Source: Pseudobutyrivibrio ruminis AD2017
Lineage (GTDB): Bacteria > Bacillota > Clostridia > Lachnospirales > Lachnospiraceae
DNA: 64,000 bases
Reading direction: 5' to 3'
NCBI RefSeq assembly: GCF_000424305.1
Contig: NZ_AUJQ01000006.1
Location: 1 to 64,000 of the forward strand
Below, one piece after another: positions 1 to 64,000 of this stretch (its first letter is position 1; the number at the start of each line of letters is the position of its first letter). The notes under the pieces are model-generated. The model was not told where the DNA came from, made no database searches, and saw only the letters and a list, made by a program, of their open reading frames with translations. Made by a program: the position numbers and the translations under genes.

Positions 1-1
1 T

Positions 2-74
2 GGGATCTTAGCTCAGCTGGGAGAGCATCTGCCTTACAAGCAGGGGGTCACAGGTTCGAGCCCTGTAGGTCCCA
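2..74 (+). tRNA. tRNA-Val (anticodon UAC)
   Basis: The sequence folds as a cloverleaf. The acceptor stem pairs GGGATCT (2-8) with AGGTCCC (67-73), and the discriminator base is A74. The anticodon stem TCTGC/GCAGG encloses the loop CTTACAA, which places UAC at positions 34-36, so it reads Val codons. The T arm carries GGTTCGAGCC. CCA is not encoded. It is the first of three closely spaced tRNA genes. Confidence 0.95.
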
Positions 75-90
75 TTAGCCTTTTGGCTAT

Positions 91-174
91 GCCGTAGTGG
101 CGGAACTGGCAGACGCGCGGGACTTAAAATCCCGTGGTGGCGACATCGTACCGGTTCGATTCCGGTCTACGGCA
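91..174 (+). tRNA. tRNA-Leu (anticodon UAA)
   Basis: A class II tRNA of about 84 nt with a long variable arm. The acceptor GCCGTAG (91-97) pairs with CTACGGC (167-173). The anticodon stem CGGGA/TCCCG encloses CTTAAAA, giving UAA. CCA is not encoded. It lies 16 nt after tRNA-Val, so cotranscription is likely. Confidence 0.95.
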
Positions 175-187
175 TTTTTAATATTGT

Positions 188-261
188 GTGTGTGTAGCTC
201 AGCTGGATAGAGCACTTGGCTACGGACCAAGGTGTCGGGGGTTCGAATCCTCTCACGCACG
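188..261 (+). tRNA. tRNA-Arg (anticodon ACG)
   Basis: The acceptor GTGTGTG (188-194) pairs with CACGCAC (254-260), with one G-T pair. The anticodon stem CTTGG/CCAAG encloses CTACGGA, giving ACG. The T arm is GGGTTCGAATCC. It is the last gene of the tRNA cluster and is followed at once by a terminator. Confidence 0.95.
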
Positions 262-277
262 CTTAATTAAAAGAAAA

Positions 278-306
278 AGAGATAGGTTTTTCCTATCTCT
301 TTTTTC
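278..306 (+). terminator. Terminator of the tRNA cluster
   Basis: AGAGATAGG (278-286) pairs with CCTATCTCT (292-300) around a TTTTT loop, followed by a T run. The same stem sequence recurs at 1585-1609 and 5318-5343. Confidence 0.85.
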
Positions 307-316
307 TTTTAACTCA

Positions 317-412
317 CCGGCAGGTCGAATTCGAACAGGTTCGAACTCTCGCCTGCCGGCTCGGTCGGCGCTAAACGACGTCCACTGGACGTCAGCGCCC
401 TCTCATGCACGC
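317..412. repeat. GC-rich double hairpin with tRNA-like 3' end
   Basis: Two strong hairpins lie side by side. The first pairs CCGGCAGG (317-324) with CCTGCCGG (352-359) and nests the perfect inverted repeat TTCGAAC/GTTCGAA (330-345). The second pairs GGCGCT (367-372) with AGCGCC (394-399) and nests GACGTCC/GGACGTC (377-393). The tail at 399-412 (CCTCTCATGCACGC) matches the end of tRNA-Arg (249-262, CCTCTCACGCACGC) at all but one base. It may be a remnant of a tRNA gene or an attachment-site-like duplication. The function is unknown. Confidence 0.6.
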
Positions 413-429
413 AAAATAATTTTTTAAAA

Positions 430-461
430 AGCGCTGAATCAATGAAGATTCAACGCTTTTT
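430..461 (+). terminator. Second terminator downstream of the tRNA region
   Basis: AGCGCTGAATC pairs with GATTCAACGCT around a short AATGAA loop and is followed by six T. It closes any transcript that reads through the double hairpin. Confidence 0.75.
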
Positions 462-570
462 TCTATTTACAGAAAATGAGTATCAGTGAGTATCACAAGA
501 AAGGAGGAAGTGTTCTAAATCATAAATAATTATTTAAGCTGTTCGATTATTGATTAAAGTTATAAATGAG

Positions 571-599
571 TTGATAAATACATGTGTGAGTGATAATAT
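571..599 (+). promoter_or_regulatory. Candidate promoter of the secreted-protein gene at 668
   Basis: TTGATA (571-576) and TAATAT (594-599) are separated by 17 bp, a reasonable vegetative promoter. The leader of about 60 nt ends in a small GACCA/TGGTC hairpin (640-652) directly before the GGAGG ribosome binding site. The remainder of 462-667 shows no other feature. Confidence 0.45.
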
Positions 600-667
600 A
601 ACGTTTAGAAATTGTATTTCAACAAATGTATTTTAAATAGACCACTATGGTCCGGAGGAAGTAGGGA

Positions 668-1537
668 ATGAAAAAGATTAAACGTATTTTTACAGCAGTA
701 TTATCACTTTGCTTGATTATGGGGCTTGTTGCTACAAGCACAATCACCTCAGAAGCAAAGGGAAAGAAGAAGTCAGCAAAGGAAGCTAAGGCTGTTGCAA
801 TTTCTACAGTTAATGACCCAGCTTTAATGCAGGCGTTAATCAAGGGCAGCACATTCACTTACAATGGCAAAGAGTATAATGCCAATCAGATTTCAGGTAT
901 GAACCTTGAACAGGCTGCCAACTTAATGGGTCTTACAGTTTCAAAACCAGCGAATAACGGAAGCATCGAAGACCCTTGGGGTGGTTGGGCGTATGAAAAC
1001 AGAGCACAAGCTGATATAACAGACGCAGACAGCTCTGATGGACTTGTTCACATACAGCGATTCATTGATTTAAGAGGCGATATGCCAACCATAACACAGT
1101 TTTATTATGATGGCGGTAGTTTTGAGATGATGGGAATGCCTTGTGTGTATTTCAATTATGACCTCAATAATAACTCTATGTATACAACTTATGGTAACTC
1201 TTGGAATTGTAAGACATTAGATGCTCTTTTACGTGCAGGCAATTATGCCAACGTAACCGACATAATTAGTCGAAATGGGCTTACTCTTCGTACATACGAT
1301 AACGAAGCTAGTTGGAGTGCATATATTGCGTCTGATGGTTGGGGATTCAAGGATAAAATGGTTGTTAATGGCGTGACATATTATTATCACGCATATGCAA
1401 TGACAGGACAGCTTGATACCAATGGTTGCGGAATAACTACAACATTAGCTATTTTGAAACCGGATGGTTCAATTGTTAGCTATACATCGACAGCTACTGC
1501 TCCTACATCCATTTGCGAGAGCTCACCAATAAATTAA
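668..1537 (+). CDS. Secreted protein of unknown function
   Basis: The 289-residue product starts with a classic signal peptide: MKKIKR, a hydrophobic core, and a likely cleavage after the Ala of SEA near residue 30. A basic stretch follows (KGKKKSAKEAK). The mature part is rich in Tyr, Asn and aromatic residues and contains few Cys. I do not recognise a domain, and no catalytic motif is apparent. The start is supported by GGAGG 10 nt upstream. It has its own promoter and is closed by a terminator at 1546, so it is probably monocistronic. An extracellular or wall-associated role is inferred only from the signal peptide. Confidence 0.8.
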   Translation: MKKIKRIFTAVLSLCLIMGLVATSTITSEAKGKKKSAKEAKAVAISTVNDPALMQALIKGSTFTYNGKEYNANQISGMNLEQAANLMGLTVSKPANNGSIEDPWGGWAYENRAQADITDADSSDGLVHIQRFIDLRGDMPTITQFYYDGGSFEMMGMPCVYFNYDLNNNSMYTTYGNSWNCKTLDALLRAGNYANVTDIISRNGLTLRTYDNEASWSAYIASDGWGFKDKMVVNGVTYYYHAYAMTGQLDTNGCGITTTLAILKPDGSIVSYTSTATAPTSICESSPIN

Positions 1538-1545
1538 GCTTCTAA

Positions 1546-1572
1546 AGGCGGAACGAAATGTTCCGCCTCTTT
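1546..1572 (+). terminator. Terminator after the secreted-protein gene
   Basis: The perfect stem AGGCGGAAC (1546-1554) / GTTCCGCCT (1560-1568) with a five-base loop is followed by CTTT. Confidence 0.8.
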
Positions 1573-1584
1573 GTCTATACTCTG

Positions 1585-1615
1585 AGAGATAGGACTTTGT
1601 GCTATCTCTTTTTTT
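1585..1615 (+). terminator. Second terminator with the recurring AGAGATAG stem
   Basis: AGAGATAG (1585-1592) pairs with CTATCTCT (1602-1609), followed by eight T. The stem is shared with the terminators at 278 and 5318. Confidence 0.8.
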
Positions 1616-1683
1616 ACGTTGTATTTAGCCTCATGTAGTAATACAATGTGTAATATATATAAAAATAAATATTAGGGGGAAAT

Positions 1684-2451
1684 ATGTTAAAACAAATTAG
1701 GACAGTAACAGCGTTGTCATTAATTGCAGTAGTTTGTATTAATACATTAGGCTGTGGTGCAAATAGTATTAATACATCAACAGTTGATGGTGATTTATCT
1801 AATGGTGTATCAAATTTAAGTATCGATTCCATAAAAGATATTTCCGAATATTTTATAGATCCTCATGAGCATGAATCTATGAAGGATGGATATACTGAAA
1901 AATATGATTTAAACGGTGATGGAAAGGAAGAGACAATTAGTATTGAGCAATTGCCTTGCAATGGTGGGGATGGGGCTTATTATCCTCATGTATATAATTC
2001 TGAAGGTGTAGAAATAGCTTATCAAGATGACATAGAAGAGTCTCCTTTTAAAGAAAAATGGGATAATGGAAATGTAGAATTTTATTATAATGATGAAAAA
2101 TTCTATTCCTTAGATAAGGCAGAAGTAAAAAGCATTTATTTAGAATCAGCTACAGAAGAGGAGATAGATAAAAACCTATCTGGCACTCAAGAAATAGGAT
2201 CAGATTTAGCTAGCGGATTTGTAGTTTCAGAAACTGATGGAAAGCCAGAATTAATTGTTAAATACTACACCGAGGGAGTAATGCCACATACAGTATCACT
2301 AGGATATTGCCTATTACATTTAAAGCTCAATAATGACGAAAAATGGGAGATAACCCCTGAATTTGTAAGGGATGGTAAATCCAATACAGATGCACAAGTT
2401 ATAATTCCTGCATTGGATTATTATTGGGCTATGTTTTGCCTGTTACAATAG
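1684..2451 (+). CDS. Lipoprotein of unknown function
   Basis: The 255-residue protein has a lipoprotein signal: a short basic start, a hydrophobic core, and the lipobox LGC with the acceptor Cys at residue 24. It is expected to be anchored on the outer face of the membrane. The mature protein is acidic and carries a calcium-loop-like DLNGDGKEE stretch at residues 78-86, as found in EF-hand or FG-GAP type repeats. No enzyme motif is visible. The start is supported by AGGGGGA just upstream. It is transcribed convergently with the gene at 2519-3268 and shares its terminator. Confidence 0.8.
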   Translation: MLKQIRTVTALSLIAVVCINTLGCGANSINTSTVDGDLSNGVSNLSIDSIKDISEYFIDPHEHESMKDGYTEKYDLNGDGKEETISIEQLPCNGGDGAYYPHVYNSEGVEIAYQDDIEESPFKEKWDNGNVEFYYNDEKFYSLDKAEVKSIYLESATEEEIDKNLSGTQEIGSDLASGFVVSETDGKPELIVKYYTEGVMPHTVSLGYCLLHLKLNNDEKWEITPEFVRDGKSNTDAQVIIPALDYYWAMFCLLQ

Positions 2452-2488
2452 TTTTAATGAAAGTAAACATAGGAATAAGTAGAAAAAA

Positions 2489-2520
2489 GTCGCGGCATAT
2501 ATTTGCCGCGACAATTTTTT
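2489..2520. terminator. Bidirectional terminator between convergent genes
   Basis: GTCGCGGCA (2489-2497) pairs perfectly with TGCCGCGAC (2504-2512). A T run follows on the plus strand and an A run precedes it (2482-2488), so it can end transcription from both sides. Confidence 0.85.
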
Positions 2521-3268
2521 ATTGAATACACTTAAGTGATGAAATGCTGTATCCATCAAAGCAGCTAGAAGAATTATTTACCAGCTTTACATCTACGTTG
2601 TAAGATGTATTGGAAACTACTGGTTCATCATTCTCAATTGTTGTTGAAACAGTGGTGATAACTGCATGAACAAGCACACCATCATCTAACATTTCTGAGG
2701 TGTAGCTTTCTAAATATGCATCGTTAAAAAATGAAGCTGCATTATTGTAATCTAAAGGTTCAGCAAATGTAAAATCTGATTTGACACCAGTAAGAGAATA
2801 AGACATATACTCAGCCTGTTCTTCATCAATTATATTTGAGTTTTTTTCTGTTATGTCATTAAGATATTCGAAGCCATAATGTGAGTTCATTAAAAAATGG
2901 CTAGTAAAGAACTCTTGCCAAGCTTCACCTTCTACTGAAGTTGAATCAAATTCATTGTAGCTTTGAGCTAATAGAGCAATTGCTCCAGCTAAATCATCTG
3001 AAAGTTTAAAATCTGTGCTTGCTGCAGAGCTATTTTTGTTAACTTGGCCTGATTCAGAGGCATCTGATTTTGTGTCACTTGAATTAGAATCTGCTGGATT
3101 TGTAACACTTGAATTAGAAACACTTGAATTAGAAACATTAGATTCAGTAGACTGCACCACTTTGTTATAGCCAATATATACAGCGCATCCGATAATTAAT
3201 AACAATGCTACTATAATTAGTGTGACTGAGATAATTCTTTTTCTCTTTCTTCTTTTATTCTTTTTCAT
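2519..3268 (-). CDS. Membrane-anchored extracellular protein of unknown function
   Basis: The 249-residue protein begins with a very basic segment (KKNKRRKRKR), then one transmembrane helix at about residues 12-33. A low-complexity Ser/Asn/Thr/Asp linker (about residues 40-85) includes the repeated unit SNSSV. The C-terminal domain (about 86-249) is probably extracellular and resembles no family I can name. The linker DNA is a short tandem repeat with a 15-bp unit. The start is supported by AAGGAG on the minus strand. The gene points away from the endoglucanase and converges on the lipoprotein gene. Confidence 0.75.
   Translation of the reverse strand: MKKNKRRKRKRIISVTLIIVALLLIIGCAVYIGYNKVVQSTESNVSNSSVSNSSVTNPADSNSSDTKSDASESGQVNKNSSAASTDFKLSDDLAGAIALLAQSYNEFDSTSVEGEAWQEFFTSHFLMNSHYGFEYLNDITEKNSNIIDEEQAEYMSYSLTGVKSDFTFAEPLDYNNAASFFNDAYLESYTSEMLDDGVLVHAVITTVSTTIENDEPVVSNTSYNVDVKLVNNSSSCFDGYSISSLKCIQ
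3077..3150. repeat. 15-bp tandem repeat inside a Ser/Asn linker
   Basis: The unit ACACTTGAATTAGAA occurs twice in direct succession and in decayed form on both sides. On the minus strand it encodes SNSSV repeats. Slippage could vary the linker length between strains. Confidence 0.6.
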
Positions 3269-3639
3269 ATAAATTCTCCTTGATAATTTGTTGCATGTAT
3301 CATTGTACTACAATCTTTTATCTTTGTACGTAAAATAATTGCCCAAATATAAAGGTTTTATGCATCTGTTATTTGGATAAAAACTGCAATAATAATGCTA
3401 GGAAACTCAAAAATAATGGATAAAAATTTATAATAAATAAAAAACATTGATTTTGTTAAAAGTGCACATAATCCAAAAATAGTGTAATAACTAGATTTTG
3501 GAGGAATATTACAAAAATATGACATTTTTTACTAAAACGCAAAATGAAAATTAGTGGGAATTACGAAAATAAGTAAAAAAATGGCTGAGATACGCAGAAA
3601 ACTGCGCATGTATATTATTCCACAAATATTACGAAAATA

Positions 3640-3669
3640 TTGACTAATGCATATGGTTTTAAGTATTAT
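3640..3669 (+). promoter_or_regulatory. Candidate promoter of the endoglucanase gene
   Basis: TTGACT (3640-3645) and TATTAT (3664-3669) are separated by 18 bp in a 444-bp AT-rich gap (3269-3712). The upstream part of the gap is A-tract-rich, which could act as an UP-element-like or bent region. It also holds a small CGCAG/CTGCG hairpin near 3595. I see no gene in the gap. Confidence 0.5.
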
Positions 3670-3673
3670 ACAT

Positions 3674-3685
3674 ATGTCGCGACAT
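3674..3685. promoter_or_regulatory. Palindromic operator candidate at the endoglucanase start site
   Basis: ATGTCGCGACAT is a perfect 12-bp palindrome centred near +4 of the predicted transcript. It stands out as GC-rich within a very AT-rich region. The position is typical of a repressor operator. No regulator is identified. Confidence 0.4.
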
Positions 3686-3712
3686 TACTTATGAAAATAA
3701 GAAGGGGGACGT

Positions 3713-5308
3713 ATGGTAATGCATACACTAAAAAAAGTATTAGCAGTATTTCTCACATTAATTATTGTTGTAACAGCTGTTCCTGCAAAAACAGTTCAAG
3801 CGGCTTCAGGAACAAATAAGACAGCTGCAGAAGTAGTTTCTGATATGAGAGTTGGTTGGAATATAGGAAACAGTTTGGATTCCTATGGCCAGAAGGCTAA
3901 TTTCCCATATACAGTATCTAATGAAACATATTGGGGAAATCCTAAGACAACAAAAGCATTAATCGATGCTGTTGCAGAAGCAGGATTTAATACAATTCGT
4001 ATTCCTGTATCTTGGGGCCAGTACACAACAGGTTCTAACTATCAGATTCCTGATTTCTTCATGAACAGAGTTAAAGAGGTAGTTGATTACTGTATCGCAA
4101 ATGATATGTATGTAATCATAAATACTCATCATGATATTAACAATGATTATTGCTTCTATGTACCAAACAATGCAAATAAGAACCGTTCAGAGGCTTATTT
4201 CAAAGCAGTATGGAAACAGATTGGTACAGAGTTTAAGGATTATGATTACCATCTTGTTTTTGAAACAATGAACGAGCCAAGACTTGTTGGACACAGCGAA
4301 GAGTGGTGGTTCCCAAGAAATAATCCAAGCTCTGACATCAGAGAAGCTGTAGCATGTATCAACGACTACAATCAGGTTGCTCTTGATACAATCCGTGCAA
4401 CAGGTGGAAACAACGCTACAAGATGCGTCATGGTTCCAGGATATGATGCTTCTATTGAAGGTTGCATGACAGATTCATTTAGATTACCAAAGGATTCTGC
4501 AAGCAACAGACTTATCCTTTCAGTACATGCTTACATTCCTTATACATTTGCTCTTGCAAGTGACAGCTACACAACAAGATTTGATAATCCATATGATATT
4601 GATAGCTTCTTCAATGATTTGAACTCAAAGTTCATTTCAAAGGGAACACCAGTTATCGTTGGAGAGACAAGTGCAACAAACAGAAATAACACAGCTGAGC
4701 GTGTAAAGTGGGCTGATTATTACTGGGGCAAGGCTGCTCAGTATAAGAATGTAGCAATGATTCTTTGGGATAACAACATTTACCAGAACAATGCTGCAGG
4801 TTCAGACGGTGAGTGCCACAGATACATTGATAGAAATTCACTTCAGTGGTGTGATCCAGAAATTATCAGCGCTATTATGAAGCACGTTGATGGAACACCA
4901 GCAACAATCAATGGTAAAGAGGTTCCAACCGAGGAGCCAACACCAGAGCCAGAACCACAACCTACACCAGAGCCAGAACCACAGCCACAGCCTACTCCAG
5001 ACCCAAAACCTGTAGTAAAAGATGGCTTAAAGGTAGATTATACAATCAACAACTGGGGCAACGGATACCAGGTATTAATCAAGGTAAAGAACGATTCTTC
5101 ATCAAAGGTTAATGGTTGGACAGTTAAGATTGCTAAGAAGGATGTTAGAATTGATTCTAGCTGGTGCGTAGATGTAGCTGAGGATGGAGATTATTATGTA
5201 ATCACACCAATGTCATGGAATTCTTCTATTGAGCCAGGTGCTTCAGTAGACTTCGGAATTCAGGGAGCAGGAACAATCGGTAGCACAATCGATGTAACAG
5301 TAAAATAA
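3713..5308 (+). CDS. Secreted endo-beta-1,4-glucanase, GH5 with CBM2-like module
   Basis: The 531-residue protein is modular. A signal peptide (about 1-31, ending VQA) leads into a GH5 catalytic domain (about 38-395), an 11-fold Pro/Glu-rich PT linker (about 403-432) and a C-terminal CBM2-like module (about 437-531). Family landmarks are visible: RIPVSWG, the HH pair in NTHHD, the acid/base Glu188 in NEP, and the nucleophile Glu318 in VGET. It is expected to cut internal beta-1,4 bonds of cellulose or mixed glucans outside the cell. Two starts are possible, 3713 and 3719, both near GGGGGA. The layout matches the endoglucanases known from rumen Butyrivibrio. It stands alone between its own promoter and a terminator. 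Confidence 0.93.
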
Positions 5309-5317
5309 TAACTTTTA

Positions 5318-5347
5318 AGAGATAGGATTTAGGTCCTATCTCTTTTT
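5318..5347 (+). terminator. Terminator of the endoglucanase gene
   Basis: AGAGATAGG (5318-5326) pairs with CCTATCTCT (5335-5343) and is followed by six T. It is the third copy of this stem in the window. Confidence 0.85.
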
Positions 5348-5452
5348 TGGTTTGTGAAAATTTATTGACAACTTAATAAATCTGCGGACAGAGTAAAAAA
5401 AGTGATGTAAAATAATTAATGTTGAGTTATGTAAATAAATGGGGAGGAAACT

Positions 5453-6478
5453 ATGGGTACAATATCAGATTATATTAAATGGCGAGGGGATTTGAGCTTT
5501 AGCAAAGATAGCTTCAATGTTGTGGATAACTTGGTTCTATCTTGTGTATCTTATGTGGAAATGGATGGTTTATTTTCAAGTGCCACTGAGGAAAAAACTT
5601 TAAAGGAAATATCTGATGAGTATTTCGCTAAGGTATACAAAAAGAAAAAGTTTAGAGATGGTTCAATCCTTAAGGACGCACCACTTACGCTGAAGGCTAT
5701 AGCAAAAACAGCTAGATATAAAAACGTTAAGGTTCGTAATTACGTTAGTAAAACAGATGTTAAGAAAACCTTACAGTTTGCAGCTATGGAATTCCTGCTT
5801 CCAAATGGTACCAGCTATGTGGCATACAGAGGAACTGACGATTCCATTGTTGGATGGAAAGAGGATTTCAAGCTTGCCATTTCAGAGGTTCAAGCTGAAA
5901 AGGAAGCTGTTCATTATTTAAATAGAATTGCCAAAGATAATAATCAAAAGTTGATTGTAGGAGGTCATTCTAAAGGAGGACATTTGGCGGTATATGCAGT
6001 TGCTAAATGTGGTCTTCCAATTAAAAGCAGGGTAGTGAGGGTTTACAGTAATGATGGACCTGGATTTATGAAGAAGGTATCTGAATCCAAGGATATAAAG
6101 GATATCTTGCCAAAGGTTGTTAGCATTGTTCCAGAAGAAACTGTAGTTGGTCTTTTAATGGAGCCTGTTTGTACACCTACAGTTGTAAAAAGTACAGCAT
6201 CAGGACTTGCGCAGCACAATCTGGCAACCTGGTGTATGGTAGGTAAAAAGCTTACTACCACAAAAGAAATTAGTAAGTCAGCAATGCTATTAGATGCGAT
6301 TCTAAAAGAAAACGTATATAAAATGAGTGATAAAGAAATTGATGAATTTGTGGAAACTCTATTCTCAATTTTTGAATCAACAGGTGCATTAACATTAACT
6401 GATTTGAAAAAAAGCGGTTTGAAAGGTCTTCAGGCGATTTCCAAAAAGGTATTAGAAGCTATCAATTCCAAAAAATAA
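5453..6478 (+). CDS. Mbeg1-like (DUF2974) lipase-fold hydrolase
   Basis: The 341-residue protein has no signal peptide, so it should be cytoplasmic. The central region carries the alpha/beta-hydrolase nucleophile elbow GGHSKGGH with Ser173, preceded by YVAYRGTDDS (about 122-131), which resembles the oxyanion region of class 3 lipases. The segment YSNDGPGF follows. This combination is typical of the Mbeg1-like/DUF2974 family. The natural substrate is unknown; esterase or lipase activity is inferred from the fold. The start is supported by GGGGAGGAAA. The HAD gene follows after 16 nt, suggesting a two-gene operon. Confidence 0.8.
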   Translation: MGTISDYIKWRGDLSFSKDSFNVVDNLVLSCVSYVEMDGLFSSATEEKTLKEISDEYFAKVYKKKKFRDGSILKDAPLTLKAIAKTARYKNVKVRNYVSKTDVKKTLQFAAMEFLLPNGTSYVAYRGTDDSIVGWKEDFKLAISEVQAEKEAVHYLNRIAKDNNQKLIVGGHSKGGHLAVYAVAKCGLPIKSRVVRVYSNDGPGFMKKVSESKDIKDILPKVVSIVPEETVVGLLMEPVCTPTVVKSTASGLAQHNLATWCMVGKKLTTTKEISKSAMLLDAILKENVYKMSDKEIDEFVETLFSIFESTGALTLTDLKKSGLKGLQAISKKVLEAINSKK

Positions 6479-6494
6479 TTTCAGTGAGGTAAAA

Positions 6495-7001
6495 ATGGAA
6501 ATGAAGGAAAAACTTAAGAAGATAAAGGTTCTTTTCGGGGATGTTGATAACACATTGCTTTGCCTTAAAATGTACAACGAAGCAGGAAAAAGAATCGTTG
6601 GCTTTGAGGATGCCAATGATTGGTTGAAATATAATATTAACAATAATGCTTACATTAAATGTCAGGCTCCAAGAGGCGTTAAAAATCTAATCGATGATAT
6701 GCATTTTAATCAGGGTGTTAAAATTTATGGGCTGACAGAATGCAGCAATTCCTTTGAATACAATTCGAAATACAATCGCCTAAGAGAGTGCTACCCAGGA
6801 GTTTTTGAGCATCACGGAGATTTGATTTCAACAGAAAGTCGTCATAAGAAAGTACTTATCATGAAGATGATTGCTGAGCGTGATGGCTATAACATGGATG
6901 AAATCATGTTCATTGATGATAGCTACACAGAAATCATGGAGGCCTTCGGTGCAGGAATATTATCTATGCATACAACAGAGGTAATGGAAAGATTTATGTA
7001 G
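6495..7001 (+). CDS. HAD-superfamily phosphatase-like protein
   Basis: The 168-residue protein carries HAD motif I as GDVDNTLL (about residues 14-21, the two Asp being nucleophile and acid/base) and motif IV as FIDDS near residue 137. The middle contains a Thr in LTECSN that could serve as motif II. The length fits a small capless or minimal-cap HAD hydrolase. The substrate cannot be told from sequence. The start is preceded by GTGAGG. It probably shares a transcript with the lipase-like gene and ends at the hairpin at 7116. Confidence 0.75.
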   Translation: MEMKEKLKKIKVLFGDVDNTLLCLKMYNEAGKRIVGFEDANDWLKYNINNNAYIKCQAPRGVKNLIDDMHFNQGVKIYGLTECSNSFEYNSKYNRLRECYPGVFEHHGDLISTESRHKKVLIMKMIAERDGYNMDEIMFIDDSYTEIMEAFGAGILSMHTTEVMERFM

Positions 7002-7115
7002 TGATATTCCATTATGGAATAGATGATGGATGAATATGAATAGCTGAATAATTATTAAATCATTGATTGAAGGACAAAAAGATATTATATTAAATCAATG
7101 GTTGTAAAAGAAAAT

Positions 7116-7151
7116 AGCTTTATGCAGAATATTTCTGTAAAGCTTTTTTTA
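7116..7151 (+). terminator. Terminator or leader hairpin before the ABC importer operon
   Basis: AGCTTTA (7116-7122) pairs with TAAAGCT (7138-7144) and the inner CAGAA pairs with TTCTG, followed by six T. It lies only 18 nt before the first permease start, so it either ends the HAD transcript or attenuates the importer operon. The stretch 7002-7115 otherwise holds only a weak CATTGATT/AATCAATG inverted repeat. Confidence 0.65.
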
Positions 7152-7168
7152 TGTCTAGAGGATTATAA

Positions 7169-8104
7169 ATGAAGTATGTTATTGATAGATTAATACAATT
7201 GATACCAGTCCTACTTGGAATAACATTTCTGTCATTTGCCATGATGCAGATAGCAGGTAGTGATGCTATCACAGAAATGTATGCTGACAAAGGGGCTGTA
7301 TCTGTTGAAATAATTAATGCCAAGCGTGCAGAGCTGGGATTGGACAAGCCGTTTATAGAGCAGTATTTTATATGGCTTGGCGGACTGGTCCGAGGCGATA
7401 TGGGTGTTAGTTATGTATCAGGCAAGGATGTATTTGATACATTTATTTCTAAGCTTCCAGCAACAATTCTTCTTACAGTTTTATCAGTTTTACTTACTAT
7501 CTTAATATCAATACCACTTGGAATCATTGCAGCAGTAAGACACGATAGATTTACTGATTACTTTTTGCGCTTTTTTAGCTTTGTAGGCAATTCAATGCCA
7601 AACTTTTTCATAGCCCTATTGTTGATGCAACTGCTTGCCATAAAGCTTGGAATACTTCCAGTTATATCAAGCGGCACCAGTATCCAAAGTGCTATTATGC
7701 CTACCCTTACACTTGCTATTGCCATGTCATCAAAATATATGAGACAGGTTCGAGCAACAGTTCTTGAGGAACTGAACAAGGATTATGTAGTAGGTGCAAA
7801 AGCCAGAGGTGTTAGAAACAGTATCATTCTTTGGAAGAGTGTAATAAAGGCATCCATGCTTACAATAATTACACTGCTTGCTCTTTCAATAGGAAGCTTG
7901 CTTGGTGGTACAGCCATCATCGAAAGCATCTTTATGTGGGATGGAGTAGGAAAGCTTGCGGTAGACGCCATCACCATGCGTGACTATCCAATGATACAGG
8001 CTTATGTTGTGTGGATGGCCATTATCTATGTAATGGTAAATCTTGTGACAGATTTGCTGTATCACTTACTGGACCCTCGTATCAGATTGGGGGTGGCAGA
8101 ATAA
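7169..8104 (+). CDS. Opp/Nik-family ABC transporter permease (first)
   Basis: The 311-residue integral membrane protein has the architecture of DppB/NikB permeases: an N-terminal helix (YVIDRLIQLIPVLLGITFLSF), a periplasmic loop, then five helices. The cytoplasmic EAA-type loop is at about residues 205-225 (VLEELNKDYVVGAKARGV). It forms half of the membrane channel with the following gene. The stop codon overlaps the next start (TAATG), which indicates translational coupling. Substrate class is peptide or nickel chelate. Nickel is suggested, not proven, by hypB further downstream. Confidence 0.88.
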   Translation: MKYVIDRLIQLIPVLLGITFLSFAMMQIAGSDAITEMYADKGAVSVEIINAKRAELGLDKPFIEQYFIWLGGLVRGDMGVSYVSGKDVFDTFISKLPATILLTVLSVLLTILISIPLGIIAAVRHDRFTDYFLRFFSFVGNSMPNFFIALLLMQLLAIKLGILPVISSGTSIQSAIMPTLTLAIAMSSKYMRQVRATVLEELNKDYVVGAKARGVRNSIILWKSVIKASMLTIITLLALSIGSLLGGTAIIESIFMWDGVGKLAVDAITMRDYPMIQAYVVWMAIIYVMVNLVTDLLYHLLDPRIRLGVAE

Positions 8105-8961
8105 TGAGTACACCAACAATCAGAAAACAAAAAATAAAAAGAACAACAGTAAAAACCAGATTAATCATATTTGGAACTTTGGCAGTATTACTTTTGATTG
8201 GTTCTATATTTTCCAGTTATCTTACACCATACGACCCATATCTTCAGGATTTATCAAATGCCAAGGCAGCGCCATCTATGGAGCATTTGCTGGGTACAGA
8301 TAGATACGGAAGAGATATGCTTTCCCGTGTAATCATCGGAAGTAGAACCAGCATTTATTCCACACTTCTTCTTGTGGCTATAATCACTGCATTTGGAACA
8401 GCCATCGGCGTCATCTGCGGATGGTTTGGTAAATGGATTGATGTAATTTTAATGCGTATTTCAGATATGTTTTTGGCATTTCCAGGACTTGTTTTTGCCC
8501 TTGCAGTTGCAGGAGTATTAGGTGGTGGCTTGCAGAATGCAATCATCGCTTTAGCTGCAATATCATGGCCAAAGTATGCCCGTATCGCCAGAAGCCAGAC
8601 CTTAGCTCAAAAGGAAACAGTTTATCTTAGAGCTGCGAAACTATCGGGGAGTTCAACAATAAAGATTATTTTCAAGCACATTCTTCCTAATATTATGGGA
8701 CCAATCCTTGTTACTTCAATGCTTGATATTGGAACCATGATGATGGAGCTTGCAGGACTTAGCTTCCTTGGACTTGGTGCAAAGCCACCTACAGCGGAGT
8801 GGGGAAGCATGATGAGTGACACAAGAAGTCTGATTACAATTGTGCCATGGGTAACACTTGCACCAGGTATCGCAATCTTTATTTCGGTCATGATATTTAA
8901 TCTGCTAGGTGATACCATTCGCGATTATGCGGACCCAAAGAATAGGGAGGTGAGAAGCTAA
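8104..8961 (+). CDS. Opp/Nik-family ABC transporter permease (second)
   Basis: The 285-residue DppC/NikC-type permease has an N-terminal helix, the family segment HLLGTDRYGRDMLSRVIIGSRTS, and an EAA loop around KETVYLRAAKLSGSS. The start at 8104 is chosen because the ATG overlaps the upstream stop, follows GGGGGTGG, and gives the family's normal length. An in-frame ATG at 8011 would lie deep inside the first permease gene. The stop again overlaps the next start (TAATG). Confidence 0.88.
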   Translation: MSTPTIRKQKIKRTTVKTRLIIFGTLAVLLLIGSIFSSYLTPYDPYLQDLSNAKAAPSMEHLLGTDRYGRDMLSRVIIGSRTSIYSTLLLVAIITAFGTAIGVICGWFGKWIDVILMRISDMFLAFPGLVFALAVAGVLGGGLQNAIIALAAISWPKYARIARSQTLAQKETVYLRAAKLSGSSTIKIIFKHILPNIMGPILVTSMLDIGTMMMELAGLSFLGLGAKPPTAEWGSMMSDTRSLITIVPWVTLAPGIAIFISVMIFNLLGDTIRDYADPKNREVRS

Positions 8962-9737
8962 TGAGTGTACTTTCCTATGAAAATGTAGATATTTCCTATA
9001 ACGGAAATACGGTAGTAAAGGATATAAATTTAAAGCTGGAGGAAGGGGAGATTCTTGGAATCGTTGGTGAATCCGGCTCTGGAAAAACCACTGTTATAAA
9101 GGCAGCCATGAACCTTCTGGGAAAAGGAGGCCTTGTAACAAGAGGTGATATTTGGTTTAAGGGAATGGATATCCCAGATTTATCTGAAAAACAGATGAGG
9201 AAAATCAATGGCCCAGAAATAGGTATGATTTTCCAAAATTCAGGGTCAGCCTTTTGTCCTATCAGAACTGTAGGAGACCAGTTGTATGAAGCCATGTGTT
9301 CCCATGAAAAGATTTCAAAGGATGATTTCAGAACAAAGGCAACAGAGCTTTTTGAAAAAATCGGCTTCAGTGATGTTCAAAGAATCCTAAAAAGCTATCC
9401 CTTTGAATTGTCAGGCGGCATGCAGCAGCGTGTAGGAGTTGCAGCAGCCATGCTTTTGAATCCAAAGGTCATCCTTGCAGATGAGCCAACATCAGCCTTA
9501 GATGTTTCAATCCAAAGGCTTGTTATAGATGAGATGCTAAAGGTCAGAGAGCTGTTTGGAACCTCCATGATTATCGTCAGCCACAACATCGGCGTAATCA
9601 ATGCTATGGCAGACAATCTGATAGTTATGAAGGATGGCCAGATAATAGAGTATGGCAAAAAGGATGAGGTGTTAAATTCTCCAAAAGAGGAATACACTAA
9701 AAAGCTTATGTCCGCTGTGCCAAAGCTGAAGAGGTGA
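8961..9737 (+). CDS. Opp/Nik-family ABC transporter ATPase (DppD/NikD type)
   Basis: The 258-residue nucleotide-binding subunit shows Walker A GESGSGKT (about 36-43), a Q-loop in MIFQN, the signature LSGGMQQRV near residue 151, Walker B VILADEPTSALD and the H-loop His in VSHN. It energises uptake through the two permeases. It lacks the long C-terminal oligopeptide-binding extension of full OppD. It is coupled to the upstream permease by a TAATG overlap. Confidence 0.88.
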   Translation: MSVLSYENVDISYNGNTVVKDINLKLEEGEILGIVGESGSGKTTVIKAAMNLLGKGGLVTRGDIWFKGMDIPDLSEKQMRKINGPEIGMIFQNSGSAFCPIRTVGDQLYEAMCSHEKISKDDFRTKATELFEKIGFSDVQRILKSYPFELSGGMQQRVGVAAAMLLNPKVILADEPTSALDVSIQRLVIDEMLKVRELFGTSMIIVSHNIGVINAMADNLIVMKDGQIIEYGKKDEVLNSPKEEYTKKLMSAVPKLKR

Positions 9738-9741
9738 GAGA

Positions 9742-10506
9742 GTGAAAAAAGTATTAGAAGTAAATAATCTTACCAAAACCTTTAAAGGCAAGAATAAGCA
9801 GGAATTCACTGCGGTTTCTAATATAGATTTTTGTCTATATGAAGGAGAATGCCTTGGAATCATTGGTGAAAGCGGCAGTGGTAAAAGTACCACAGTTAAT
9901 ATGATTACCAGATTGATAGAACCAACAGATGGAACTATCACTATTGATGGAGAGGATATTACACATATCAAAGGAAAGGCACTGCAAAGCCTTTATAAAA
10001 AGCTGCAGATGGTTTTCCAGTCTCCAATAGAATCCTTTGATCCTAGGTGCACATTAGGAGATGGAATTGCAGAAAGCCTTAAGAATAATGGCTTTAGTAA
10101 AAAAGAGGCGGCTGCAGCAGTAGAAAAGGTCTTGGAAAAATGTGGACTTGATGGAAGCTTTGCAGGACGTTTTCCACATGAGGTTAGCGGCGGCCAGTGC
10201 CAAAGAGCGGCAATAGCAAGAGCCTTGGCCATTGACCCAACAATCCTGATTTGCGATGAGGCCACATCTGCACTTGATGTGACTATCCAAAAGGAAATAA
10301 TAGATTTGCTTAGAAGCCTAAGAGAAAGTCAGGGCAAAAAGCTTTCAATATTATTTATCTGCCACGACTTGGCCCTTGTGCAGGATTTTTGTGACAGAGT
10401 GCTTGTAATGCACGATGGAGAGATTGTGGAGCAGGGCATCCCTGACGAGATAATCAAAAATCCAAAAAACGATTACACAAAAAGACTTATTGAATCAGTT
10501 TTGTAA
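9742..10506 (+). CDS. Opp/Nik-family ABC transporter ATPase (DppF/NikE type)
   Basis: The 254-residue second ATPase has Walker A GESGSGKST (about 41-49), FQSPIESFDP after the Q-loop as usual for OppF/NikE proteins, the signature VSGGQCQRAA, Walker B ILICDEATSALD and the H-loop CHD. The start is a GTG at 9742. It is supported by GAGGTGAG directly upstream and by the family's usual N-terminus (KKVLEVNNLTKTF). It pairs with the preceding ATPase as a heterodimer. A small AAACCA/TGGTTT hairpin follows the stop. Confidence 0.87.
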   Translation: MKKVLEVNNLTKTFKGKNKQEFTAVSNIDFCLYEGECLGIIGESGSGKSTTVNMITRLIEPTDGTITIDGEDITHIKGKALQSLYKKLQMVFQSPIESFDPRCTLGDGIAESLKNNGFSKKEAAAAVEKVLEKCGLDGSFAGRFPHEVSGGQCQRAAIARALAIDPTILICDEATSALDVTIQKEIIDLLRSLRESQGKKLSILFICHDLALVQDFCDRVLVMHDGEIVEQGIPDEIIKNPKNDYTKRLIESVL

Positions 10507-10548
10507 ACCAAATGGTTTTCAAATATAGTAAGAAAGAGGAGTATTAGA

Positions 10549-12126
10549 ATGAGAAAGAGATTATTATCATTAGCACTTATTTGTGCTATGACAATGACAA
10601 TGTTTGCCGCATGCGGTAAATCTGCTGACACATCTTCAAATAAAGATGCAGCAGCTACAACAGCAACAGAAAAGAGTATGGTAATTGGAGATACAACCTT
10701 CAATGCTGAAAACTGGGAAGAGACAATCAACCCACATGTAACTTACAATGGTTGGCCATGTATCCGTTACGGAGTTGGCGAGACACTTGTTCACTACACA
10801 GATACAATGGAGCTTGAGCCATGGCTTGCTACTTCTTGGGAAAACGATGGTGACAAGGTTTGGACTATCACACTTCGTGATGGTGTTAAGTTCTCTTCAG
10901 GTAGAGATATGGATGCAGAGGCTGTAAAGCAGTGCTTCGAGCACCTTCTTGAGAACCACGATAGAGCACCACTTGATACAAAGATTGAAAGCATTGAAGC
11001 TGACGGTCTTACACTTAAAATAACAACAACAGAAGCAAATCCTGCGTTAATGAACTACCTTGGTGATCCATATGCTTGTATCATCGATGTAGATGCTTCA
11101 GATTTTGACAATGGTATCGTTGCTGGTACTGGCCCATACAAGGCTACAGAGCTTGTTACAGATGACCATTTATCACTTGTTCCAAACGAGTATTATTGGA
11201 ATGGAACACCAAAGCTTAAAAACTTAACAATCAGAACAATCTCTGATGGTGATACACTTTCAGCAGCACTTCTTTCAGGAGATATTGATGCTGCATACGG
11301 TATGGCTTACGAGGCATATCCAAACTTTGAAAACGACAACTTCCAGTTCTCTAGCATCCAGACATCTAGAGCATTCTTTGCTTCTATGAACATGACAAGT
11401 CCTGTAATCAAGGATGACGCTGTACGTAAGGCAATCGCGATGGGCATCGATAAGGAAGGCTTTGTAGCAACACTTCTTGATGGTCACGGTGTAGTTGGTA
11501 ACGGCGCATTCCCAGAAGGCTTTAGCAAGTTTGGTGGCGAGAACATTAAGACAGAAACTTATAATCCTGAGGAAGCTAAGAAAATCTTAGAGGACGCAGG
11601 TTGGGTTGATACAGATGGTGATGGAATCCGTGAAAAGGATGGTAAGAAGCTTGTTATTCGTTGGCTTACATACCCTAGCCGTCAGGAGCTTCCACTTCTT
11701 GCAGAATCAGTTCAGTCTACACTTAAGGAAATCGGTATGAATGTAGATATCAACTGTACAGCAAACAGACGTGACTTCCTTGCAGATATGTCATCCTTCG
11801 ATATCTATGCATCAGCCCTTGTTACAGCACCTTCAGGTGATCCACAGTACTTCTTCACAACAAGCTGTGTTCCAGGAATGGATTACAACTTTGGTGCATA
11901 CGAGAACACTGAGGTAACTGATTTAATCAACCAGCTTTCAACAGAGTTCGACACAGACAAGAGAGCAGAGCTTGCAATCGAGCTTCAGCAGAAAATCTTA
12001 GATGACAATGCATACGTATTCTGTTCATTCCTTCAGATGAACATGATTTCTAAGTCTAATGTTTCAAATTGGACAGCTCATGCATGTGATTACTATGAGG
12101 TAACTGTTGATCTTGACATTAACTAA
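10549..12126 (+). CDS. Family 5 extracellular solute-binding lipoprotein
   Basis: The 525-residue protein has a lipoprotein signal with lipobox FAAC (Cys at residue 22) and the SBP_bac_5 fold typical of OppA/NikA proteins. Visible landmarks are YGVGETLVHY, LEPWLATSWEND, the GTGPYK stretch and the DVRKAIAMGIDKE-like segment. It captures the ligand for the importer encoded just upstream. The GGAGG-like AGAGGAG precedes the start. Its coding bases use many codons typical of highly expressed genes. A hairpin at 12141 follows, so downstream genes may be expressed at a lower level. Confidence 0.88.
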   Translation: MRKRLLSLALICAMTMTMFAACGKSADTSSNKDAAATTATEKSMVIGDTTFNAENWEETINPHVTYNGWPCIRYGVGETLVHYTDTMELEPWLATSWENDGDKVWTITLRDGVKFSSGRDMDAEAVKQCFEHLLENHDRAPLDTKIESIEADGLTLKITTTEANPALMNYLGDPYACIIDVDASDFDNGIVAGTGPYKATELVTDDHLSLVPNEYYWNGTPKLKNLTIRTISDGDTLSAALLSGDIDAAYGMAYEAYPNFENDNFQFSSIQTSRAFFASMNMTSPVIKDDAVRKAIAMGIDKEGFVATLLDGHGVVGNGAFPEGFSKFGGENIKTETYNPEEAKKILEDAGWVDTDGDGIREKDGKKLVIRWLTYPSRQELPLLAESVQSTLKEIGMNVDINCTANRRDFLADMSSFDIYASALVTAPSGDPQYFFTTSCVPGMDYNFGAYENTEVTDLINQLSTEFDTDKRAELAIELQQKILDDNAYVFCSFLQMNMISKSNVSNWTAHACDYYEVTVDLDIN

Positions 12127-12140
12127 TATTTAGACCTGGA

Positions 12141-12186
12141 TAATAGGCTATGCTGCAGTATTGGGGCGCAGTATAGCCTTTTATTA
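12141..12186 (+). terminator. Hairpin between the binding protein and the methyltransferase genes
   Basis: ATAATAGGCTAT with CTGC pairs with GCAG and ATAGCCTTTTATTAT downstream, forming a long stem around AGTATTGGGGC. The right arm is T-rich. It looks like a partial terminator that lets some transcription reach the methyltransferase genes. Confidence 0.55.
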
Positions 12187-12235
12187 TGGGCTATTTTATG
12201 GTAAAGTTATAAGGTTAAAAAAGCTTAGGAAAATA

Positions 12236-13024
12236 ATGATGCAGATAAATAAAGACAACTTAGAATCAATAAATAAAGAATATTGGTTAAATAGAGCTCA
12301 AGGCTATTCTGATGTTAACAAAGAGGAGCTTGAGGGTATTCAGCACAGAACCTGGAAGGAATATCTTTGCGACCAAATCAGCACTAATTTCCCTGACAGG
12401 ACACCTTCTGATATTAATATATTGGACGTAGGAGCTGGGCCAGGCTTTATTTCTATCATTCTTGCAGAGGAAGGCTACAATGTGACTGCCTTCGATTTTG
12501 CCCAGTCCATGATTGAAGAGGCAAAGAAAAACGCAGGTGTACTTGCAGATAAGATTAACTTTATGCAAGGGGATGCTATGAATCTTCCGTTTGAAGATGA
12601 AAGCTTTGATGTTGTCTTTTCCAGAAATCTCACATGGAATCTTCCTCATCCAGATAAGGCATACGACCACTGGATTAGGGTTTTAAAACCTAATGGTTTG
12701 ATGATGGTTTTTGATGCAAATTGGTACACTTATTTAATCGATGAAAATAAGCGTAAGGAATACATGAAAGACCGCGAAAACGTTAAATTGTCCAGCCTTG
12801 AGGACTATAATATTGGGGCAAATTTTGATACAATGGAGCAGATTGCTTTCGATATGCCACTGACACATCAGTTAAGACCTGCATGGGACGTGGAATATCT
12901 TAACAGCATACACGCAGGTTCGGTGAGCAGCGTGGAAGATATAGGCAGTATTTTATATTCCGAAAAGGAAAAGATTAATTACTGTTCAACACCAATGTTT
13001 TTGGTAAAAACAGTGAAAGGGTAG
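12236..13024 (+). CDS. Class I SAM-dependent methyltransferase (first of a pair)
   Basis: The 262-residue protein has the Rossmann methyltransferase motif I ILDVGAGPGF, then motif II VTAFDFAQSM and the motif FDVVFSRNLTWNLPHP. The start is placed at one of two adjacent ATGs (12236/12239) after TTAGGA. An upstream in-frame start at 12161 would overlap the terminator-like hairpin. It is a paralogue of the next gene, sharing the RNLTW-LPHP motif. The pair follows a metal/peptide-type importer, so the methylated substrate might be the imported ligand or its chelator. That is inference. Confidence 0.78.
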   Translation: MMQINKDNLESINKEYWLNRAQGYSDVNKEELEGIQHRTWKEYLCDQISTNFPDRTPSDINILDVGAGPGFISIILAEEGYNVTAFDFAQSMIEEAKKNAGVLADKINFMQGDAMNLPFEDESFDVVFSRNLTWNLPHPDKAYDHWIRVLKPNGLMMVFDANWYTYLIDENKRKEYMKDRENVKLSSLEDYNIGANFDTMEQIAFDMPLTHQLRPAWDVEYLNSIHAGSVSSVEDIGSILYSEKEKINYCSTPMFLVKTVKG

Positions 13025-13032
13025 TATAAATA

Positions 13033-13794
13033 ATGGGCGAGTTACATCATATCGCATTTGAAGATGAAGCAGGAAATATTAAAGATAAGGTAGAAAGCTA
13101 TTGGACAAAAAGAGCAGACAGCTTTTTCGAACTTAGACATGACGAAATAGAAAGTGAAAAGTCAGTAAAATGGTTGGAAGAAATTAAGCAGCTACTTCCA
13201 GCAGGCAAGAGTCTTAATATATTAGATTTAGGCTGCGGAACAGGTTACTTCGAAGTAATCCTTGGTAGAGAGGGACACAAGGTTACAGGCATCGACCTTA
13301 CCGAAGAAATGATTACAAAGGCAAACGAGATGATTCGTATATACGGATTAGACTCTAACGATGTTAAGGCTATGGTTGGAGATGCTGAAAATGTTGCATT
13401 TGCAGATGAAAGCTTTGATGTTGTAATCACACGTAATCTTACATGGACATTGCCACATCCTATTGATGCATACAAGGATTGGTATCGTGTCCTTAAAAAG
13501 GGTGGAGTACTTTTAAACTTCGACGCAGAATATGCAAAGGGTGCTCACAACCTTACTAGTCCTGAAAACATTGCACACAAAAATGTTTCAAAGGAATTAG
13601 CGGAAGAGTGTCACGACATTTATCACATGCTTACAATCAGTACATTAGACAGACCAGAGTGGGATGTTAAGGTATTGGAAGAAATAGGATTTAAAGATAT
13701 CCTTACAGACAAAACCTTTGGAGAACGCATCTTTGTGGAAAGAGATGAATTCTATATTCCAGACAAGATGTTTAGTATAAAAGCTATTAAATAA
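13033..13794 (+). CDS. Class I SAM-dependent methyltransferase (second of a pair)
   Basis: The 253-residue protein shows motif I ILDLGCGTGY (about 65-74), VTGIDLTEEM as motif II, and FDVVITRNLTWTLPHP, nearly the same as in its upstream neighbour. The gap is only 8 nt, so the two are in one operon. Whether they act as a heterodimer or in sequence cannot be read from the sequence. The substrate is unknown. Confidence 0.8.
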   Translation: MGELHHIAFEDEAGNIKDKVESYWTKRADSFFELRHDEIESEKSVKWLEEIKQLLPAGKSLNILDLGCGTGYFEVILGREGHKVTGIDLTEEMITKANEMIRIYGLDSNDVKAMVGDAENVAFADESFDVVITRNLTWTLPHPIDAYKDWYRVLKKGGVLLNFDAEYAKGAHNLTSPENIAHKNVSKELAEECHDIYHMLTISTLDRPEWDVKVLEEIGFKDILTDKTFGERIFVERDEFYIPDKMFSIKAIK

Positions 13795-13810
13795 TAGCAA
13801 AGGGGGAAAT

Positions 13811-14716
13811 ATGGAAATTAAGCAGCTAAAGTACTTTGTTGTTGCAGCAGATGTTAAATCCTTTAGCGAAGCAGCCAGAGTACTTTATACAACACAATCC
13901 AGCGTAAGCAAGGTTATAGCAGCCTTGGAAAATGAACTTGGATATAAGCTATTTAAGCGAGAGGGAAAGGGCATAGCCCTCACACCTGAAGGCACCCGTT
14001 TTCACAGTCGTGCCAGCAAGCTAGTGTTGGATTTTGCATCCTTAGAAACCGATAGTATTAAGCATCAAAAAAATATGGTTAAAATCAGTGCCAATCATAG
14101 TTCATGGTTGGCTAATTGTTTTTCTCAGTTTTATGAGCTTCACAAGGATGAGGATGTTTGTTACTCATTCCATGCTGATACCACATCTAACATTGTAAAT
14201 AGGGTACGTCTTATGGAAGATGAGGTAGGTTTTGTATACGTGTTCCCAGAAATAAGATTGCAGTTTGAATACGAGCTTAAAAAATATCAGCTTACATTTG
14301 AAAAACTTAAATCTGTTGATGGCATGGTATATTTTCAGCCTGATGACACAGTGGGCAAGCTTGAGAAGACTGTTGATAGTATTCACAACATGAAATTTAT
14401 TCAGTCTGAGCAGGATGATTATTTCAGAAATGGAATGTGGCACACCGAAAATGGCGAGCCTGTAACCATAAAGGACGACATTGCTGTTATCACCAACAGT
14501 GATTATGTTATGCATGCATTTTTGGAAAAAAATTCATTAGCTAACCTTAGTGCCGATAGTTTTAACAGCTATGATTCAGGCGTCAGACCTGGCCTTAGAT
14601 TGAAAAGTGACGGTGGGGAAATCCAATTCGGAATCCTTACAAATGAGAACGGAAAGATAAGTCCAATCGTTACCGAATTCATAGATTTTATCAAAGGCCA
14701 ACTGTGGCATAACTAG
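13811..14716 (+). CDS. LysR-family transcriptional regulator
   Basis: The 301-residue protein has the N-terminal winged helix-turn-helix of LysR regulators (about 1-60, with FSEAARVLYTTQSSVSKVIAALE and GIALTPEG) and a C-terminal effector domain. It lies 16 nt after the second methyltransferase gene in the same direction, with AGGGGGAAAT as ribosome binding site. It is the obvious candidate regulator of the importer and methyltransferase genes, although LysR genes are more often divergent from their targets. Confidence 0.85.
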   Translation: MEIKQLKYFVVAADVKSFSEAARVLYTTQSSVSKVIAALENELGYKLFKREGKGIALTPEGTRFHSRASKLVLDFASLETDSIKHQKNMVKISANHSSWLANCFSQFYELHKDEDVCYSFHADTTSNIVNRVRLMEDEVGFVYVFPEIRLQFEYELKKYQLTFEKLKSVDGMVYFQPDDTVGKLEKTVDSIHNMKFIQSEQDDYFRNGMWHTENGEPVTIKDDIAVITNSDYVMHAFLEKNSLANLSADSFNSYDSGVRPGLRLKSDGGEIQFGILTNENGKISPIVTEFIDFIKGQLWHN

Positions 14717-14825
14717 AAACCACTATGTTAAATAATTGTGGCAAAGCGCCTAAAATAAAGGAATCAAGCGAAACCGTTAAAATTGTGGAAAAAATAAAAT
14801 TTGTGAAAAAAATGTGAAAAAGGTA

Positions 14826-14854
14826 TTGCTAAATTTTGAATTCCATGTTATAGT
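14826..14854 (+). promoter_or_regulatory. Promoter of a small non-coding transcript
   Basis: TTGCTA (14826-14831) and TATAGT (14849-14854) are separated by exactly 17 bp. A transcript would begin near 14861 and meet a terminator about 105 nt later, before any start codon. Confidence 0.55.
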
Positions 14855-14860
14855 CTTTAA

Positions 14861-14967
14861 CGTACTAGCGAAAAGCTAATACCAAATTTTTCATAACTCA
14901 GCGACCAAGGGTAACTTTGGTCGCACTCCCCGAAAGTTCAGCCAGCATTTTGATGCTGGCTTTTTTT
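14861..14967 (+). ncRNA. Candidate structured small RNA of about 107 nt
   Basis: Three stems lie between the promoter and a T run. TAGC/GCTA closes a GAAAA loop (14866-14878). GCGACCAA (14901-14908) pairs perfectly with TTGGTCGC (14917-14924). GCCAGCAT (14941-14948) pairs with ATGCTGGC (14953-14960) and seven T follow. AACT (14895) and AGTT (14935) could close a further stem around the middle hairpin. No reading frame with a ribosome binding site is present. I do not recognise it as SRP RNA, 6S RNA or a known riboswitch. It might instead be a leader of the kinase gene at 15056 ending in an attenuator. Confidence 0.5.
14940..14967 (+). terminator. Terminator of the small RNA
   Basis: The nine-pair stem AGCCAGCAT/ATGCTGGCT with a four-base loop is followed by a T run. 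Confidence 0.85.
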
Positions 14968-15055
14968 ATACACTTTTTATTAATATTTATAATACATTTT
15001 TGGTATGCTAGAATTAAATAATATCTACAGTGATAAAAATGGGGGATTTCATTAA

Positions 15056-16042
15056 ATGAGAAAACGAATTCAGTTAAGCATGCTGACAATAGCAATCATT
15101 ACAATTATTGCTATGACATTTGATGTAGAGACGCTATATCTACTGATTAACAAAAGAAGAATGAATGAAGATTCATGGCTGGAGCTTGTTGTGTTCGTAG
15201 TTGTGTCCATGGGAATAATTGTTTTTTGCATAATCGCAGCGAGGGTAGTGTCTGACAAGATAATTGGCCCTGTAAGAAACATGGCTGATCATGTTGATGA
15301 TAGTACTTATACACCAGAATATGAAGAGCTGGTTCCAATCATGGATAAAATCCGCAGTCAGCATATTGATGTTTTAGCAGCGGCAAAAGCCAGACAGGAC
15401 TTTTCTGCTAGCGTTTCTCACGAGCTAAAGACTCCTCTTACAGCTATTTCGGGCTATGCAGAGCTTTTAGAAAGTGGGACCGTAAAGCCTGAAGAATCCG
15501 CTCATTTTATAAAGGAAATCAGGAATAACTCAGACAGACTGTTAAGGCTTATAGATGACATCATCAGCCTGTCAAAGCTTGATGGTAATGCAAATCTTAC
15601 CTTTGAAAGCTTGGATTTATATCAGCTTGTAGCTGAATGCATGAACACCCTTTCTATTATAGCTGACAAATCCAAAATCCATCTTACGATGGAAGGGGAT
15701 AGCTGTAGTGTTTTTGGAAATAAAGAATGCTTAAAGGAAGTTGTGTATAATTTAGTGCAAAATGCTATCAAGTACAATAATCCAGGTGGCAATGTTTGGG
15801 TTAAGGTCTATGTGGATACTTCCCCAACCATTTCTGTTAAAGATGATGGAATAGGTATTCCTGCCGCGGATCAGGATAAGATATTTGAAAGATTCTATAG
15901 AGTTGATAAGAGCAGGTCAAAGGAAACGGGTGGAACAGGACTTGGTCTTTCGATTGTCAAACACATAGTGGAATTGCATCATGCAAAGCTTATATTAGAC
16001 AGCGAACTGGGAGTGGGTACTGAAATAAAGGTGGTTTTTTAG
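15056..16042 (+). CDS. Orphan sensor histidine kinase
   Basis: The 328-residue protein has two transmembrane helices (about 7-24 and 43-63) with a very short extracytoplasmic loop. A short HAMP-like segment follows, then a HisKA domain with the phosphorylated His122 in SHELKTPL. The HATPase_c domain shows the N box (LVQNAIKYN), G1 (DDGIGIP) and G2 (GGTGLGLSI). The small external loop suggests it senses a membrane or intracellular signal. There is no response regulator next to it, which is unusual for PhoR-like kinases. The start follows GGGGGA. Confidence 0.85.
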   Translation: MRKRIQLSMLTIAIITIIAMTFDVETLYLLINKRRMNEDSWLELVVFVVVSMGIIVFCIIAARVVSDKIIGPVRNMADHVDDSTYTPEYEELVPIMDKIRSQHIDVLAAAKARQDFSASVSHELKTPLTAISGYAELLESGTVKPEESAHFIKEIRNNSDRLLRLIDDIISLSKLDGNANLTFESLDLYQLVAECMNTLSIIADKSKIHLTMEGDSCSVFGNKECLKEVVYNLVQNAIKYNNPGGNVWVKVYVDTSPTISVKDDGIGIPAADQDKIFERFYRVDKSRSKETGGTGLGLSIVKHIVELHHAKLILDSELGVGTEIKVVF

Positions 16043-16106
16043 TACAGGTATGAGATATAATAATCTTGGGTCAGATGGCCCGTGACTATTTTTAGGAGTA
16101 TAAAAA

Positions 16107-16778
16107 ATGGGTGAAGTTAAAGTAATTGAAATCGGCGAAAGCGTTTTTGCAGAAAATGATGCAGCAGCCGAAGCTATCAGAAATCAGATGAAGGAGCAGG
16201 GCACATTCTTCCTTAATGTAATGTCTGGTCCAGGCTCAGGAAAGACAACAACACTTTCCGCTATCATAAATAGAATGAAGGATAAATACAAAATTGGAGA
16301 GATGGATGTTGATATTGAAACCAGTATCGATGCCCAGCGTGTAGCAGATGCTACAGGTGTAGATTCTATCCAGATTCACAACATGGGACTTTGCCATATC
16401 GATGCTGATATGACTAGTCGTGCATTGGTAGAATATGACACAAAGGATTTTGATTTACTTATTCTTGAAAATATTGGTAACCTTGTTTGCCCAGCAGAAT
16501 TTGATGTTGGTGCCAACAAGAATCTAATGCTTTTGTCAGTTCCAGAAGGAGATGATAAGCCACTTAAGTACCCACTTATGTTTGAAATCAGTGACGTAGT
16601 GCTTATCAACAAGATTGATACACTTGAATATTTTGATTTCAGTAAGGAAAAGGTTACAGAAAGAATTCTTAAGCTTAATCCAAATGCTAAGATTTTCTTT
16701 GTAAGTGGAAAAACAGGCGAAGGCTTAGATGAAGTAATCGCTTGGTTGGAAGAAGAGATTGCAGCCGTAAAGCTGTAA
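16107..16778 (+). CDS. hypB: Nickel-incorporation GTPase HypB
   Basis: The 223-residue SIMIBI-class GTPase has a P-loop GPGSGKTTT at residues 41-49, the Asp-rich switch region MDVDIETSIDA, the HypB segment CHIDADM with metal-ligand Cys/His, ENIGNLVCPAEFD, and the G4 motif NKID. HypB loads nickel into [NiFe] hydrogenase or related nickel enzymes. The N-terminal His-rich stretch of some HypB proteins is absent. No other hyp genes are in the window, so the partner genes must lie elsewhere. It follows an importer of the Opp/Nik class, which fits a nickel theme but does not prove it. Confidence 0.9.
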   Translation: MGEVKVIEIGESVFAENDAAAEAIRNQMKEQGTFFLNVMSGPGSGKTTTLSAIINRMKDKYKIGEMDVDIETSIDAQRVADATGVDSIQIHNMGLCHIDADMTSRALVEYDTKDFDLLILENIGNLVCPAEFDVGANKNLMLLSVPEGDDKPLKYPLMFEISDVVLINKIDTLEYFDFSKEKVTERILKLNPNAKIFFVSGKTGEGLDEVIAWLEEEIAAVKL

Positions 16779-16798
16779 TTAAACATGGAAATAAGAAG

Positions 16799-16898
16799 GC
16801 CACAGAGTAGGTAACAAGCTATTATAATTCACAAGCGAAGCATATAGCTGAGCGGTGAATTCATAATGCTTGTTTCCGTAACTCTGTGGCTGTTTTTT
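16799..16898. terminator. Very long hairpin terminator between hypB and a convergent gene
   Basis: The left arm (16799-16832, starting GCCACAGAGT and ending ATTCAC) is complementary to the right arm (16855-16890) with only small bulges, giving more than 30 base pairs. A T run follows at 16893. The loop AAGCGAAGCATATAGCTGAGCG (16833-16854) resembles the AGCGAAAGC core of the palindromic elements elsewhere in the window. Confidence 0.75.
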
Positions 16899-18414
16899 AT
16901 CTAGGTGTAATCATTTTTGTTAAATCTACACCTGCAGCCTGGCTGGCCTGTGCAATTACATTAGGATCAGTGGCATTCTTGTAGAATTCATATCCCATCT
17001 TATGAGAACCATCTAGGTTTGTAAGTCCAGAAAGCATTCCCTGTGAAATATCAAATTCGTGATCTCTTTCTCTTGAAATAACAAGTCCATCTACATAGCG
17101 GTTATTTTCTGCTGAAAGATATGCGTATACTAAATCTGCAGCCTGAGCAGCCTCTCCGTTTGCACTGGAATAGCCAACCTCGGAGCACTTAACACTTCTA
17201 ACTGCTCCTGTAGGAGAAAGCATATCAGGAGTACATAAGAAATCAGTTAATACATCAAGGTTTGCCATAGTTACATATGGAGAATTCTGGCTGTGAGAAA
17301 CGTTTTTGCCTGTAGTCCATGCACCGGCTGCGTAAAGAGGTGCATTGTATGGATGAATGGCAACTCTCCAATCAACATTTCCTTCGCTCTTAATAAGGCT
17401 ATTTAACTGTGTAAGAAAATATTTTCCAGAAACATAGTAGCTAGCTTCTGCACGTGCCCACTGATGATCTATGCAGGCATAAACATTAGCGTTAGCATTT
17501 TCAGATTTAATTCCGTTATACATGATTCTAAAGGCGTTAGCGTATTCTTTCATAAACACTTCATTAGAACCGCAATTCATATAATTCCATAAGTACCAAG
17601 CGTTAACCTCATTACCAATGATAAAGTTATCAACCTGACCATAACCGATGCCTGAATAATGCTTTGCAAGATATGATGCTGCAGATTGAAGTGCGTTAAC
17701 ACCGTCATCTGTATGGGCGTTAAGACCATAGTTGTTATGACCACCAAAAGCGTCCATAGAATATGGATTTACAAAGGTTGCAGGTGTGTTGTTATCAACC
17801 AGGATTATAAAATTAACCTGCATGCCAAGACTATTGTATTTACGAACAGAATAGTCAAAGCCTGCTAAAGCATTAAGTCGGGAAAGTGGGAAATTAATGT
17901 TAACCTGCTTGGCACCTAAATCTGCAGGCTGGTTTAAATCAGCAACAGATTTTAGTAAATCAGGAAGAACACCCTTTTTACCGTAATCCATTCTTGCGGG
18001 AGCGAAGCTTGCGCAAGCTTCAGGATTTGTAATAAACATGCTGTTTGAAACTGGCTTTAATGCACCACCACTTATTACACAAACAGTGAATTTCTTAAAC
18101 AGCATTGAATTAGCAGTATCCTTTGCTAAAGGTATAGAAAAATTAGCTGCAGCAGAAACTGGAACCTGTGCTACATCTGTACCAACAGGTGCAGCCTGAT
18201 TTACATTAGAGGCAACGAGATGATATTGTCCATCATCTGAAGCTACAGTTCCTGATGAAGCAACTACAACATTGGCACCTTGAATTAAGGCTCCAGCGAT
18301 TACGACTTGAGAGCCACCTTTTGCTTCAACATTTGGAAGAGCGTAAAACAATGAAGCAGAAAAAACAAATGTGAGAGCAAGTGCTACACTAAAAAACTTC
18401 TTTAACACTTTCAT
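16897..18414 (-). CDS. Secreted DUF5722-like putative glycoside hydrolase
   Basis: The 505-residue protein has a signal peptide (about 1-31, ending VEA), an N-terminal beta-rich region (about 35-130) and a TIM-barrel-like domain. That domain carries IIGNEVNAWYLWNY near residue 270 and CSEVGYSS near residue 400. An Asn-Glu pair and a second Glu on a later strand are the layout of clan GH-A glycosidases, so a sugar-cleaving role is inferred. The overall pattern matches what I know as DUF5722. It is divergent from the lacI-malQ pair, with a strong operator in the shared region, so it may be part of the same regulon. AAGGAG precedes the start. Confidence 0.72.
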   Translation of the reverse strand: MKVLKKFFSVALALTFVFSASLFYALPNVEAKGGSQVVIAGALIQGANVVVASSGTVASDDGQYHLVASNVNQAAPVGTDVAQVPVSAAANFSIPLAKDTANSMLFKKFTVCVISGGALKPVSNSMFITNPEACASFAPARMDYGKKGVLPDLLKSVADLNQPADLGAKQVNINFPLSRLNALAGFDYSVRKYNSLGMQVNFIILVDNNTPATFVNPYSMDAFGGHNNYGLNAHTDDGVNALQSAASYLAKHYSGIGYGQVDNFIIGNEVNAWYLWNYMNCGSNEVFMKEYANAFRIMYNGIKSENANANVYACIDHQWARAEASYYVSGKYFLTQLNSLIKSEGNVDWRVAIHPYNAPLYAAGAWTTGKNVSHSQNSPYVTMANLDVLTDFLCTPDMLSPTGAVRSVKCSEVGYSSANGEAAQAADLVYAYLSAENNRYVDGLVISRERDHEFDISQGMLSGLTNLDGSHKMGYEFYKNATDPNVIAQASQAAGVDLTKMITPR

Positions 18415-18576
18415 ATAACCAAACTCCTTTCACATCCAAACTTACATCAGTAAGTGAGAATAACTATACTCTCAAGTTATTAAAAATCTGTGATAATTTT
18501 AAAAGATTTTTATAAAAATAACAGAAAACTGTAATTGACGAAAACTATATTTTAGATTATGATTAAATTATCAATA

Positions 18577-18604
18577 CTGGAAACGTTTCCAGTAACGTTT
18601 CCAG
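18577..18604. promoter_or_regulatory. LacI/CcpA-type operator
   Basis: CTGGAAACGTTTCCAG (18577-18592) is a perfect 16-bp palindrome, and AACGTTTCCAG (18594-18604) repeats its right half. The central CG with flanking TGNAAN and NNTTNCA is the typical LacI-family/cre operator form. It lies between the divergent DUF5722-like gene and the lacI gene. Confidence 0.75.
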
Positions 18605-18638
18605 ATGAAATAAAAATAATGGTAATTCGGGTAATAGT

Positions 18639-19643
18639 ATGACAATAAAAGATATTGCAAGGCTTGCTGATGTCAGTGTAAGTACAGTATCAAGAGTTCT
18701 TAACAATCATCCAGATGTCAGTGCAAAAGCAAAGGAAAGGGTTCTTGCCGTTGTTGATAAGTACAACTACATACCTAACACAAGCGCCAGGGAGTTAGGC
18801 AAATCCACATCGGATAATATCGGCGTGGTGGTAAGAGGAATGGCCAATCCCTTTTACACAAAAATAATTACTGTCATGGGTAGCCTTATTGAGAAGGCTG
18901 GTTTCACCATGGTTATGCAGCAGATTGGAATCACAGATGATGAAATAATGACAGCTGCCATGATGGAAAGGGAAAAGCATTTGCAGGGGCTTATCTTTTT
19001 AGGAGGTAAGCTGGATTATACAAAGGAAAAAATGCAATGCATTAATATTCCATATGTATGTCTTACCTTTAATAATCAATACGGAAATCTTGCAGATTCA
19101 GATTATTCCAGCGTATGTATTGATGATAACCAGGCAGCATATGAAGCTGTAGAGGCCCTGTTCAATCATGGTCACAAAAAAATAGCTGTTTTATTATCAG
19201 GCGCATGTGACGGTTCAGTCAGTCAGGTTAGATTTGCAGGCTTTAAAAGAGCATTGCAAAATCATGGTATAGAGCTTGATGAAAATCTTATCATAGAAAT
19301 AAATAGCTACAACATTACAGATGCTTATGAAGGCATGAAACAGTGGCTTAAGAAGGATTTAGATTTCACAGCATTATTTGCTATATCTGACAATATGGCT
19401 ATGGGTGCCATGAAAGCCCTTAGAGAAGCAGGCAAAAACGTTCCAGAAGATGTGGCAGTGATTGCCATTGATGGGATTGAAGCTTCAGAATATATGAATC
19501 CAGTATTATCCACATTCTGTCAGCCAATGGAGGAAATGGGACGCGAAGCAGTTAATCTGCTTGTGGATATTATTGAAGAAGGAAAGCCTAATAAGCACAT
19601 TACCTTAAAACCTTTATTAAGAGCAGGAGAAACTCTTAAATAA
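18639..19643 (+). CDS. LacI-family transcriptional regulator
   Basis: The 334-residue protein has the N-terminal LacI helix-turn-helix (IKDIARLADVSVSTVSRVLNNHPDVSAKAKERV), the hinge region with the YIPN segment, and a periplasmic-binding-protein-like sugar sensor domain. The palindrome 35 bp upstream suggests autoregulation. The gene precedes malQ by 30 nt, so it probably controls alpha-glucan use and perhaps the divergent glycosidase. The ribosome binding site is weak. The start is chosen because the helix-turn-helix begins at residue 2. Confidence 0.9.
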   Translation: MTIKDIARLADVSVSTVSRVLNNHPDVSAKAKERVLAVVDKYNYIPNTSARELGKSTSDNIGVVVRGMANPFYTKIITVMGSLIEKAGFTMVMQQIGITDDEIMTAAMMEREKHLQGLIFLGGKLDYTKEKMQCINIPYVCLTFNNQYGNLADSDYSSVCIDDNQAAYEAVEALFNHGHKKIAVLLSGACDGSVSQVRFAGFKRALQNHGIELDENLIIEINSYNITDAYEGMKQWLKKDLDFTALFAISDNMAMGAMKALREAGKNVPEDVAVIAIDGIEASEYMNPVLSTFCQPMEEMGREAVNLLVDIIEEGKPNKHITLKPLLRAGETLK

Positions 19644-19673
19644 AAATTATAGAATGTATAGGAGATTACAAAT

Positions 19674-21164
19674 ATGAAAAGAAGTAGTGGTATTTTACTA
19701 CCTATATCATCTTTGCCAAGCCCTTACGGCATTGGAACTTTTGGAAAGGCTGCATACGATTTCGCAGATTTTTTGAAGGCATCCGGACAGAAATACTGGC
19801 AGGTGCTTCCACTTGGTCCAACCAGCTACGGTGATAGCCCATATCAAAGCTTTTCTACCTTCGCTGGAAATCCATATTTCATCGATTTAGATGAGCTTGT
19901 AAAAGAGGGGCTTATTACAAAGAAGGATATTGAGAAGGAAAACTGGGGAACAAATCCAAGATATGTAGATTACGGTCAGATTTATATCAGCAGATTTAGA
20001 GTACTAGAAAAAGCCAAAACAAATGGCTATACAAAAGCTAAAAAGAAAATCGAAGAATTCAAGGCGGAAAATCCTTGGGTTGAAAACTACGCTTTGTTTA
20101 TGTCTTTAAAGAAACATTTCGGTCAGAAGAGCTGGCAGGAGTGGCCCGAGGAAGACATTCGTATGCACAAAGAAGAAGCTGTTAACAAATATAAGAAAGA
20201 GCTTAAAGAGGATATAGAATTCTTTATATTCATTCAGTATCTTTTCTTTAAGCAGTGGGCAAAGCTTAAAAAATATATCAACGATTTAGGAATTGAAGTT
20301 ATCGGAGATCTACCTATATATGTTGCGCTTGACTCTTGTGATGTGTGGACAGAACCAGAATTCTTTAGCCTGGATGAGGAAAACTATCCGGTAGAGGTTG
20401 CAGGAGTTCCACCAGATTATTTCAGTGCAGATGGACAGCTTTGGGGTAATCCATGCTATAACTGGAAGGCACTTAAGAAGGATAAATACGCTTGGTGGAT
20501 TCGTCGTATCGAAGGCGCAGCAAAGCTTTATGACGTCCTTCGCATCGATCACTTCAGAGGCTTTGATGAGTACTGGGCAGTTCCAGCAGGAGATAAGACT
20601 GCTAAAAACGGTAAATGGAAAAAAGGCCCTGGAATGGATTTAGTTGGCCTTCTTAATAAGAAGTTTAAGAACATAGAATTCATCGCTGAGGATTTAGGTG
20701 AGCCTTCACCTACAGTAGTTCAGCTTCTTGAAGACAGCGGATGGCCAGGCATGAAGGTACTTGAGTTTGCGTTTGATTCAGGGGAAGCTAACAACTATCA
20801 GCCACATACCTATAACAAAAATTGCATCTGCTATACAGGTACTCACGACAATGCAACTGTTATGGAATGGTACAAAGCAGCTAAGAAAAAGGACAGAGAT
20901 TACGCAAAGAAATATCTTGGTATTTCACGTTCAGAAGGCTTTAACTGGGGCATGATTAGAGGCGGAATGAGCTCTGTTGCAGTGCTTTTTGTAGCACAGA
21001 TGCAGGATTTCCTTGGTCTTGGAAAATACAATCGCATCAATGTGCCTGGAACAAAGAGTGGAAATTGGCAGTGGCGTTTATTGCCAGATGAGCTTACAGA
21101 AGAGCTTTCTGAAAAGATTAAAGATATGTCTATTTTATACGAAAGAACCTCCTCAGATTTTTGA
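19674..21164 (+). CDS. malQ: 4-alpha-glucanotransferase (amylomaltase, GH77)
   Basis: The 496-residue enzyme has the usual amylomaltase length. Landmarks are SSLPSPYGIGTFG at the start, GDLPIYVA, the nucleophile Asp292 in RIDHFRG, the acid/base Glu339 in AEDLG, and GTHDN. It transfers alpha-1,4-glucan chains between maltooligosaccharides in the cytoplasm, in maltodextrin or glycogen metabolism. It is in an operon with the LacI regulator. The start is supported by AGGAGATTACAA. Confidence 0.95.
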   Translation: MKRSSGILLPISSLPSPYGIGTFGKAAYDFADFLKASGQKYWQVLPLGPTSYGDSPYQSFSTFAGNPYFIDLDELVKEGLITKKDIEKENWGTNPRYVDYGQIYISRFRVLEKAKTNGYTKAKKKIEEFKAENPWVENYALFMSLKKHFGQKSWQEWPEEDIRMHKEEAVNKYKKELKEDIEFFIFIQYLFFKQWAKLKKYINDLGIEVIGDLPIYVALDSCDVWTEPEFFSLDEENYPVEVAGVPPDYFSADGQLWGNPCYNWKALKKDKYAWWIRRIEGAAKLYDVLRIDHFRGFDEYWAVPAGDKTAKNGKWKKGPGMDLVGLLNKKFKNIEFIAEDLGEPSPTVVQLLEDSGWPGMKVLEFAFDSGEANNYQPHTYNKNCICYTGTHDNATVMEWYKAAKKKDRDYAKKYLGISRSEGFNWGMIRGGMSSVAVLFVAQMQDFLGLGKYNRINVPGTKSGNWQWRLLPDELTEELSEKIKDMSILYERTSSDF

Positions 21165-21223
21165 TTTTATGCATGCTTTGTGTTAAACTAAGGCAAGATT
21201 TGTGTGAACACGGAGGATATGCA

Positions 21224-22387
21224 ATGAAAAATAGATTATTAGCACTTGCCTTGGCAACAGCTATGGTTTTTTCAATCACAGCATGCGGTAAGTCTGAATC
21301 AAAGGACGACGCCACAAAGGACACAAAAACTGAAGCATCAAAGTCAGATGAAATCGAATACGATGTTGATGAATTAGTTACATTAGGTGACTATAAGGGT
21401 ATTGAAGTTACAGTTGAGGGCGAATACGAATATTCAGATGAAGGCTTCGATAAATATGTTGAGGATACTATTGCTCAGGCTGGTATTTTCGCAGAGGACA
21501 AGAGCCAGAAGGAAGTAAAAGAGGATTCTATCGTTAACGTAGATTACGTAGGTTCTCAGGATGGTGTAGCCTTTGATGGTGGTTCAGCAGAAGACCAGAC
21601 ACTTGATGTTGCAAACAACTGTACAGCTGGTACAACACAGGGATTTATCGATGGATTCACAGCAGGCCTCGTAGGTCACAAGGTTGGCGAAGAGGTAGCA
21701 TATGAGGTTACATTCCCAAAGGAATATGGCAATGCTGATTTAGCTGGACAGACAGTTATATTTACATTCCAGGTTAACTACATCGCAAAACCTATTTCTT
21801 CTAAGAAGGAATTAACAGATGATGTTGTTTCTGAAAAGTTTGGATATGACACAGTTGATAAATACATGGATTCTTTAAAGGAAAGCTATCAGAGCAAGCT
21901 TGAAAGCAACCTTAAGAACGATACAGAAACAGCTGTATTAAATGCAATTATCAACAACAGCAAGGTTGCTGAAATCCCAGATGATTTACTTCAGGCAAGA
22001 GTAGACCTTATCATTGCTATGCAGGATCGTCAGTATCAGGCATATGGCACAACACTTAAGGACTACATCGCATCTATGGGATATGACTATGATGAAGAAA
22101 TAGCTAAGCTCACAGAAAACATCAAGGAATCAACAAAGACAGAGCTTATCCTTGAAGCTATTGCAAAGACTGAGGGAATGAAGGTTGATGAAAAGGATTA
22201 TAGTGATTTTATTTCTAATCTTTATACTCAGATGGGCTACAAGGATGAAACAAGCTTCTATGATGATTATTCAGTAAAGGGCTATAGCGGAGAAAAATAT
22301 TTCAGATTAGCTTATCTTACAGAAAAAGCAAAAGATTTCTGTATTGAAAATGCTGTTGTAAATTCTTCAAACGTTGTTGCTGAATAG
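21224..22387 (+). CDS. Trigger-factor-like peptidyl-prolyl isomerase lipoprotein
   Basis: The 387-residue protein starts with a lipoprotein signal (lipobox ITAC, Cys near residue 21). An FKBP-type domain follows, recognisable as DSIVNVDYVG..GVAFDGGS..GFIDGFTAGLVGHKVGEEV..FPKEYG, then a helical C-terminal region like that of trigger factor. It likely assists folding of exported proteins at the outer membrane face. The start at 21224 is chosen for the GGAGG upstream and the lipoprotein signal. An in-frame upstream start at 21161 would overlap malQ. Placement near secDF fits a role in secretion. Confidence 0.88.
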   Translation: MKNRLLALALATAMVFSITACGKSESKDDATKDTKTEASKSDEIEYDVDELVTLGDYKGIEVTVEGEYEYSDEGFDKYVEDTIAQAGIFAEDKSQKEVKEDSIVNVDYVGSQDGVAFDGGSAEDQTLDVANNCTAGTTQGFIDGFTAGLVGHKVGEEVAYEVTFPKEYGNADLAGQTVIFTFQVNYIAKPISSKKELTDDVVSEKFGYDTVDKYMDSLKESYQSKLESNLKNDTETAVLNAIINNSKVAEIPDDLLQARVDLIIAMQDRQYQAYGTTLKDYIASMGYDYDEEIAKLTENIKESTKTELILEAIAKTEGMKVDEKDYSDFISNLYTQMGYKDETSFYDDYSVKGYSGEKYFRLAYLTEKAKDFCIENAVVNSSNVVAE

Positions 22388-22394
22388 GAAACAC

Positions 22395-22423
22395 TTTATA
22401 TTTTCCCCAAGCTGTAGTATAAT
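22395..22423 (+). promoter_or_regulatory. Promoter of the SCIFF locus
   Basis: TTTATA (22395-22400) and a perfect TATAAT (22418-22423) are 17 bp apart, about 50 bp before the SCIFF peptide start. Confidence 0.6.
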
Positions 22424-22474
22424 TTACTCTAGCTTATTAGCTCGATGGAGCAAATAAAGAAAAGGAGAACTAAT

Positions 22475-22618
22475 ATGGAGCATATTAAGACACTTAATAC
22501 TAAGAGATTACAGAACACAGTTAAAGAAGGTGGATGTGGCGAGTGCCAGACATCATGCCAGTCAGCTTGTAAGACATCTTGCACAGTTGGTAACCAGAGC
22601 TGTGAGCACAAGAACTAA
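22475..22618 (+). CDS. scfA: SCIFF ranthipeptide precursor (six cysteines in forty-five)
   Basis: The 47-residue peptide contains exactly six Cys at positions 21, 24, 28, 32, 36 and 43, with the hallmark core GECQTSCQSACKTSC. The leader begins MEHIKTLNTKRLQNT. This matches the SCIFF family found in nearly all Clostridia, in which a radical-SAM maturase makes thioether crosslinks from the Cys residues. AAGGAGA lies 8 nt upstream of the start. The maturase gene follows 91 nt downstream. The gene is easily missed because of its size. Confidence 0.97.
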   Translation: MEHIKTLNTKRLQNTVKEGGCGECQTSCQSACKTSCTVGNQSCEHKN

Positions 22619-22647
22619 TCTTGTAAAAATTTAATATTCAACCACAA

Positions 22648-22678
22648 GACCGGTCTCCCTGAAAAAGGGTGAACGGTC
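22648..22678 (+). promoter_or_regulatory. Intercistronic hairpin between SCIFF peptide and maturase
   Basis: GACCG (22648-22652) pairs with CGGTC (22674-22678), and CCCT pairs with AGGG around GAAAA. No T run follows. It could stabilise the upstream peptide message or reduce read-through so that the peptide is made in excess of the enzyme. Confidence 0.5.
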
Positions 22679-22709
22679 ATTGTGCGTTTATGAAAGGACT
22701 TATTTTTTA

Positions 22710-24092
22710 GTGATACATCAATTTAAAAACAACGGCTACAATGTTGTTATAGATATTAATAGTGGAGCTATCCACGTTGTAGATGAAATTACCTACGAAT
22801 ATCTTGGCCTTTGGCAGGAGCAGGGTGAGGAATCTGCAACAGCAACTATGAAACAGAACCATTCTGAGATTCCAGCTAGTGAAATCGATGAGATTCGTTC
22901 TGAAATTAACAAGTTAATTGAAGATGGTTCATTATTCACAGAGGATAATTACGAGCCTCGTATAGTAGATTTTACAGCACGTCCAACAGTTGTTAAGGCA
23001 TTGTGCTTACACATCACTCACGACTGTAACCTTGCTTGTAAATATTGCTTCGCAGAGGAAGGTGAATACCACACAGGTAAGCGTGAGCTTATGAGCTACG
23101 AAGTTGGTAAGCAGGCATTAGATTTCCTTGTTGCTAACTCAGGAAGCAGACGCAACCTTGAGGTAGACTTCTTCGGTGGTGAGCCTCTTATGAACTGGCA
23201 GGTTGTTAAGGATTTAGTTGCTTACGGTCGTTCTCTTGAAAAGGAACATGATAAAAACTTCCGTTTCACTCTTACAACAAACGGCGTTCTATTAAACGAC
23301 GAAATTCAGGAATTTGTTAACAAGGAAATGGGTAACGTAGTACTTAGCTGTGATGGTAGACCAGAGATTCACAATCTCATGCGTCCATTCAGAAAGGGTG
23401 CTCCAAGCTACGAGCTTGTTATGCCTAAGTTCAAGAAGTTAGCAGAATCTCGTAATCAGGATAAATACTATATCAGAGGTACATTCACAAGAAATAACCT
23501 TGATTTTTCAAAGGACGTTATCCACCTTGCAAACGAAGGCTTCAAACAGATTAGTGTTGAGCCAGTAGTTGCACAGGAAACAGACGATTACGCTATTCGC
23601 GAAGAGGATTTACCAAAGCTCTTCGAAGAATATGATAACCTTGCAGCAGAAATGATGAGACGTCAGGGTACAGACGAAGATTTCAACTTCTTCCATTTCA
23701 TGATTGACTTGGAAGGTGGCCCTTGTGTTTATAAGAGATTATCTGGCTGCGGTTCAGGAACAGAATACTTAGCAGTTACACCTACTGGTGAGCTTTATCC
23801 TTGCCATCAGTTTGTTGGTAACACTGATTTCTGCCTTGGCGATGTTTGGCATGGGGTACAGAAGACAGATATCGTCAACGAGTTTAAGCATTGCAACGTT
23901 TACGCAAAGGAAGAATGCAGAAACTGCTTCGCAAGATTCTATTGCAGTGGCGGATGTGCAGCTAATGCTTACAACTTCACAGGAAGCATCCTTGGCAACT
24001 ATCATGTTGGCTGTGAGCTTCAGAAAAAACGTATTGAATGTGCTATTGCTCTTAAGGTTCACGCAAGTGAAATGGAAACTAAAGCAGATTAG
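22710..24092 (+). CDS. scfB: SCIFF radical-SAM maturase with SPASM domain
   Basis: The 460-residue enzyme has an N-terminal peptide-recognition region (IHQFKNNGYNVVIDINSGAIHVVD), a radical-SAM CxxxCxxC cluster (Cys106, Cys110, Cys113) and a Cys-rich SPASM domain at about 345-430 (ending CRNCFARFYCSGGCAAN) that binds auxiliary Fe-S clusters. It forms thioether bonds in the SCIFF peptide. The start is placed at GTG 22710 because the family begins at IHQ. A TTG at 22680 would add ten unrelated residues. GAAAGGA precedes it. Peptide and maturase form one operon. Confidence 0.95.
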   Translation: MIHQFKNNGYNVVIDINSGAIHVVDEITYEYLGLWQEQGEESATATMKQNHSEIPASEIDEIRSEINKLIEDGSLFTEDNYEPRIVDFTARPTVVKALCLHITHDCNLACKYCFAEEGEYHTGKRELMSYEVGKQALDFLVANSGSRRNLEVDFFGGEPLMNWQVVKDLVAYGRSLEKEHDKNFRFTLTTNGVLLNDEIQEFVNKEMGNVVLSCDGRPEIHNLMRPFRKGAPSYELVMPKFKKLAESRNQDKYYIRGTFTRNNLDFSKDVIHLANEGFKQISVEPVVAQETDDYAIREEDLPKLFEEYDNLAAEMMRRQGTDEDFNFFHFMIDLEGGPCVYKRLSGCGSGTEYLAVTPTGELYPCHQFVGNTDFCLGDVWHGVQKTDIVNEFKHCNVYAKEECRNCFARFYCSGGCAANAYNFTGSILGNYHVGCELQKKRIECAIALKVHASEMETKAD

Positions 24093-24123
24093 AGCACATT
24101 ATTAATAGAATAGGAGAATAAAT

Positions 24124-26409
24124 ATGAAACGTTTAAAAAAGGGACAGGGTATTGCCTGGCTAGTAGCGTTCGTAGTAATTCTTGGTTTACTTGGTTACTA
24201 TGCAGCTATCGTACTTACAGGCACAATCAAAGAAAATGATGACAGCTTAAAGCTAGGCTTGGATCTAGACGGCGGTGTATCTATCACATATCAGGCAGTT
24301 GGTAAAACTCCTACAGATGAGCAGATGCAGGATACAATCCTTAAGCTTCAGCAGCGTATCGAAAATGATTTGGGCGAAGAAAGCTCAACAACAGAGGCAA
24401 ACGTTTATCGCGTTGGCGATAATCGTATCACAGTAGAAATTCCTGGTGTTACAGATGCTAATGCTCTTTTAGAGGAGCTTGGTACTCCAGGTACACTTTA
24501 CTTCATCGCTCAGAGAGATAGCGAAGGAAATGAAAACTATACTTACGGCACAGATGAAAATGGGGCTCCAGGTTATGTTTTAAACAGTGACATTCAGACA
24601 CTTATCGATAACGGTTCTGTTATCGCAACAGGTAAGAATGTTAAGAGCTCTCAGGCTGGTTCACAGTCAAACCAGACAACTGGTGCTACAGAATATGTAG
24701 TTCAGCTTACATTCGATGATGAAGGTACAAAGGCTTTTGCTGATGCAACAACAGCAGCAGTAGCTTCTGGCGAAACAATCGGTATCTACTATGATGGTCA
24801 GTTTGTTTCAGTTCCAAAGGTTAACCAGGCTATCACAAATGGTAACTGCGTAATCGAAGGAATGGAAGATTATGATGCAGCTGAAAAGCTTGCTTCATAT
24901 ATTCGTATCGGTGGACTTGACATCGAGCTTGAAGAATTAGAGTCACAGGTAGTTGGTGCTTCACTTGGTGCTGACGCACTTCGTACATCACTTATTGCAG
25001 CAGGCGTTGGTCTTGTTGTTGTAATGATTTTCCTTATTGCAATGTACTTAGTACCTGGTGTAGTTGCTTCACTTGCACTTGCACTTTACACAGCAATGCT
25101 TATCAGCATTCTTAAGGCATTTGATATTACACTTACACTTCCTGGTATTGCAGGTATGATTCTTTCAATCGGTATGGCAGTAGATGCTAACGTTATCTGC
25201 TTCGCTCGTATCCGTGAAGAAATCAAAGCTGGTCGTCCAGTTATTTCAGCTATTGAGACAGGTTTCTCAAAGGCTTTATCAGCTATCTTAGATGGTAATA
25301 TCACAACACTTATTGCAGCAGCTGTTCTTGGAATTCTTGGTTCTGGTACAGTTAAGGGCTTTGCAATTACACTTGCACTTGGTGTTGTTTTATCAATGTT
25401 TACAGCACTTGTTATTACAAGAATTCTTATGAATTCATTCTATGCACTTGGCGTTCGTTCTCCAAAGGCATACGGTAAGGCTAAGGAGCCTACTAAGTTT
25501 GATTTCGTATCAAAGAAGGCTATCTTTATTACAATTTCAGTTGTAATCATTGCAGCAGGCTTTATCACAATGGGTGTATTCAAGGCTAAGGACGGTAGCG
25601 GTCTTAACTACTCTCTTGAATTCTTAGGTGGTACATCTACAACAGTTGATTTCAACGAGACATATACACTTGATCAGCTTGATGACAAGGTTGTTCCAGA
25701 AATCGCTGATACACTTGGTGTAAGCGAAGGAACTATCCAGACAACTACAGTTGATGGAACCAACCAGGCAATCTTCAAGACACGTACACTTACACTTGAA
25801 GAGAGAACATCACTTAACGAAATGCTTGAAAGCAAGTTCAACGTAACAGAAGAATCAATCACATCACAGAGTATTGGTTCTACAATCTCAGGAGAGATGC
25901 GTAGCCAGTCTACTATCGCTGTTATCGTTGCAGTACTTTGCATGCTTGTTTACATCTGGTTCAGATTTAAGGATCTTAGATTTGCATCATCTGCAATCAT
26001 CGCCCTTATCCACGATGTACTTATTGTACTTGCACTTTACGCATTTGCACGTATTTCAGTTGGTGCAGCATTCATTGCATGTATGCTTACAGTTATTGGT
26101 TACTCTGTTAACGATACAATCGTTGTATTTGACCGTATCAGAGAGAATCACAAGGCAATCAAATCAGAAACAGCTGAGAACCTTGCAGAACTTTGTAACA
26201 GTTCTTTAGCACAGACATTGTCACGTAGTATTTCTACATCAATCACTACAGCAATCATGGTACTTATGCTACTCATCCTTGGTGTTTCATCAATCAGAGA
26301 ATTCGCATTACCACTTCTTGCTGGTGTAATTGCTGGTACATATTCATCTATCTTCATTGCAACACAGCTTTGGTATATCCTTAAGGTTAAGTTTGCAAAG
26401 AAGAACTAA
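24124..26409 (+). CDS. secDF: Fused protein translocase subunit SecDF
   Basis: The 761-residue protein joins SecD and SecF in one chain. The SecD half (about 1-450) has an N-terminal helix, the LGLDLDGGVSITYQ motif, a large external domain and six helices including the SIGMAVDANVICFARIREE segment. The SecF half (about 465-761) repeats this with LEFLGGTSTTVDF and VNDTIVVFDRIRENH. It uses the proton gradient to complete export through SecYEG. It follows the SCIFF maturase by 31 nt, an association often seen in Clostridia. Confidence 0.95.
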   Translation: MKRLKKGQGIAWLVAFVVILGLLGYYAAIVLTGTIKENDDSLKLGLDLDGGVSITYQAVGKTPTDEQMQDTILKLQQRIENDLGEESSTTEANVYRVGDNRITVEIPGVTDANALLEELGTPGTLYFIAQRDSEGNENYTYGTDENGAPGYVLNSDIQTLIDNGSVIATGKNVKSSQAGSQSNQTTGATEYVVQLTFDDEGTKAFADATTAAVASGETIGIYYDGQFVSVPKVNQAITNGNCVIEGMEDYDAAEKLASYIRIGGLDIELEELESQVVGASLGADALRTSLIAAGVGLVVVMIFLIAMYLVPGVVASLALALYTAMLISILKAFDITLTLPGIAGMILSIGMAVDANVICFARIREEIKAGRPVISAIETGFSKALSAILDGNITTLIAAAVLGILGSGTVKGFAITLALGVVLSMFTALVITRILMNSFYALGVRSPKAYGKAKEPTKFDFVSKKAIFITISVVIIAAGFITMGVFKAKDGSGLNYSLEFLGGTSTTVDFNETYTLDQLDDKVVPEIADTLGVSEGTIQTTTVDGTNQAIFKTRTLTLEERTSLNEMLESKFNVTEESITSQSIGSTISGEMRSQSTIAVIVAVLCMLVYIWFRFKDLRFASSAIIALIHDVLIVLALYAFARISVGAAFIACMLTVIGYSVNDTIVVFDRIRENHKAIKSETAENLAELCNSSLAQTLSRSISTSITTAIMVLMLLILGVSSIREFALPLLAGVIAGTYSSIFIATQLWYILKVKFAKKN

Positions 26410-26430
26410 GTTTAGATTAGGAGATTTGAA

Positions 26431-27720
26431 ATGATAGACATTAAGTTTTTACGTGAGAATCCAGACGCAGTAAAAGAAAACATTAAAAAGAAATTTCAGG
26501 AGCACAAGCTTGGCCTCGTTGACGAGGTCATCGAGCTTGATGACAAGAGACGTGCCACACAGCAGCAGGCTGATGACATGCGTTCAGAAATGAACAAGGC
26601 ATCTAAGCAGATTGGTGCTCTTATGGCTCAGGGTAAAAAGGATGAGGCTGAGGCAGCAAAGGCTGAAGTAGCTGAGCTTAAGCAGAAGATTAAGGAGTTA
26701 GAGCCAGTTGAGAAGGAGCTCGCTGATAAGGTTGAGGAAATCATGATGAAGATTCCTAACATTATTGACCCATCTGTTCCAATTGGTCCTGATGATTCTT
26801 GCAATGTTGAAATCGAAAAGTTTGGTGAGCCAGTTGTTCCTGATTTTGAGATTCCATATCACACAGATATTATGGAGCGTTTCAATGGTATCGATTTAGA
26901 TGCAGCTGGTAAGGTTGCAGGTAATGGTTTCTATTATTTAATGGGAGATATTGCTCGTCTTCACTCAGCAGTTATTTCATATGCACGTGATTTCATGATC
27001 GATAGAGGATTTACATACTGCGTTCCTCCTTTCATGATTCGTTCAAACGTAGTTACTGGTGTTATGTCATTCGAAGAAATGGATGCCATGATGTACAAAA
27101 TCGAAGGTGAAGACCTTTACCTTATCGGTACATCAGAGCACTCTATGATTGGTAAGTTTATTGACACTCTTAATGATGAAGCCAACTTACCTTATACACT
27201 TACAAGCTACAGCCCATGCTTCCGTAAGGAAAAGGGTGCACACGGTATTGAAGAGCGTGGTGTTTACCGTATCCATCAGTTCGAGAAGCAGGAGATGATT
27301 GTTGTCTGCAAGCCAGAGGATTCAAAGAAGTACTATGATATTCTTTGGAACAACACAGTTGATTTATTCCGTAGCTTAGACATTCCTGTACGTACACTTG
27401 AGTGCTGTTCAGGAGACCTTGCTGATCTTAAGGTTAAGTCTTGTGACGTTGAGGCTTGGTCACCACGTCAGAAGAAGTACTTCGAAGTTGGTAGCTGCTC
27501 TAACCTTGGCGATGCACAGGCACGTCGTCTTAAGATTCGTGTTAAGGCAGAGGACGGTACAAAGTACTTCGCACACACACTTAACAACACAGTTGTTGCT
27601 CCACCACGTATGCTTATCGCATTCTTGGAGAACAACCTTCGCGAAGACGGTAGCGTAGCCATCCCTAAGGCACTTCAGCCATACATGGGCGGCAAAACCG
27701 AACTCGTACCTACTAAGTAA
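26431..27720 (+). CDS. serS: Seryl-tRNA synthetase
   Basis: The 429-residue class II synthetase has the N-terminal antiparallel coiled-coil arm that binds tRNA-Ser (about 30-100, charged KAEVAELKQKIKELE) and the catalytic core. Motif 2 is visible as FRKEKGAHGIEERGVYRIHQFEKQE, and the serine-specific TSEHS segment is near residue 237. It charges tRNA-Ser and tRNA-Sec. AGGAG precedes the start. The last codons and stop lie inside the arm of a large palindromic element that extends to 27890. Confidence 0.95.
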   Translation: MIDIKFLRENPDAVKENIKKKFQEHKLGLVDEVIELDDKRRATQQQADDMRSEMNKASKQIGALMAQGKKDEAEAAKAEVAELKQKIKELEPVEKELADKVEEIMMKIPNIIDPSVPIGPDDSCNVEIEKFGEPVVPDFEIPYHTDIMERFNGIDLDAAGKVAGNGFYYLMGDIARLHSAVISYARDFMIDRGFTYCVPPFMIRSNVVTGVMSFEEMDAMMYKIEGEDLYLIGTSEHSMIGKFIDTLNDEANLPYTLTSYSPCFRKEKGAHGIEERGVYRIHQFEKQEMIVVCKPEDSKKYYDILWNNTVDLFRSLDIPVRTLECCSGDLADLKVKSCDVEAWSPRQKKYFEVGSCSNLGDAQARRLKIRVKAEDGTKYFAHTLNNTVVAPPRMLIAFLENNLREDGSVAIPKALQPYMGGKTELVPTK

Positions 27721-27889
27721 TCGTAGAGTTTTGAACGTGGCATCATAGTACTCCGTGCTCCCGCAGGGCACCCCTCGTGCTCGAGTGTGGGCCCCACCCG
27801 CCGGCGTGGGACCCTCCCACACTCGGCACGATACTTCCCTGCTCGCGCTCGCCAAGGCTGAGTAGCCACGTATCGTAAACTTAGTAGGT
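27708..27889 (-). repeat. Palindromic element, GC-rich type (copy 1, minus orientation)
   Basis: The outer arms are ACCTACTAAGT (27708-27718, inside the serS 3' end) and ACTTAGTAGGT (27879-27889). Nested arms are ACGTGGC/GCCACGT (27735-27741, 27865-27871) and CGAGTGTGGG/CCCACACTCG (27782-27791, 27816-27825). Read on the minus strand it shares three ordered blocks with the copy at 58861-58997: a 21-nt block matching at 19 positions (27840-27860), the identical CCCACGCCGGCGGG (27797-27810) and the identical TGCGGGAGCA (27756-27765). The stems between the blocks differ in sequence but are self-complementary in each copy. Confidence 0.75.
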
Positions 27890-27904
27890 AACGGTGTTAA
27901 GTGA

Positions 27905-27982
27905 GCTGGTAGGTAACAAGTGGCTCTCAACGTTGGTAAGCGCGAGCAAGAGGAACTACAGAACCACTTGTTACCTACCAGC
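27905..27982 (+). repeat. Palindromic element, TTARRTGA/GGACTTAG type (copy 1)
   Basis: A perfect 19-bp inverted repeat, GCTGGTAGGTAACAAGTGG (27905-27923) and its complement (27964-27982), encloses a 40-nt loop. The loop contains AAGCGCGAGCAAGAGG (27938-27953), identical to a block in the copy at 58861. The left boundary reads TTAAGTGA and the right boundary GGACTAGGA, as in the other copies of this type. It lies directly after the GC-rich element and before typA. Confidence 0.8.
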
Positions 27983-28040
27983 GGACTAGGACCAGGGGTT
28001 TTTACGGTACCTAGAGTTATGCAGTAGAAAAGGAAATTTT

Positions 28041-29873
28041 ATGTCAGTACAGAGTAGAGAAGATATTAGAAACATTGCAATTATTGCGCACGTTGACCAT
28101 GGTAAAACTACACTTGTAGATGAGCTTTTAAAGCAGTCTGGTGTATTTAGAGAAAACCAGGAAGTTGCCGAGCGTGTCATGGACTCAAACGATATTGAGC
28201 GTGAGCGTGGTATCACAATTCTTTCAAAGAATACAGCAGTTTACTACAAGAACACAAAGATTAACATTATCGATACACCAGGCCATGCCGATTTCGGTGG
28301 CGAGGTAGAGCGTGTACTTAAGATGGTTGACGGTGTTGTACTTGTTGTAGATGCTTTCGAAGGCGCAATGCCACAGACTAAGTTCGTTCTTATGAAGGCT
28401 CTTGATTTGGATTTACCTGTTATCGTTTGTATCAACAAAATCGATAGACCAGAGGCACGTCCAGATGAAGTTATCGACGAAGTATTAGAGCTTTTCATGG
28501 ACCTTGATGCATCTGATGAGCAGCTTGATTGCCCATTCATTTATGCAAGTGCTAAGGAAGGCTATGCAATGAGAAGCCTTGATGAAGAGCCTAAGGATAT
28601 GACAGCTCTCTTCGAGACAATCGTAGATTACATTCCAGCTCCAACTGGTGATCCAGATGCACCTACACAGGTTCTTATTTCAACAATCGATTACAACGAA
28701 TACGTTGGACGTATCGGTATCGGTAAGGTTGAGAATGGTTCTATCAAGATTAACCAGGACGCTATCGTTGTTAATGCTCATGATGAGAACAAGAATAACA
28801 GGGTTCGTATTTCAAAGCTTTTTGAATATGATGGATTAAATAAAGTGGATGTAGATGAAGCAAAGATTGGTTCAATCGTAGCTATATCTGGTATTTCAGA
28901 TATCCACATTGGAGATACAATTTGTGCAGTTGATGCACCAAATCCTATCCCATTCCAGAAGATTTCTGAGCCTACTATTTCAATGAACTTCATTGTAAAT
29001 GATAGCCCACTTGCTGGTCAGGAAGGAAAGTATGTAACATCACGTCACATCCGTGAGCGTCTTATGAAGGAATTAAATACAGACGTTTCACTTAGAGTAG
29101 AAGATACAGATTCACCTGATTCATTTAAGGTATCAGGACGTGGTGAGCTTCACCTTTCAGTTCTTATCGAGAACATGAGACGTGAAGGATTTGAATTTGC
29201 AGTTTCAAAGGCAGAGGTTCTTTATCATACAGATGAAAAGGGACGTAAGCTTGAGCCAATGGAACGCGCCTATGTTGATGTTCCTGATGAATTTACAGGA
29301 GCAGTTATTGAGAAGCTTTCACAGCGTAAGGGTGAGCTTCAGAACATGACACCTATCACAGGTGGATATACACGTATTGAATTCAAGATTCCAGCTCGTG
29401 GTCTTATTGGCTACCGTGGAGAATTCATGACAGATACAAAGGGTAATGGTATCATCAATACTATTTTCGAAGGCTATGAGCCATACAAGGGAGACATTGC
29501 TTATCGTAAGCAGGGTTCACTTATTGCATTCGAAAGTGGTGAGTCAGTTACTTATGGTTTATTCTCAGCTCAGGAGCGTGGTACATTATTCATTGGACCA
29601 GGCGAGAAGGTATATTCTGGTATGGTTATCGGACAGAGCTCACGTGCTGAAGATATCGAGCTTAATGTATGTAAGAAGAAGCATCTTACAAATACTCGTT
29701 CATCATCAGCAGATGAAGCACTTACACTTGTACCACCTAGAATCTTAAGTCTTGAGCAGGCACTTGATTTTATCGATGTAGATGAGCTTTTGGAGGTAAC
29801 TCCTGAATCTCTCAGAATTAGAAAGAGAATTCTTGATCCATTAATGAGAAAGAGAGCTAGCATCAGAAAGTAG
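28041..29873 (+). CDS. typA: Ribosome-associated GTPase TypA/BipA
   Basis: The 610-residue translational GTPase has the P-loop AHVDHGKTT at about residues 16-24, switch II DTPGHADFGGEVERVL, and the G4 motif NKIDR. EF-G-like domains and the BipA-specific C-terminal domain follow. It binds ribosomes and supports 50S assembly and stress adaptation. AAAAGG precedes the start, so it does not depend on the palindromic elements upstream for its ribosome binding site. The next gene starts 8 nt after the stop. Confidence 0.95.
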   Translation: MSVQSREDIRNIAIIAHVDHGKTTLVDELLKQSGVFRENQEVAERVMDSNDIERERGITILSKNTAVYYKNTKINIIDTPGHADFGGEVERVLKMVDGVVLVVDAFEGAMPQTKFVLMKALDLDLPVIVCINKIDRPEARPDEVIDEVLELFMDLDASDEQLDCPFIYASAKEGYAMRSLDEEPKDMTALFETIVDYIPAPTGDPDAPTQVLISTIDYNEYVGRIGIGKVENGSIKINQDAIVVNAHDENKNNRVRISKLFEYDGLNKVDVDEAKIGSIVAISGISDIHIGDTICAVDAPNPIPFQKISEPTISMNFIVNDSPLAGQEGKYVTSRHIRERLMKELNTDVSLRVEDTDSPDSFKVSGRGELHLSVLIENMRREGFEFAVSKAEVLYHTDEKGRKLEPMERAYVDVPDEFTGAVIEKLSQRKGELQNMTPITGGYTRIEFKIPARGLIGYRGEFMTDTKGNGIINTIFEGYEPYKGDIAYRKQGSLIAFESGESVTYGLFSAQERGTLFIGPGEKVYSGMVIGQSSRAEDIELNVCKKKHLTNTRSSSADEALTLVPPRILSLEQALDFIDVDELLEVTPESLRIRKRILDPLMRKRASIRK

Positions 29874-29880
29874 GAGAGTC

Positions 29881-30360
29881 ATGGAAAAGGGAACTATACA
29901 AGTTTACTACGGAAACGGACAGGGTAAATCCGCAGCAGCGCTTGGAAATGCAATACGCTTTGCGTCGCAGGGTAAGAAATGCATTATTATAGAGTTTCTT
30001 AAATCAGAGACTAATACAGATTATTTTGAAAAGCTTGAACCTGAAATCAAGCTTTTCAGATTTGAGCGTTCGAAGGAAGGATTTGAAAATCTTACCGAAG
30101 AACAGAAACAAGAGGAGAAAATCAACATTCTCAATGGTTTAAACTATGCTAAAAAGGTACTTGGTACTGGAGAATGTGATTTGCTTATCTTGGATGAATT
30201 TTTAGGAGTTATAGATGAGGGCATAGTTGATGAAGAGGATATTATAAGTGCTCTTCAAAGTAAATCCCTTATTACAAATGTTATTTTGACAGGACAAAAC
30301 ATGTCCCAGGGCTTATTTGAAATAGCCGATAATGTATTAAAATTAGAGTCAGAGAAATAA
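29881..30360 (+). CDS. Corrinoid adenosyltransferase-like ATP-binding protein
   Basis: The 159-residue protein resembles the CobA/BtuR/CobO family, with an N-terminal P-loop YYGNGQGKSAAALG (about 9-22) and the Walker-B-like LLILDEFLG. Canonical members are about 170-200 residues and add the adenosyl group to cob(I)alamin. The shorter length leaves open whether this one is active on corrinoids. AGGAG overlaps the end of typA, so the two are coupled. Its stop codon lies in the stem of a terminator. Confidence 0.75.
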   Translation: MEKGTIQVYYGNGQGKSAAALGNAIRFASQGKKCIIIEFLKSETNTDYFEKLEPEIKLFRFERSKEGFENLTEEQKQEEKINILNGLNYAKKVLGTGECDLLILDEFLGVIDEGIVDEEDIISALQSKSLITNVILTGQNMSQGLFEIADNVLKLESEK

Positions 30361-30380
30361 TCTCTGGCTCTTGTATTTTA
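30346..30380 (+). terminator. Terminator overlapping the adenosyltransferase-like stop codon
   Basis: GAGTCAGAGA (30346-30355) pairs with TCTCTGGCTC (30361-30370) with one wobble pair, followed by TTGTATTTT. Confidence 0.65.
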
Positions 30381-30430
30381 TGGAGAGTTTTAATAAACTT
30401 TTATTAAAACGTGAAGTAGAGGTGATTAAG

Positions 30431-31192
30431 ATGGTTAAAGCAGTAATGAATGGATGCAACGGACACATGGGAAGAGTTATCACAGATTTGTGTAAGAATG
30501 ATAGCGACATCACAATCGTTGCAGGAGTAGATAAATTTAACGAAATAGACAATGATTATCCAGTATTCGATTCTATAGATAAAGTAGATGTAGATTTTGA
30601 TGTAATTATAGATTTTTCTAATGCAGCTGCAGTTGATGGCTTGCTTGATTATTGTGAAGCTAACAAAAAGAACATAGTTTTATGTACAACAGGTCTTACA
30701 GACGAAATGATAGCTCACGTGGATAAGGCCAGCAAAGCATGTGGAATACTTCGCTCAGCAAACATGTCATTGGGGATAAATACACTCTTTGATCTATGTA
30801 AGAAGGCTACTCAGGTATTTGCAGATGCAGGCTTTGATATTGAAATAGTAGAGAAGCATCATAACCAAAAGCTTGATGCGCCAAGTGGAACAGCTCTTGC
30901 TCTTGCAGATGCATGTAACGAGGCTCTTGAAGAGGATTACGAATATTGCTATGGCAGAGCAGACAGAAGAGAAAAGCGTCCAAAGAACGAAATCGGTATT
31001 TCAGCTGTAAGAGGTGGCAACATTGTAGGCGAGCACGAAGTTATATTCGCTGGTCTTGATGAAGTTATCACAATCAAGCATACAGCTTATTCTAAGAGCG
31101 TTTTCGCAAAAGGTGCGGTAGAGGCTGCTAAGTATTTAGCAGGAAAGCCAGCAGGTTTATATGACATGAAACAAGTAATCGCAGACAAATAG
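30431..31192 (+). CDS. dapB: 4-hydroxy-tetrahydrodipicolinate reductase
   Basis: The 253-residue enzyme has the N-terminal NAD(P)H-binding motif NGCNGHMGRVI (about 7-17) and the catalytic segment EKHHNQKLDAPSGTALALAD. It carries out the second committed step of lysine and diaminopimelate synthesis. The start at 30431 is chosen because GAGGTG lies 6 nt upstream and it matches the family N-terminus. An in-frame ATG at 30371 lies next to the terminator of the upstream gene. Confidence 0.93.
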   Translation: MVKAVMNGCNGHMGRVITDLCKNDSDITIVAGVDKFNEIDNDYPVFDSIDKVDVDFDVIIDFSNAAAVDGLLDYCEANKKNIVLCTTGLTDEMIAHVDKASKACGILRSANMSLGINTLFDLCKKATQVFADAGFDIEIVEKHHNQKLDAPSGTALALADACNEALEEDYEYCYGRADRREKRPKNEIGISAVRGGNIVGEHEVIFAGLDEVITIKHTAYSKSVFAKGAVEAAKYLAGKPAGLYDMKQVIADK

Positions 31193-31230
31193 ATTACTTT
31201 AAATTAAAGAGAAGGTAATGAGGGTAGATT

Positions 31231-31887
31231 ATGTACATTCAGCTTAATTCACAGGTTATATGTTATGAGAAGACCGGCCAGGGGAAGCCGGTTATTCTTA
31301 TTCATGGAAATAATGAGGATCATCATATTTTTGATGCTCTTGCTGAAACCATGAGTAAATATCATACTGTGTATGCCATGGACACAAGAGGCCATGGAGA
31401 AAGTGCTACGCCAAAGGAATATCACTATACCGATATGGCAAATGATGTCATTAATCTTATAAAAGCCCTTAATATAGAAAAGCCTGCATTAATAGGTTTT
31501 TCTGACGGAGGAATAATAGCACTTTTAGTAGCAATTAAGGCAAGCAGACTGCTTTCATCCATTGTTTGTTGTGGAGCTAATCTAAATCCTGCAGGTATTC
31601 ACCATAGGGATTTAAGAGAAATAAAAAAAGAGTATAAAAAGACAAATGATCCAATAACTCGTATGATGCTTGTTGAACCGGATATAGATCCTTCTGAGTT
31701 AAACAGAATTACGGTTCCAGCTATGATTATTGCAGGAGAAAAAGACTGCATAAAGGAAAAAGAAACCAAAAGAATAGCTGAAAATATAAGTAATTCTAAA
31801 ATGCTGATACTTGAAGGCGAAAACCATAGTAGCTACATAGAAGGTACTGATGCATTATATAGGTACATTGCGACTTTCTTGGTGTGA
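31231..31887 (+). CDS. Alpha/beta-fold hydrolase
   Basis: The 218-residue protein has the alpha/beta-hydrolase layout: HGNNEDHH at the oxyanion position, DTRGHGES, the nucleophile elbow GFSDGG with Ser near residue 92, a late Asp in GEKDC and the catalytic His in GENHSS near the C-terminus. There is no signal peptide. The substrate is unknown. It resembles small esterases or peroxidase-type hydrolases. It probably has its own transcript, 38 nt after dapB. Confidence 0.8.
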   Translation: MYIQLNSQVICYEKTGQGKPVILIHGNNEDHHIFDALAETMSKYHTVYAMDTRGHGESATPKEYHYTDMANDVINLIKALNIEKPALIGFSDGGIIALLVAIKASRLLSSIVCCGANLNPAGIHHRDLREIKKEYKKTNDPITRMMLVEPDIDPSELNRITVPAMIIAGEKDCIKEKETKRIAENISNSKMLILEGENHSSYIEGTDALYRYIATFLV

Positions 31888-31986
31888 AACTAATAGTTGT
31901 GTTAGTGAAAAAACCATGATAAAATTGTTACTAAAGTGTGAACAAGAACAAAATATCATAGTTTTATAACGCAACAAGGAGCTATA

Positions 31987-33585
31987 TTGGATTATATGAA
32001 ATCCTTCATGGACAAAGTAATCACACAAGTAAATAGGGTACTAATTGTTAGCGCCGCAATGGTTTTAATTGCTTGCTATTTTGATACACAAGATAACCTA
32101 ACTATATCAATGGATAGAATAGAACCTAGTTCAGAGGCTTTATTAGCCGATGGTTCTAAAGAATATTTTTTTAATCTTTCAAATTATGATTATCATAAAA
32201 CGGGATTAATGTTTCTAACTTCGCATCAGACAGTCAAAGCCTATAGTCAAGGCAAGGAAATTTACTCATTTACCAAACCAGGTGGTTTCTGGACATCTTC
32301 AGTTGGTTCCAAATATAATTTTGTAGACATAAATGATAATATGCATTTTGTGACAGTTGTTTTGAAGCCTGTTTATAATGTTGTCTCAGACCAACCTACG
32401 GAGTTTTATATTGGAAGTCCAAACTCAATGTATAATTCCATATTGTTAGAATCTATGCCTAGATTCTTTATCAGTCTTTTGATTGTAATCATGAGTCTTA
32501 TAATTCTTATTTATTATGCCTTTATGCATAAAAGACAAAAGCTTTCGAAGGAATTACTGTATTTAGGTTCCTTTACAAACTTTTGTGGTATTTGGTCTAT
32601 TAATGAGACAAATTTTGCGAATCTGATATTTCAAAACAAGATTTTAAATTCCCTAATACCATATTATTGTTTAATGTTGTTGGTTCCACCATTTATTATG
32701 TTTTTTGACAGCTACCTTAACATTTACAGTAAGGTAATTAAAAGATTAATTATATGCGCATCGATGCTTCAGTTTATAGTATTGACCGCACTTCATTTCT
32801 TAAAGATTGCTGAATATCGTGAAACTTTAGTTTTTGTGCAAGCTATGATTTGCATTGCGGTATTGTATCTGATTGTAGGAATGATTACACAAATTGCAAA
32901 ACATCGCATGACACAGCATATTGAGATATGCGCTGTTGGACTGGGCGTTTTTATGATATCTGTTGTTGTTGATATTAAGCAGTATTATAAGGGCCCAGGG
33001 GATGCAGATAGAATAGGACGTTATATATTCTTCTTTTTCGTAGCTATCCTTGCGAAGGACATGATAAATGAAGCCAATGAAATAATTGCAAAGGGTAAAC
33101 AGGTTAAGCAGTTAGAGGTATTTGCGCTTACAGATAGCATGACAGGGCTTTTAAACAGAAACGCATTTGAAAGACAAGCAAGAAGTGAGAATAATTTAGA
33201 TGGTTTAATAGCGGTAGTGGCAGATGCCAATGGATTAAAACAGTGTAATGATACTTATGGTCATGAGGCCGGTGATGAATACATTACAATTGTTGCGAAG
33301 ATTTTTAATGATGTATACGGAAAGTATGGCAACTGCTATCGTATTGGTGGAGATGAATTCTGCTGTATTATATCTTACAAGCATTCAGTGAACCTAGAGC
33401 GACTAAAGAGTATATTCTTAACAAAAATATACACTGAAAACGTGAATGGAAATTACGCTTATGATATCAGCGTAGCTATAGGTGACGCATGTTATGACCC
33501 CTCAAAGGATTTTAACTTTAGATCACTTGTAAAAAGAGCCGACGCAGATATGTACGAAAATAAGAGGACAGTTAAATTGTCGTAG
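31987..33585 (+). CDS. Membrane diguanylate cyclase (GGDEF)
   Basis: The 532-residue protein has an N-terminal helix (about 17-30), an extracytoplasmic domain (about 35-155), roughly seven further helices (about 160-360) and a C-terminal GGDEF domain with an intact GGDEF motif at residues 454-458. This is the plan of 7TM sensor cyclases that make cyclic di-GMP. The TTG start at 31987 follows AAGGAG at good spacing; an ATG nine bases later is the alternative. An HD-GYP phosphodiesterase gene lies at 43799, giving both arms of cyclic di-GMP turnover. Confidence 0.88.
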   Translation: MDYMKSFMDKVITQVNRVLIVSAAMVLIACYFDTQDNLTISMDRIEPSSEALLADGSKEYFFNLSNYDYHKTGLMFLTSHQTVKAYSQGKEIYSFTKPGGFWTSSVGSKYNFVDINDNMHFVTVVLKPVYNVVSDQPTEFYIGSPNSMYNSILLESMPRFFISLLIVIMSLIILIYYAFMHKRQKLSKELLYLGSFTNFCGIWSINETNFANLIFQNKILNSLIPYYCLMLLVPPFIMFFDSYLNIYSKVIKRLIICASMLQFIVLTALHFLKIAEYRETLVFVQAMICIAVLYLIVGMITQIAKHRMTQHIEICAVGLGVFMISVVVDIKQYYKGPGDADRIGRYIFFFFVAILAKDMINEANEIIAKGKQVKQLEVFALTDSMTGLLNRNAFERQARSENNLDGLIAVVADANGLKQCNDTYGHEAGDEYITIVAKIFNDVYGKYGNCYRIGGDEFCCIISYKHSVNLERLKSIFLTKIYTENVNGNYAYDISVAIGDACYDPSKDFNFRSLVKRADADMYENKRTVKLS

Positions 33586-33832
33586 CGTTCATCCAGTCTA
33601 CCAGCTCCTGCAGGCCCTCTTCTGTAAATGGAGCTGTATTAGAAATCTTTAGTTCGTCGGGAGTGTTTTCTGAGCTGTAAGGTCCTGGCCACATTGTGGC
33701 CTTGAAAACAGGCTCTTCTGAACCTTCTTCTAAAAATTTCTCAATCTTATAACATTTGTTTTTATCGCTCCCTGTGAAAGAGGGAGCTTTTTTGTAATAA
33801 CCTATTGATAGTAATCTTTTTCGTTCAATCAT
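33572..33832 (-). CDS. Small conserved protein of unknown function
   Basis: The reading frame encodes 86 residues starting MIERKRLLSIGYYKKAP, with a highly acidic middle and an ATMWPGPYSSENTP segment. It overlaps the last 14 bases of the diguanylate cyclase gene on the other strand. A GTG start at 33868 would add 12 residues, and neither start has a strong ribosome binding site. The residue pattern looks like a real small protein family of Lachnospiraceae to me, but I cannot name it. A plus-strand terminator (33768-33795) lies inside the frame. Confidence 0.5.
   Translation of the reverse strand: MIERKRLLSIGYYKKAPSFTGSDKNKCYKIEKFLEEGSEEPVFKATMWPGPYSSENTPDELKISNTAPFTEEGLQELVDWMNATTI
33768..33795 (+). 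terminator. Terminator of the diguanylate cyclase gene
   Basis: GCTCCCT pairs with AGGGAGC around GTGAAAG, followed by six T. It lies within an opposite-strand reading frame. Confidence 0.65.
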
Positions 33833-33925
33833 AGCTCTTATTTTAAAGAAACTAAAAGACTTTGTCACTAATTAATGCTAAAATAAATATAAATATAAGA
33901 AAAACAACAGAATGGGGGCATGCAT

Positions 33926-34942
33926 ATGGACAAAGGACGCATATTTAGAATCATCTGTGGAGTAATGATTGCAATTATCGTAGTGATTTTAATTGCAATT
34001 TTTGTAAGTGATGACAACAATGTAAGCAATGTGGCAATTGATACAACCTTGCCATATGCTGATACAACAGAGTGGATGGGACACATTAATGATGATGTTT
34101 ATTTGTCTCAAATTACCATACCTGGTACCCATAATTCCTGCGCTAGAAACGTTATGTTAGGTTATGTAATGCGTTGCCAGGATACAGATATTAGCACCCA
34201 GCTTGAAGATGGTTACAGATATCTGGATTTACGAGTTGCGATAGATGATAAGAAAAGTGATGGCAAGCTTAAGCTTGTGCATAAATTCGCTAATTGCCAC
34301 AAGGCGGGCAATCTATTTTCTGAGTATATATATTTTGAAGATGTGGCTAATGATTTATATGATTTCTTACAGCAGCATCCAACAGAAACAGTAATAGTAA
34401 ATATTAAAATAGAAGATGATAATCATTCAACTAGTGACATTCAAAAGGAGTTATTAGCTGAGATTAAAGCCAATAAGGATTATTGGTATACAGAAGACGA
34501 AATCCCAACATTGGGAGACGTTAGAGGGAGAGCTGTTCTTGCTACTCGTTTTAACGATGAGATGGCCAGTGGCACCACAGGAATTAATATGATTTGGGCA
34601 GAGCAGGACAATAGAGTTGCAGCTGATATCCCATATGAGTTATATGTTTTTGATAACTATAGATTATGGGTTCAGGATAGATATAAGTATTCAGTAGAAG
34701 ATAAATATGAAGCAGTAGTAGATGGATTGGAAAACTGTGAGGCAGATGAAAACACCTGGTTTTTCAATTTTACAAGCACTAGTGGTGATGGCAAAGTTGG
34801 TCATCCAAGAGGCTATGCAAAGTCTCTTAATGAATTATTATTAAACTATGAGCTTAAGCCAGAAACAAGTTATGGAGTAATTATTGTAGATTTTGGGGAT
34901 AAAACACTAGCTAGACATATTTATTACACAAATGTTTTTTAA
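33926..34942 (+). CDS. Membrane-anchored PI-PLC-like phosphodiesterase
   Basis: The 338-residue protein has an N-terminal transmembrane helix (about 8-28) and a phosphatidylinositol-specific phospholipase C X-type domain. Landmarks are ITIPGTHNSCA, with the first catalytic His, GYRYLDLRVA, and LVHKF with the second catalytic His. The domain should face outside. It could cleave phosphoinositol or glycerophosphodiester-type lipids; the natural substrate is unknown. The start at 33926 is preferred to an ATG 6 nt earlier because of its spacing to GGGGG. Confidence 0.85.
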   Translation: MDKGRIFRIICGVMIAIIVVILIAIFVSDDNNVSNVAIDTTLPYADTTEWMGHINDDVYLSQITIPGTHNSCARNVMLGYVMRCQDTDISTQLEDGYRYLDLRVAIDDKKSDGKLKLVHKFANCHKAGNLFSEYIYFEDVANDLYDFLQQHPTETVIVNIKIEDDNHSTSDIQKELLAEIKANKDYWYTEDEIPTLGDVRGRAVLATRFNDEMASGTTGINMIWAEQDNRVAADIPYELYVFDNYRLWVQDRYKYSVEDKYEAVVDGLENCEADENTWFFNFTSTSGDGKVGHPRGYAKSLNELLLNYELKPETSYGVIIVDFGDKTLARHIYYTNVF

Positions 34943-34981
34943 AATGACATAATAGACAACACAATATAGGAGGCATAATAT

Positions 34982-35230
34982 ATGGAAAAAGAAATGGAAC
35001 AGCAGGTAAACCCAATTCTACTAGAGTTTTTAGACACAGATTCATTCGAGGAGAAGTACAAGATCTTAGTAGCAACACCAATTATGGATTTTGATAATCT
35101 GTTAATTGACAATATGGCATCATCAATTGATGTTGTTATCGATGATGGCGATATTGATACAAGAGTTCAAGAGCTAAAGGTTTGCGTTCGCACCAGAGCG
35201 AAATACGAAACACAACGTTTTCGCAGATAA
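34982..35230 (+). CDS. Small conserved acidic protein
   Basis: The 82-residue protein is acidic in its first three quarters (LLEFLDTDSFEEK, DVVIDDGDIDTR) and basic at the end (RTRAKYETQRFRR). It has AGGAGG upstream at ideal spacing. No signal peptide, helix span or known motif is visible. It lies between the phospholipase-like gene and the chemoreceptor. The imperfect repeat AACTATA/TATAGTT just after it (35238-35256) may belong to the chemoreceptor promoter. Confidence 0.7.
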   Translation: MEKEMEQQVNPILLEFLDTDSFEEKYKILVATPIMDFDNLLIDNMASSIDVVIDDGDIDTRVQELKVCVRTRAKYETQRFRR

Positions 35231-35276
35231 TAAAATAAACTATAGTTTGTTATAGTTGAGTTTGATGGGGGGTACT

Positions 35277-37298
35277 ATGGCAAGTGAAGTGAAGGAAAAG
35301 AAGGCGAAGGTAAGGAAGATTAAGGATAAGCTTCTCTTACTTATCATTCCAGCCGTTATCGTAATGATTATCGTGCTGGTTGCCATTTCTTCAATACTAT
35401 CAAAAAATAGTATGCAGAAAATGGCAGAGTCAAATCTGGAAAGTTCTATCGGAAACCAGGCTGATAATATCAGCTCATGGTTAAACGAAAATCTAGAAAA
35501 TTTTGCTGCTATCAAAAAGGGAATTGAAGGTATGCATCCAGATGATGAAGTCTTGGTTGAATACCTTTCCACATACGTTGGAACCAATGATAATTCACCT
35601 AACAGTGTATATGTAGCATCTCAATCAGGTCAGGTAGTACATGGCCGTGGCGCTGATTTATCAATTTCAAATCCAACAGAACAACAATGGTTCATAGAAG
35701 GTATGTCAAGGGTAAACATGGCATACGGAAGACCATATAAAAACGAAGAAGGTCAGTATGTTATTTCGGCATCAGGTATTGTAAATGACGGTGGCGAAGA
35801 TTTAAGAGTTGCAGCAGCAGATGTTACTCTTGATCAGATTTCTATCATCGTTAATTCTGGTGTAAAAATGAAGAATGCTAGCTCATTCTTGGTAGATACA
35901 GATGATATGATGATTCTTGCACATAGAGATGACGATTTGGTTTCTACTACTATTAGTGATAGCAGTAGCGACCCAATCCTGAAGGGTGCCTACAAGAAGA
36001 TTGCAGCAGGTGATTACAGTACAGAAGAGATTGCTGGATACACAGTTGCTTTTAGCGAAATATCTGGAACAAACTGGGTGCTTGTTTCTTATATAGCAAA
36101 CAGCATTATTATGGCAGATATTCAAAAGCTAGGATTAATTCTAATAGGAATAGGTGCTGTAGCAGTTATTTTGATTAGCATAATGATTAGTGTAATCATT
36201 GGAAGAGTTATCCGACCAATTTCTAGCATTACCAAAAATATTTCAGCAATGTCTGATGGTGATTTCACAATTGAGGTTGCTAAGGAATCTAATGATGAAA
36301 TCGGTGTCATGGGTGAACAGGTTGGTAGGTTCGTAGTTCTGATGAGAAAGATGCTTTCCAGCATCAGCGACGAATCTGACAAGCTTAAGATTGAATCTGA
36401 CAACAGTGATAAGGTTAGCCGTGACATGTTTGATGCATCACAGTCTCAGGAGAATGCTATGGTTAACCTGAAAAATACTGTTGATGAGTTAGCACTTGCT
36501 GTAAATGAAATTGCAGAAAACGCAACTACCTTGGCAATGGTAGTTTCTGATACAAGAGAAAATTCTGACCAGGCAAATGAAAGCATGAAAGAAACTGTTG
36601 AAATTAGTAAGCAGGGTCGTGCCGATATGGAACAGCTTTCAACAGCTATGGAAGGAATTAAGAATAGTAATGATGCTTTGGTTGAATCTATCAACGAGGT
36701 AGGTAAGGCGTCAGAAGAAATTACAAAGATTGTAGGTCTTATTGCAGAGATTGCAGATGAGACAAATCTTCTTTCACTTAACGCTTCAATTGAGGCAGCA
36801 CGTGCTGGTGAAGCTGGTAAGGGCTTCGCAGTTGTAGCAACAGAAATCGGAAAGCTTGCACAGAATTCCGCAGCTAGTGCAGACAATATCGCAAGCCTTA
36901 TCAATGATGTAGGAAAGGCCATTGATTCGGTTGTGGAACAGGCTGAAAATAGCGCTAAGAACATCGAAGCAAACAGTGAGCTGATTAATACAGCGGTAGA
37001 AACATTCGATAAGATTTATCAGAATATTGAAAAATCAAACGAGCTGCTTGATTTGATGATTCAGGATGTGCAGAAGGTTGATGAGGTATCAACAAACGTT
37101 GCAGCAATATCAGAAGAGCAGGCAGCCAGTGCAGATGAAATCCTTGAGACTTCTAAGCACATGGTTGAGCAGGCTCAGTCAATCACAGCAAGCAGTCAGG
37201 ATGTTGCAGATAACTCTCACGAGCTTGCAAACACCTCTCAGACGCTTACAGATTATGTACAGCAGTTCAAGATTGTTAAAGAGGAGGTGGATGAATAA
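35277..37298 (+). CDS. Methyl-accepting chemotaxis protein
   Basis: The 673-residue receptor has an N-terminal helix (about 18-40), an extracellular dCache-type ligand domain (about 45-280), a second helix (about 285-310), a HAMP segment and a long coiled-coil signalling domain. The hairpin tip is visible as [31 protein letters not shown]. The start at 35277 follows GGGGGG. Its stop overlaps the start of a sugar-binding lipoprotein gene (TAATG), so the two products are translationally coupled. This suggests they work as one sensor. Confidence 0.92.
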
Positions 37299-38299
37299 TG
37301 AGAGCAAATAATTATTTAAAAAAATTAACCATACTTCTTTTGACAGTTGTGCTTGGAATAGGAATGATGTTTTCGGGCTGTGGTAGCAGTGGTGGCAGCT
37401 CAGGAGGATCAGGAAAGAGTGTAAAGGTATTTTACACAGCTCCTCCAGATGATGACTTCAAGTTACTGCTTAAGCAGGCTCTGCAGGAAAATGCTGCAGC
37501 TGAAGGCGTAACCTTTGATATAGGTGAGGGATGTGCTTCCGTTAATGAACAGGTTGCGCAGATTAGACAGGCTGTAAGCAGTGGATATAATGCAATCATC
37601 TGCTTGCCAGTAGATAGAAGCACAGCATTACAGCTAGAGGTTGCAGCAGGCAATCTTCCTATTATCTATGTAAATGGTGCTCCTGACGAGGAATTCCTTG
37701 AAAAGGACAAATACATGGTTGTCAGCAGCTATGAGCAGGATGCCGGTACATATCAGGCAGAATATGTTTGGAATGCCTTAGGAAAGCCTAGCAGCATAAA
37801 CGTTGTTATGCTAAGAGGTCCATTAACTCATAATGCAGCTATTGCACGTTCTGTTGCTGTATATAGATATTTCAAAGAAAATGGTGTAACAGTAAATATC
37901 ACATTCGATGATAGTGCAAGCTGGGACGAAGGAATAGCAAAGGATATGATGGCCATTGTTGAAAAGACAAAGCAGCCATTTGACGCAGTATTCTGCAACA
38001 ACGATTCCATGGCAGTGGGTGCAGCAGATTATCTTGCCAGCCACGGTTATGACCTTGATAAGATTCCTGTAGTTGGCGTAGATGCCACAGTTGGTGGTTG
38101 CCAGTCTATGGTAGATGGCAAGATGCAGTTTTCTGTTTTCCAGTCAGCAACTGGGCAGGGCTTGATGGCAATCAAGTGTGTTAAGGCTCTTGTTACGAAG
38201 GGAACAGCAGAAGGCTTAGATGGTTTAACAGATGATGGAATATACATCTGGGTACCATTTGAAAAGGTAGATAGATCAAACGCAAAGAATTATATGTAA
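37298..38299 (+). CDS. Sugar-binding lipoprotein coupled to the chemoreceptor
   Basis: The 333-residue protein has a lipoprotein signal with lipobox FSGC (Cys at residue 27) and a Gly/Ser-rich tether. It has the type I periplasmic-binding fold of RbsB/LacI-like proteins (AVSSGYNAIICLPVDRS, CNNDSMAVGAADYL, VVGVDATVGG). No permease or ATPase gene accompanies it. It overlaps the chemoreceptor gene and is closed by a terminator, so it likely presents a sugar to that receptor rather than to a transporter. That role is inferred from context. Confidence 0.88.
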   Translation: MRANNYLKKLTILLLTVVLGIGMMFSGCGSSGGSSGGSGKSVKVFYTAPPDDDFKLLLKQALQENAAAEGVTFDIGEGCASVNEQVAQIRQAVSSGYNAIICLPVDRSTALQLEVAAGNLPIIYVNGAPDEEFLEKDKYMVVSSYEQDAGTYQAEYVWNALGKPSSINVVMLRGPLTHNAAIARSVAVYRYFKENGVTVNITFDDSASWDEGIAKDMMAIVEKTKQPFDAVFCNNDSMAVGAADYLASHGYDLDKIPVVGVDATVGGCQSMVDGKMQFSVFQSATGQGLMAIKCVKALVTKGTAEGLDGLTDDGIYIWVPFEKVDRSNAKNYM

Positions 38300-38305
38300 A
38301 AAAAT

Positions 38306-38337
38306 GGGAACCAGTTTAGGCTGGTTCCCCAATTTTA
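38306..38337. terminator. Bidirectional terminator between convergent genes
   Basis: GGGAACCAG (38306-38314) pairs perfectly with CTGGTTCCC (38321-38329). An A run on the left and a T-rich stretch on the right serve both directions. Confidence 0.8.
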
Positions 38338-38784
38338 TTTTAGTGGATTGTCGTAAATCATTTCTGAATTATGATAGCGTCTGTCATCGGTAACATCCTC
38401 CCCGAACCAACCAGGTGCAGTAAAGCTGTTAGCCTCCTCCACAGATGGAAATTCCACCTCAGCCATAATCAGCCCTTTCATATGACCTGAAAATACGTCT
38501 AATTCGATAGTATATGGGTCAAGGGGGATGAGATATCTACGCTTAGTGATAAGGTGTCCATCAATCTTTTCTGCCAGGTGGCGATAGGCCTCCTCAGTAA
38601 GATTTGCCTCTATTTCCTCCCGGGCCATAAGGCCGCTACCTTTATATGTAAGAATGTATTTATCGTTCTTTTTTCTGATTCTAACAACAGGGTGTGTGCA
38701 AAGATAACCCTGTTCTATTTCAACATAATCATACTTTGATAGATCAGGTAATTCTTTAATTAAAAATTTTCTTTCGATTTCCAT
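38335..38784 (-). CDS. CYTH-domain triphosphate tunnel protein
   Basis: The 149-residue protein begins with the CYTH signature EIERKFL and continues with alternating charged strands (VVRIRKKNDKYILTYKG, TIELDVFSG, MAEVEFPS) that form the triphosphate tunnel. Family members hydrolyse inorganic triphosphate or other triphosphates. The length is typical of short CYTH proteins. GGAGG precedes the start on the minus strand. Confidence 0.88.
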   Translation of the reverse strand: MEIERKFLIKELPDLSKYDYVEIEQGYLCTHPVVRIRKKNDKYILTYKGSGLMAREEIEANLTEEAYRHLAEKIDGHLITKRRYLIPLDPYTIELDVFSGHMKGLIMAEVEFPSVEEANSFTAPGWFGEDVTDDRRYHNSEMIYDNPLK

Positions 38785-38940
38785 GGTATACCTCCGAATC
38801 TATGGTATCATAGCTATGAATTATATAAATGTCTTGAAATGAAATTGATTTTGGGGTAAAATCATGTATACAAGTGTGGCAATTTGCCAAATGATTTAGG
38901 TTTAGAAGGCTCAGAGGAGTCATTAAAGGAGGATTTTATA

Positions 38941-39498
38941 ATGATTACAGCCGGTGATTTCAGAAACGGTATGACAATCGAGATGGACAATCAGGTTTAT
39001 CAGGTTATCGAATTCCAGCACGTAAAGCCAGGTAAGGGTGCAGCTTTCGTTCGTACAAAGCTTAAGAACATCAAGAACGGTGGTGTTACAGAAACATCTT
39101 TCCGTCCTACAGAGAAGTTCCCAGCAGCTCGTATCGACCGCAAGGATATGCAGTATCTTTACAATGATGGTGAGCTTTACAACTTCATGGATGTTGAGAC
39201 ATACGATCAGGTAGCTCTTACAGCTGATCAGATTGGTGACGCTCTTAAGTTTGTTAAGGAGAACGAAATCGTTAAGATGCTTTCTCACAACGGTTCTATC
39301 TTCTCAGTTGAGCCACCTATGTTCGTAGAGCTTCAGATTACAGATACAGAGCCAGGTTTCAAGGGTGATACAGCTACAGGTGCTACAAAGCCAGCTACAG
39401 TTGAAACAGGCGCAGTTGTTTACGTTCCACTTTTCGTTGAGAACGGCGAGACAATCAAGATTGATACAAGAACAGGAGAGTACTTATCACGTGTTTAA
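38941..39498 (+). CDS. efp: Elongation factor P
   Basis: The 185-residue protein has the canonical start [12 protein letters not shown] and the loop [10 protein letters not shown] whose Lys near residue 32 is the tip that reaches the ribosomal P site. Three beta-barrel domains fill the usual length. It relieves stalling at polyproline stretches, such as the proline-rich linker of the endoglucanase in this window. The start at 38941 is chosen for AAAGGAGG and the family N-terminus. An upstream in-frame ATG at 38884 is not needed. Confidence 0.96.
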
Positions 39499-39528
39499 TC
39501 TTAATGATTAAATCTGATAATATTTGAT

Positions 39529-39729
39529 ATGGATTATAGAGAATACCCGCTTTCAGAGCTTTTAAAAAACAGAAAAATATTTGCTGTATTTGATGAAGAG
39601 TTTCAAAAAGGCACATGGCTTGATGCTACAGCCTTACTCGGAAGCGAAAGCACAATCAATCAGCTTTATCGTGATGGCACAGTCCCTAGCGAAACGCTTG
39701 ATAAGATTGTAGAAAGACTCTCTAAATAA
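39529..39729 (+). CDS. Small conserved protein of unknown function
   Basis: The 66-residue protein (MDYREYPLSELLKNRKIFAVFDEEFQKGTWLD at the start, with GSESTINQLYRDGTVP later) looks like a compact helical protein. It has no clear ribosome binding site and lies 30 nt after efp, before a strong terminator. The codon pattern and clean stop favour a real gene. I cannot assign a function. Confidence 0.6.
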   Translation: MDYREYPLSELLKNRKIFAVFDEEFQKGTWLDATALLGSESTINQLYRDGTVPSETLDKIVERLSK

Positions 39730-39741
39730 TAGTATTTAAAA

Positions 39742-39776
39742 AGAGTGGTAAACTATTTGTTTACCACTCTTTCTTT
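39742..39776. terminator. Bidirectional terminator between efp region and bioB
   Basis: AGAGTGGTAAAC (39742-39753) pairs perfectly with GTTTACCACTCT (39759-39770). A and T runs flank it on the two sides. Confidence 0.85.
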
Positions 39777-39782
39777 TGCATA

Positions 39783-40739
39783 TTACGCTAATTTGTACCC
39801 TAAGTTTCTTATATTTTTTAAATCCTCTTCCATAGATACGCCTTTGACTGTAAGCATGTTTCCGGTGATGGTTGCATTGCATCCACCAGTGAAGCATTTC
39901 ATACCGGAATCTTCTAATACGTCACGTCCAGCGGCAAATCTTATAAATGACTTTGGAAGAATGAATTTAAAGATAGCAATTATACGGCGAAGCTCATCCT
40001 CATCAAGCATTTCACGGCCTTCCATAGGAGTGCCCTTGATTGGTTTTAGCATGTTGATAGGGATTGATTCAGGCTGAATATCTGTAAGGGCAAATGCCAT
40101 ATCAATTCTATCCTCCCAGCTTTCACCTACACCAAAAACACCGCCACTACATAGCTCTAAGCCAGCCTCATGAACCATTTTCATAACTTTGATTTTGTCA
40201 TCTGTGGTGTGAGTGCTGCAAAGATTTTTAAAGAATTCAGGACTGCTTTCGATGTTGTTGTGAACACGCTTAAGGCCTGCTTCTTTTAGTAATTCCAAAT
40301 CCTCCTTATCAATAAGACCAAGTGAAACGCATGGTTTAAGATTTGTGTCCTTTACAATACGTCTGATATTTTCTGCAATCTGATTGATTTCAGCTTTGTT
40401 AAGACGGCGGCCAGAGGATACCTGACAGTATCTGGCTACTCCCAAGCCATCATATCTTTTAGCATCGGCAGATACATAGTCAGCATCTCTTACTGCAAAG
40501 CTTTCGATGTTAGCCGAAGAGCAGCTGGACTGTGCACAGAATTTGCAGTTTTCTGAGCAACGACCTCCCTTTACGCTGAGGATTGCGCACATATCAAATT
40601 CGTCACCATTGAAGTGCTTTCTAAGCATATCAGCCCCTGCACATAGTTCTTCTAATGGAGCATCAACGAGAGTAAGTGCTTCTTCTTTTGTAATACTGCC
40701 CCCAGCCATAATTTTGTTTGTTAGTTCTTTGATTTCCAT
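39783..40739 (-). CDS. bioB: Biotin synthase
   Basis: The 318-residue radical-SAM enzyme has CSENCKFCAQ, the CxxxCxxC cluster in its BioB form, and later segments typical of the family (HNIESSPEFF, GVFGVGESWEDR, LKPIKGTPMEG). It inserts sulfur into dethiobiotin. The ATG at 40739 is preferred because GGAG lies 8 nt upstream; an ATG at 40754 would add five residues. It is divergent from bioY with a BirA-like palindrome between them. The rest of the biotin pathway is not in the window. Confidence 0.94.
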   Translation of the reverse strand: MEIKELTNKIMAGGSITKEEALTLVDAPLEELCAGADMLRKHFNGDEFDMCAILSVKGGRCSENCKFCAQSSCSSANIESFAVRDADYVSADAKRYDGLGVARYCQVSSGRRLNKAEINQIAENIRRIVKDTNLKPCVSLGLIDKEDLELLKEAGLKRVHNNIESSPEFFKNLCSTHTTDDKIKVMKMVHEAGLELCSGGVFGVGESWEDRIDMAFALTDIQPESIPINMLKPIKGTPMEGREMLDEDELRRIIAIFKFILPKSFIRFAAGRDVLEDSGMKCFTGGCNATITGNMLTVKGVSMEEDLKNIRNLGYKLA

Positions 40740-40799
40740 AGTATTATTCTCCATTTTACATATAATATTCTTTTATAATCTTAACCTAATTAACAAGTT

Positions 40800-40829
40800 T
40801 GTCAACCTGATACGATTTATAGGTTGACA
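40800..40829. promoter_or_regulatory. BirA-type biotin operator
   Basis: TGTCAACCT (40800-40808) and AGGTTGACA (40821-40829) form a perfect inverted repeat with a 12-bp gap. This closely follows the known Firmicutes BirA operator plan, half-sites of the type GTTAACC and GGTTAAC about 15 bp apart. It lies between bioB and bioY, and the right half overlaps the -35 box of bioY. Confidence 0.8.
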
Positions 40830-40852
40830 TTCGGTAACGGATTGATTATTCT
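40824..40852 (+). promoter_or_regulatory. Promoter of bioY
   Basis: A perfect TTGACA (40824-40829) and TATTCT (40847-40852) are 17 bp apart. The -35 box is embedded in the operator, so bound BirA would block polymerase. Confidence 0.6.
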
Positions 40853-40889
40853 ATAAATGCTAAAATTTAATGCACAAGGAGAAGATATA

Positions 40890-41453
40890 ATGGATAACAC
40901 TTTTAATCAAACAAATTCAAAGCAGTTGCTTTCCACAAAGCGTATGGTAATCTGTGCATTGTTTGCAGCCATTCTTTGCGTGTCTGCTTATTTAAGCATC
41001 CCAACACCACTTCCAATGGCTCCAAAGATTACTCTTATGAACTTTGTGGTTTTCTTAATTGCACTTTTGTTCCCTGAGACAGAATCATTTTTAATCGGTT
41101 TAGTATGGTTTTTACTTGGTGCTGTTGGCCTTCCTGTATTCATTGGGGGTGGTAGCGGAATAGGTTATCTTATAGCCCCATACGGCGCATATACATGGGC
41201 ATTTGTGGTTGTTCTAATTGTCCTGCCACTTATTCGAGGAAAGAAATATAATCGAATTTGGTATACAATCTGCGCCATAATCGGTGTGCTTATTATAGAT
41301 GTAATCGGAATGTTATATTTACAGCATTCTATGAGCTACGATTTTAAGACAGCTTTTTTAACAGGATTCATACCATTTATTCCACTTGATTTGGTAAAGG
41401 CAGTTGTTGCCGCACAAATCATACCAGCATTCAAAAAGATTATGGAAGTTTAA
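40890..41453 (+). CDS. bioY: Biotin ECF-transporter substrate-binding subunit BioY
   Basis: The 187-residue membrane protein has about six helices and BioY landmarks (ALFAAILCVSAYLSIP, FLLGAVGLPVFIGGGSGIGYLIAPYGAY). It binds biotin and pairs with a general ECF energy module encoded elsewhere. The start at 40890 is chosen for AAGGAGAAG upstream. It is controlled by the operator shared with bioB. Biotin is needed by the acetyl-CoA carboxylase encoded at 45623-49030. Confidence 0.93.
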   Translation: MDNTFNQTNSKQLLSTKRMVICALFAAILCVSAYLSIPTPLPMAPKITLMNFVVFLIALLFPETESFLIGLVWFLLGAVGLPVFIGGGSGIGYLIAPYGAYTWAFVVVLIVLPLIRGKKYNRIWYTICAIIGVLIIDVIGMLYLQHSMSYDFKTAFLTGFIPFIPLDLVKAVVAAQIIPAFKKIMEV

Positions 41454-41485
41454 ATTTCAAAATAGAATGATAATATCCTGCAAAG

Positions 41486-41515
41486 GGCCTTGGCAGATAC
41501 GCCAAGGCCTTTTGT
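41486..41515 (+). terminator. Terminator of bioY
   Basis: GGCCTTGGC (41486-41494) pairs perfectly with GCCAAGGCC (41501-41509), followed by TTTTG. Confidence 0.8.
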
Positions 41516-41590
41516 TCACAAATTTTTAATAGTGTATACATTCAGTATTTGGTAAGATAGAAGTAGAGTGAGTAAGGAGGAAATAAATAA

Positions 41591-42748
41591 ATGGAAATCG
41601 AAATTTCTGATTCAGTTAAATATATTGGCTGCGATGATAAGACCATAGATTTGTTTGAAAGCCAATATCCAGTGCCTAACGGGGTATCATACAATTCGTA
41701 TGTAATTTTGGATGAAAAGATTGCTGTTATGGATACAGCAGACCCACGTGTTACAGACGAATGGCTTAATAATCTGGATGTGGAACTTAATGGACGTACA
41801 CCAGATTATTTGGTGGTATCTCACATGGAGCCAGATCATTCCGGTTCTTTAAAGGCATTTTTGGAGAAATACCCTAAAACAACATTGGTGGGAAATGCAA
41901 AGACATTTCCTATGATGGCACAGTTCGTAGAGGCTGAGCTTTTCGAAAACAGAAAGCATGTTGTGGCAGAGGGAGATACTCTTTCACTTGGTGAGCATCA
42001 GCTTACATTTGTAATGGCACCGATGGTTCATTGGCCAGAGGTTATGGTTGAATATGAATCAACAGAAAAGATTCTATTTTCAGCTGATGGCTTTGGAAAG
42101 TTTGGAGCATTAGATACAGAAGAACCATGGATAGATGAGGCACGTAGATATTATTTAAATATTGTTGGTAAGTATGGCGCTTCAGTTCAGGCATTGTTGA
42201 AAAAAGCTGCTACACTTGATATAGAAAAAATTTGTCCTTTGCACGGACCAATTTTGACAGAGAATTTAGGTTATTATATTAATCTTTATGATACATGGAG
42301 CAGTTATAAGCCAGAGGAGGAAGGAGTACTTATCGTATCAGCATCAATCCACGGCAACACAAAAAGAGCAGCATTAAGGCTCAATGAAAAGCTGCAGCAG
42401 GCAGGTGTAAAAACACAGTTTATCGATATTACAAGAGATAGTATGTCTGAGGCTGTTGCACAGGCATTTTATTGGGATAAGATGGTTTGCCTTGCAGCTA
42501 CTTATGATGGAGGATTATTCCCACCAATGCAGGATTTCCTACATCATCTTACAGCAAAGGCATACCAAAACCGAAAGGTAGCTTTCGTAGAAAATGGCAC
42601 ATGGGCGCCACAGGCGGCAAAATGTATGAAGGCTATTTTAGAGCCAATGAAAAACATTGAATTTGTTGAACCAGTGGTAACCATCAAATCCACATTAAGT
42701 GCCGAAAACGAGTCTCAATTAGACACCCTGATTGAAGCAATAAAATAA
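41591..42748 (+). CDS. Flavodiiron protein (A-type flavoprotein)
   Basis: The 385-residue protein has an N-terminal metallo-beta-lactamase-fold diiron domain (about 1-245) with ligands His78, Glu80, Asp82 and His83 in SHMEPDHSGS. The C-terminal flavodoxin domain (about 250-385) has the FMN loop SASIHGNTKRA. It reduces oxygen or nitric oxide to protect an anaerobe. The electron donor is presumably a rubredoxin encoded elsewhere. It has its own AAGGAGG ribosome binding site. Confidence 0.93.
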   Translation: MEIEISDSVKYIGCDDKTIDLFESQYPVPNGVSYNSYVILDEKIAVMDTADPRVTDEWLNNLDVELNGRTPDYLVVSHMEPDHSGSLKAFLEKYPKTTLVGNAKTFPMMAQFVEAELFENRKHVVAEGDTLSLGEHQLTFVMAPMVHWPEVMVEYESTEKILFSADGFGKFGALDTEEPWIDEARRYYLNIVGKYGASVQALLKKAATLDIEKICPLHGPILTENLGYYINLYDTWSSYKPEEEGVLIVSASIHGNTKRAALRLNEKLQQAGVKTQFIDITRDSMSEAVAQAFYWDKMVCLAATYDGGLFPPMQDFLHHLTAKAYQNRKVAFVENGTWAPQAAKCMKAILEPMKNIEFVEPVVTIKSTLSAENESQLDTLIEAIK

Positions 42749-42772
42749 ATTTGTATTGAAATATGTTTATAA

Positions 42773-42811
42773 TGCAAGTATAGTAGTAAGATGTGCAAGT
42801 TTTAACTTGCA
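42773..42811. promoter_or_regulatory. Palindrome in the ldh leader
   Basis: TGCAAGTT (42794-42801) and AACTTGCA (42804-42811) are a perfect inverted repeat with a two-base gap, and another half-site TGCAAGT lies at 42773. They are just downstream of a TATAAT (42768-42773). This may be an operator of a redox or sugar regulator. It does not match the Rex consensus as I know it. Confidence 0.45.
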
Positions 42812-42828
42812 GGCCAAGGAGGTGTAAT

Positions 42829-43788
42829 ATGGCAGTAGAAGTAAATCCAAGAAAAGTAGCGATAATCGGAGCAGGTTTTGTTGGTTCAGCAACAGCATTC
42901 GCATTATCACAGAGTGGTTTATTTTCAGAGATGGTTCTTATTGATGCAGACTATCAAAAGGCAGAGGGTGAGGCTATGGATATTAGTCACGGAACACCAT
43001 TTACAAAGCCTATCAAAATTTATGCCGGCGACTATGATGATGTTGCAGATGCAGCTATCGTAGTAGTAACAGCAGGCGCAGGACAGAAGCCAGGAGAAAC
43101 AAGACTTGATCTGGTTCATAAGAATGTAGGTATTTTCAAATCAATCATTCCAGAGATTGCAAAGAGAGATTTCGGAGGAATCCTTCTTATTGTTGCAAAC
43201 CCTGTTGATATTCTTACACTTACAGCACTTAAGCTTTCAGGACTTCCTGAAAACAGAGTAATCGGTTCTGGTACAGTTCTTGATTCAGCAAGACTTAAGA
43301 CAGAGCTTGGAGAGCATTTAGGAATTGACAGCCGTTCAGTTCATGCTTTCATTATTGGTGAGCACGGCGATAGTGAAATTGCTGCATTCTCAAGTGCGAA
43401 CGTTTCTGGTATTCCAGTAAATGATTTCTGCGAAATGAGAGGTCATTTCAATCATGATGAATCAGAAAAGATTATCGCAGAGCGTGTAAAGAACGCAGCA
43501 TATGAAATTATCAAAAGAAAGCATGCAACATACTATGGTGTTGCAGTTGCCGTAAAACGTATATGCGAAGTTATTATCAGAGATGAAAGATCTATTCTTT
43601 CTGTATCATCAATGATGCACGGCGAATACGGAATTGATGGCATTTGTCTTTCAATGCCAGCTATTGTAGGCGCTGATGGTTTAGAGACAAAGGTTCCTAT
43701 TTCATTGGATGAAAGCGAAATCAAGGCTCTTCAGGAATCAGCAAAAACTCTTAAAGAAGTTATTGATACAATAGATTTTACAGTATAA
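42829..43788 (+). CDS. ldh: L-lactate dehydrogenase
   Basis: The 319-residue NAD-dependent enzyme has the dinucleotide motif GAGFVGSATA, the substrate Arg in GETRLDLVHKN, and the catalytic His179 in GEHGDSE. It reduces pyruvate to lactate in fermentation. The start at 42829 follows AAGGAGGTG; an in-frame ATG 36 nt earlier lies inside the palindrome and is rejected. It is monocistronic and converges with the HD-GYP gene. Confidence 0.94.
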   Translation: MAVEVNPRKVAIIGAGFVGSATAFALSQSGLFSEMVLIDADYQKAEGEAMDISHGTPFTKPIKIYAGDYDDVADAAIVVVTAGAGQKPGETRLDLVHKNVGIFKSIIPEIAKRDFGGILLIVANPVDILTLTALKLSGLPENRVIGSGTVLDSARLKTELGEHLGIDSRSVHAFIIGEHGDSEIAAFSSANVSGIPVNDFCEMRGHFNHDESEKIIAERVKNAAYEIIKRKHATYYGVAVAVKRICEVIIRDERSILSVSSMMHGEYGIDGICLSMPAIVGADGLETKVPISLDESEIKALQESAKTLKEVIDTIDFTV

Positions 43789-43798
43789 AAATATCGTA

Positions 43799-45106
43799 TT
43801 AATCTTCGTATTGTTCATGGATGGCTTTAATGCCGTCAAAGCATTTAATAAAAGCATCAACAACGGCGGGCGAGAATTGCTCGCCCCGTTGTTTGATGAT
43901 TTCATTTTTAGATTTTTCTAAGTCCCATGCAGGCTTATATGCACGTTCACTACTAAGGGCATCAAAAACATCTGCGACAGAAACAATCTGCGCATAAATG
44001 GATATATCATCGCCTCTAAGACCCTGTGGATATCCTTGTCCGTCCCATCTTTCATGGTGCTCTAAAGCAATCACACGAGCCATTGCAATAATTTCACCCT
44101 CAGAATTAGAAAGAATATCCCAACCATATTTTGCATGCTGTTTCATGATTTCATATTCTTCTTCTGTAAGCTTGTCAGTCTTTTCAATAATGTCGTGACT
44201 GATTAGAAGCTTTCCAAGGTCATGCATCATTGCAGCAATCTTAATGTTTTCTATATCGCTTGTATTCATTCCCATAGTTGAAGCTAAAAGCTTACTATAT
44301 TCGGCAACCCTACGTACATGCTGGCCAGTTTCACCTGATTTAGCTTCAGATATTTCTGTTAATCTGATAATGATATTTTCCTGACCAGATTGGAGACGCT
44401 CATAATATTTTATGTTTGTATCATATTCGTGAGCAACAGATATGGCCACTTTTTGGTAACCCAAAACAAAGGCACTGTTTATGAAGGCAAGTGTATCTAA
44501 CCAAAAAATAGTGCCAATATTAATTACATCATTAGCTAATTCTGGAAATAGGAAAAAAGCTCCATATAGCATATCTAAAACATAGAATAATCCAACCAGA
44601 TAAAAGAAAATATTCTTCCACTTTATTGATTCTGAATTAAACATATATGGCATGTCTTTTATAGTGAAAAAGCCGACTATAAATTGCAGTAATAAGTACC
44701 ATGCAATATAGCTGAAATAAGAAATAGATATTACCATTGCAAGTCTTTCAATGCAGACGTATTGCATATATATGGTAGCACCAAGAAATTTATTAAGTTG
44801 AGTAAGACGGGAAAAAAGCATACCTCCTATTATTATTGTTAAAGCATCCATAGCGATGTTAAAAATAATAAAAAAGGTATAGTGCTTATCGTTAAATCCG
44901 CAAGAAAGTATAAATTTATATATATATATACAAAGCTCTTGTCCAATGATGGCAACAAAAGAAGGCGACACAAAAAAGCCTGAAAGAATTCTTTCGAAAA
45001 GATAGAGTTTCTCTTGCTTATAGTACCAAACCAGTATCAAATTTAAAATAGGGAACCAAGCTGCTGTAATGAACTTAGGCCAATATATCTGTAAAACTTC
45101 TAACAT
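43799..45106 (-). CDS. Membrane HD-GYP cyclic di-GMP phosphodiesterase
   Basis: The 435-residue protein has six or seven transmembrane helices (about 5-225) and a C-terminal HD-GYP domain. The HD pair is His295-Asp296 in MMHDLGK, the second His pair is in LEHHERWDG, and the intact GYP motif is at residues 358-360. Such enzymes degrade cyclic di-GMP, opposing the GGDEF protein at 31987. The membrane part is not a family I recognise and may sense a signal. AAGGA precedes the start on the minus strand. Confidence 0.9.
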   Translation of the reverse strand: MLEVLQIYWPKFITAAWFPILNLILVWYYKQEKLYLFERILSGFFVSPSFVAIIGQELCIYIYKFILSCGFNDKHYTFFIIFNIAMDALTIIIGGMLFSRLTQLNKFLGATIYMQYVCIERLAMVISISYFSYIAWYLLLQFIVGFFTIKDMPYMFNSESIKWKNIFFYLVGLFYVLDMLYGAFFLFPELANDVINIGTIFWLDTLAFINSAFVLGYQKVAISVAHEYDTNIKYYERLQSGQENIIIRLTEISEAKSGETGQHVRRVAEYSKLLASTMGMNTSDIENIKIAAMMHDLGKLLISHDIIEKTDKLTEEEYEIMKQHAKYGWDILSNSEGEIIAMARVIALEHHERWDGQGYPQGLRGDDISIYAQIVSVADVFDALSSERAYKPAWDLEKSKNEIIKQRGEQFSPAVVDAFIKCFDGIKAIHEQYED

Positions 45107-45303
45107 AAAAAATCCTTAATTAATGCGTTAGCATAATCAAACTACGCAATTTTAATATTTACCACGAAATGAGCGTAATGTCAATATTACACCGAATAAT
45201 AATATACTCTAATTATGTTATAAAAATGTTACTCTAAACCAAATAAAAAAGTGCAATAACTACCATGTTGAGAAATTTTATCTAAAAAACTTTACTAAAA
45301 ACG

Positions 45304-45331
45304 TTGACATTAAATCAAAAATGGTTATTAT
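45304..45331 (+). promoter_or_regulatory. Promoter of the fatty acid synthesis operon
   Basis: A perfect TTGACA (45304-45309) and TATTAT (45326-45331) are 16 bp apart, in an AT-rich gap (45107-45395) that also separates the divergent HD-GYP gene. Confidence 0.6.
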
Positions 45332-45340
45332 ATTAAAAAG

Positions 45341-45362
45341 TTAGATAAATAAATTTAGCTAA
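45341..45362. promoter_or_regulatory. Palindromic operator of the fatty acid operon
   Basis: TTAGATAAAT (45341-45350) and ATTTAGCTAA (45353-45362) form a 22-bp inverted repeat with one mismatch per arm, sitting on the predicted transcription start. A further half-site TTATCTAA lies upstream near 45280. The regulator may be the MarR-family protein at the end of the operon, by analogy with FabT. Confidence 0.6.
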
Positions 45363-45395
45363 TGAGTTTTAGACAAAAAGAAAGGAAGAATAATT

Positions 45396-45620
45396 ATGTT
45401 TGAAATTGTAAAGGAAGTAATCATTGACACATTAAGCTGTGCAGCAGAAAAGGTAACTATGGAAGCAAATCTTTTTGAGGATTTAGGAGCAGATTCTTTA
45501 GATGCAGTAGAGCTTTCTCTTGCAGTTGAAGAAAAGACAGGCATCACAATCGAAGAAGAAGCTATGGAAAATATCAAAACAGTTGCAGACATTGTTAATT
45601 ATCTTGAGGCACATAAATAA
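45396..45620 (+). CDS. acpP: Acyl carrier protein
   Basis: The 74-residue protein has the phosphopantetheine site GADSLDAVE with Ser34, and the acidic helices typical of ACP. It carries the growing chain for all Fab enzymes below. It is the first gene of the operon, with AAAGGAAG upstream, and accB follows after 2 nt. Confidence 0.96.
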   Translation: MFEIVKEVIIDTLSCAAEKVTMEANLFEDLGADSLDAVELSLAVEEKTGITIEEEAMENIKTVADIVNYLEAHK

Positions 45621-45622
45621 TC

Positions 45623-46051
45623 ATGGAATTAAAAGAAATAAAAGAGCTTTTTAAAGCCTTTGACGAAAGCGGAAGTTCTTATTTCGCTCTTGAGCAGGAT
45701 GGAGTAAAAATCAAATTAAAAAAGCCATCTGAAATGGAAATAAGCCTTCCAAAAGCAGAAGTTACTAATCAGGTAAAGGAAGTAAAGCCTGAAACACCAC
45801 AGGAGCCAACGGATGGAACTAAGGTATTAGCCCCACTTGTTGGTGTGTTCTATGCAGCACCTACTCCAGAGGCCAGCGCTTATGTGCAGGTCGGTGATAA
45901 GGTTAAAGAAGGTCAGATTCTTTGTTTGATAGAGGCAATGAAGATGATGAGCGAAATCACTGCACCAAAGGATGGCATAATCAAAAAAATCTATGTAAAG
46001 AATCAGGACGTAGTTGGATTTGAAGATCCACTGTTTCTCATAGGAGATTAG
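45623..46051 (+). CDS. accB: Biotin carboxyl carrier protein of acetyl-CoA carboxylase
   Basis: The 142-residue protein has a variable N-terminal part and linker, then a biotinyl domain (about 65-142) with the biotin site EAMKMM (Lys107). It shuttles carboxylate between AccC and AccD/AccA. It lies between acpP and accC with gaps of 2 nt on each side. Confidence 0.96.
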   Translation: MELKEIKELFKAFDESGSSYFALEQDGVKIKLKKPSEMEISLPKAEVTNQVKEVKPETPQEPTDGTKVLAPLVGVFYAAPTPEASAYVQVGDKVKEGQILCLIEAMKMMSEITAPKDGIIKKIYVKNQDVVGFEDPLFLIGD

Positions 46052-46053
46052 AT

Positions 46054-47439
46054 ATGTTTAAAAGAATTTTGATAGCTAATCGTGGTGAGATTGCAGTTAG
46101 AATCATCAGAGCCTGTATGGAAATGAATATCGAAACAGTAGCTATTTATTCAACTGCTGATAAGGATTCTTTACATGTAAAGCTTGCAACCAAAAGCATC
46201 TGCGTAGGCCCTGCAAAGGCAGCTGACAGTTATCTAAACATGGATGCAATTATTACGGCAGCAAAGGTTACAGGCTGTGATGCACTTCATCCAGGATTTG
46301 GATTCTTATCAGAGAATTCAGATTTTGTAAGAAAGTGTAATGAAGCAGGAATTGTTTTTATCGGACCAACGGCTGAAGCAATGGATGCTCTTGGAAACAA
46401 AGCGGCGGCTAGAAAGATGATGATGAAAGCTGGAGTCCCAGTTGTTCCAGGTTCTGATGGCCCGGTTAAGGATTATAAGGAACTGGAACACATAGCCAAA
46501 AAGATTGGCTATCCAGTATTAATAAAGGCATCGGCAGGTGGCGGTGGACGTGGAATGCGGCGGGTTTATCAAAAGGAAGATTTGAAAAAACTCTATGAAG
46601 AGGCCATTGCAGAAACTAAAGCATGTTTTAACGATGATGAAATGTATGTTGAAAAGCTTGTCCTAAATCCAAGGCATATTGAGTTTCAGATTTTAGCAGA
46701 TGAACATGGCAATGTGATTCATCTTGGGGAGCGCGACTGCTCTATCCAGCGTAAGAATCAGAAGCTGATAGAGGAAAGCCCATGTATGTTTATAGATGAC
46801 GACTTAAGAAAAGCCATGGGTAAGGCAGCTGTTTTGGCAGCAAAAGCGGCAGGCTACACCAATGCAGGAACGGTGGAATTCGTATTAGATGAAATGAACC
46901 ATTATTATTTCATCGAAATGAACACACGTATCCAGGTGGAGCATGGCGTTACGGAAGCAGTAACAGGTATCGACCTTATAAAACAACAAATAAGAATTGC
47001 CTTCCATGAACCACTTAAGCTTAAACAAAAGGATGTTAGCTTAAGAGGTTACGCAATGGAGTGCCGCATCAACGCGGAGGATCCAGCAAAAGGTTTTATG
47101 GCGAACACAGGCAAAATAACATTCCTGAATGTGCCAGGTGGTCCAGGAGTAAGAGTAGATACTCTTCTTTATAACGGCTACGAAACAAGTCCATTCTATG
47201 ATTCAATGATGGCAAAAATCATTGTCCACGCCCCAACAAGGTTAGAAGCAATACGAAGAATGAGAAGAGCGCTTTTAGAGCTTGTAACAGAAGGTATTAC
47301 TACAAATGGTGATTTTGATTATCTGCTTTTACATCATCCAGATTTTGTAAAAGGTAATTATAACGTCAGCTTCATCGAAAATCATTTAGAGGAAATCCTA
47401 TCCTGGGACAAAGCGGCAACAGCCGATGAGGAAGAATAA
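46054..47439 (+). CDS. accC: Biotin carboxylase of acetyl-CoA carboxylase
   Basis: The 461-residue ATP-grasp enzyme has the N-terminal KRILIANRGEIAVRIIRA, the glycine-rich ATP loop KASAGGGGRGMR, HPGFGFLSEN, and the catalytic NTRIQVEHGVTE. It carboxylates biotin on AccB. Its stop overlaps the accD start (TAATG), so the two are coupled. Confidence 0.96.
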   Translation: MFKRILIANRGEIAVRIIRACMEMNIETVAIYSTADKDSLHVKLATKSICVGPAKAADSYLNMDAIITAAKVTGCDALHPGFGFLSENSDFVRKCNEAGIVFIGPTAEAMDALGNKAAARKMMMKAGVPVVPGSDGPVKDYKELEHIAKKIGYPVLIKASAGGGGRGMRRVYQKEDLKKLYEEAIAETKACFNDDEMYVEKLVLNPRHIEFQILADEHGNVIHLGERDCSIQRKNQKLIEESPCMFIDDDLRKAMGKAAVLAAKAAGYTNAGTVEFVLDEMNHYYFIEMNTRIQVEHGVTEAVTGIDLIKQQIRIAFHEPLKLKQKDVSLRGYAMECRINAEDPAKGFMANTGKITFLNVPGGPGVRVDTLLYNGYETSPFYDSMMAKIIVHAPTRLEAIRRMRRALLELVTEGITTNGDFDYLLLHHPDFVKGNYNVSFIENHLEEILSWDKAATADEEE

Positions 47440-48227
47440 TGATAAGTATAGTAGATAGAAGAAAAAGCAAATTTAATAGATATAAGGATTTGCGAGAAAA
47501 CCCTACAGAGCTGTTAGAACCAGCCATAAAGCCTGTGAAGGAATATGATGCCTTTGACAGAATAGAAGATATTGCAGATGAAGGTACTTTTGAGCAGTTC
47601 GAATTTGATTTTCCTGAAACTAATCCACTTGATTTTGATGGATATGTTGAGAAGAAGGAAAGCCTTAGAGGCGAAAATGGTTGCCATGATGCGATTATTA
47701 CAGGAACCTGCGAAATAGATGGCTGGCCTGCAGTAATTGCAGTAATGAACAAAAAGTTCATGATGGCATCCATGGGAATGGAGCTAGGAGAAACATTATG
47801 TAAGGCTTTGGAATATGCAAATGAAAACCATCTTCCATTTATTGTTTTCACTGCCAGTGGAGGAGCCAGAATGCAGGAGGGAATCTTAAGCCTGATGCAG
47901 ATGGCAAAAACCAGTGCAGTGGTAAAACGCTTCAAGGATGATGGAGGTCTTTACATTACAGTTTTAACTCATCCTACTACAGGCGGCGTCAGTGCCAGCT
48001 TTGCAACCCTAGGTGATATCACTCTTGCAGAGCCAAAGGCCTTGATAGGCTTTGCAGGCCCAAGAGTTATAGAGCAGACAATAGGTCAGAAGCTGCCTGA
48101 AGGCTTTCAACGAGCAGAATTCCTTCAGGAGCACGGTTTTGTAGATAAGATTGTAAGACGTGAAGATATGAAGGAACAGTTGGCAAAATTGCTGCGTTTG
48201 CATGGGAATGTTTATTCCAGGAGATAA
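47439..48227 (+). CDS. accD: Acetyl-CoA carboxylase carboxyltransferase beta subunit
   Basis: The 262-residue protein has the crotonase-like carboxyltransferase core (MASMGMELGETL, FTASGGARMQEGILSLMQM, GGVSASFATLGD, GFAGPRVIEQT). The four-Cys zinc ribbon that usually opens AccD is absent: the first 45 residues contain no Cys. It is therefore shorter than the usual 285-300 residues. With AccA it moves the carboxyl group to acetyl-CoA. Confidence 0.93.
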   Translation: MISIVDRRKSKFNRYKDLRENPTELLEPAIKPVKEYDAFDRIEDIADEGTFEQFEFDFPETNPLDFDGYVEKKESLRGENGCHDAIITGTCEIDGWPAVIAVMNKKFMMASMGMELGETLCKALEYANENHLPFIVFTASGGARMQEGILSLMQMAKTSAVVKRFKDDGGLYITVLTHPTTGGVSASFATLGDITLAEPKALIGFAGPRVIEQTIGQKLPEGFQRAEFLQEHGFVDKIVRREDMKEQLAKLLRLHGNVYSRR

Positions 48228-48229
48228 TT

Positions 48230-49030
48230 ATGAGTGCTATAGAAAAGGTACTTATCGCAAGAGATAAGGATAGACCAAAAATCACAGATTATATCGATAA
48301 TCTTTTTACAGATTTCTTTGAGCAAAAGGGAGATTTTCTGGGGAAAGAGGACGGAAGTATTTATGGCGGAATAGCATTGTTTCATGGCCGACCGGTAACT
48401 GTACTGGGACACAGAAAGGGCAAGACGGTTGAGGAAAACATGGCCTGTAATTTCGGTATGCCTGGTCCTGAGGGCTACAGAAAGGCCCTAAGAATCATGA
48501 AGCAGGCTGAAAAGTTTAATCGCCCAATCATCACTTTTGTTGATACACCAGGTGCATATCCTGGGCTTGAGGCTGAAATGTATGGTCAGGCTCAGGCCAT
48601 TGCCGCAAATCTTGCAGAAATGAGCGCACTTAAGGTGCCAGTAATAACAATAGTTACAGGTGAAGGCTCCAGTGGTGGCGCACTTGGAATAGCTGTTGCT
48701 AACAAGGTTTACATGCTGGAAAACGCCATCTATTCTGTACTATCTCCAGAGGGCTTTGCATCTATTCTTTGGCACGACAGTGCCAGACGAGATGAAGCTG
48801 CAGAAGTAATGAAGCTCACAGCTAAGGATTTGTATGGCTTTGGAGTAATTGATGGAATCATAAGTGAAGATGATTTGATGGCAGCGGTAGATGTTCAGAT
48901 TAAATCCGCCTTAAAGGAGCTTGATAAGCTGTCAGGACAAGAGCTTGCTGATGCTAGATATGATAAATTCAGATACTTTGATGAAGCACTGCTTGCCACA
49001 GAAAATCAAAAGGAAATGGAAGTTGTATAA
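48230..49030 (+). CDS. accA: Acetyl-CoA carboxylase carboxyltransferase alpha subunit
   Basis: The 266-residue protein has the AccA core (GHRKGKTVEENMACNFGMPGPEGYRKALR, FVDTPGAYPG, EGSSGGALGI, SPEGFASILW). The N-terminal helical extension of longer AccA proteins is short here. It pairs with the AccD encoded 2 nt upstream. The fabH start follows directly on the stop codon. Confidence 0.95.
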   Translation: MSAIEKVLIARDKDRPKITDYIDNLFTDFFEQKGDFLGKEDGSIYGGIALFHGRPVTVLGHRKGKTVEENMACNFGMPGPEGYRKALRIMKQAEKFNRPIITFVDTPGAYPGLEAEMYGQAQAIAANLAEMSALKVPVITIVTGEGSSGGALGIAVANKVYMLENAIYSVLSPEGFASILWHDSARRDEAAEVMKLTAKDLYGFGVIDGIISEDDLMAAVDVQIKSALKELDKLSGQELADARYDKFRYFDEALLATENQKEMEVV

Positions 49031-49960
49031 ATGACTGGAATTAGAATACTTTCAACAGGAAAGGCTGTGCCAAAGAAGGAAGTTACTAATGATGACATGG
49101 CTCGCATTGTTGATACAAGCGATGAATGGATAAAACAAAGAACTGGCATGAGCGTAAGACATCATGTTAGTGATGATGAAAATCACACAGGCCTGGCAGT
49201 TGAAGCTGCAAGACAGGCTATTGAAAAAGCTGGAATTGATAAGAATGAAATTGGGGCAGTTATTGTATGCACAGTATCTGCTGATTATTATTCACCATCT
49301 GCTGCCTGCCTTGTTCAGGGGAAGCTTGGACTTAGCAAAGACATTATCGCCTTTGATTTGGGAGCAGGATGTTCCGGATTTGTATTTGGTATTGAAACTA
49401 TGAGAGCTCTATTGATGGCAAGAGATGCCAAATACGGATTGATAGTAGGGGCTGAGGTATTATCCAAGAAAATGGATATGACTGATAGAGGAACCTGCGT
49501 GCTGTTTGGCGATGGTGCAGCAGCTGCTGTAGTAGAACTTTCCGATGGTTTATATTCCTCAGTGATTGGTGTTGATGGAGATGAGGACATGATTAACATC
49601 AAAACACCAAATGGATATATCCACATGGATGGACAGGCTACCTATAAATTTGCAGTGGCAACAGTACCAAAGGTAATAGAGTCAGTGGTAGCAAAGGCAG
49701 GCTTAACCTATGATGACATCGACCATTATGTGATGCATCAGGCCAACCTTAGAATAATTGAATCCATAGCCAAAAAGCTAAAGCAGCCTATGGATAAATT
49801 CGTTGTAAATATAGAAAAATATGGTAACACCTCAGCAGCCAGCGTTGGTTTAGCATTAGATGAAGCTCTGACAGAAGGCCGCATACACCCAGGCGACAAA
49901 GTACTTCTATGCGCCTTCGGAGCAGGCCGCACCTGGGGCGCGGTAGTGCTGGAGATGTAA
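49031..49960 (+). CDS. fabH: 3-oxoacyl-ACP synthase III
   Basis: The 309-residue thiolase-fold enzyme has the catalytic Cys114 in GAGCSGF, the His in VMHQANLRI and the Asn in YGNTSAAS. It condenses acetyl-CoA with malonyl-ACP to start chains. The coding end is unusually GC-rich, and the stop codon lies within a TGTAATCC/GGATTACA hairpin. A 152-bp palindromic element separates it from fabK. Confidence 0.95.
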   Translation: MTGIRILSTGKAVPKKEVTNDDMARIVDTSDEWIKQRTGMSVRHHVSDDENHTGLAVEAARQAIEKAGIDKNEIGAVIVCTVSADYYSPSAACLVQGKLGLSKDIIAFDLGAGCSGFVFGIETMRALLMARDAKYGLIVGAEVLSKKMDMTDRGTCVLFGDGAAAAVVELSDGLYSSVIGVDGDEDMINIKTPNGYIHMDGQATYKFAVATVPKVIESVVAKAGLTYDDIDHYVMHQANLRIIESIAKKLKQPMDKFVVNIEKYGNTSAASVGLALDEALTEGRIHPGDKVLLCAFGAGRTWGAVVLEM

Positions 49961-49985
49961 TCCGTAAAAGCGTAGGTGGATTACA
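49956..49985. repeat. Stop-codon hairpin at the end of fabH
   Basis: TGTAATCC (49956-49963, containing the stop) pairs perfectly with GGATTACA (49978-49985). The loop GTAAAAGCGTAGGT resembles the AAGCG core of the palindromic elements. Confidence 0.6.
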
Positions 49986-50009
49986 TAGGTACTTAAAATA
50001 TTTAAATGA

Positions 50010-50161
50010 GCATATGACTAGATAGAATTAAAAAGTTATCAATGAGCCCTTCGAGTAACGTCTACACTTAGTGAGCGCTTGCGCGAACTTAGTGTGGCAA
50101 CGTTACGTATAGAGCGAAAGCGAGGCGAATGATAATTTTTTAATTCTAGATAGGCATATGC
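50010..50161 (+). repeat. Palindromic element, TTARRTGA/GGACTTAG type (copy 2)
   Basis: The 152-bp element has a 114-bp core (50029-50142) that matches the copy at 51163-51276 at 111 positions. Outside the core, 19-nt arms (50010-50028 and 50143-50161) are complementary to each other at 16 of 19 positions but unrelated to the arms of the other copy. Boundaries are TTTAAATGA on the left and GGACTTAGAGG on the right. AGAGG in the right boundary is the ribosome binding site of fabK. The core contains the imperfect stem TACACTTAGTG/CTTAGTGTGG and GAGCGAAAGCGAGG. Confidence 0.85.
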
Positions 50162-50177
50162 GGACTTAGAGGTAGAG

Positions 50178-51113
50178 ATGAAACTTAGAGATTTAACAGG
50201 AACTAAATATAGTGTAATCCAAGGCGGCATGGCAAACATTGCTACAGGAGAATTTGCAGCAGCTTGTTCAAATGCTGGGGCGCTGGGCCTTGTAGCCAGT
50301 GGCGGCATGGATGCAGAAGCCTTGAGAGAACAAATAAGAATTTGCAAGAGCAAAACAGATAAGCCATTTGGTGTAAATCTGATGCTGATGAACCCTGATG
50401 TGGATAACATCGCAAAGATGCTTGTAGAGGAAAAGGTACAGTTCATAACAACTGGTGCCGGTAACCCAGGAAAGTATATGAAGGCATGGAAGGAAATGGG
50501 AGCTAAGGTATTTCCTGTTGTTGCCTCAGTTGCTCTTGCCAAGATAATGGTTCGTGCTGGTGCTGATGCGATCATTGCAGAAGGCGGAGAATCAGGCGGC
50601 CATGTGGGAGACATGACTACCATGACATTGCTTCCACAGGTAGTAGCTGCAGTGGATGTACCTGTTATTGCAGCAGGTGGTATTGCCAGTGGCAAGCAGA
50701 TGGCAGCAGCAATGATGTTAGGTGCTTGCGGTGTTCAGGTAGGTACATGTTTGCTTGTATCTGAAGAATGTCCGATACACGAAAACTATAAGCAGACATT
50801 AATTAAGGCAAAGGATAATGCCACTACAGTAACAGGCCGCTCCCAGGGTGCACCAGTTCGTATCATCAAAAACGAAATGGCTAGAGAATATCTTAAGCTT
50901 GAAGCCCAGGGAGCAGACAGAGAGCGATTGGAGCACATCACACTTGGGGGTCTTAGACGTGCCGTTTGCGATGGCGATATGATTCGTGGTTCTGTAATGG
51001 CTGGACAGGTTTGCGGTCAGCTTACAGCTGTGCGTCCTGTAGTAGAAATACTAGACGAAATGGTCACCGGCGCTAAGAGCGCGTTATCTAAAGCTGCATC
51101 GATTGAATTGTAA
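50178..51113 (+). CDS. fabK: Enoyl-ACP reductase II (flavin-dependent)
   Basis: The 311-residue TIM-barrel flavoprotein has IQGGMANIATGEFAAA, the active-site His142 in GGESGGHVGDM, and the FMN-phosphate loop AAGGIASGKQ. It catalyses the last reduction of each elongation cycle and takes the place of FabI. Its ribosome binding site lies in the right end of the palindromic element just upstream. Confidence 0.94.
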   Translation: MKLRDLTGTKYSVIQGGMANIATGEFAAACSNAGALGLVASGGMDAEALREQIRICKSKTDKPFGVNLMLMNPDVDNIAKMLVEEKVQFITTGAGNPGKYMKAWKEMGAKVFPVVASVALAKIMVRAGADAIIAEGGESGGHVGDMTTMTLLPQVVAAVDVPVIAAGGIASGKQMAAAMMLGACGVQVGTCLLVSEECPIHENYKQTLIKAKDNATTVTGRSQGAPVRIIKNEMAREYLKLEAQGADRERLEHITLGGLRRAVCDGDMIRGSVMAGQVCGQLTAVRPVVEILDEMVTGAKSALSKAASIEL

Positions 51114-51143
51114 ATTATTAGATATTTATGAAAGGTTAGATGA

Positions 51144-51295
51144 GCCTGAACTAGCCAAGCTATAAAAAGTTATCAATGAGCCCTTCGAGTAACGTCTACA
51201 CTTAGTGAGCGCTTGCGCGAACTTAGTGTGGCAACGTTACGTAATGAGCGAAAGCGGGGCGAATGATAATTTTTTATAGCTTGGATAGTACAGGC
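51144..51295 (+). repeat. Palindromic element, TTARRTGA/GGACTTAG type (copy 3)
   Basis: Like copy 2 it is 152 bp, with the core at 51163-51276. Its 19-nt arms (51144-51162 and 51277-51295) pair at 17 of 19 positions and match the arms of copy 2 at only about 5 of 19. Boundaries are GTTAGATGA and GGATTAGAGG, and the latter provides AGAGG for fabD. Copies 2 and 3 flank fabK in direct orientation. Confidence 0.85.
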
Positions 51296-51314
51296 GGATT
51301 AGAGGTTTGAGAAT

Positions 51315-52268
51315 ATGTTAGGAATTGTATATGCAGGCCAAGGTTCTCAGAGAGTGGGGATGGGCCAGGATTTTTATGAGAAATATGAGAGCTTTAGAAA
51401 GACAATTGATGGTGCTACAAAAACAGTTAGCGCAGTTACAGATATGGATGTTGCAAAGCTGTGTTTTGAAGGACCAGAGGAGCAGTTGTCTCAGACTAAG
51501 TATACACAGCCAGCTATGGTTGCTTTTGCAATCGGCGTTACTAAGCTTTTAAAGGAAGCAGGAATAAATGCGGATTACACCTGCGGTCTTAGCTTGGGAG
51601 AGTATTCAGCGCTGTATGAATCAGAGACTTTAGATGAAAATCAGGTACTAGAGCTTATCGCAAAAAGAGGTAAGTACATGGCGGAAGCATCTGAAGGCTT
51701 AGATGTAAAAATGGCAGCTGTTATGGGCGCTGACAGAGAGTCAGTTATGGAGTGCTGCGACAAGGCTAATTCAGAGCTTAAGGGAGAAAAGATTGTTCAG
51801 GCGGCAAACTTCAATTGCCCAGGTCAGATTGTTATTTCAGGAGATGCCATTGCAGTTGATAAAGCCAGTGCTTATCTTAAGGAAGCTGGCGCAAAAAGAA
51901 TCGTTCCATTAAAGGTTAGCGGTCCTTTCCACACAAAGCTTATGAAGCCTGCAGGAGACAAACTGGCTAAGGAGCTTAAGGACATTTCATTTAACGAAGA
52001 AAAATCAAAGATTGTATTTAATTGTCTAGGTAGAGAGAAGACAGATGAGGAATCTATCCCAGCACTTTTAGAAAAGCAGGTTCAGTCCTCAGTATATTTA
52101 GAGGATTCTATCAAATACATGGTAGATGCAGGTGTTGATACTATCATCGAAATCGGCCCAGGCAAGGCAATAAGTAAATTTATAAATAAGACAGTTGATG
52201 ATGTAAAGGTATATTCCATCGACACAGTTGAGGATTTTGAAAACACCATAAAGGAGTTAAGAGCATGA
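51315..52268 (+). CDS. fabD: Malonyl-CoA:ACP transacylase
   Basis: The 317-residue enzyme has YAGQGSQRVGMG at the start, the nucleophile Ser93 in GLSLGEYSAL, and the catalytic His in SGPFHTKLM. It loads malonate onto ACP. Its end overlaps the fabG start by 4 nt (ATGA). Confidence 0.95.
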   Translation: MLGIVYAGQGSQRVGMGQDFYEKYESFRKTIDGATKTVSAVTDMDVAKLCFEGPEEQLSQTKYTQPAMVAFAIGVTKLLKEAGINADYTCGLSLGEYSALYESETLDENQVLELIAKRGKYMAEASEGLDVKMAAVMGADRESVMECCDKANSELKGEKIVQAANFNCPGQIVISGDAIAVDKASAYLKEAGAKRIVPLKVSGPFHTKLMKPAGDKLAKELKDISFNEEKSKIVFNCLGREKTDEESIPALLEKQVQSSVYLEDSIKYMVDAGVDTIIEIGPGKAISKFINKTVDDVKVYSIDTVEDFENTIKELRA

Positions 52269-52990
52269 GTACAGTACTTGTTACGGGCGGAAGTCGTGGG
52301 ATAGGAAGAGTGATTGCAGATAAGCTTGCAGAGACAGGCTTTGATATTGCCATCTGCTATTCAGGAAATGAAAATGCAGCAGAAGAAACAGTTAAGCTTT
52401 GCGAAGAGCACGGCGTAAATGCAATCGCCATCAAATGCGATGTTAGCAACGAAGCAGACGTAGCAGAAATGTTTGCAGCAGTAAAAGAAAAGTTTGGTCC
52501 TGTGGATGTACTTGTAAACAATGCAGGAGTTACTAAAGATGGTCTTCTTATCAGAATGAGTGAGGCAGATTTTGATAAGGTTATCGACATCAATCTTAAG
52601 GGTACATTCCTTTGCACAAAGGCTGCTATAAAGGATATGATGAAAAAACGCCATGGAAGTATCATCAACATCACATCTATTGTAGGTGTTAATGGTAATG
52701 CAGGTCAGACAAATTACGCTGCTAGCAAAGCTGGAATTATCGGATTTACGAAGTCAGTTGCAAGAGAATATGGTGGTAAGGGAATTATCGTAAATGCGAT
52801 AGCGCCAGGATTCATTCAGACAGCAATGACAGATGAACTGCCAGAAAATGTTAAGGCGGATTATTTAAAGAGAATACCACTAAATCGATTTGGCCAGCCA
52901 GAGGATGTGGCAAATGCAGTAGAGTTTCTGGCATCAGAGAAGGCTTCTTATATCACTGGACAGGTGATTGAGGTTACTGGAGGAATGTAA
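52265..52990 (+). CDS. fabG: 3-oxoacyl-ACP reductase
   Basis: The 241-residue short-chain dehydrogenase has the cofactor motif TGGSRGIGR, NNAG, and the catalytic Ser-Tyr-Lys (Tyr and Lys in NYAASKAG). The C-terminus FITGQVIEVTGGM-like stretch is typical of FabG. It reduces 3-oxoacyl-ACP with NADPH. It is coupled to fabD by an ATGA overlap. Confidence 0.96.
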   Translation: MSTVLVTGGSRGIGRVIADKLAETGFDIAICYSGNENAAEETVKLCEEHGVNAIAIKCDVSNEADVAEMFAAVKEKFGPVDVLVNNAGVTKDGLLIRMSEADFDKVIDINLKGTFLCTKAAIKDMMKKRHGSIINITSIVGVNGNAGQTNYAASKAGIIGFTKSVAREYGGKGIIVNAIAPGFIQTAMTDELPENVKADYLKRIPLNRFGQPEDVANAVEFLASEKASYITGQVIEVTGGM

Positions 52991-52991
52991 A

Positions 52992-54230
52992 ATGAAAAGA
53001 AGAGTTGTAATCACAGGAATGGGAACAGTAAATCCTTTGGGAAATTCTGTAGAGGAAACATGGAATGCTGTAAAGGCAGGCAAATGTGGAATCGCTCCTA
53101 TTACTCATTTTGATACAAGTGAATTAAAGGTAAAGCTTGCAGGCGAGGTAAAGAACTTTGATGCAGCTGAGGTACTTGGACCAAAGGAAGCCAGACGTAT
53201 GGATGTGTATACTCAGTATGCATGTGCAGCAGCCAAGGAGGCTTTCGCGGATTCAGGACTTGATATGGAAAAGGAAAATGCAGACAGAGTAGGCTGTATT
53301 GTTTCATCTGGAATCGGCGGACTATCTACTATTGCGGAGGAACATAGCAAGGGTGAAGAGAAGGGCTATGGAAAGATTTCTCCTTATTTTATCCCTATGT
53401 CTATCAGTAACATGGCAGCAGGTCAGATTGCCATCATGTATGGTCTTAAAGGTATGTGTACCTGTGTTGTTACAGCCTGCGCAAGCTCTAACAACGCCAT
53501 CGGTGATGCCTTCCACAGAATCAGAGATGAATACGAGGACGTCATGGTTTGTGGTGGTGCAGAAGGCGTAGTTATGCCACTTGCCATCGGAGGCTTCCAG
53601 TCTATGAAGGCTCTTTGCACTAGCGAAAATCCTAACAGAGCTTCTATTCCTTTTGATAAAGAAAGACATGGATTCGTAATGGGCGAAGGCGCTGGCATCC
53701 TTGTGCTTGAGGAGCTGGAGCACGCTAAGGCCCGCGGAGCTAAAATCTATGCAGAGATAGTAGGCTACGGTTCTAACTGTGACGCATACCACATCACTGC
53801 ACCAAACCCAGAGGGTGAAGGCGGTGCTAAATGCATGGCTCTGGCAGTAAAGGATGCTGGCCTTGAGATGAAGGATGTAGATTACATTAATGCTCATGGA
53901 ACATCTACAAGTCTTAATGATGCAGGTGAGACACTGGCTATTAAGAAGGCCTTTGGCGACCATGCTTATGAGCTTATGGTAAGCTCAACAAAATCTATGA
54001 CAGGCCATCTTCTTGGTGCAGCAGGTGCCGTAGAGGGCATTATTACCTCACTTGCCCTTAAGGATGGATTTGTACCAGCAACTATTAATTACCTTGAAAA
54101 AGACGAAGCCTGCGACCTTGATATCGTTCCAAATATTGGACGCAAGGCGGATATCAAAGTGGCCCTTTCCAACGCCCTCGGCTTCGGAGGCCACAACGCA
54201 TCAATCGTACTTCGTAAATACGAAGCGTAG
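52992..54230 (+). CDS. fabF: 3-oxoacyl-ACP synthase II
   Basis: The 412-residue condensing enzyme has the catalytic Cys163 in TACASSNNAIGDA and the two His in NAHGTSTSLND and STKSMTGHLLGAAGA. It elongates acyl-ACP. The start at 52992 is chosen because AGGAATG precedes it and it matches the family N-terminus (KRRVVITGMGTVNPLG). The stop lies beside a CTTCGT/ACGAAG hairpin, and a palindromic element follows. Confidence 0.95.
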   Translation: MKRRVVITGMGTVNPLGNSVEETWNAVKAGKCGIAPITHFDTSELKVKLAGEVKNFDAAEVLGPKEARRMDVYTQYACAAAKEAFADSGLDMEKENADRVGCIVSSGIGGLSTIAEEHSKGEEKGYGKISPYFIPMSISNMAAGQIAIMYGLKGMCTCVVTACASSNNAIGDAFHRIRDEYEDVMVCGGAEGVVMPLAIGGFQSMKALCTSENPNRASIPFDKERHGFVMGEGAGILVLEELEHAKARGAKIYAEIVGYGSNCDAYHITAPNPEGEGGAKCMALAVKDAGLEMKDVDYINAHGTSTSLNDAGETLAIKKAFGDHAYELMVSSTKSMTGHLLGAAGAVEGIITSLALKDGFVPATINYLEKDEACDLDIVPNIGRKADIKVALSNALGFGGHNASIVLRKYEA

Positions 54231-54243
54231 AGAATTTAGATGA

Positions 54244-54321
54244 GGCGTAGTAAACAATTATTAATACAAGCAAGGAGCCAATCTCGCGACGGCTTGTATT
54301 AATGATTGTTTACGTAACGCC
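54244..54321 (+). repeat. Palindromic element, TTARRTGA/GGACTTAG type (copy 4)
   Basis: The left arm (54244-54271, GGCGTA then GTAAACAAT and ATTAATACAAGC) pairs with the right arm (54292-54321) over about 26 bp with a two-base bulge and one mismatch. The loop is 20 nt (54272-54291). Boundaries are TTTAGATGA and GGACTAGGAG. The AGGAG at 54327-54331 is the ribosome binding site of fabZ. Confidence 0.8.
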
Positions 54322-54336
54322 GGACTAGGAGACTAC

Positions 54337-54765
54337 ATGCAGTTAAGTAATTCAGAGATTCAGGAGATTTTGCCACATCGCTATCCTTTCTTGTTGGTAG
54401 ATAAGATAGTGGAATGTGAGCCAGGAAAATATGCCAAGGGCATCAAATGCGTCAGCGCAAACGAAATGCATTTCATGGGACACTTCCCAGGTCACCCTGT
54501 TATGCCAGGTGTACTTATAATAGAAGCATTAGCTCAGGTGGGAGCTGTTGCGCTTTTGACTGAGGAAGATAATAAAGGTAAGCTTGCATTCTTCGGCGGA
54601 ATTAAAAATGCGAGGTTTAAAAGGCAGGTTGAGCCGGGTGATGTTTTAAACCTCGAATGCACCCTTACAGCAAGGAAGGGGCCAATAGGATTTGGTGAGG
54701 CTATTGCCACAATCGACGAAAAAATTGTTGCAAAAGCTGAAATTTCCTTTGCCATCAGTGAATAA
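54337..54765 (+). CDS. fabZ: 3-hydroxyacyl-ACP dehydratase
   Basis: The 142-residue hot-dog-fold enzyme has [11 protein letters not shown], the catalytic His in [11 protein letters not shown] and the Glu in IIEALAQ. It dehydrates 3-hydroxyacyl-ACP. Its ribosome binding site comes from the end of the palindromic element, 5 nt upstream of the start. Confidence 0.95.
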
Positions 54766-54818
54766 ATTGAGTATAGTATTCTGTGGGAATTAAATTAAAG
54801 AAAGATAGGAGTATAATA

Positions 54819-55280
54819 ATGTTAGAAAAAAATCTTACAGAGGTTTATACCAAATTCAAAATTCACTTTTATCAGGAGATGTTTAACAAGCTACACTCAA
54901 GAGAAACATCACTTACTATAGTTGAATTATTCTGTGTAGAAATTATATATTGCTTAAACAATCCTACTGTTAAAGAGTTTGCTGATTTCATCGGTATTTC
55001 ATCACCTAATGCAGCATATAAGGTTGCTTGCTTAATTGAAAAGGGATATCTTCAGAAGGTACAGTCAACAACAGATAGAAGAGAATACCATCTTCACGTT
55101 ACTGACAAGTATCTTGATTATCTCAATCTTTCAACAGGCTACGTAAGCACAGTAGCTGAGCGTTCTGAGGAACACTTCTCTAAGGAAGAGATCGCAACTC
55201 TTAACCATATCTTAGAGGATATGTCTAACGAGCTTATGCCTGAGGTTGCTATTCCACATCTTGATGAGTTAGAAAAATAA
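54819..55280 (+). CDS. MarR-family regulator, FabT-like by position
   Basis: The 153-residue protein has the MarR winged helix (VKEFADFIGISSPNAAYKVACLIEKGYLQKVQSTTDRREYHLHVTDKY) between dimerisation helices. It closes the fatty acid operon. FabT, the known MarR regulator of such operons in Streptococcus and relatives, occupies a comparable locus and uses acyl-ACP as corepressor. The assignment rests on position, not on sequence identity. The start at 54819 follows ATAGGAG; a GTG/ATG 36 nt earlier is less likely. Confidence 0.82.
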   Translation: MLEKNLTEVYTKFKIHFYQEMFNKLHSRETSLTIVELFCVEIIYCLNNPTVKEFADFIGISSPNAAYKVACLIEKGYLQKVQSTTDRREYHLHVTDKYLDYLNLSTGYVSTVAERSEEHFSKEEIATLNHILEDMSNELMPEVAIPHLDELEK

Positions 55281-55298
55281 TTTATAATAAATATAGAG

Positions 55299-55331
55299 AG
55301 GCACTATGTAGGTAACATAGTGCCTTTTTTT
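55299..55331. terminator. Terminator of the fatty acid operon
   Basis: AGGCACTATGT (55299-55309) pairs perfectly with ACATAGTGCCT (55315-55325), followed by eight T. Confidence 0.85.
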
Positions 55332-56554
55332 TATATTTCTTCCCCGTTAAGCATGAATGTTTCGTCAGGTTCGATTGGTACGCATACGCACTTCTTACCA
55401 TCTACGTAAGCTGTAGTAACATTAGCTGCCTTGCTTTCAGATACTTTTACAACAATGTCAGGTATCTTGCCATCGGCTGTTTCTCCTGTGGCTTCTTTAA
55501 GCTGCTTTGTAAGGTCTACAACACGTTCCTTAAGAACATTTTTCTCAACTCTTATTTCATTATTCTTAAGAGCCTTCTCATCTAAGATTTCCTCAGCAAG
55601 TGGGAGCTGCTCTTCAAAATAGTTTTCGAAATTAGCCTGAATCTTTTCAACCTTCATATCTGAAAGTCCAGAATCAGTAAGGATATTTGCAACATCCTGT
55701 GGTTCAAGAATGATTGGCTCTTCAGGTCCTAAACGCTCGGCCTCAACAGTAATGAAATCTGAAAGGTTCTGCTGAATATCAAGCTTTGTCTCAAGAGTTT
55801 CCTCTGTTTCCTCGCCAAGCGCCTGGTTCAGCATGTTGTTGAAGGCATTCTTCTTCTGAGTAGTGGTCTTTCTAGTGCCGCAGCCAATGCAGTTTTCCCA
55901 GAATTCTACATGAGGCTCCTTAGTGTTCTTAGTGTATGCCAGGCATGCATGTAAATCAGTAGAACGCTCTGTAAATGCAGGAAATGTAAAGGCTGTATCA
56001 ACAGGTCCTACAACCCAGTCTCTGTCTCTAGCGCCAATACGGTTTTCCTGCTCGCGATAACCAAGGGCAGCCTTTGAAAGCTGAACAGGGCAGATAGCGC
56101 AGATGATGTATTCGTATACTTCCTCTGATTCATCTAAGGCTAAGTTATCGCTGGTCTTCATAGGAACATCATATGTATCGTGGAAAAGCACGATAAGATA
56201 GTTTCCTACATAATCATAAGATTCAATAATGCGATTGTAATATTCAATAAGAAGCTTCTCATCCTTAAGACCTGTCTCGCGAAGTCTCATTAACAAATCA
56301 TGACCGCTGCCTTCGATTTCTGATTCAGGATCAAATGGAAGCTCCAGCAAGTTGTTGCCAATAGTTCCAGACATGGCCTTGTTAGCAATCTCAAGATATT
56401 TGTGGAATTCCTCATCCTCAAGATTAAGGAAAGTCTCCTTGAATGTGAGCACGATTTCCTTGTTGGCATCAACGTAGCAGCCAACCATCTTGTCGAAGTT
56501 AACGGAATCCTTTTTGAAGCGTCTTTTTATTTCATTTACTTCTTTTTTATTCAT
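55331..56554 (-). CDS. DUF4317 protein
   Basis: The 407-residue protein starts MNKKEVNEIKRRFKKD and has a GCYVDANKEIVLTFKETFLNL segment, two conserved Cys in the central ENCIGCG and an acidic, helical C-terminal half (about 260-350). This pattern is the DUF4317 family, common in Lachnospiraceae and of unknown function. No signal peptide or membrane span is seen. AGGGGTGA precedes the start on the minus strand. Confidence 0.85.
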   Translation of the reverse strand: MNKKEVNEIKRRFKKDSVNFDKMVGCYVDANKEIVLTFKETFLNLEDEEFHKYLEIANKAMSGTIGNNLLELPFDPESEIEGSGHDLLMRLRETGLKDEKLLIEYYNRIIESYDYVGNYLIVLFHDTYDVPMKTSDNLALDESEEVYEYIICAICPVQLSKAALGYREQENRIGARDRDWVVGPVDTAFTFPAFTERSTDLHACLAYTKNTKEPHVEFWENCIGCGTRKTTTQKKNAFNNMLNQALGEETEETLETKLDIQQNLSDFITVEAERLGPEEPIILEPQDVANILTDSGLSDMKVEKIQANFENYFEEQLPLAEEILDEKALKNNEIRVEKNVLKERVVDLTKQLKEATGETADGKIPDIVVKVSESKAANVTTAYVDGKKCVCVPIEPDETFMLNGEEI

Positions 56555-56637
56555 ATTAATATGTCACCCCTAATTTTTTCTTACCTATTTAATTATACAA
56601 ATGCTAAAAATCTTCGCAAGGGAATTTCACTATGGAG

Positions 56638-56938
56638 TTAAGTGTATATACCATAATAGATTTTTCACTTAAAATTGCAAAATGCTGTTAAGTGAATCTA
56701 GAAAAAAATTTTAAAAACTTAACAGAGTTAAGTGTGAAATAGCAAAAAATCATTTTCACTTATATAAATCTGAGGAGTCGGGAGAATTTGTTAAGTGAAG
56801 AAATGAAAATCTCCAAATAAACTTAAGAATACCTAAAATTATTTAATCTAACTTAAGTTTATTTTGAAAAATTTTTCTCACACTTAACCTCATTTCCGAT
56901 TTTTAAGTGAGAATATGAGAATGCAGAAAAAACTTAAC
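56638..56938. promoter_or_regulatory. Array of TTAAGTG/CACTTAA boxes
   Basis: In about 300 bp of gene-free AT-rich DNA there are roughly twelve boxes. TTAAGTG occurs at 56638, 56688, 56728, 56791 and 56903. CACTTAA or its near form occurs at 56666, 56757 and 56881. ACTTAAC or ACTTAAG occurs at 56717, 56821, 56851 and 56932. Several form local inverted pairs, for example ACTTAAC/GTTAAGT at 56717-56733 and CACTTAA/TTAAGTG at 56881-56909. The array ends just before the asnS promoter. An operator array is the simplest reading. Confidence 0.6.
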
Positions 56939-56954
56939 TATTGACATGAAAAGC

Positions 56955-56983
56955 TTGACATTAAAATCGTAAATAACTATACT
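56955..56983 (+). promoter_or_regulatory. asnS: Promoter of the asnS-asnA operon
   Basis: A perfect TTGACA (56955-56960) and TATACT (56978-56983) are 17 bp apart. A second TTGACA lies at 56941. The transcript would start near 56990 and read into the leader peptide. Confidence 0.75.
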
Positions 56984-57011
56984 TTACTCAAATAAAGAAA
57001 AGGAGACAATC

Positions 57012-57086
57012 ATGGCATTCACATCTATGCTTAATAATCTCAATAACAATAATAATAATTCCGTGAATAATAATCAGGGGATTTAA
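57012..57086 (+). CDS. Asparagine-rich leader peptide of asnS-asnA
   Basis: The 24-codon frame encodes MAFTSML-NN-L-NNNNNN-SV-NNN-QGI, with 11 Asn codons in 14 consecutive positions. It has AGGAG (57001-57005) six bases before the ATG. It lies just downstream of the promoter and is followed by an antiterminator/terminator pair before asnS. A codon run for the amino acid made and charged by the operon is the mark of a ribosome-mediated attenuator: scarce charged tRNA-Asn would stall the ribosome here. Confidence 0.8.
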   Translation: MAFTSMLNNLNNNNNNSVNNNQGI

Positions 57087-57088
57087 TT

Positions 57089-57174
57089 TTATTGCGTTGA
57101 TGAGATTTGATGGTTGTTTCAAATAAGTAAGAATTAGAGAGCCTCATCAAGTACTGCTTGGTGGGGCTTTTTTT
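57089..57174 (+). promoter_or_regulatory. asnS: Attenuator of asnS-asnA (antiterminator and terminator)
   Basis: The terminator pairs AGCCTCATCAAG (57140-57151) with CTTGGTGGGGCT (57157-57168), with two wobble pairs, followed by seven T. TTGATGAG (57097-57104) is perfectly complementary to CTCATCAA (57143-57150) in the left arm of the terminator and so can act as antiterminator. TTATTG (57089-57094) can in turn pair with CAATAA inside the Asn codons (57041-57046), which could hold the antiterminator when the leader is translated freely. No T-box motif is present. Confidence 0.75.
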
Positions 57175-57195
57175 ATGAATGAAAAGGAGAAAATT

Positions 57196-58596
57196 ATGAG
57201 CGTTAAAACAACAGACATAAGAACTCTTTCTAGAAACTTCAAGGAATACGGTGACAAGGAAGTTACAGTTTCTGGTTGGGTTCGCAACATGCGTGATTCA
57301 AAGACATTTGGATTCTTAGTACTTGCAGATGGTACTTTCTTTAACCCAGTGCAGGTAGTTTTCAACCAGGATAAGATTGATAACTTCGATGAAGTTCGTC
57401 ATTTAAATGTAGGTGCAGCAGTATATGTAACAGGTACTGTAGTACTTACACCAGAGGCTAAGCAGCCATTTGAAATCCAGGCTACAAAGGTTGTAGTTGA
57501 AGGAAAGTCTACACCAGATTATCCAATCCAGCCAAAGAGACACACAATGGAATACCTTCGTACACAGACACATCTTCGTGCACGTACAAACACATTCCAG
57601 GCTGTATTTAGAGTGCGTTCTCTTTGTGCATACGCTATTCACAAGTTCTTCCAGGAGCGTGATTTCGTATATGTACACACTCCACTTATCACAGGAAGTG
57701 ACTGCGAGGGTGCAGGTGAGATGTTCCAGGTTACAACAATGGACCTTAACAACATCCCTAAGACAGAGGATGGCAAGGTTGATTTCTCACAGGATTTCTT
57801 CGGACATGCTACAAACCTTACAGTATCAGGTCAGTTAAACGGTGAGACATACGCACAGGCCTTCAAGAATATTTACACATTCGGTCCTACATTCCGTGCA
57901 GAGAACTCTAACACAACTCGTCATGCAGCAGAGTTCTGGATGATTGAGCCAGAGATTTCTTTCGCTGATCTTGAGGATGATATGGAACTTGCTGAAGACA
58001 TGATTAAGTTCGTTATCAACTACGTTCTTGAGCATGCTCCAGAGGAGATGGAATTCTTCAACAACTTCATCGACAAGGGACTTCTTGATAGATTACATCA
58101 CGTTGCTACTTCTGATTTCGGACGTATCACATACACAGATGCTGTTGCAGAGCTTGAGAAGCACAACGATGAATTTGATTACAAGGTATCTTGGGGCTGT
58201 GATCTTCAGACAGAGCACGAAAGATACTTAACAGAAAAGATTTTTGGAAAGCCTGTATTCGTAACAGATTATCCAAAGGAAATCAAGGCTTTCTATATGA
58301 AGCTCAACGATGACGGCAAGACAGTAGCTGCTATGGACTGCCTCGTTCCTGGTATAGGAGAAATCATCGGTGGTTCACAGCGTGAGGACGACTACGATGT
58401 ACTTCTTAAGAGAATGCAGGAATGCGGCCTCAAGGAAGAGGACTACCAGTTCTACCTTGACCTTCGTAAATACGGTAGCTCTCGTCATGCAGGCTTCGGA
58501 CTCGGCTTCGAGCGCTGCGTAATGTACCTCACAGGAATGGGCAACATCCGTGACGTAATCCCATTCCCACGTACCGTAGGTAACTGCGATTTGTAA
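57196..58596 (+). CDS. asnS: Asparaginyl-tRNA synthetase
   Basis: The 466-residue class II synthetase has an N-terminal OB-fold anticodon domain ([24 protein letters not shown]) and a catalytic core. Motif 2 is visible as [21 protein letters not shown], and motif 3 as [27 protein letters not shown]. It charges tRNA-Asn. The start at 57196 follows AAAAGGAGA; an in-frame ATG at 57175 lies on the T run of the terminator and is rejected. The stop codon lies in the arm of a hairpin (58595-58630). Confidence 0.95.
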
Positions 58597-58630
58597 TCAA
58601 ATTCGCACATGAACATGTGTGAATTTGATT
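58595..58630. repeat. Stop-codon hairpin at the end of asnS
   Basis: AATCAAATTCGCACATG (58595-58611) pairs with CATGTGTGAATTTGATT (58614-58630) with a single mismatch. A second nested hairpin follows, AGAACTGCC/GGCAGTTCT at about 58635-58676, enclosing ATTGCC/GGCAAT. No T run follows either one. Confidence 0.7.
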
Positions 58631-58688
58631 GCCCAGAACTGCCCATTGCCGTAGGCAATCTTCAATGGCAGTTCTTCCACTAAAGTCC

Positions 58689-58844
58689 GTAATCATTTCG
58701 CTGACCCATACATATCTTTCTAAGACACGCTTTCGCTCATGTCGTGCTCGTTGCCCTACATAAGGTGCTGCTAAAGCACCACCTAAGTAGGGACGGCACT
58801 TTAAGGTCTTTAGAAAGACATGTATGTCTCAACTCAATGATTAC
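58689..58844 (-). repeat. Palindromic element, TTARRTGA/GGACTTAG type (copy 5, minus orientation)
   Basis: The outer arms are GTAATCATT (58689-58697) and AATGATTAC (58836-58844). Nested arms are ATCTTTCTAAGAC/GTCTTTAGAAAGA and CCCTAC/GTAGGG with GTGCT/AGCAC. On the minus strand the boundaries read TTAAGTGA and GGACTTTAG, matching the plus-oriented copies, and the interior holds GAGCGAAAGCG as in copies 2 and 3. Because it is inverted, its end cannot serve as a ribosome binding site for asnA. Confidence 0.7.
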
Positions 58845-58860
58845 TCACTTAATAACCCAA

Positions 58861-58997
58861 GGCGACATCACAGCCTAGGCAAGCGCGAGCAAGAGGGCCC
58901 CATGACTTGCAACAGAGGGGACCCACGCCGGCGGGGAGTTTCTGTTGCAAGTCAATGGGAGATGGCTTGCGGGAGCATGAAACACTAGAATGTCGCC
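58861..58997 (+). repeat. Palindromic element, GC-rich type (copy 2)
   Basis: The outer arms are GGCGACAT (58861-58868) and ATGTCGCC (58990-58997). The inner arms TGACTTGCAACAGA (58903-58916) and TCTGTTGCAAGTCA (58941-58954) pair perfectly. The conserved blocks shared with 27708-27889 are at 58871-58891, 58922-58935 and 58968-58977. AAGCGCGAGCAAGAGG (58881-58896) is also identical to the loop of the element at 27905. ATTTAGGAGG follows and supplies the ribosome binding site of asnA. Confidence 0.75.
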
Positions 58998-59018
58998 GAC
59001 ACGATTTAGGAGGAGAAT

Positions 59019-60029
59019 ATGAGCAAGATGTACATCCCAGAGGGTTACAAATCTGCTTTGGATTTGAAGGAGACCCAAATTGCGATTAAGAAGGTGAAGG
59101 ATTTCTTCCAGGCACAGCTTACAGCGGAGCTTAATCTTCATCGTGTAACTGCACCACTTTTTGTAGAGCCAAGTTCAGGTCTTAATGACAATTTGAATGG
59201 TGTGGAGCGCCCAGTTGCTTTCGGCGTAAAGGAGCAGGGTGATAAAGAAGTAGAAGTCGTTCATTCACTTGCTAAGTGGAAGAGAATGGCCCTCGGCAGA
59301 TATCACTTCAATGTAGGCGAAGGCCTTTACACTGATATGAACGCAATCCGCCGTGACGAGGATACTGATAATATCCATTCCATCTATGTTGACCAGTGGG
59401 ACTGGGAATGTATTATCGACAAGGCTGACAGAACAGAAGAAACTCTTAAAAAGTACGTAAAGAGCGTTTATGCTGCGCTTCGCGTTACAGAAAAATACAT
59501 TGCAAATTCTTATGATTATGTGCAGTGTATTTTACCAGAGGAGATTCATTTCATCACTTCTCAGGAATTAGAGGATAGATGGCCAGAGCTTGATGCTCAT
59601 CAGCGTGAGTATGAGGCTGCAAAGGAATACGGCGCAATCTTCCTTATGAAGATTGGTGATTTGCTTAAGTCTGGTGAGAGACACGATGGTCGTGCTCCAG
59701 ATTATGATGATTGGCAGTTAAATGGTGATATCATCGTTTACTATCCAGTTGATGATATTTCACTTGAGCTTTCATCTATGGGAATCAGAGTAGATGAGGA
59801 TAGTCTTGCAGCTCAGCTTAAGAAGGCAGGATGTGAGGATAGAGCTTCTCTTCCTTTCCAGAAGGCAATTCTTGAAAAGAAGCTTCCATATACAATTGGC
59901 GGTGGTATTGGACAGAGCCGTATTTGTATGTTCTTCCTTCGCAAGTGTCATATCGGTGAGGTTCAGTGTTCGTTCTGGCCTGAAGAAGATGTGGCTTATG
60001 CTAGTGAAAGAGGTGTCACAATCCTTTAA
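59019..60029 (+). CDS. asnA: Aspartate-ammonia ligase (asparagine synthetase A)
   Basis: The 336-residue enzyme has the AsnA layout related to class II synthetases: TQIAIKKVKDFFQAQLTAELNLHRVTAPLF at the start, GLNDNLNGVERPV, and GGGIGQSRICMFFL near the C-terminus as motif 3. It makes asparagine from aspartate and ammonia. It follows asnS at 422 nt, a gap filled by four hairpin structures. It is likely controlled by the same Asn-sensing attenuator. Confidence 0.95.
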   Translation: MSKMYIPEGYKSALDLKETQIAIKKVKDFFQAQLTAELNLHRVTAPLFVEPSSGLNDNLNGVERPVAFGVKEQGDKEVEVVHSLAKWKRMALGRYHFNVGEGLYTDMNAIRRDEDTDNIHSIYVDQWDWECIIDKADRTEETLKKYVKSVYAALRVTEKYIANSYDYVQCILPEEIHFITSQELEDRWPELDAHQREYEAAKEYGAIFLMKIGDLLKSGERHDGRAPDYDDWQLNGDIIVYYPVDDISLELSSMGIRVDEDSLAAQLKKAGCEDRASLPFQKAILEKKLPYTIGGGIGQSRICMFFLRKCHIGEVQCSFWPEEDVAYASERGVTIL

Positions 60030-60090
60030 AACTTTGTAACATTAGTAATTTATCGCTTTACTTTTGTAGAGTTATAGCGTACAATAGTCG

Positions 60091-60117
60091 ATGGCCCTTT
60101 TGCGAGGGCCATTTTAT
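60091..60117 (+). terminator. Terminator of asnS-asnA
   Basis: ATGGCCCT (60091-60098) pairs perfectly with AGGGCCAT (60105-60112), followed by TTTATTG. Confidence 0.75.
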
Positions 60118-60231
60118 TGTTTATTTTTTATTATAATTCTTTACTTTAAAACTTTAATGTGCTAAATTATATATAAACAATAAAGGGTAACCGTGCGTCT
60201 GTGACGTGCTAGCGATAGGAGTATATTTAAA

Positions 60232-60519
60232 ATGAACAAGAAACTTGAAACAGCAGAAATGGATGAGCTTTTAAGAGCTATTCTCAGCCTCGAAACTGTT
60301 GAAGAGGCTTATGAATTTTTTGAAGATTTATGTACTGTCAATGAAATGGTAGCAATGAAACAGCGCTTCGAGGTAGCCAAGATGCTTCGTGAAGAGCGTA
60401 CTTACCAGGATATTGCTGATGAAACAGGGGCCAGCTCCGCAACTATCAGCCGTGTTAACCGTGCTCTTAACTACGGTAATGATGGTTACGATATGGTACT
60501 TAAGAGAATCAGTAAATAA
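60232..60519 (+). CDS. TrpR-like YerC/YecD-family DNA-binding protein
   Basis: The 95-residue protein carries a TrpR-type helix-turn-helix (AMKQRFEVAKMLREERTYQDIADETGASSATISRVNRALNYG) and is the full length of the YerC/YecD family. Its targets are unknown in this group; it need not respond to tryptophan. ATAGGAG precedes the start. A leader with the small CGTC/GACG hairpin (about 60196-60208) lies upstream. Confidence 0.88.
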   Translation: MNKKLETAEMDELLRAILSLETVEEAYEFFEDLCTVNEMVAMKQRFEVAKMLREERTYQDIADETGASSATISRVNRALNYGNDGYDMVLKRISK

Positions 60520-60557
60520 CTCATTATTTAAATGGAATAATTTCTGTGATAGAATGT

Positions 60558-60591
60558 AAGATGTAGTCTTGAAGACTACATCTTATTTTTT
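60558..60591 (+). terminator. Terminator of the TrpR-like gene
   Basis: AAGATGTAGTCTT (60558-60570) and AAGACTACATCTT (60572-60584) form a near-perfect palindrome, followed by ATTTTTTATT. Confidence 0.8.
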
Positions 60592-60605
60592 ATTGAGGTG
60601 ATAAT

Positions 60606-61238
60606 ATGGATAACACACGAAAAAGACTTAGCGATATTTTGCATCAGCTTGCAGAAATAGATTACGTTCATCCAGAGGACATCCCTAATATAGATTTATA
60701 CATGGATCAGGTTCTTACATTCCTTGATCAGGAGCTAGGCACAGTTCGTGAAGCCACTGAGGACAAGGCTATGACTAAAACCATGATTAACAATTACACT
60801 AAAAATCAGATTTTGCCATCGCCTGAGAAAAAGAAGTATTCCAGAGATCACATGCTCAATCTGATTTTCATATATTATCTTAAAAATTTCCTTTCAATGA
60901 AGGACATCAAAAACATCCTTGACCCTATCAATGAAAGGTATTTCGGTTCAGACGAAGGACTAGGATTTTATGACATTTATTCTGCCATGGTAGGCTACGA
61001 AAGCAAGGTTGCAAACGATGTCACAAAGGATATCATTAGAAAATACAATCTTAGTAAAGAAGCCTTCATGGAGCAGGACGAGGAATCTAGAAATGAACTC
61101 CAGGAATTCACATTTATATGTGAGTTGGCCTTCGATGTTTTCGTTAAGAAGATGATGATTGAGCAGTTTATAGCTGGTCGCGAAGCTAAATCAGAGGATG
61201 AAAATAGTACTAAAGAAAAACCAAAGGAAAGCAAGTGA
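60606..61238 (+). CDS. DUF1836 protein
   Basis: The 210-residue protein matches the DUF1836 pattern. An N-terminal half contains a MerR-like segment (MTKTMINNYTKNQILPSPEKKKYSRDHMLNLIFIYYLKNFLSMKDIKNIL), then a helical domain and a charged tail (SEDENSTKEKPKESK). The segment suggests DNA binding, but the function is not known. GAGGTG precedes the start. Confidence 0.85.
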   Translation: MDNTRKRLSDILHQLAEIDYVHPEDIPNIDLYMDQVLTFLDQELGTVREATEDKAMTKTMINNYTKNQILPSPEKKKYSRDHMLNLIFIYYLKNFLSMKDIKNILDPINERYFGSDEGLGFYDIYSAMVGYESKVANDVTKDIIRKYNLSKEAFMEQDEESRNELQEFTFICELAFDVFVKKMMIEQFIAGREAKSEDENSTKEKPKESK

Positions 61239-61307
61239 TTTTATAGATAGAATCATTTTTATATGATAGAATATTTTAGAACAAACTTTCGTTTTAGATA
61301 GGAATTA

Positions 61308-63635
61308 ATGGTTATGGATTTAAGTATGTTAAACGATAGGCAGCGCGAGGGAGTTGTCACTACGGAAGGTCCAGTTCTTATACTGGCCGGTGCCGGCTCC
61401 GGTAAGACAAGAGTACTTACCCACCGCGTTGCTTATTTAATTGAGCAGGGGGTTATGCCATACAACATCATGGCTATCACCTTCACTAATAAAGCAGCTC
61501 GCGAAATGCGCGAGCGTATAGATAATATCGTAGGTTTTGGTTCTGACGGTGTTTGGGTTGCCACCTTCCATGCATCATGTGTTAGAATCTTACGCAGATT
61601 TTGTGAGAGACTTGGGCAGGGCTACAGCACTAATTTCACCATCTACGATACAGACGATTGCAAGACCCTCATGAAGGAAGTTTGCAAATATCTTCAGATA
61701 GATACTAAGCAGTTTAAGGAACGTACTTTTTTAAATGTCATTTCCGATGCTAAGAATAAACTAATCGGCCCAGAGGAATTCACTAATCGTGCCATGGGCG
61801 ATTACAACATGTCTCGCCAGGCATCTGTTTACAGGGAATACCAGGCCAGACTTCGTCAGAACAATGCATTTGATTTTGACGATTTGATTATGAAGACGGT
61901 AGAGCTTCTTAAGCTTGATCCAGAGGTGCAGGCATTTTATCAGAATAAGTTCCATTACATCATGGTTGACGAGTATCAGGATACTAACGCCGCTCAGTTT
62001 GAGCTTGTCCGTCTGTTATCCAGCGGCAGAGAGAACCTTTGCGTAGTAGGTGATGACGACCAGTCCATCTACAAATTCCGTGGAGCAGACATTTACAACA
62101 TTCTCAATTTTGAGCAGCATTTCCCAAATGCTCACGTGATTAAGCTGGAGCAGAATTATCGTAGTACAGGCAATATCCTGGATGCTGCCAATGCAGTTAT
62201 TGCAAATAACGAGGGACGTAAGGAAAAGGCTCTTTGGACTGAAGAAGAAGCTGGAGACAAAATCAACTTCCAACAGTTCGACAGCGCTTACGAGGAAGCC
62301 AGCTACATAGCCAGCAATATTGCCAGCTTTGTACGCAAAGGAGAGGCCGATTACAGAGATTGCGCAATCCTTTATCGTACCAACGCCCAGTCCCGTCTTA
62401 TAGAAGAAAAAATGATATACGAAGGCATCCCTTACAAAATAGTAGGCGGTGTTAATTTCTACAGCCGTAAGGAAATCAAGGATGTTATTGCATATCTTAA
62501 AACAGTAGATAACGGTGCTGATGATATCGCAGTTCAGCGTATTATAAATATTCCAAAGCGAGGCATTGGTGCCACATCCATTGCAAAGGTATCAGATTAC
62601 GCCAGAGAACACGGCCTTAATTTCTACGAGGCTTTAGTTCATGCAAACGATATTCCATCCATTGGAAAGGCAGCAGTTAAGATTAAGGGCTTCACAGATT
62701 TAATTGAAAAGCTCAGAAAGATTGCTGCGGAGGAATCAGTATCAGCTCTTGTCGAGGAAATCTTAGACCAGACAGATTACGTGGCTGAGCTTAGAGCAGA
62801 GGGCACAGATGAGGCCAAAGCGCGTATCGAAAATATCGATGAGCTTCTTACAAAGGCCGTAGCCTACGAAAAGGACGCCAGAGACGACGATGAAGAGCCT
62901 ACACTTTCAGGCTTCTTGGAGGATGTAGCACTTGTGGCAGATATAGATAGCTACGAAGAAAGCGATAACTATGTTGTGCTCATGACTCTTCATGGCGCCA
63001 AGGGTCTTGAGTTCCCACGTGTTTACATGGCCGGCATGGAGGATGGCCTGTTCCCAGGACAGGGCGCCATCTTTGACGGCGGCGGAGCCGATTCAGAATT
63101 AGAAGAGGAGCGCCGTCTTGCATACGTTGGAATCACACGTGCCAGAGAGCATCTTACCATGACTGCTGCCCGAATGCGTATGATTCGTGGCGAGACTCAG
63201 TTCCACAAGATTTCTCGCTTTGTTAAGGAAATCCCAGAGGATTTAATTAAGGGCAATCTGTGGGAACCAAAGCCTATGGAGGATTATTCAAGCACTCCTA
63301 TTGGAGAGTACTCTGTATATCAAAAGCCTTCTGGCAGAGGCCCAGCCATCGCTACAAGCTACGGTGATAATAAGCGTTCAGTTCGCGATACATTTAAGAC
63401 TAACGTATATACGGTAGGAAGTTCCACTACCGCAGTTGCTAACAAAAACGGAACTAAGATAGAAAAATCAGAATTGGAATATGGCATCGGCGACAGAGTC
63501 AGCCATATCAAATTTAAGGAAGGAACAGTAAAGGACATCATCGACGAAGGCCGTGACTACGAGGTCACCGTAGACTTCGACGGCGTCGGAATCAAGAAGA
63601 TGTTCGCCTCCTTCGCAAAATTAAAGAAAGTATAA
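61308..63635 (+). CDS. pcrA: UvrD-family DNA helicase PcrA
   Basis: The 775-residue superfamily 1A helicase has the Q motif (LNDRQREGV), Walker A AGAGSGKT at residues 27-34, motif II VDEYQDTN, motif III VGDDDQSIYKFRGA, motif V/VI TLHGAKGLEFPRVYMAGMEDGLFP and YVGITRARE. It has a C-terminal Tudor-like domain (YGIGDRVSHIKFKEGTV). It unwinds DNA 3'-5' in repair and replication. An alternative ATG lies two codons downstream. The ribosome binding site is weak (TAGGAA). Confidence 0.95.
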   Translation: MVMDLSMLNDRQREGVVTTEGPVLILAGAGSGKTRVLTHRVAYLIEQGVMPYNIMAITFTNKAAREMRERIDNIVGFGSDGVWVATFHASCVRILRRFCERLGQGYSTNFTIYDTDDCKTLMKEVCKYLQIDTKQFKERTFLNVISDAKNKLIGPEEFTNRAMGDYNMSRQASVYREYQARLRQNNAFDFDDLIMKTVELLKLDPEVQAFYQNKFHYIMVDEYQDTNAAQFELVRLLSSGRENLCVVGDDDQSIYKFRGADIYNILNFEQHFPNAHVIKLEQNYRSTGNILDAANAVIANNEGRKEKALWTEEEAGDKINFQQFDSAYEEASYIASNIASFVRKGEADYRDCAILYRTNAQSRLIEEKMIYEGIPYKIVGGVNFYSRKEIKDVIAYLKTVDNGADDIAVQRIINIPKRGIGATSIAKVSDYAREHGLNFYEALVHANDIPSIGKAAVKIKGFTDLIEKLRKIAAEESVSALVEEILDQTDYVAELRAEGTDEAKARIENIDELLTKAVAYEKDARDDDEEPTLSGFLEDVALVADIDSYEESDNYVVLMTLHGAKGLEFPRVYMAGMEDGLFPGQGAIFDGGGADSELEEERRLAYVGITRAREHLTMTAARMRMIRGETQFHKISRFVKEIPEDLIKGNLWEPKPMEDYSSTPIGEYSVYQKPSGRGPAIATSYGDNKRSVRDTFKTNVYTVGSSTTAVANKNGTKIEKSELEYGIGDRVSHIKFKEGTVKDIIDEGRDYEVTVDFDGVGIKKMFASFAKLKKV

Positions 63636-63637
63636 AA

Positions 63638-63685
63638 GGCTTCCCCTTGAGGGGAAGCTGTCAGCGATAGCTGACTGATGAGGTG
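63638..63685 (+). repeat. Twin-hairpin REP-like element before rlmD
   Basis: GCTTCCCC (63639-63646) pairs with GGGGAAGC (63651-63658) around TTGA, and GTCAGC (63660-63665) pairs with GCTGAC (63670-63675) around GATA. TGATGAGGTG (63676-63685) follows. From memory, near-identical twin hairpins are scattered through many gut Firmicutes genomes. Here GAGGTG sits 4 nt before the rlmD start and serves as its ribosome binding site. Confidence 0.7.
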
Positions 63686-63688
63686 TAT

Positions 63689-64000
63689 ATGAAACGCGGT
63701 GAAATAGTTCAGGGAAAAGTAGTAAAGGTTTCTTTCCCTAACAAAGGTATTATAGAAACAGCAGAGGGCGACAAGCTTCGTGTAAAGGGCGTGTTGCCAG
63801 GTCAGACTGTTTCAGTAAGAGTTAAAAAGAGTTCAAAGGAAAAGGCCCAGGGAAATCTCCTTTCCCTAGATGTTCCATCTCCTATGGAAATGGAGCAGCC
63901 TTATTGTGTACATTATGGTAAATGCGGTGGCTGTACATATCAGTCGCTTCCTTATGAGGAGCAGCTAAAGCTAAAGGAAGGCATGATTCATGATTTAATG
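63689..64000 (+). CDS. rlmD: 23S rRNA (uracil) C5-methyltransferase, N-terminal part
   Basis: Only the first 104 codons are in the window. They encode a TRAM domain (about 1-60, KRGEIVQGKVVKVSFPNKG) and the start of the Fe-S cluster site with Cys73, Cys79 and Cys82 in CVHYGKCGGC. This is the RlmD/RumA family, which methylates uracil in 23S rRNA. Whether it is RlmD or the related RlmCD cannot be decided from this fragment. Confidence 0.88.
   Translation, partial: MKRGEIVQGKVVKVSFPNKGIIETAEGDKLRVKGVLPGQTVSVRVKKSSKEKAQGNLLSLDVPSPMEMEQPYCVHYGKCGGCTYQSLPYEEQLKLKEGMIHDLM

Follow-up and report, generated by a model that had tools for sequence, protein, structure and literature searches.

A probable asparagine-responsive leader-peptide attenuator ahead of asnS in Pseudobutyrivibrio and its relatives before other genes in Lachnospiraceae

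In the trp, his and leu attenuators of Proteobacteria, a leader peptide rich in the cognate amino acid is combined with an RNA whose arm 1 lies within the regulatory codons, with mutually exclusive 1:2, 2:3 and 3:4 pairings, and with a terminator that ends in a U run. The usual sensor of uncharged tRNA for synthetase genes in Firmicutes is the T-box (RF00230). For histidine, attenuation in Proteobacteria has been summarised in a study which also predicts His-leader attenuators with runs of three to five His codons in the Bacillus cereus group, Peptostreptococcaceae and Erysipelotrichales (PMC9413887). As in the case presented here, these predictions combine a codon run with attenuator, antiterminator and terminator hairpins recognized by comparison; they differ from our case in belonging to histidine operons and to families other than Lachnospiraceae. 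Judged by this source, leader-peptide attenuation in Firmicutes is already known in kind, which corrects a first-pass annotation of the DNA studied here that had set such attenuation in Proteobacteria against the T-boxes usual in Firmicutes. Attenuators that respond to drugs—ermK, bmrB-bmrCD, vmlR and a lincomycin-responsive one in Listeria—are treated in a review, which also reports that Term-seq found such regulation to be common in Gram-positive bacteria (PMC5418344); there, stalling in a leader ORF favours the antiterminator, as we propose below for asnS. A paper on leaders in Actinobacteria does not contain the word asparagine in its main text (PMC1262725). Neither an asnS leader nor an attenuator family of the kind reported below was found described in open-access PMC text, and the wider family is apparently undescribed.

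The leader in question precedes asnS in Pseudobutyrivibrio ruminis AD2017, in what we call the window, i.e. the whole stretch of 64,000 nucleotides that was analysed. From its sequence we consider it likely to be a ribosome-mediated transcription attenuator of the trp/his type that senses the charging of Asn-tRNA. With the proteobacterial trp, his and leu systems it shares the residue-rich peptide, an arm 1 located in the codons, the exclusive pairings and the U-run terminator; it differs from them in its amino acid (Asn), its target (asnS) and its host family, and further in that the ORF contains an additional conserved hairpin and that attenuators of genes unrelated to amino acids are homologous to it. 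The locus comprises the following features.

55331–56554, minus strand: DUF4317 gene
56955–56983, plus strand: promoter TTGACA-17-TATACT, 11 of 12 consensus matches
57001–57005, plus strand: Shine–Dalgarno sequence of the leader peptide, AGGAG, read in the sequence; GGAG or GGGG in relatives
57012–57086, plus strand: leader ORF MAFTSMLNNLNNNNNNSVNNNQGI, followed by a stop codon; 24 codons, 11 of them Asn
57033–57059, plus strand: Asn run, codons 8–16 with one Leu, the proposed stall codons; longest run 4–9 in 23 asnS leaders
57036–57047, plus strand: arm 1, the anti-antiterminator AATCTCAATAAC, from the MFE fold; 11 of 12 positions pair with arm 2
57057–57083, plus strand: core hairpin AATTCC-G-TG(AATAATAAT)CA-G-GGGATT with a G.G mismatch; changes on both sides in 4 of 8 pairs across 18 diverse leaders
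57096–57107, plus strand: arm 2, GTTGATGAGATT; partner of either arm 1 or arm 3
57140–57151, plus strand: arm 3, AGCCTCATCAAG, the left arm of the terminator; partner of either arm 2 or arm 4
57157–57174, plus strand: arm 4 and the terminator U run; stem 57157–57168, seven T at 57168–57174
57196–58596, plus strand: asnS, asparagine-tRNA ligase; above the cut-offs of NCBIfam TIGR00457 and NF003037
59019–60029, plus strand: asnA, aspartate-ammonia ligase; above the cut-off of NCBIfam TIGR00669

The good promoter, the AGGAG-led frame with its 11 Asn codons, and the 8-nt antiterminator with a 12-bp terminator stem and seven T had all been listed by the first-pass annotation and are found as described; the list was incomplete in that arm 1, which sequesters the antiterminator, and the core hairpin had been missed and are added here. 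As TTGAC[AT]-N17-TATACT, the promoter recurs 53–57 bases ahead of the leader ATG in 23 asnS loci out of 24, and the remaining one is truncated by a contig end; promoter-like sites in the region occur without excess (6 against 5.6 in shuffles). Translation of asnS probably starts at ATG 57196 (AAGGAG at 57184–57189), 21 bases past the first in-frame ATG at 57175. That asnS and asnA form one operon had been taken for granted: the identity of both genes is borne out by NCBIfam, and their co-transcription is plausible from the layout, the gap in the window measuring 422 bases (58597–59018) and holding three inverted repeats with arms of 41, 19 and 17 nt. In 21 of the 22 genus loci inspected, a sequence motif places asnA downstream of asnS, the distance being 22–422 bases overall and just 22–26 bases in four relatives. 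Upstream of the asnS promoter, towards the DUF4317 gene, TTAAGTG occurs seven times (both strands counted) within 272 bases (56638–56909), which looks like an operator or a repeat cluster; the full window holds 25 copies against 12.3 expected. At the very start of the window, within positions 1–262, three consecutive tRNA genes (Val, Leu, Arg) are found.

Within the leader RNA, TTGATGAG (57097–57104) is the exact complement of CTCATCAA (57143–57150), which itself lies in the left arm of the 12-bp terminator stem (57140–57151/57157–57168). Three pairings compete, i.e. arm 1 with arm 2, arm 2 with arm 3 (57143–57150) and arm 3 with arm 4, and antiterminator (2:3) and terminator (3:4) are mutually exclusive since they share arm 3; both are kept. 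The core hairpin (57057–57062/57078–57083), with a symmetric G.G mismatch and the last three Asn codons in its loop, is placed between arms 1 and 2. The leader folds at -57.3 kcal/mol (z -6.3; none of 200 shuffles as good), much of this energy being supplied by the terminator, a stem that a simple terminator scan of the window did not report.

With these parts, attenuation would proceed as follows. Transcription would start near 56990, as judged from the promoter, and the leader peptide would be translated by a ribosome. A shortage of Asn-tRNA(Asn) would make this ribosome stall at codons 8–16, where it would cover arm 1; arm 2, left free, would then pair with arm 3 and so prevent the 3:4 terminator from forming, and RNA polymerase would reach asnS and perhaps asnA. 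With ample Asn-tRNA the ribosome would pass, either arm 1 or the ribosome itself would occupy arm 2, 3:4 would form and transcription would stop in the U run. The stop codon is reached ahead of arm 2 in all but two of the 24 asnS leaders, L025 and L026, whose ORF continues through arm 2, so release geometry differs among asnS leaders; a ribosome stalled early would free arm 2 in both layouts.

How well do the pairings hold up in other leaders? In a set of 18 diverse leaders (A4), core and terminator together are paired in 93.6% of cells (31–55% in slid controls), with nine pairs changed on both sides, and the terminator alone reaches 99.1%, with double-sided changes in 5 of its 12 pairs. In the same leaders, core and antiterminator are formed in 86.3% of cells (30–52% when slid). 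Their doubly changed pairs number five, a count matched by 76 of 500 shuffles; and a single one of the nine pairs that make up the 2:3 helix (89–163) is doubly changed, A-U replacing G-C in three of the 18 leaders (L267–L269), so that this pairing is supported mainly by conservation. For the 1:2 pairing, 31 chosen distinct leaders were compared with permuted partners: the mean cognate duplex has -24.2 kcal/mol against -17.9 for permuted ones, with none of 20000 permutations as good (-23.7 against -15.2 in an earlier run with 24 leaders). The own partner ranks first in 7 and among the top three in 14 of the 31, and as low as 25th in L299 and 19th in L316. In the window leader taken alone, its rank is only 10th of 31, and the duplex is matched by 85 of 2000 sequences with bases shuffled and by 239 of 2000 with codon order shuffled. 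Sequestration of arm 2 by arm 1 is thus strong across the family and modest for the window leader alone.

An ordinary terminator that happens to follow a chance small ORF, with constant read-through into asnS, is one alternative. The U run is indeed weak in some asnS terminators, such as that of L010 (TTAACTTA), and in several relatives, the range among 24 asnS leaders being 4–7 T in the 8 bases past the stem, and in some strains extra structured sequence separates the terminator from asnS. Both the arms and the coding run show conservation and covariation, which makes this explanation extremely improbable. The intervening stretches, structured and repeat-like, are those of L012, L013, L014 and L015.

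A search for AsnS over 61 genomes gave asnS 5' regions from 26 genomes of the genus (L001–L026) and fragments in G023, i.e. the asnS 5' end was recovered in 27 of the 29 genomes sampled, which named matches assign to Pseudobutyrivibrio; G020 and G026, which are 83% and 81% complete, have no asnS match. The leader stands ahead of asnS in 25 of the 27: in 24 of L001–L026, with 23 complete and L005 cut by a contig end, and in G023, whose leader peptide is the same as that of the window. In G010 and G024 leader and core are absent and asnS follows an apparent other coding stretch. Aligning asnS upstream regions, as the first-pass annotation had proposed, shows frame, Asn run, antiterminator and terminator retained in 24 loci read fully and one cut by a contig end, and this comparison lends good support to the idea of ribosome-mediated attenuation by an Asn leader. 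Outside the genus, four asnS loci (L027–L030) lack the core. Among 80 named asnS loci, a scan for short ORFs found such a leader in seven only (L034–L040), all labelled Pseudobutyrivibrio, and none in L071, which bears the same label yet is only 82% identical; the named match at 100% AsnS identity is Pseudobutyrivibrio sp. OR37.

Is the Asn tract maintained as codons or as RNA? asnS leaders vary through exchanges of AAT and AAC and through whole-codon changes in the length of the Asn tract, and of the nine variable sites within codons 1–18 of 14 typical leaders (10 distinct), six are third positions. The three core Asn codons, by contrast, are AAT in 54 of 54 cases in 18 unique leaders, the other Asn codons being 112 AAT to 32 AAC (Fisher p 1.7e-5, a guide only, as the leaders are related). 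The tract is therefore kept as codons and the core also as RNA. Such conservation of the core beyond coding needs—CC, G and CAGGG are also nearly invariant across genes—could speak for a riboswitch-like element that binds a ligand or a protein, with an ORF of little importance. We regard this as very unlikely, since the leader retains its start codon and ribosome site and varies codon by codon, the loop codons are replaced in relatives (GAT ATG AAG; TAT TAT TAC ATT), and no Rfam family matches the window leader or 11 relatives ahead of other genes at gathering score; Phe_leader (RF01859) gives 19.2 bits against a threshold of 55.

Neither the window nor 24 further genus asnS loci (20 plus L019, L020, L022 and L024) contain a T-box at gathering score, as the first-pass annotation had maintained for this leader. 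The AD2017 genome as such is not devoid of T-boxes: one match lies over the cut-off and two below, and the downstream genes read by eye are trpD, thrS and valS. In other Lachnospiraceae and Clostridia a T-box over gathering score lies upstream of asnS at L056, L066, L072 and L081, which had been preselected from the 80 asnS loci by a crude motif scan; the one locus Rfam-scanned among the other 76, L070, has none. Thus the asnS sensor seems, from these sequences, to have been exchanged within Lachnospiraceae/Clostridia.

The core hairpin also led beyond asnS. Three genus genomes carry a second copy before a gene for a GNAT–methyltransferase fusion, intact in two and reduced to the GNAT part in the third. 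A covariance model (R1) that included these leaders and three more read upstream of the same gene also found, ahead of a stand-alone methyltransferase gene, a class whose core has Asp-Met-Lys (GAT ATG AAG) in place of the three Asn codons. A second model, R2, matched 10 of 299 Lachnospiraceae genomes, and a third, R3, matched 13 of 397 genomes of the family in 12 of 334 genera, one of them Pseudobutyrivibrio; over 391 genomes of the class, R3 gave six matches, all in Lachnospiraceae. At the R3 loci L330–L333 the leader is followed first by a whole or partial methyltransferase gene and then by a GNAT gene. In one other genus (g231), 27 of 41 genomes match at E ≤0.01; 46 of 49 rows were examined here, and leader starts were picked by a script and may be wrong in some cases (e.g. 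L281, L297). A V or M, followed after two to five residues by QG, is found in 45 of 53 unique leaders of other genes, and many of their ORFs continue through arm 2. Scanning 46 downstream proteins gave 26 GNAT (Acetyltransf_1), 13 methyltransferase (Methyltransf_11) and 4 phosphorylase (PNP_UDP_1) assignments, with fusions counted in two classes and the first ORF past the match taken as the downstream protein; it starts within 130 bases in 39 of 46 cases and is doubtful in the others.

By sequence comparison, the asnS device is homologous to this wider family of Lachnospiraceae attenuators before acetyltransferase and methyltransferase genes. The isolated Asn device suggested by the first-pass annotation thus gives way to an architecture that mostly precedes GNAT and methyltransferase genes and does so without an Asn run. 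Loci that lack the run and keep the terminator, which that annotation had named as counter-evidence, exist at these other genes; at asnS there are none. The asnS version was found in one genus, as against 12 genera in the family sample (one being Pseudobutyrivibrio) for the other versions, and this distribution suggests that asnS adopted an existing scaffold, one that elsewhere would answer to something other than Asn.

Several further observations and candidates belong to this search. Upstream of a GNAT–methyltransferase gene, L155 retains a promoter-like site and a terminator-like stem, its leader ORF is down to a few codons and the core is missing, which looks like a natural broken attenuator. 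The GNAT–methyltransferase leaders L156, L157 and L159 have another core hairpin (GGTTC/GATTC stem) without NNNQG and keep the arm 1–arm 2 pairing. A Thr-rich leader (MIRFILTTTETVTTTSVNTVQG...) at L312 precedes a protein with no Pfam match that is nucleotidyltransferase-like by eye; a search among solved structures returned none for this protein, and general methyltransferases for that of L287. Set aside as chance were a family-wide core match at L144, which is antisense within a coding gene, and, by eye, the weak R1 matches L247–L252 (chance or ordinary stem-loops); a loose core pattern hit 375 places in 29 genomes against 274 in a reversed control and is mostly background. NCBIfam and Pfam hold no family for four leader peptides. 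Plasmids yielded no match to the leader peptide of a relative and only short low-scoring ones to that of the window, phages only short low-scoring matches to the leader of a relative, and viral contigs (IMG/VR) lack the exact core.

The relatives raise the question whether the leader might be a general sensor of slowed translation, be it by ribosome-targeting drugs or by a shortage of any aminoacyl-tRNA, with the Asn run incidental or a modest bias. The homologous leaders of GNAT, methyltransferase and phosphorylase-like genes retain core, arms and terminator in the absence of a long Asn run, and leaders of other genes are already Asn-rich, with Asn making up 13.7% of residues. The length of the run, however, separates the two groups: the longest run is 4–9 in 23 asnS leaders and 1–3 in 56 leaders of other genes (omitting, of the g231 rows, L302, L303 and L322–L325 as weak or doubtful and L275 as occupying the same place as L264, and the cut L005, with the leaders of G023 and L330–L333 read separately), and a run of at least five is found in 10 of 11 unique peptides at asnS and in none of 53 at other genes. 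The one gene with the long run is the one whose product charges tRNA-Asn. This contrast is the best argument that the run would serve asnS and renders a general sensor an unlikely explanation. As the asnS leaders are one lineage, the long run represents one event, not 23, and the Asn-rich composition of the other leaders would have eased the change.

What, then, do the relatives respond to? They resemble antibiotic-responsive attenuators in preceding enzyme classes that are able to modify drugs, a likeness of gene class; the proteins of five relatives fall below every NCBIfam family cut-off shown or have no match, the leaders scanned match no Rfam family at gathering score, and to call these proteins drug-inactivating is a guess from their enzyme class. 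A leader ORF with an attenuator before a resistance gene is also the arrangement of tet(M), tet(O), tet(S) and tet(W). Kinship of the tet(M)/tet(W) type was considered and dismissed: the leaders MRQGILK and MLCIPMVMHKNPSDKSIYHWDFYALLGF, read directly, share no core by eye and are unrelated.

Overall, the asnS leader seems to belong, in retuned form, to a family whose other members are found ahead of drug-inactivation-like enzymes. It is quite possible, and we put this forward tentatively, that it is a domesticated member of a widespread Lachnospiraceae attenuator family—with the leader motif PV...QG, the core hairpin and the arms GATGAG/GATAAGG—whose other members would be induced by drug-stalled ribosomes and control enzymes inactivating small molecules, i.e. 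GNAT acetyltransferases, SAM methyltransferases, nucleoside-phosphorylase-like and kinase-like proteins. In a single genus this device would have been moved before asnS, a gene that a T-box can serve in other Lachnospiraceae, and a longer Asn run would have sufficed to retune it to amino-acid starvation.

If this is true, the two classical uses of ribosome-mediated attenuation would be linked within one lineage. The Asn run itself points to an Asn-specific leader-peptide attenuator in a group in which asnS of some members uses a T-box, and the covariance models recover a family of related attenuators along with it. Furthermore, should these relatives respond to drugs that block translation, the family would single out a set of uncharacterised acetyltransferases, methyltransferases and phosphorylases of rumen and gut bacteria as candidate inducible resistance genes, and one and the same attenuator scaffold could switch between sensing a drug and sensing an amino acid.
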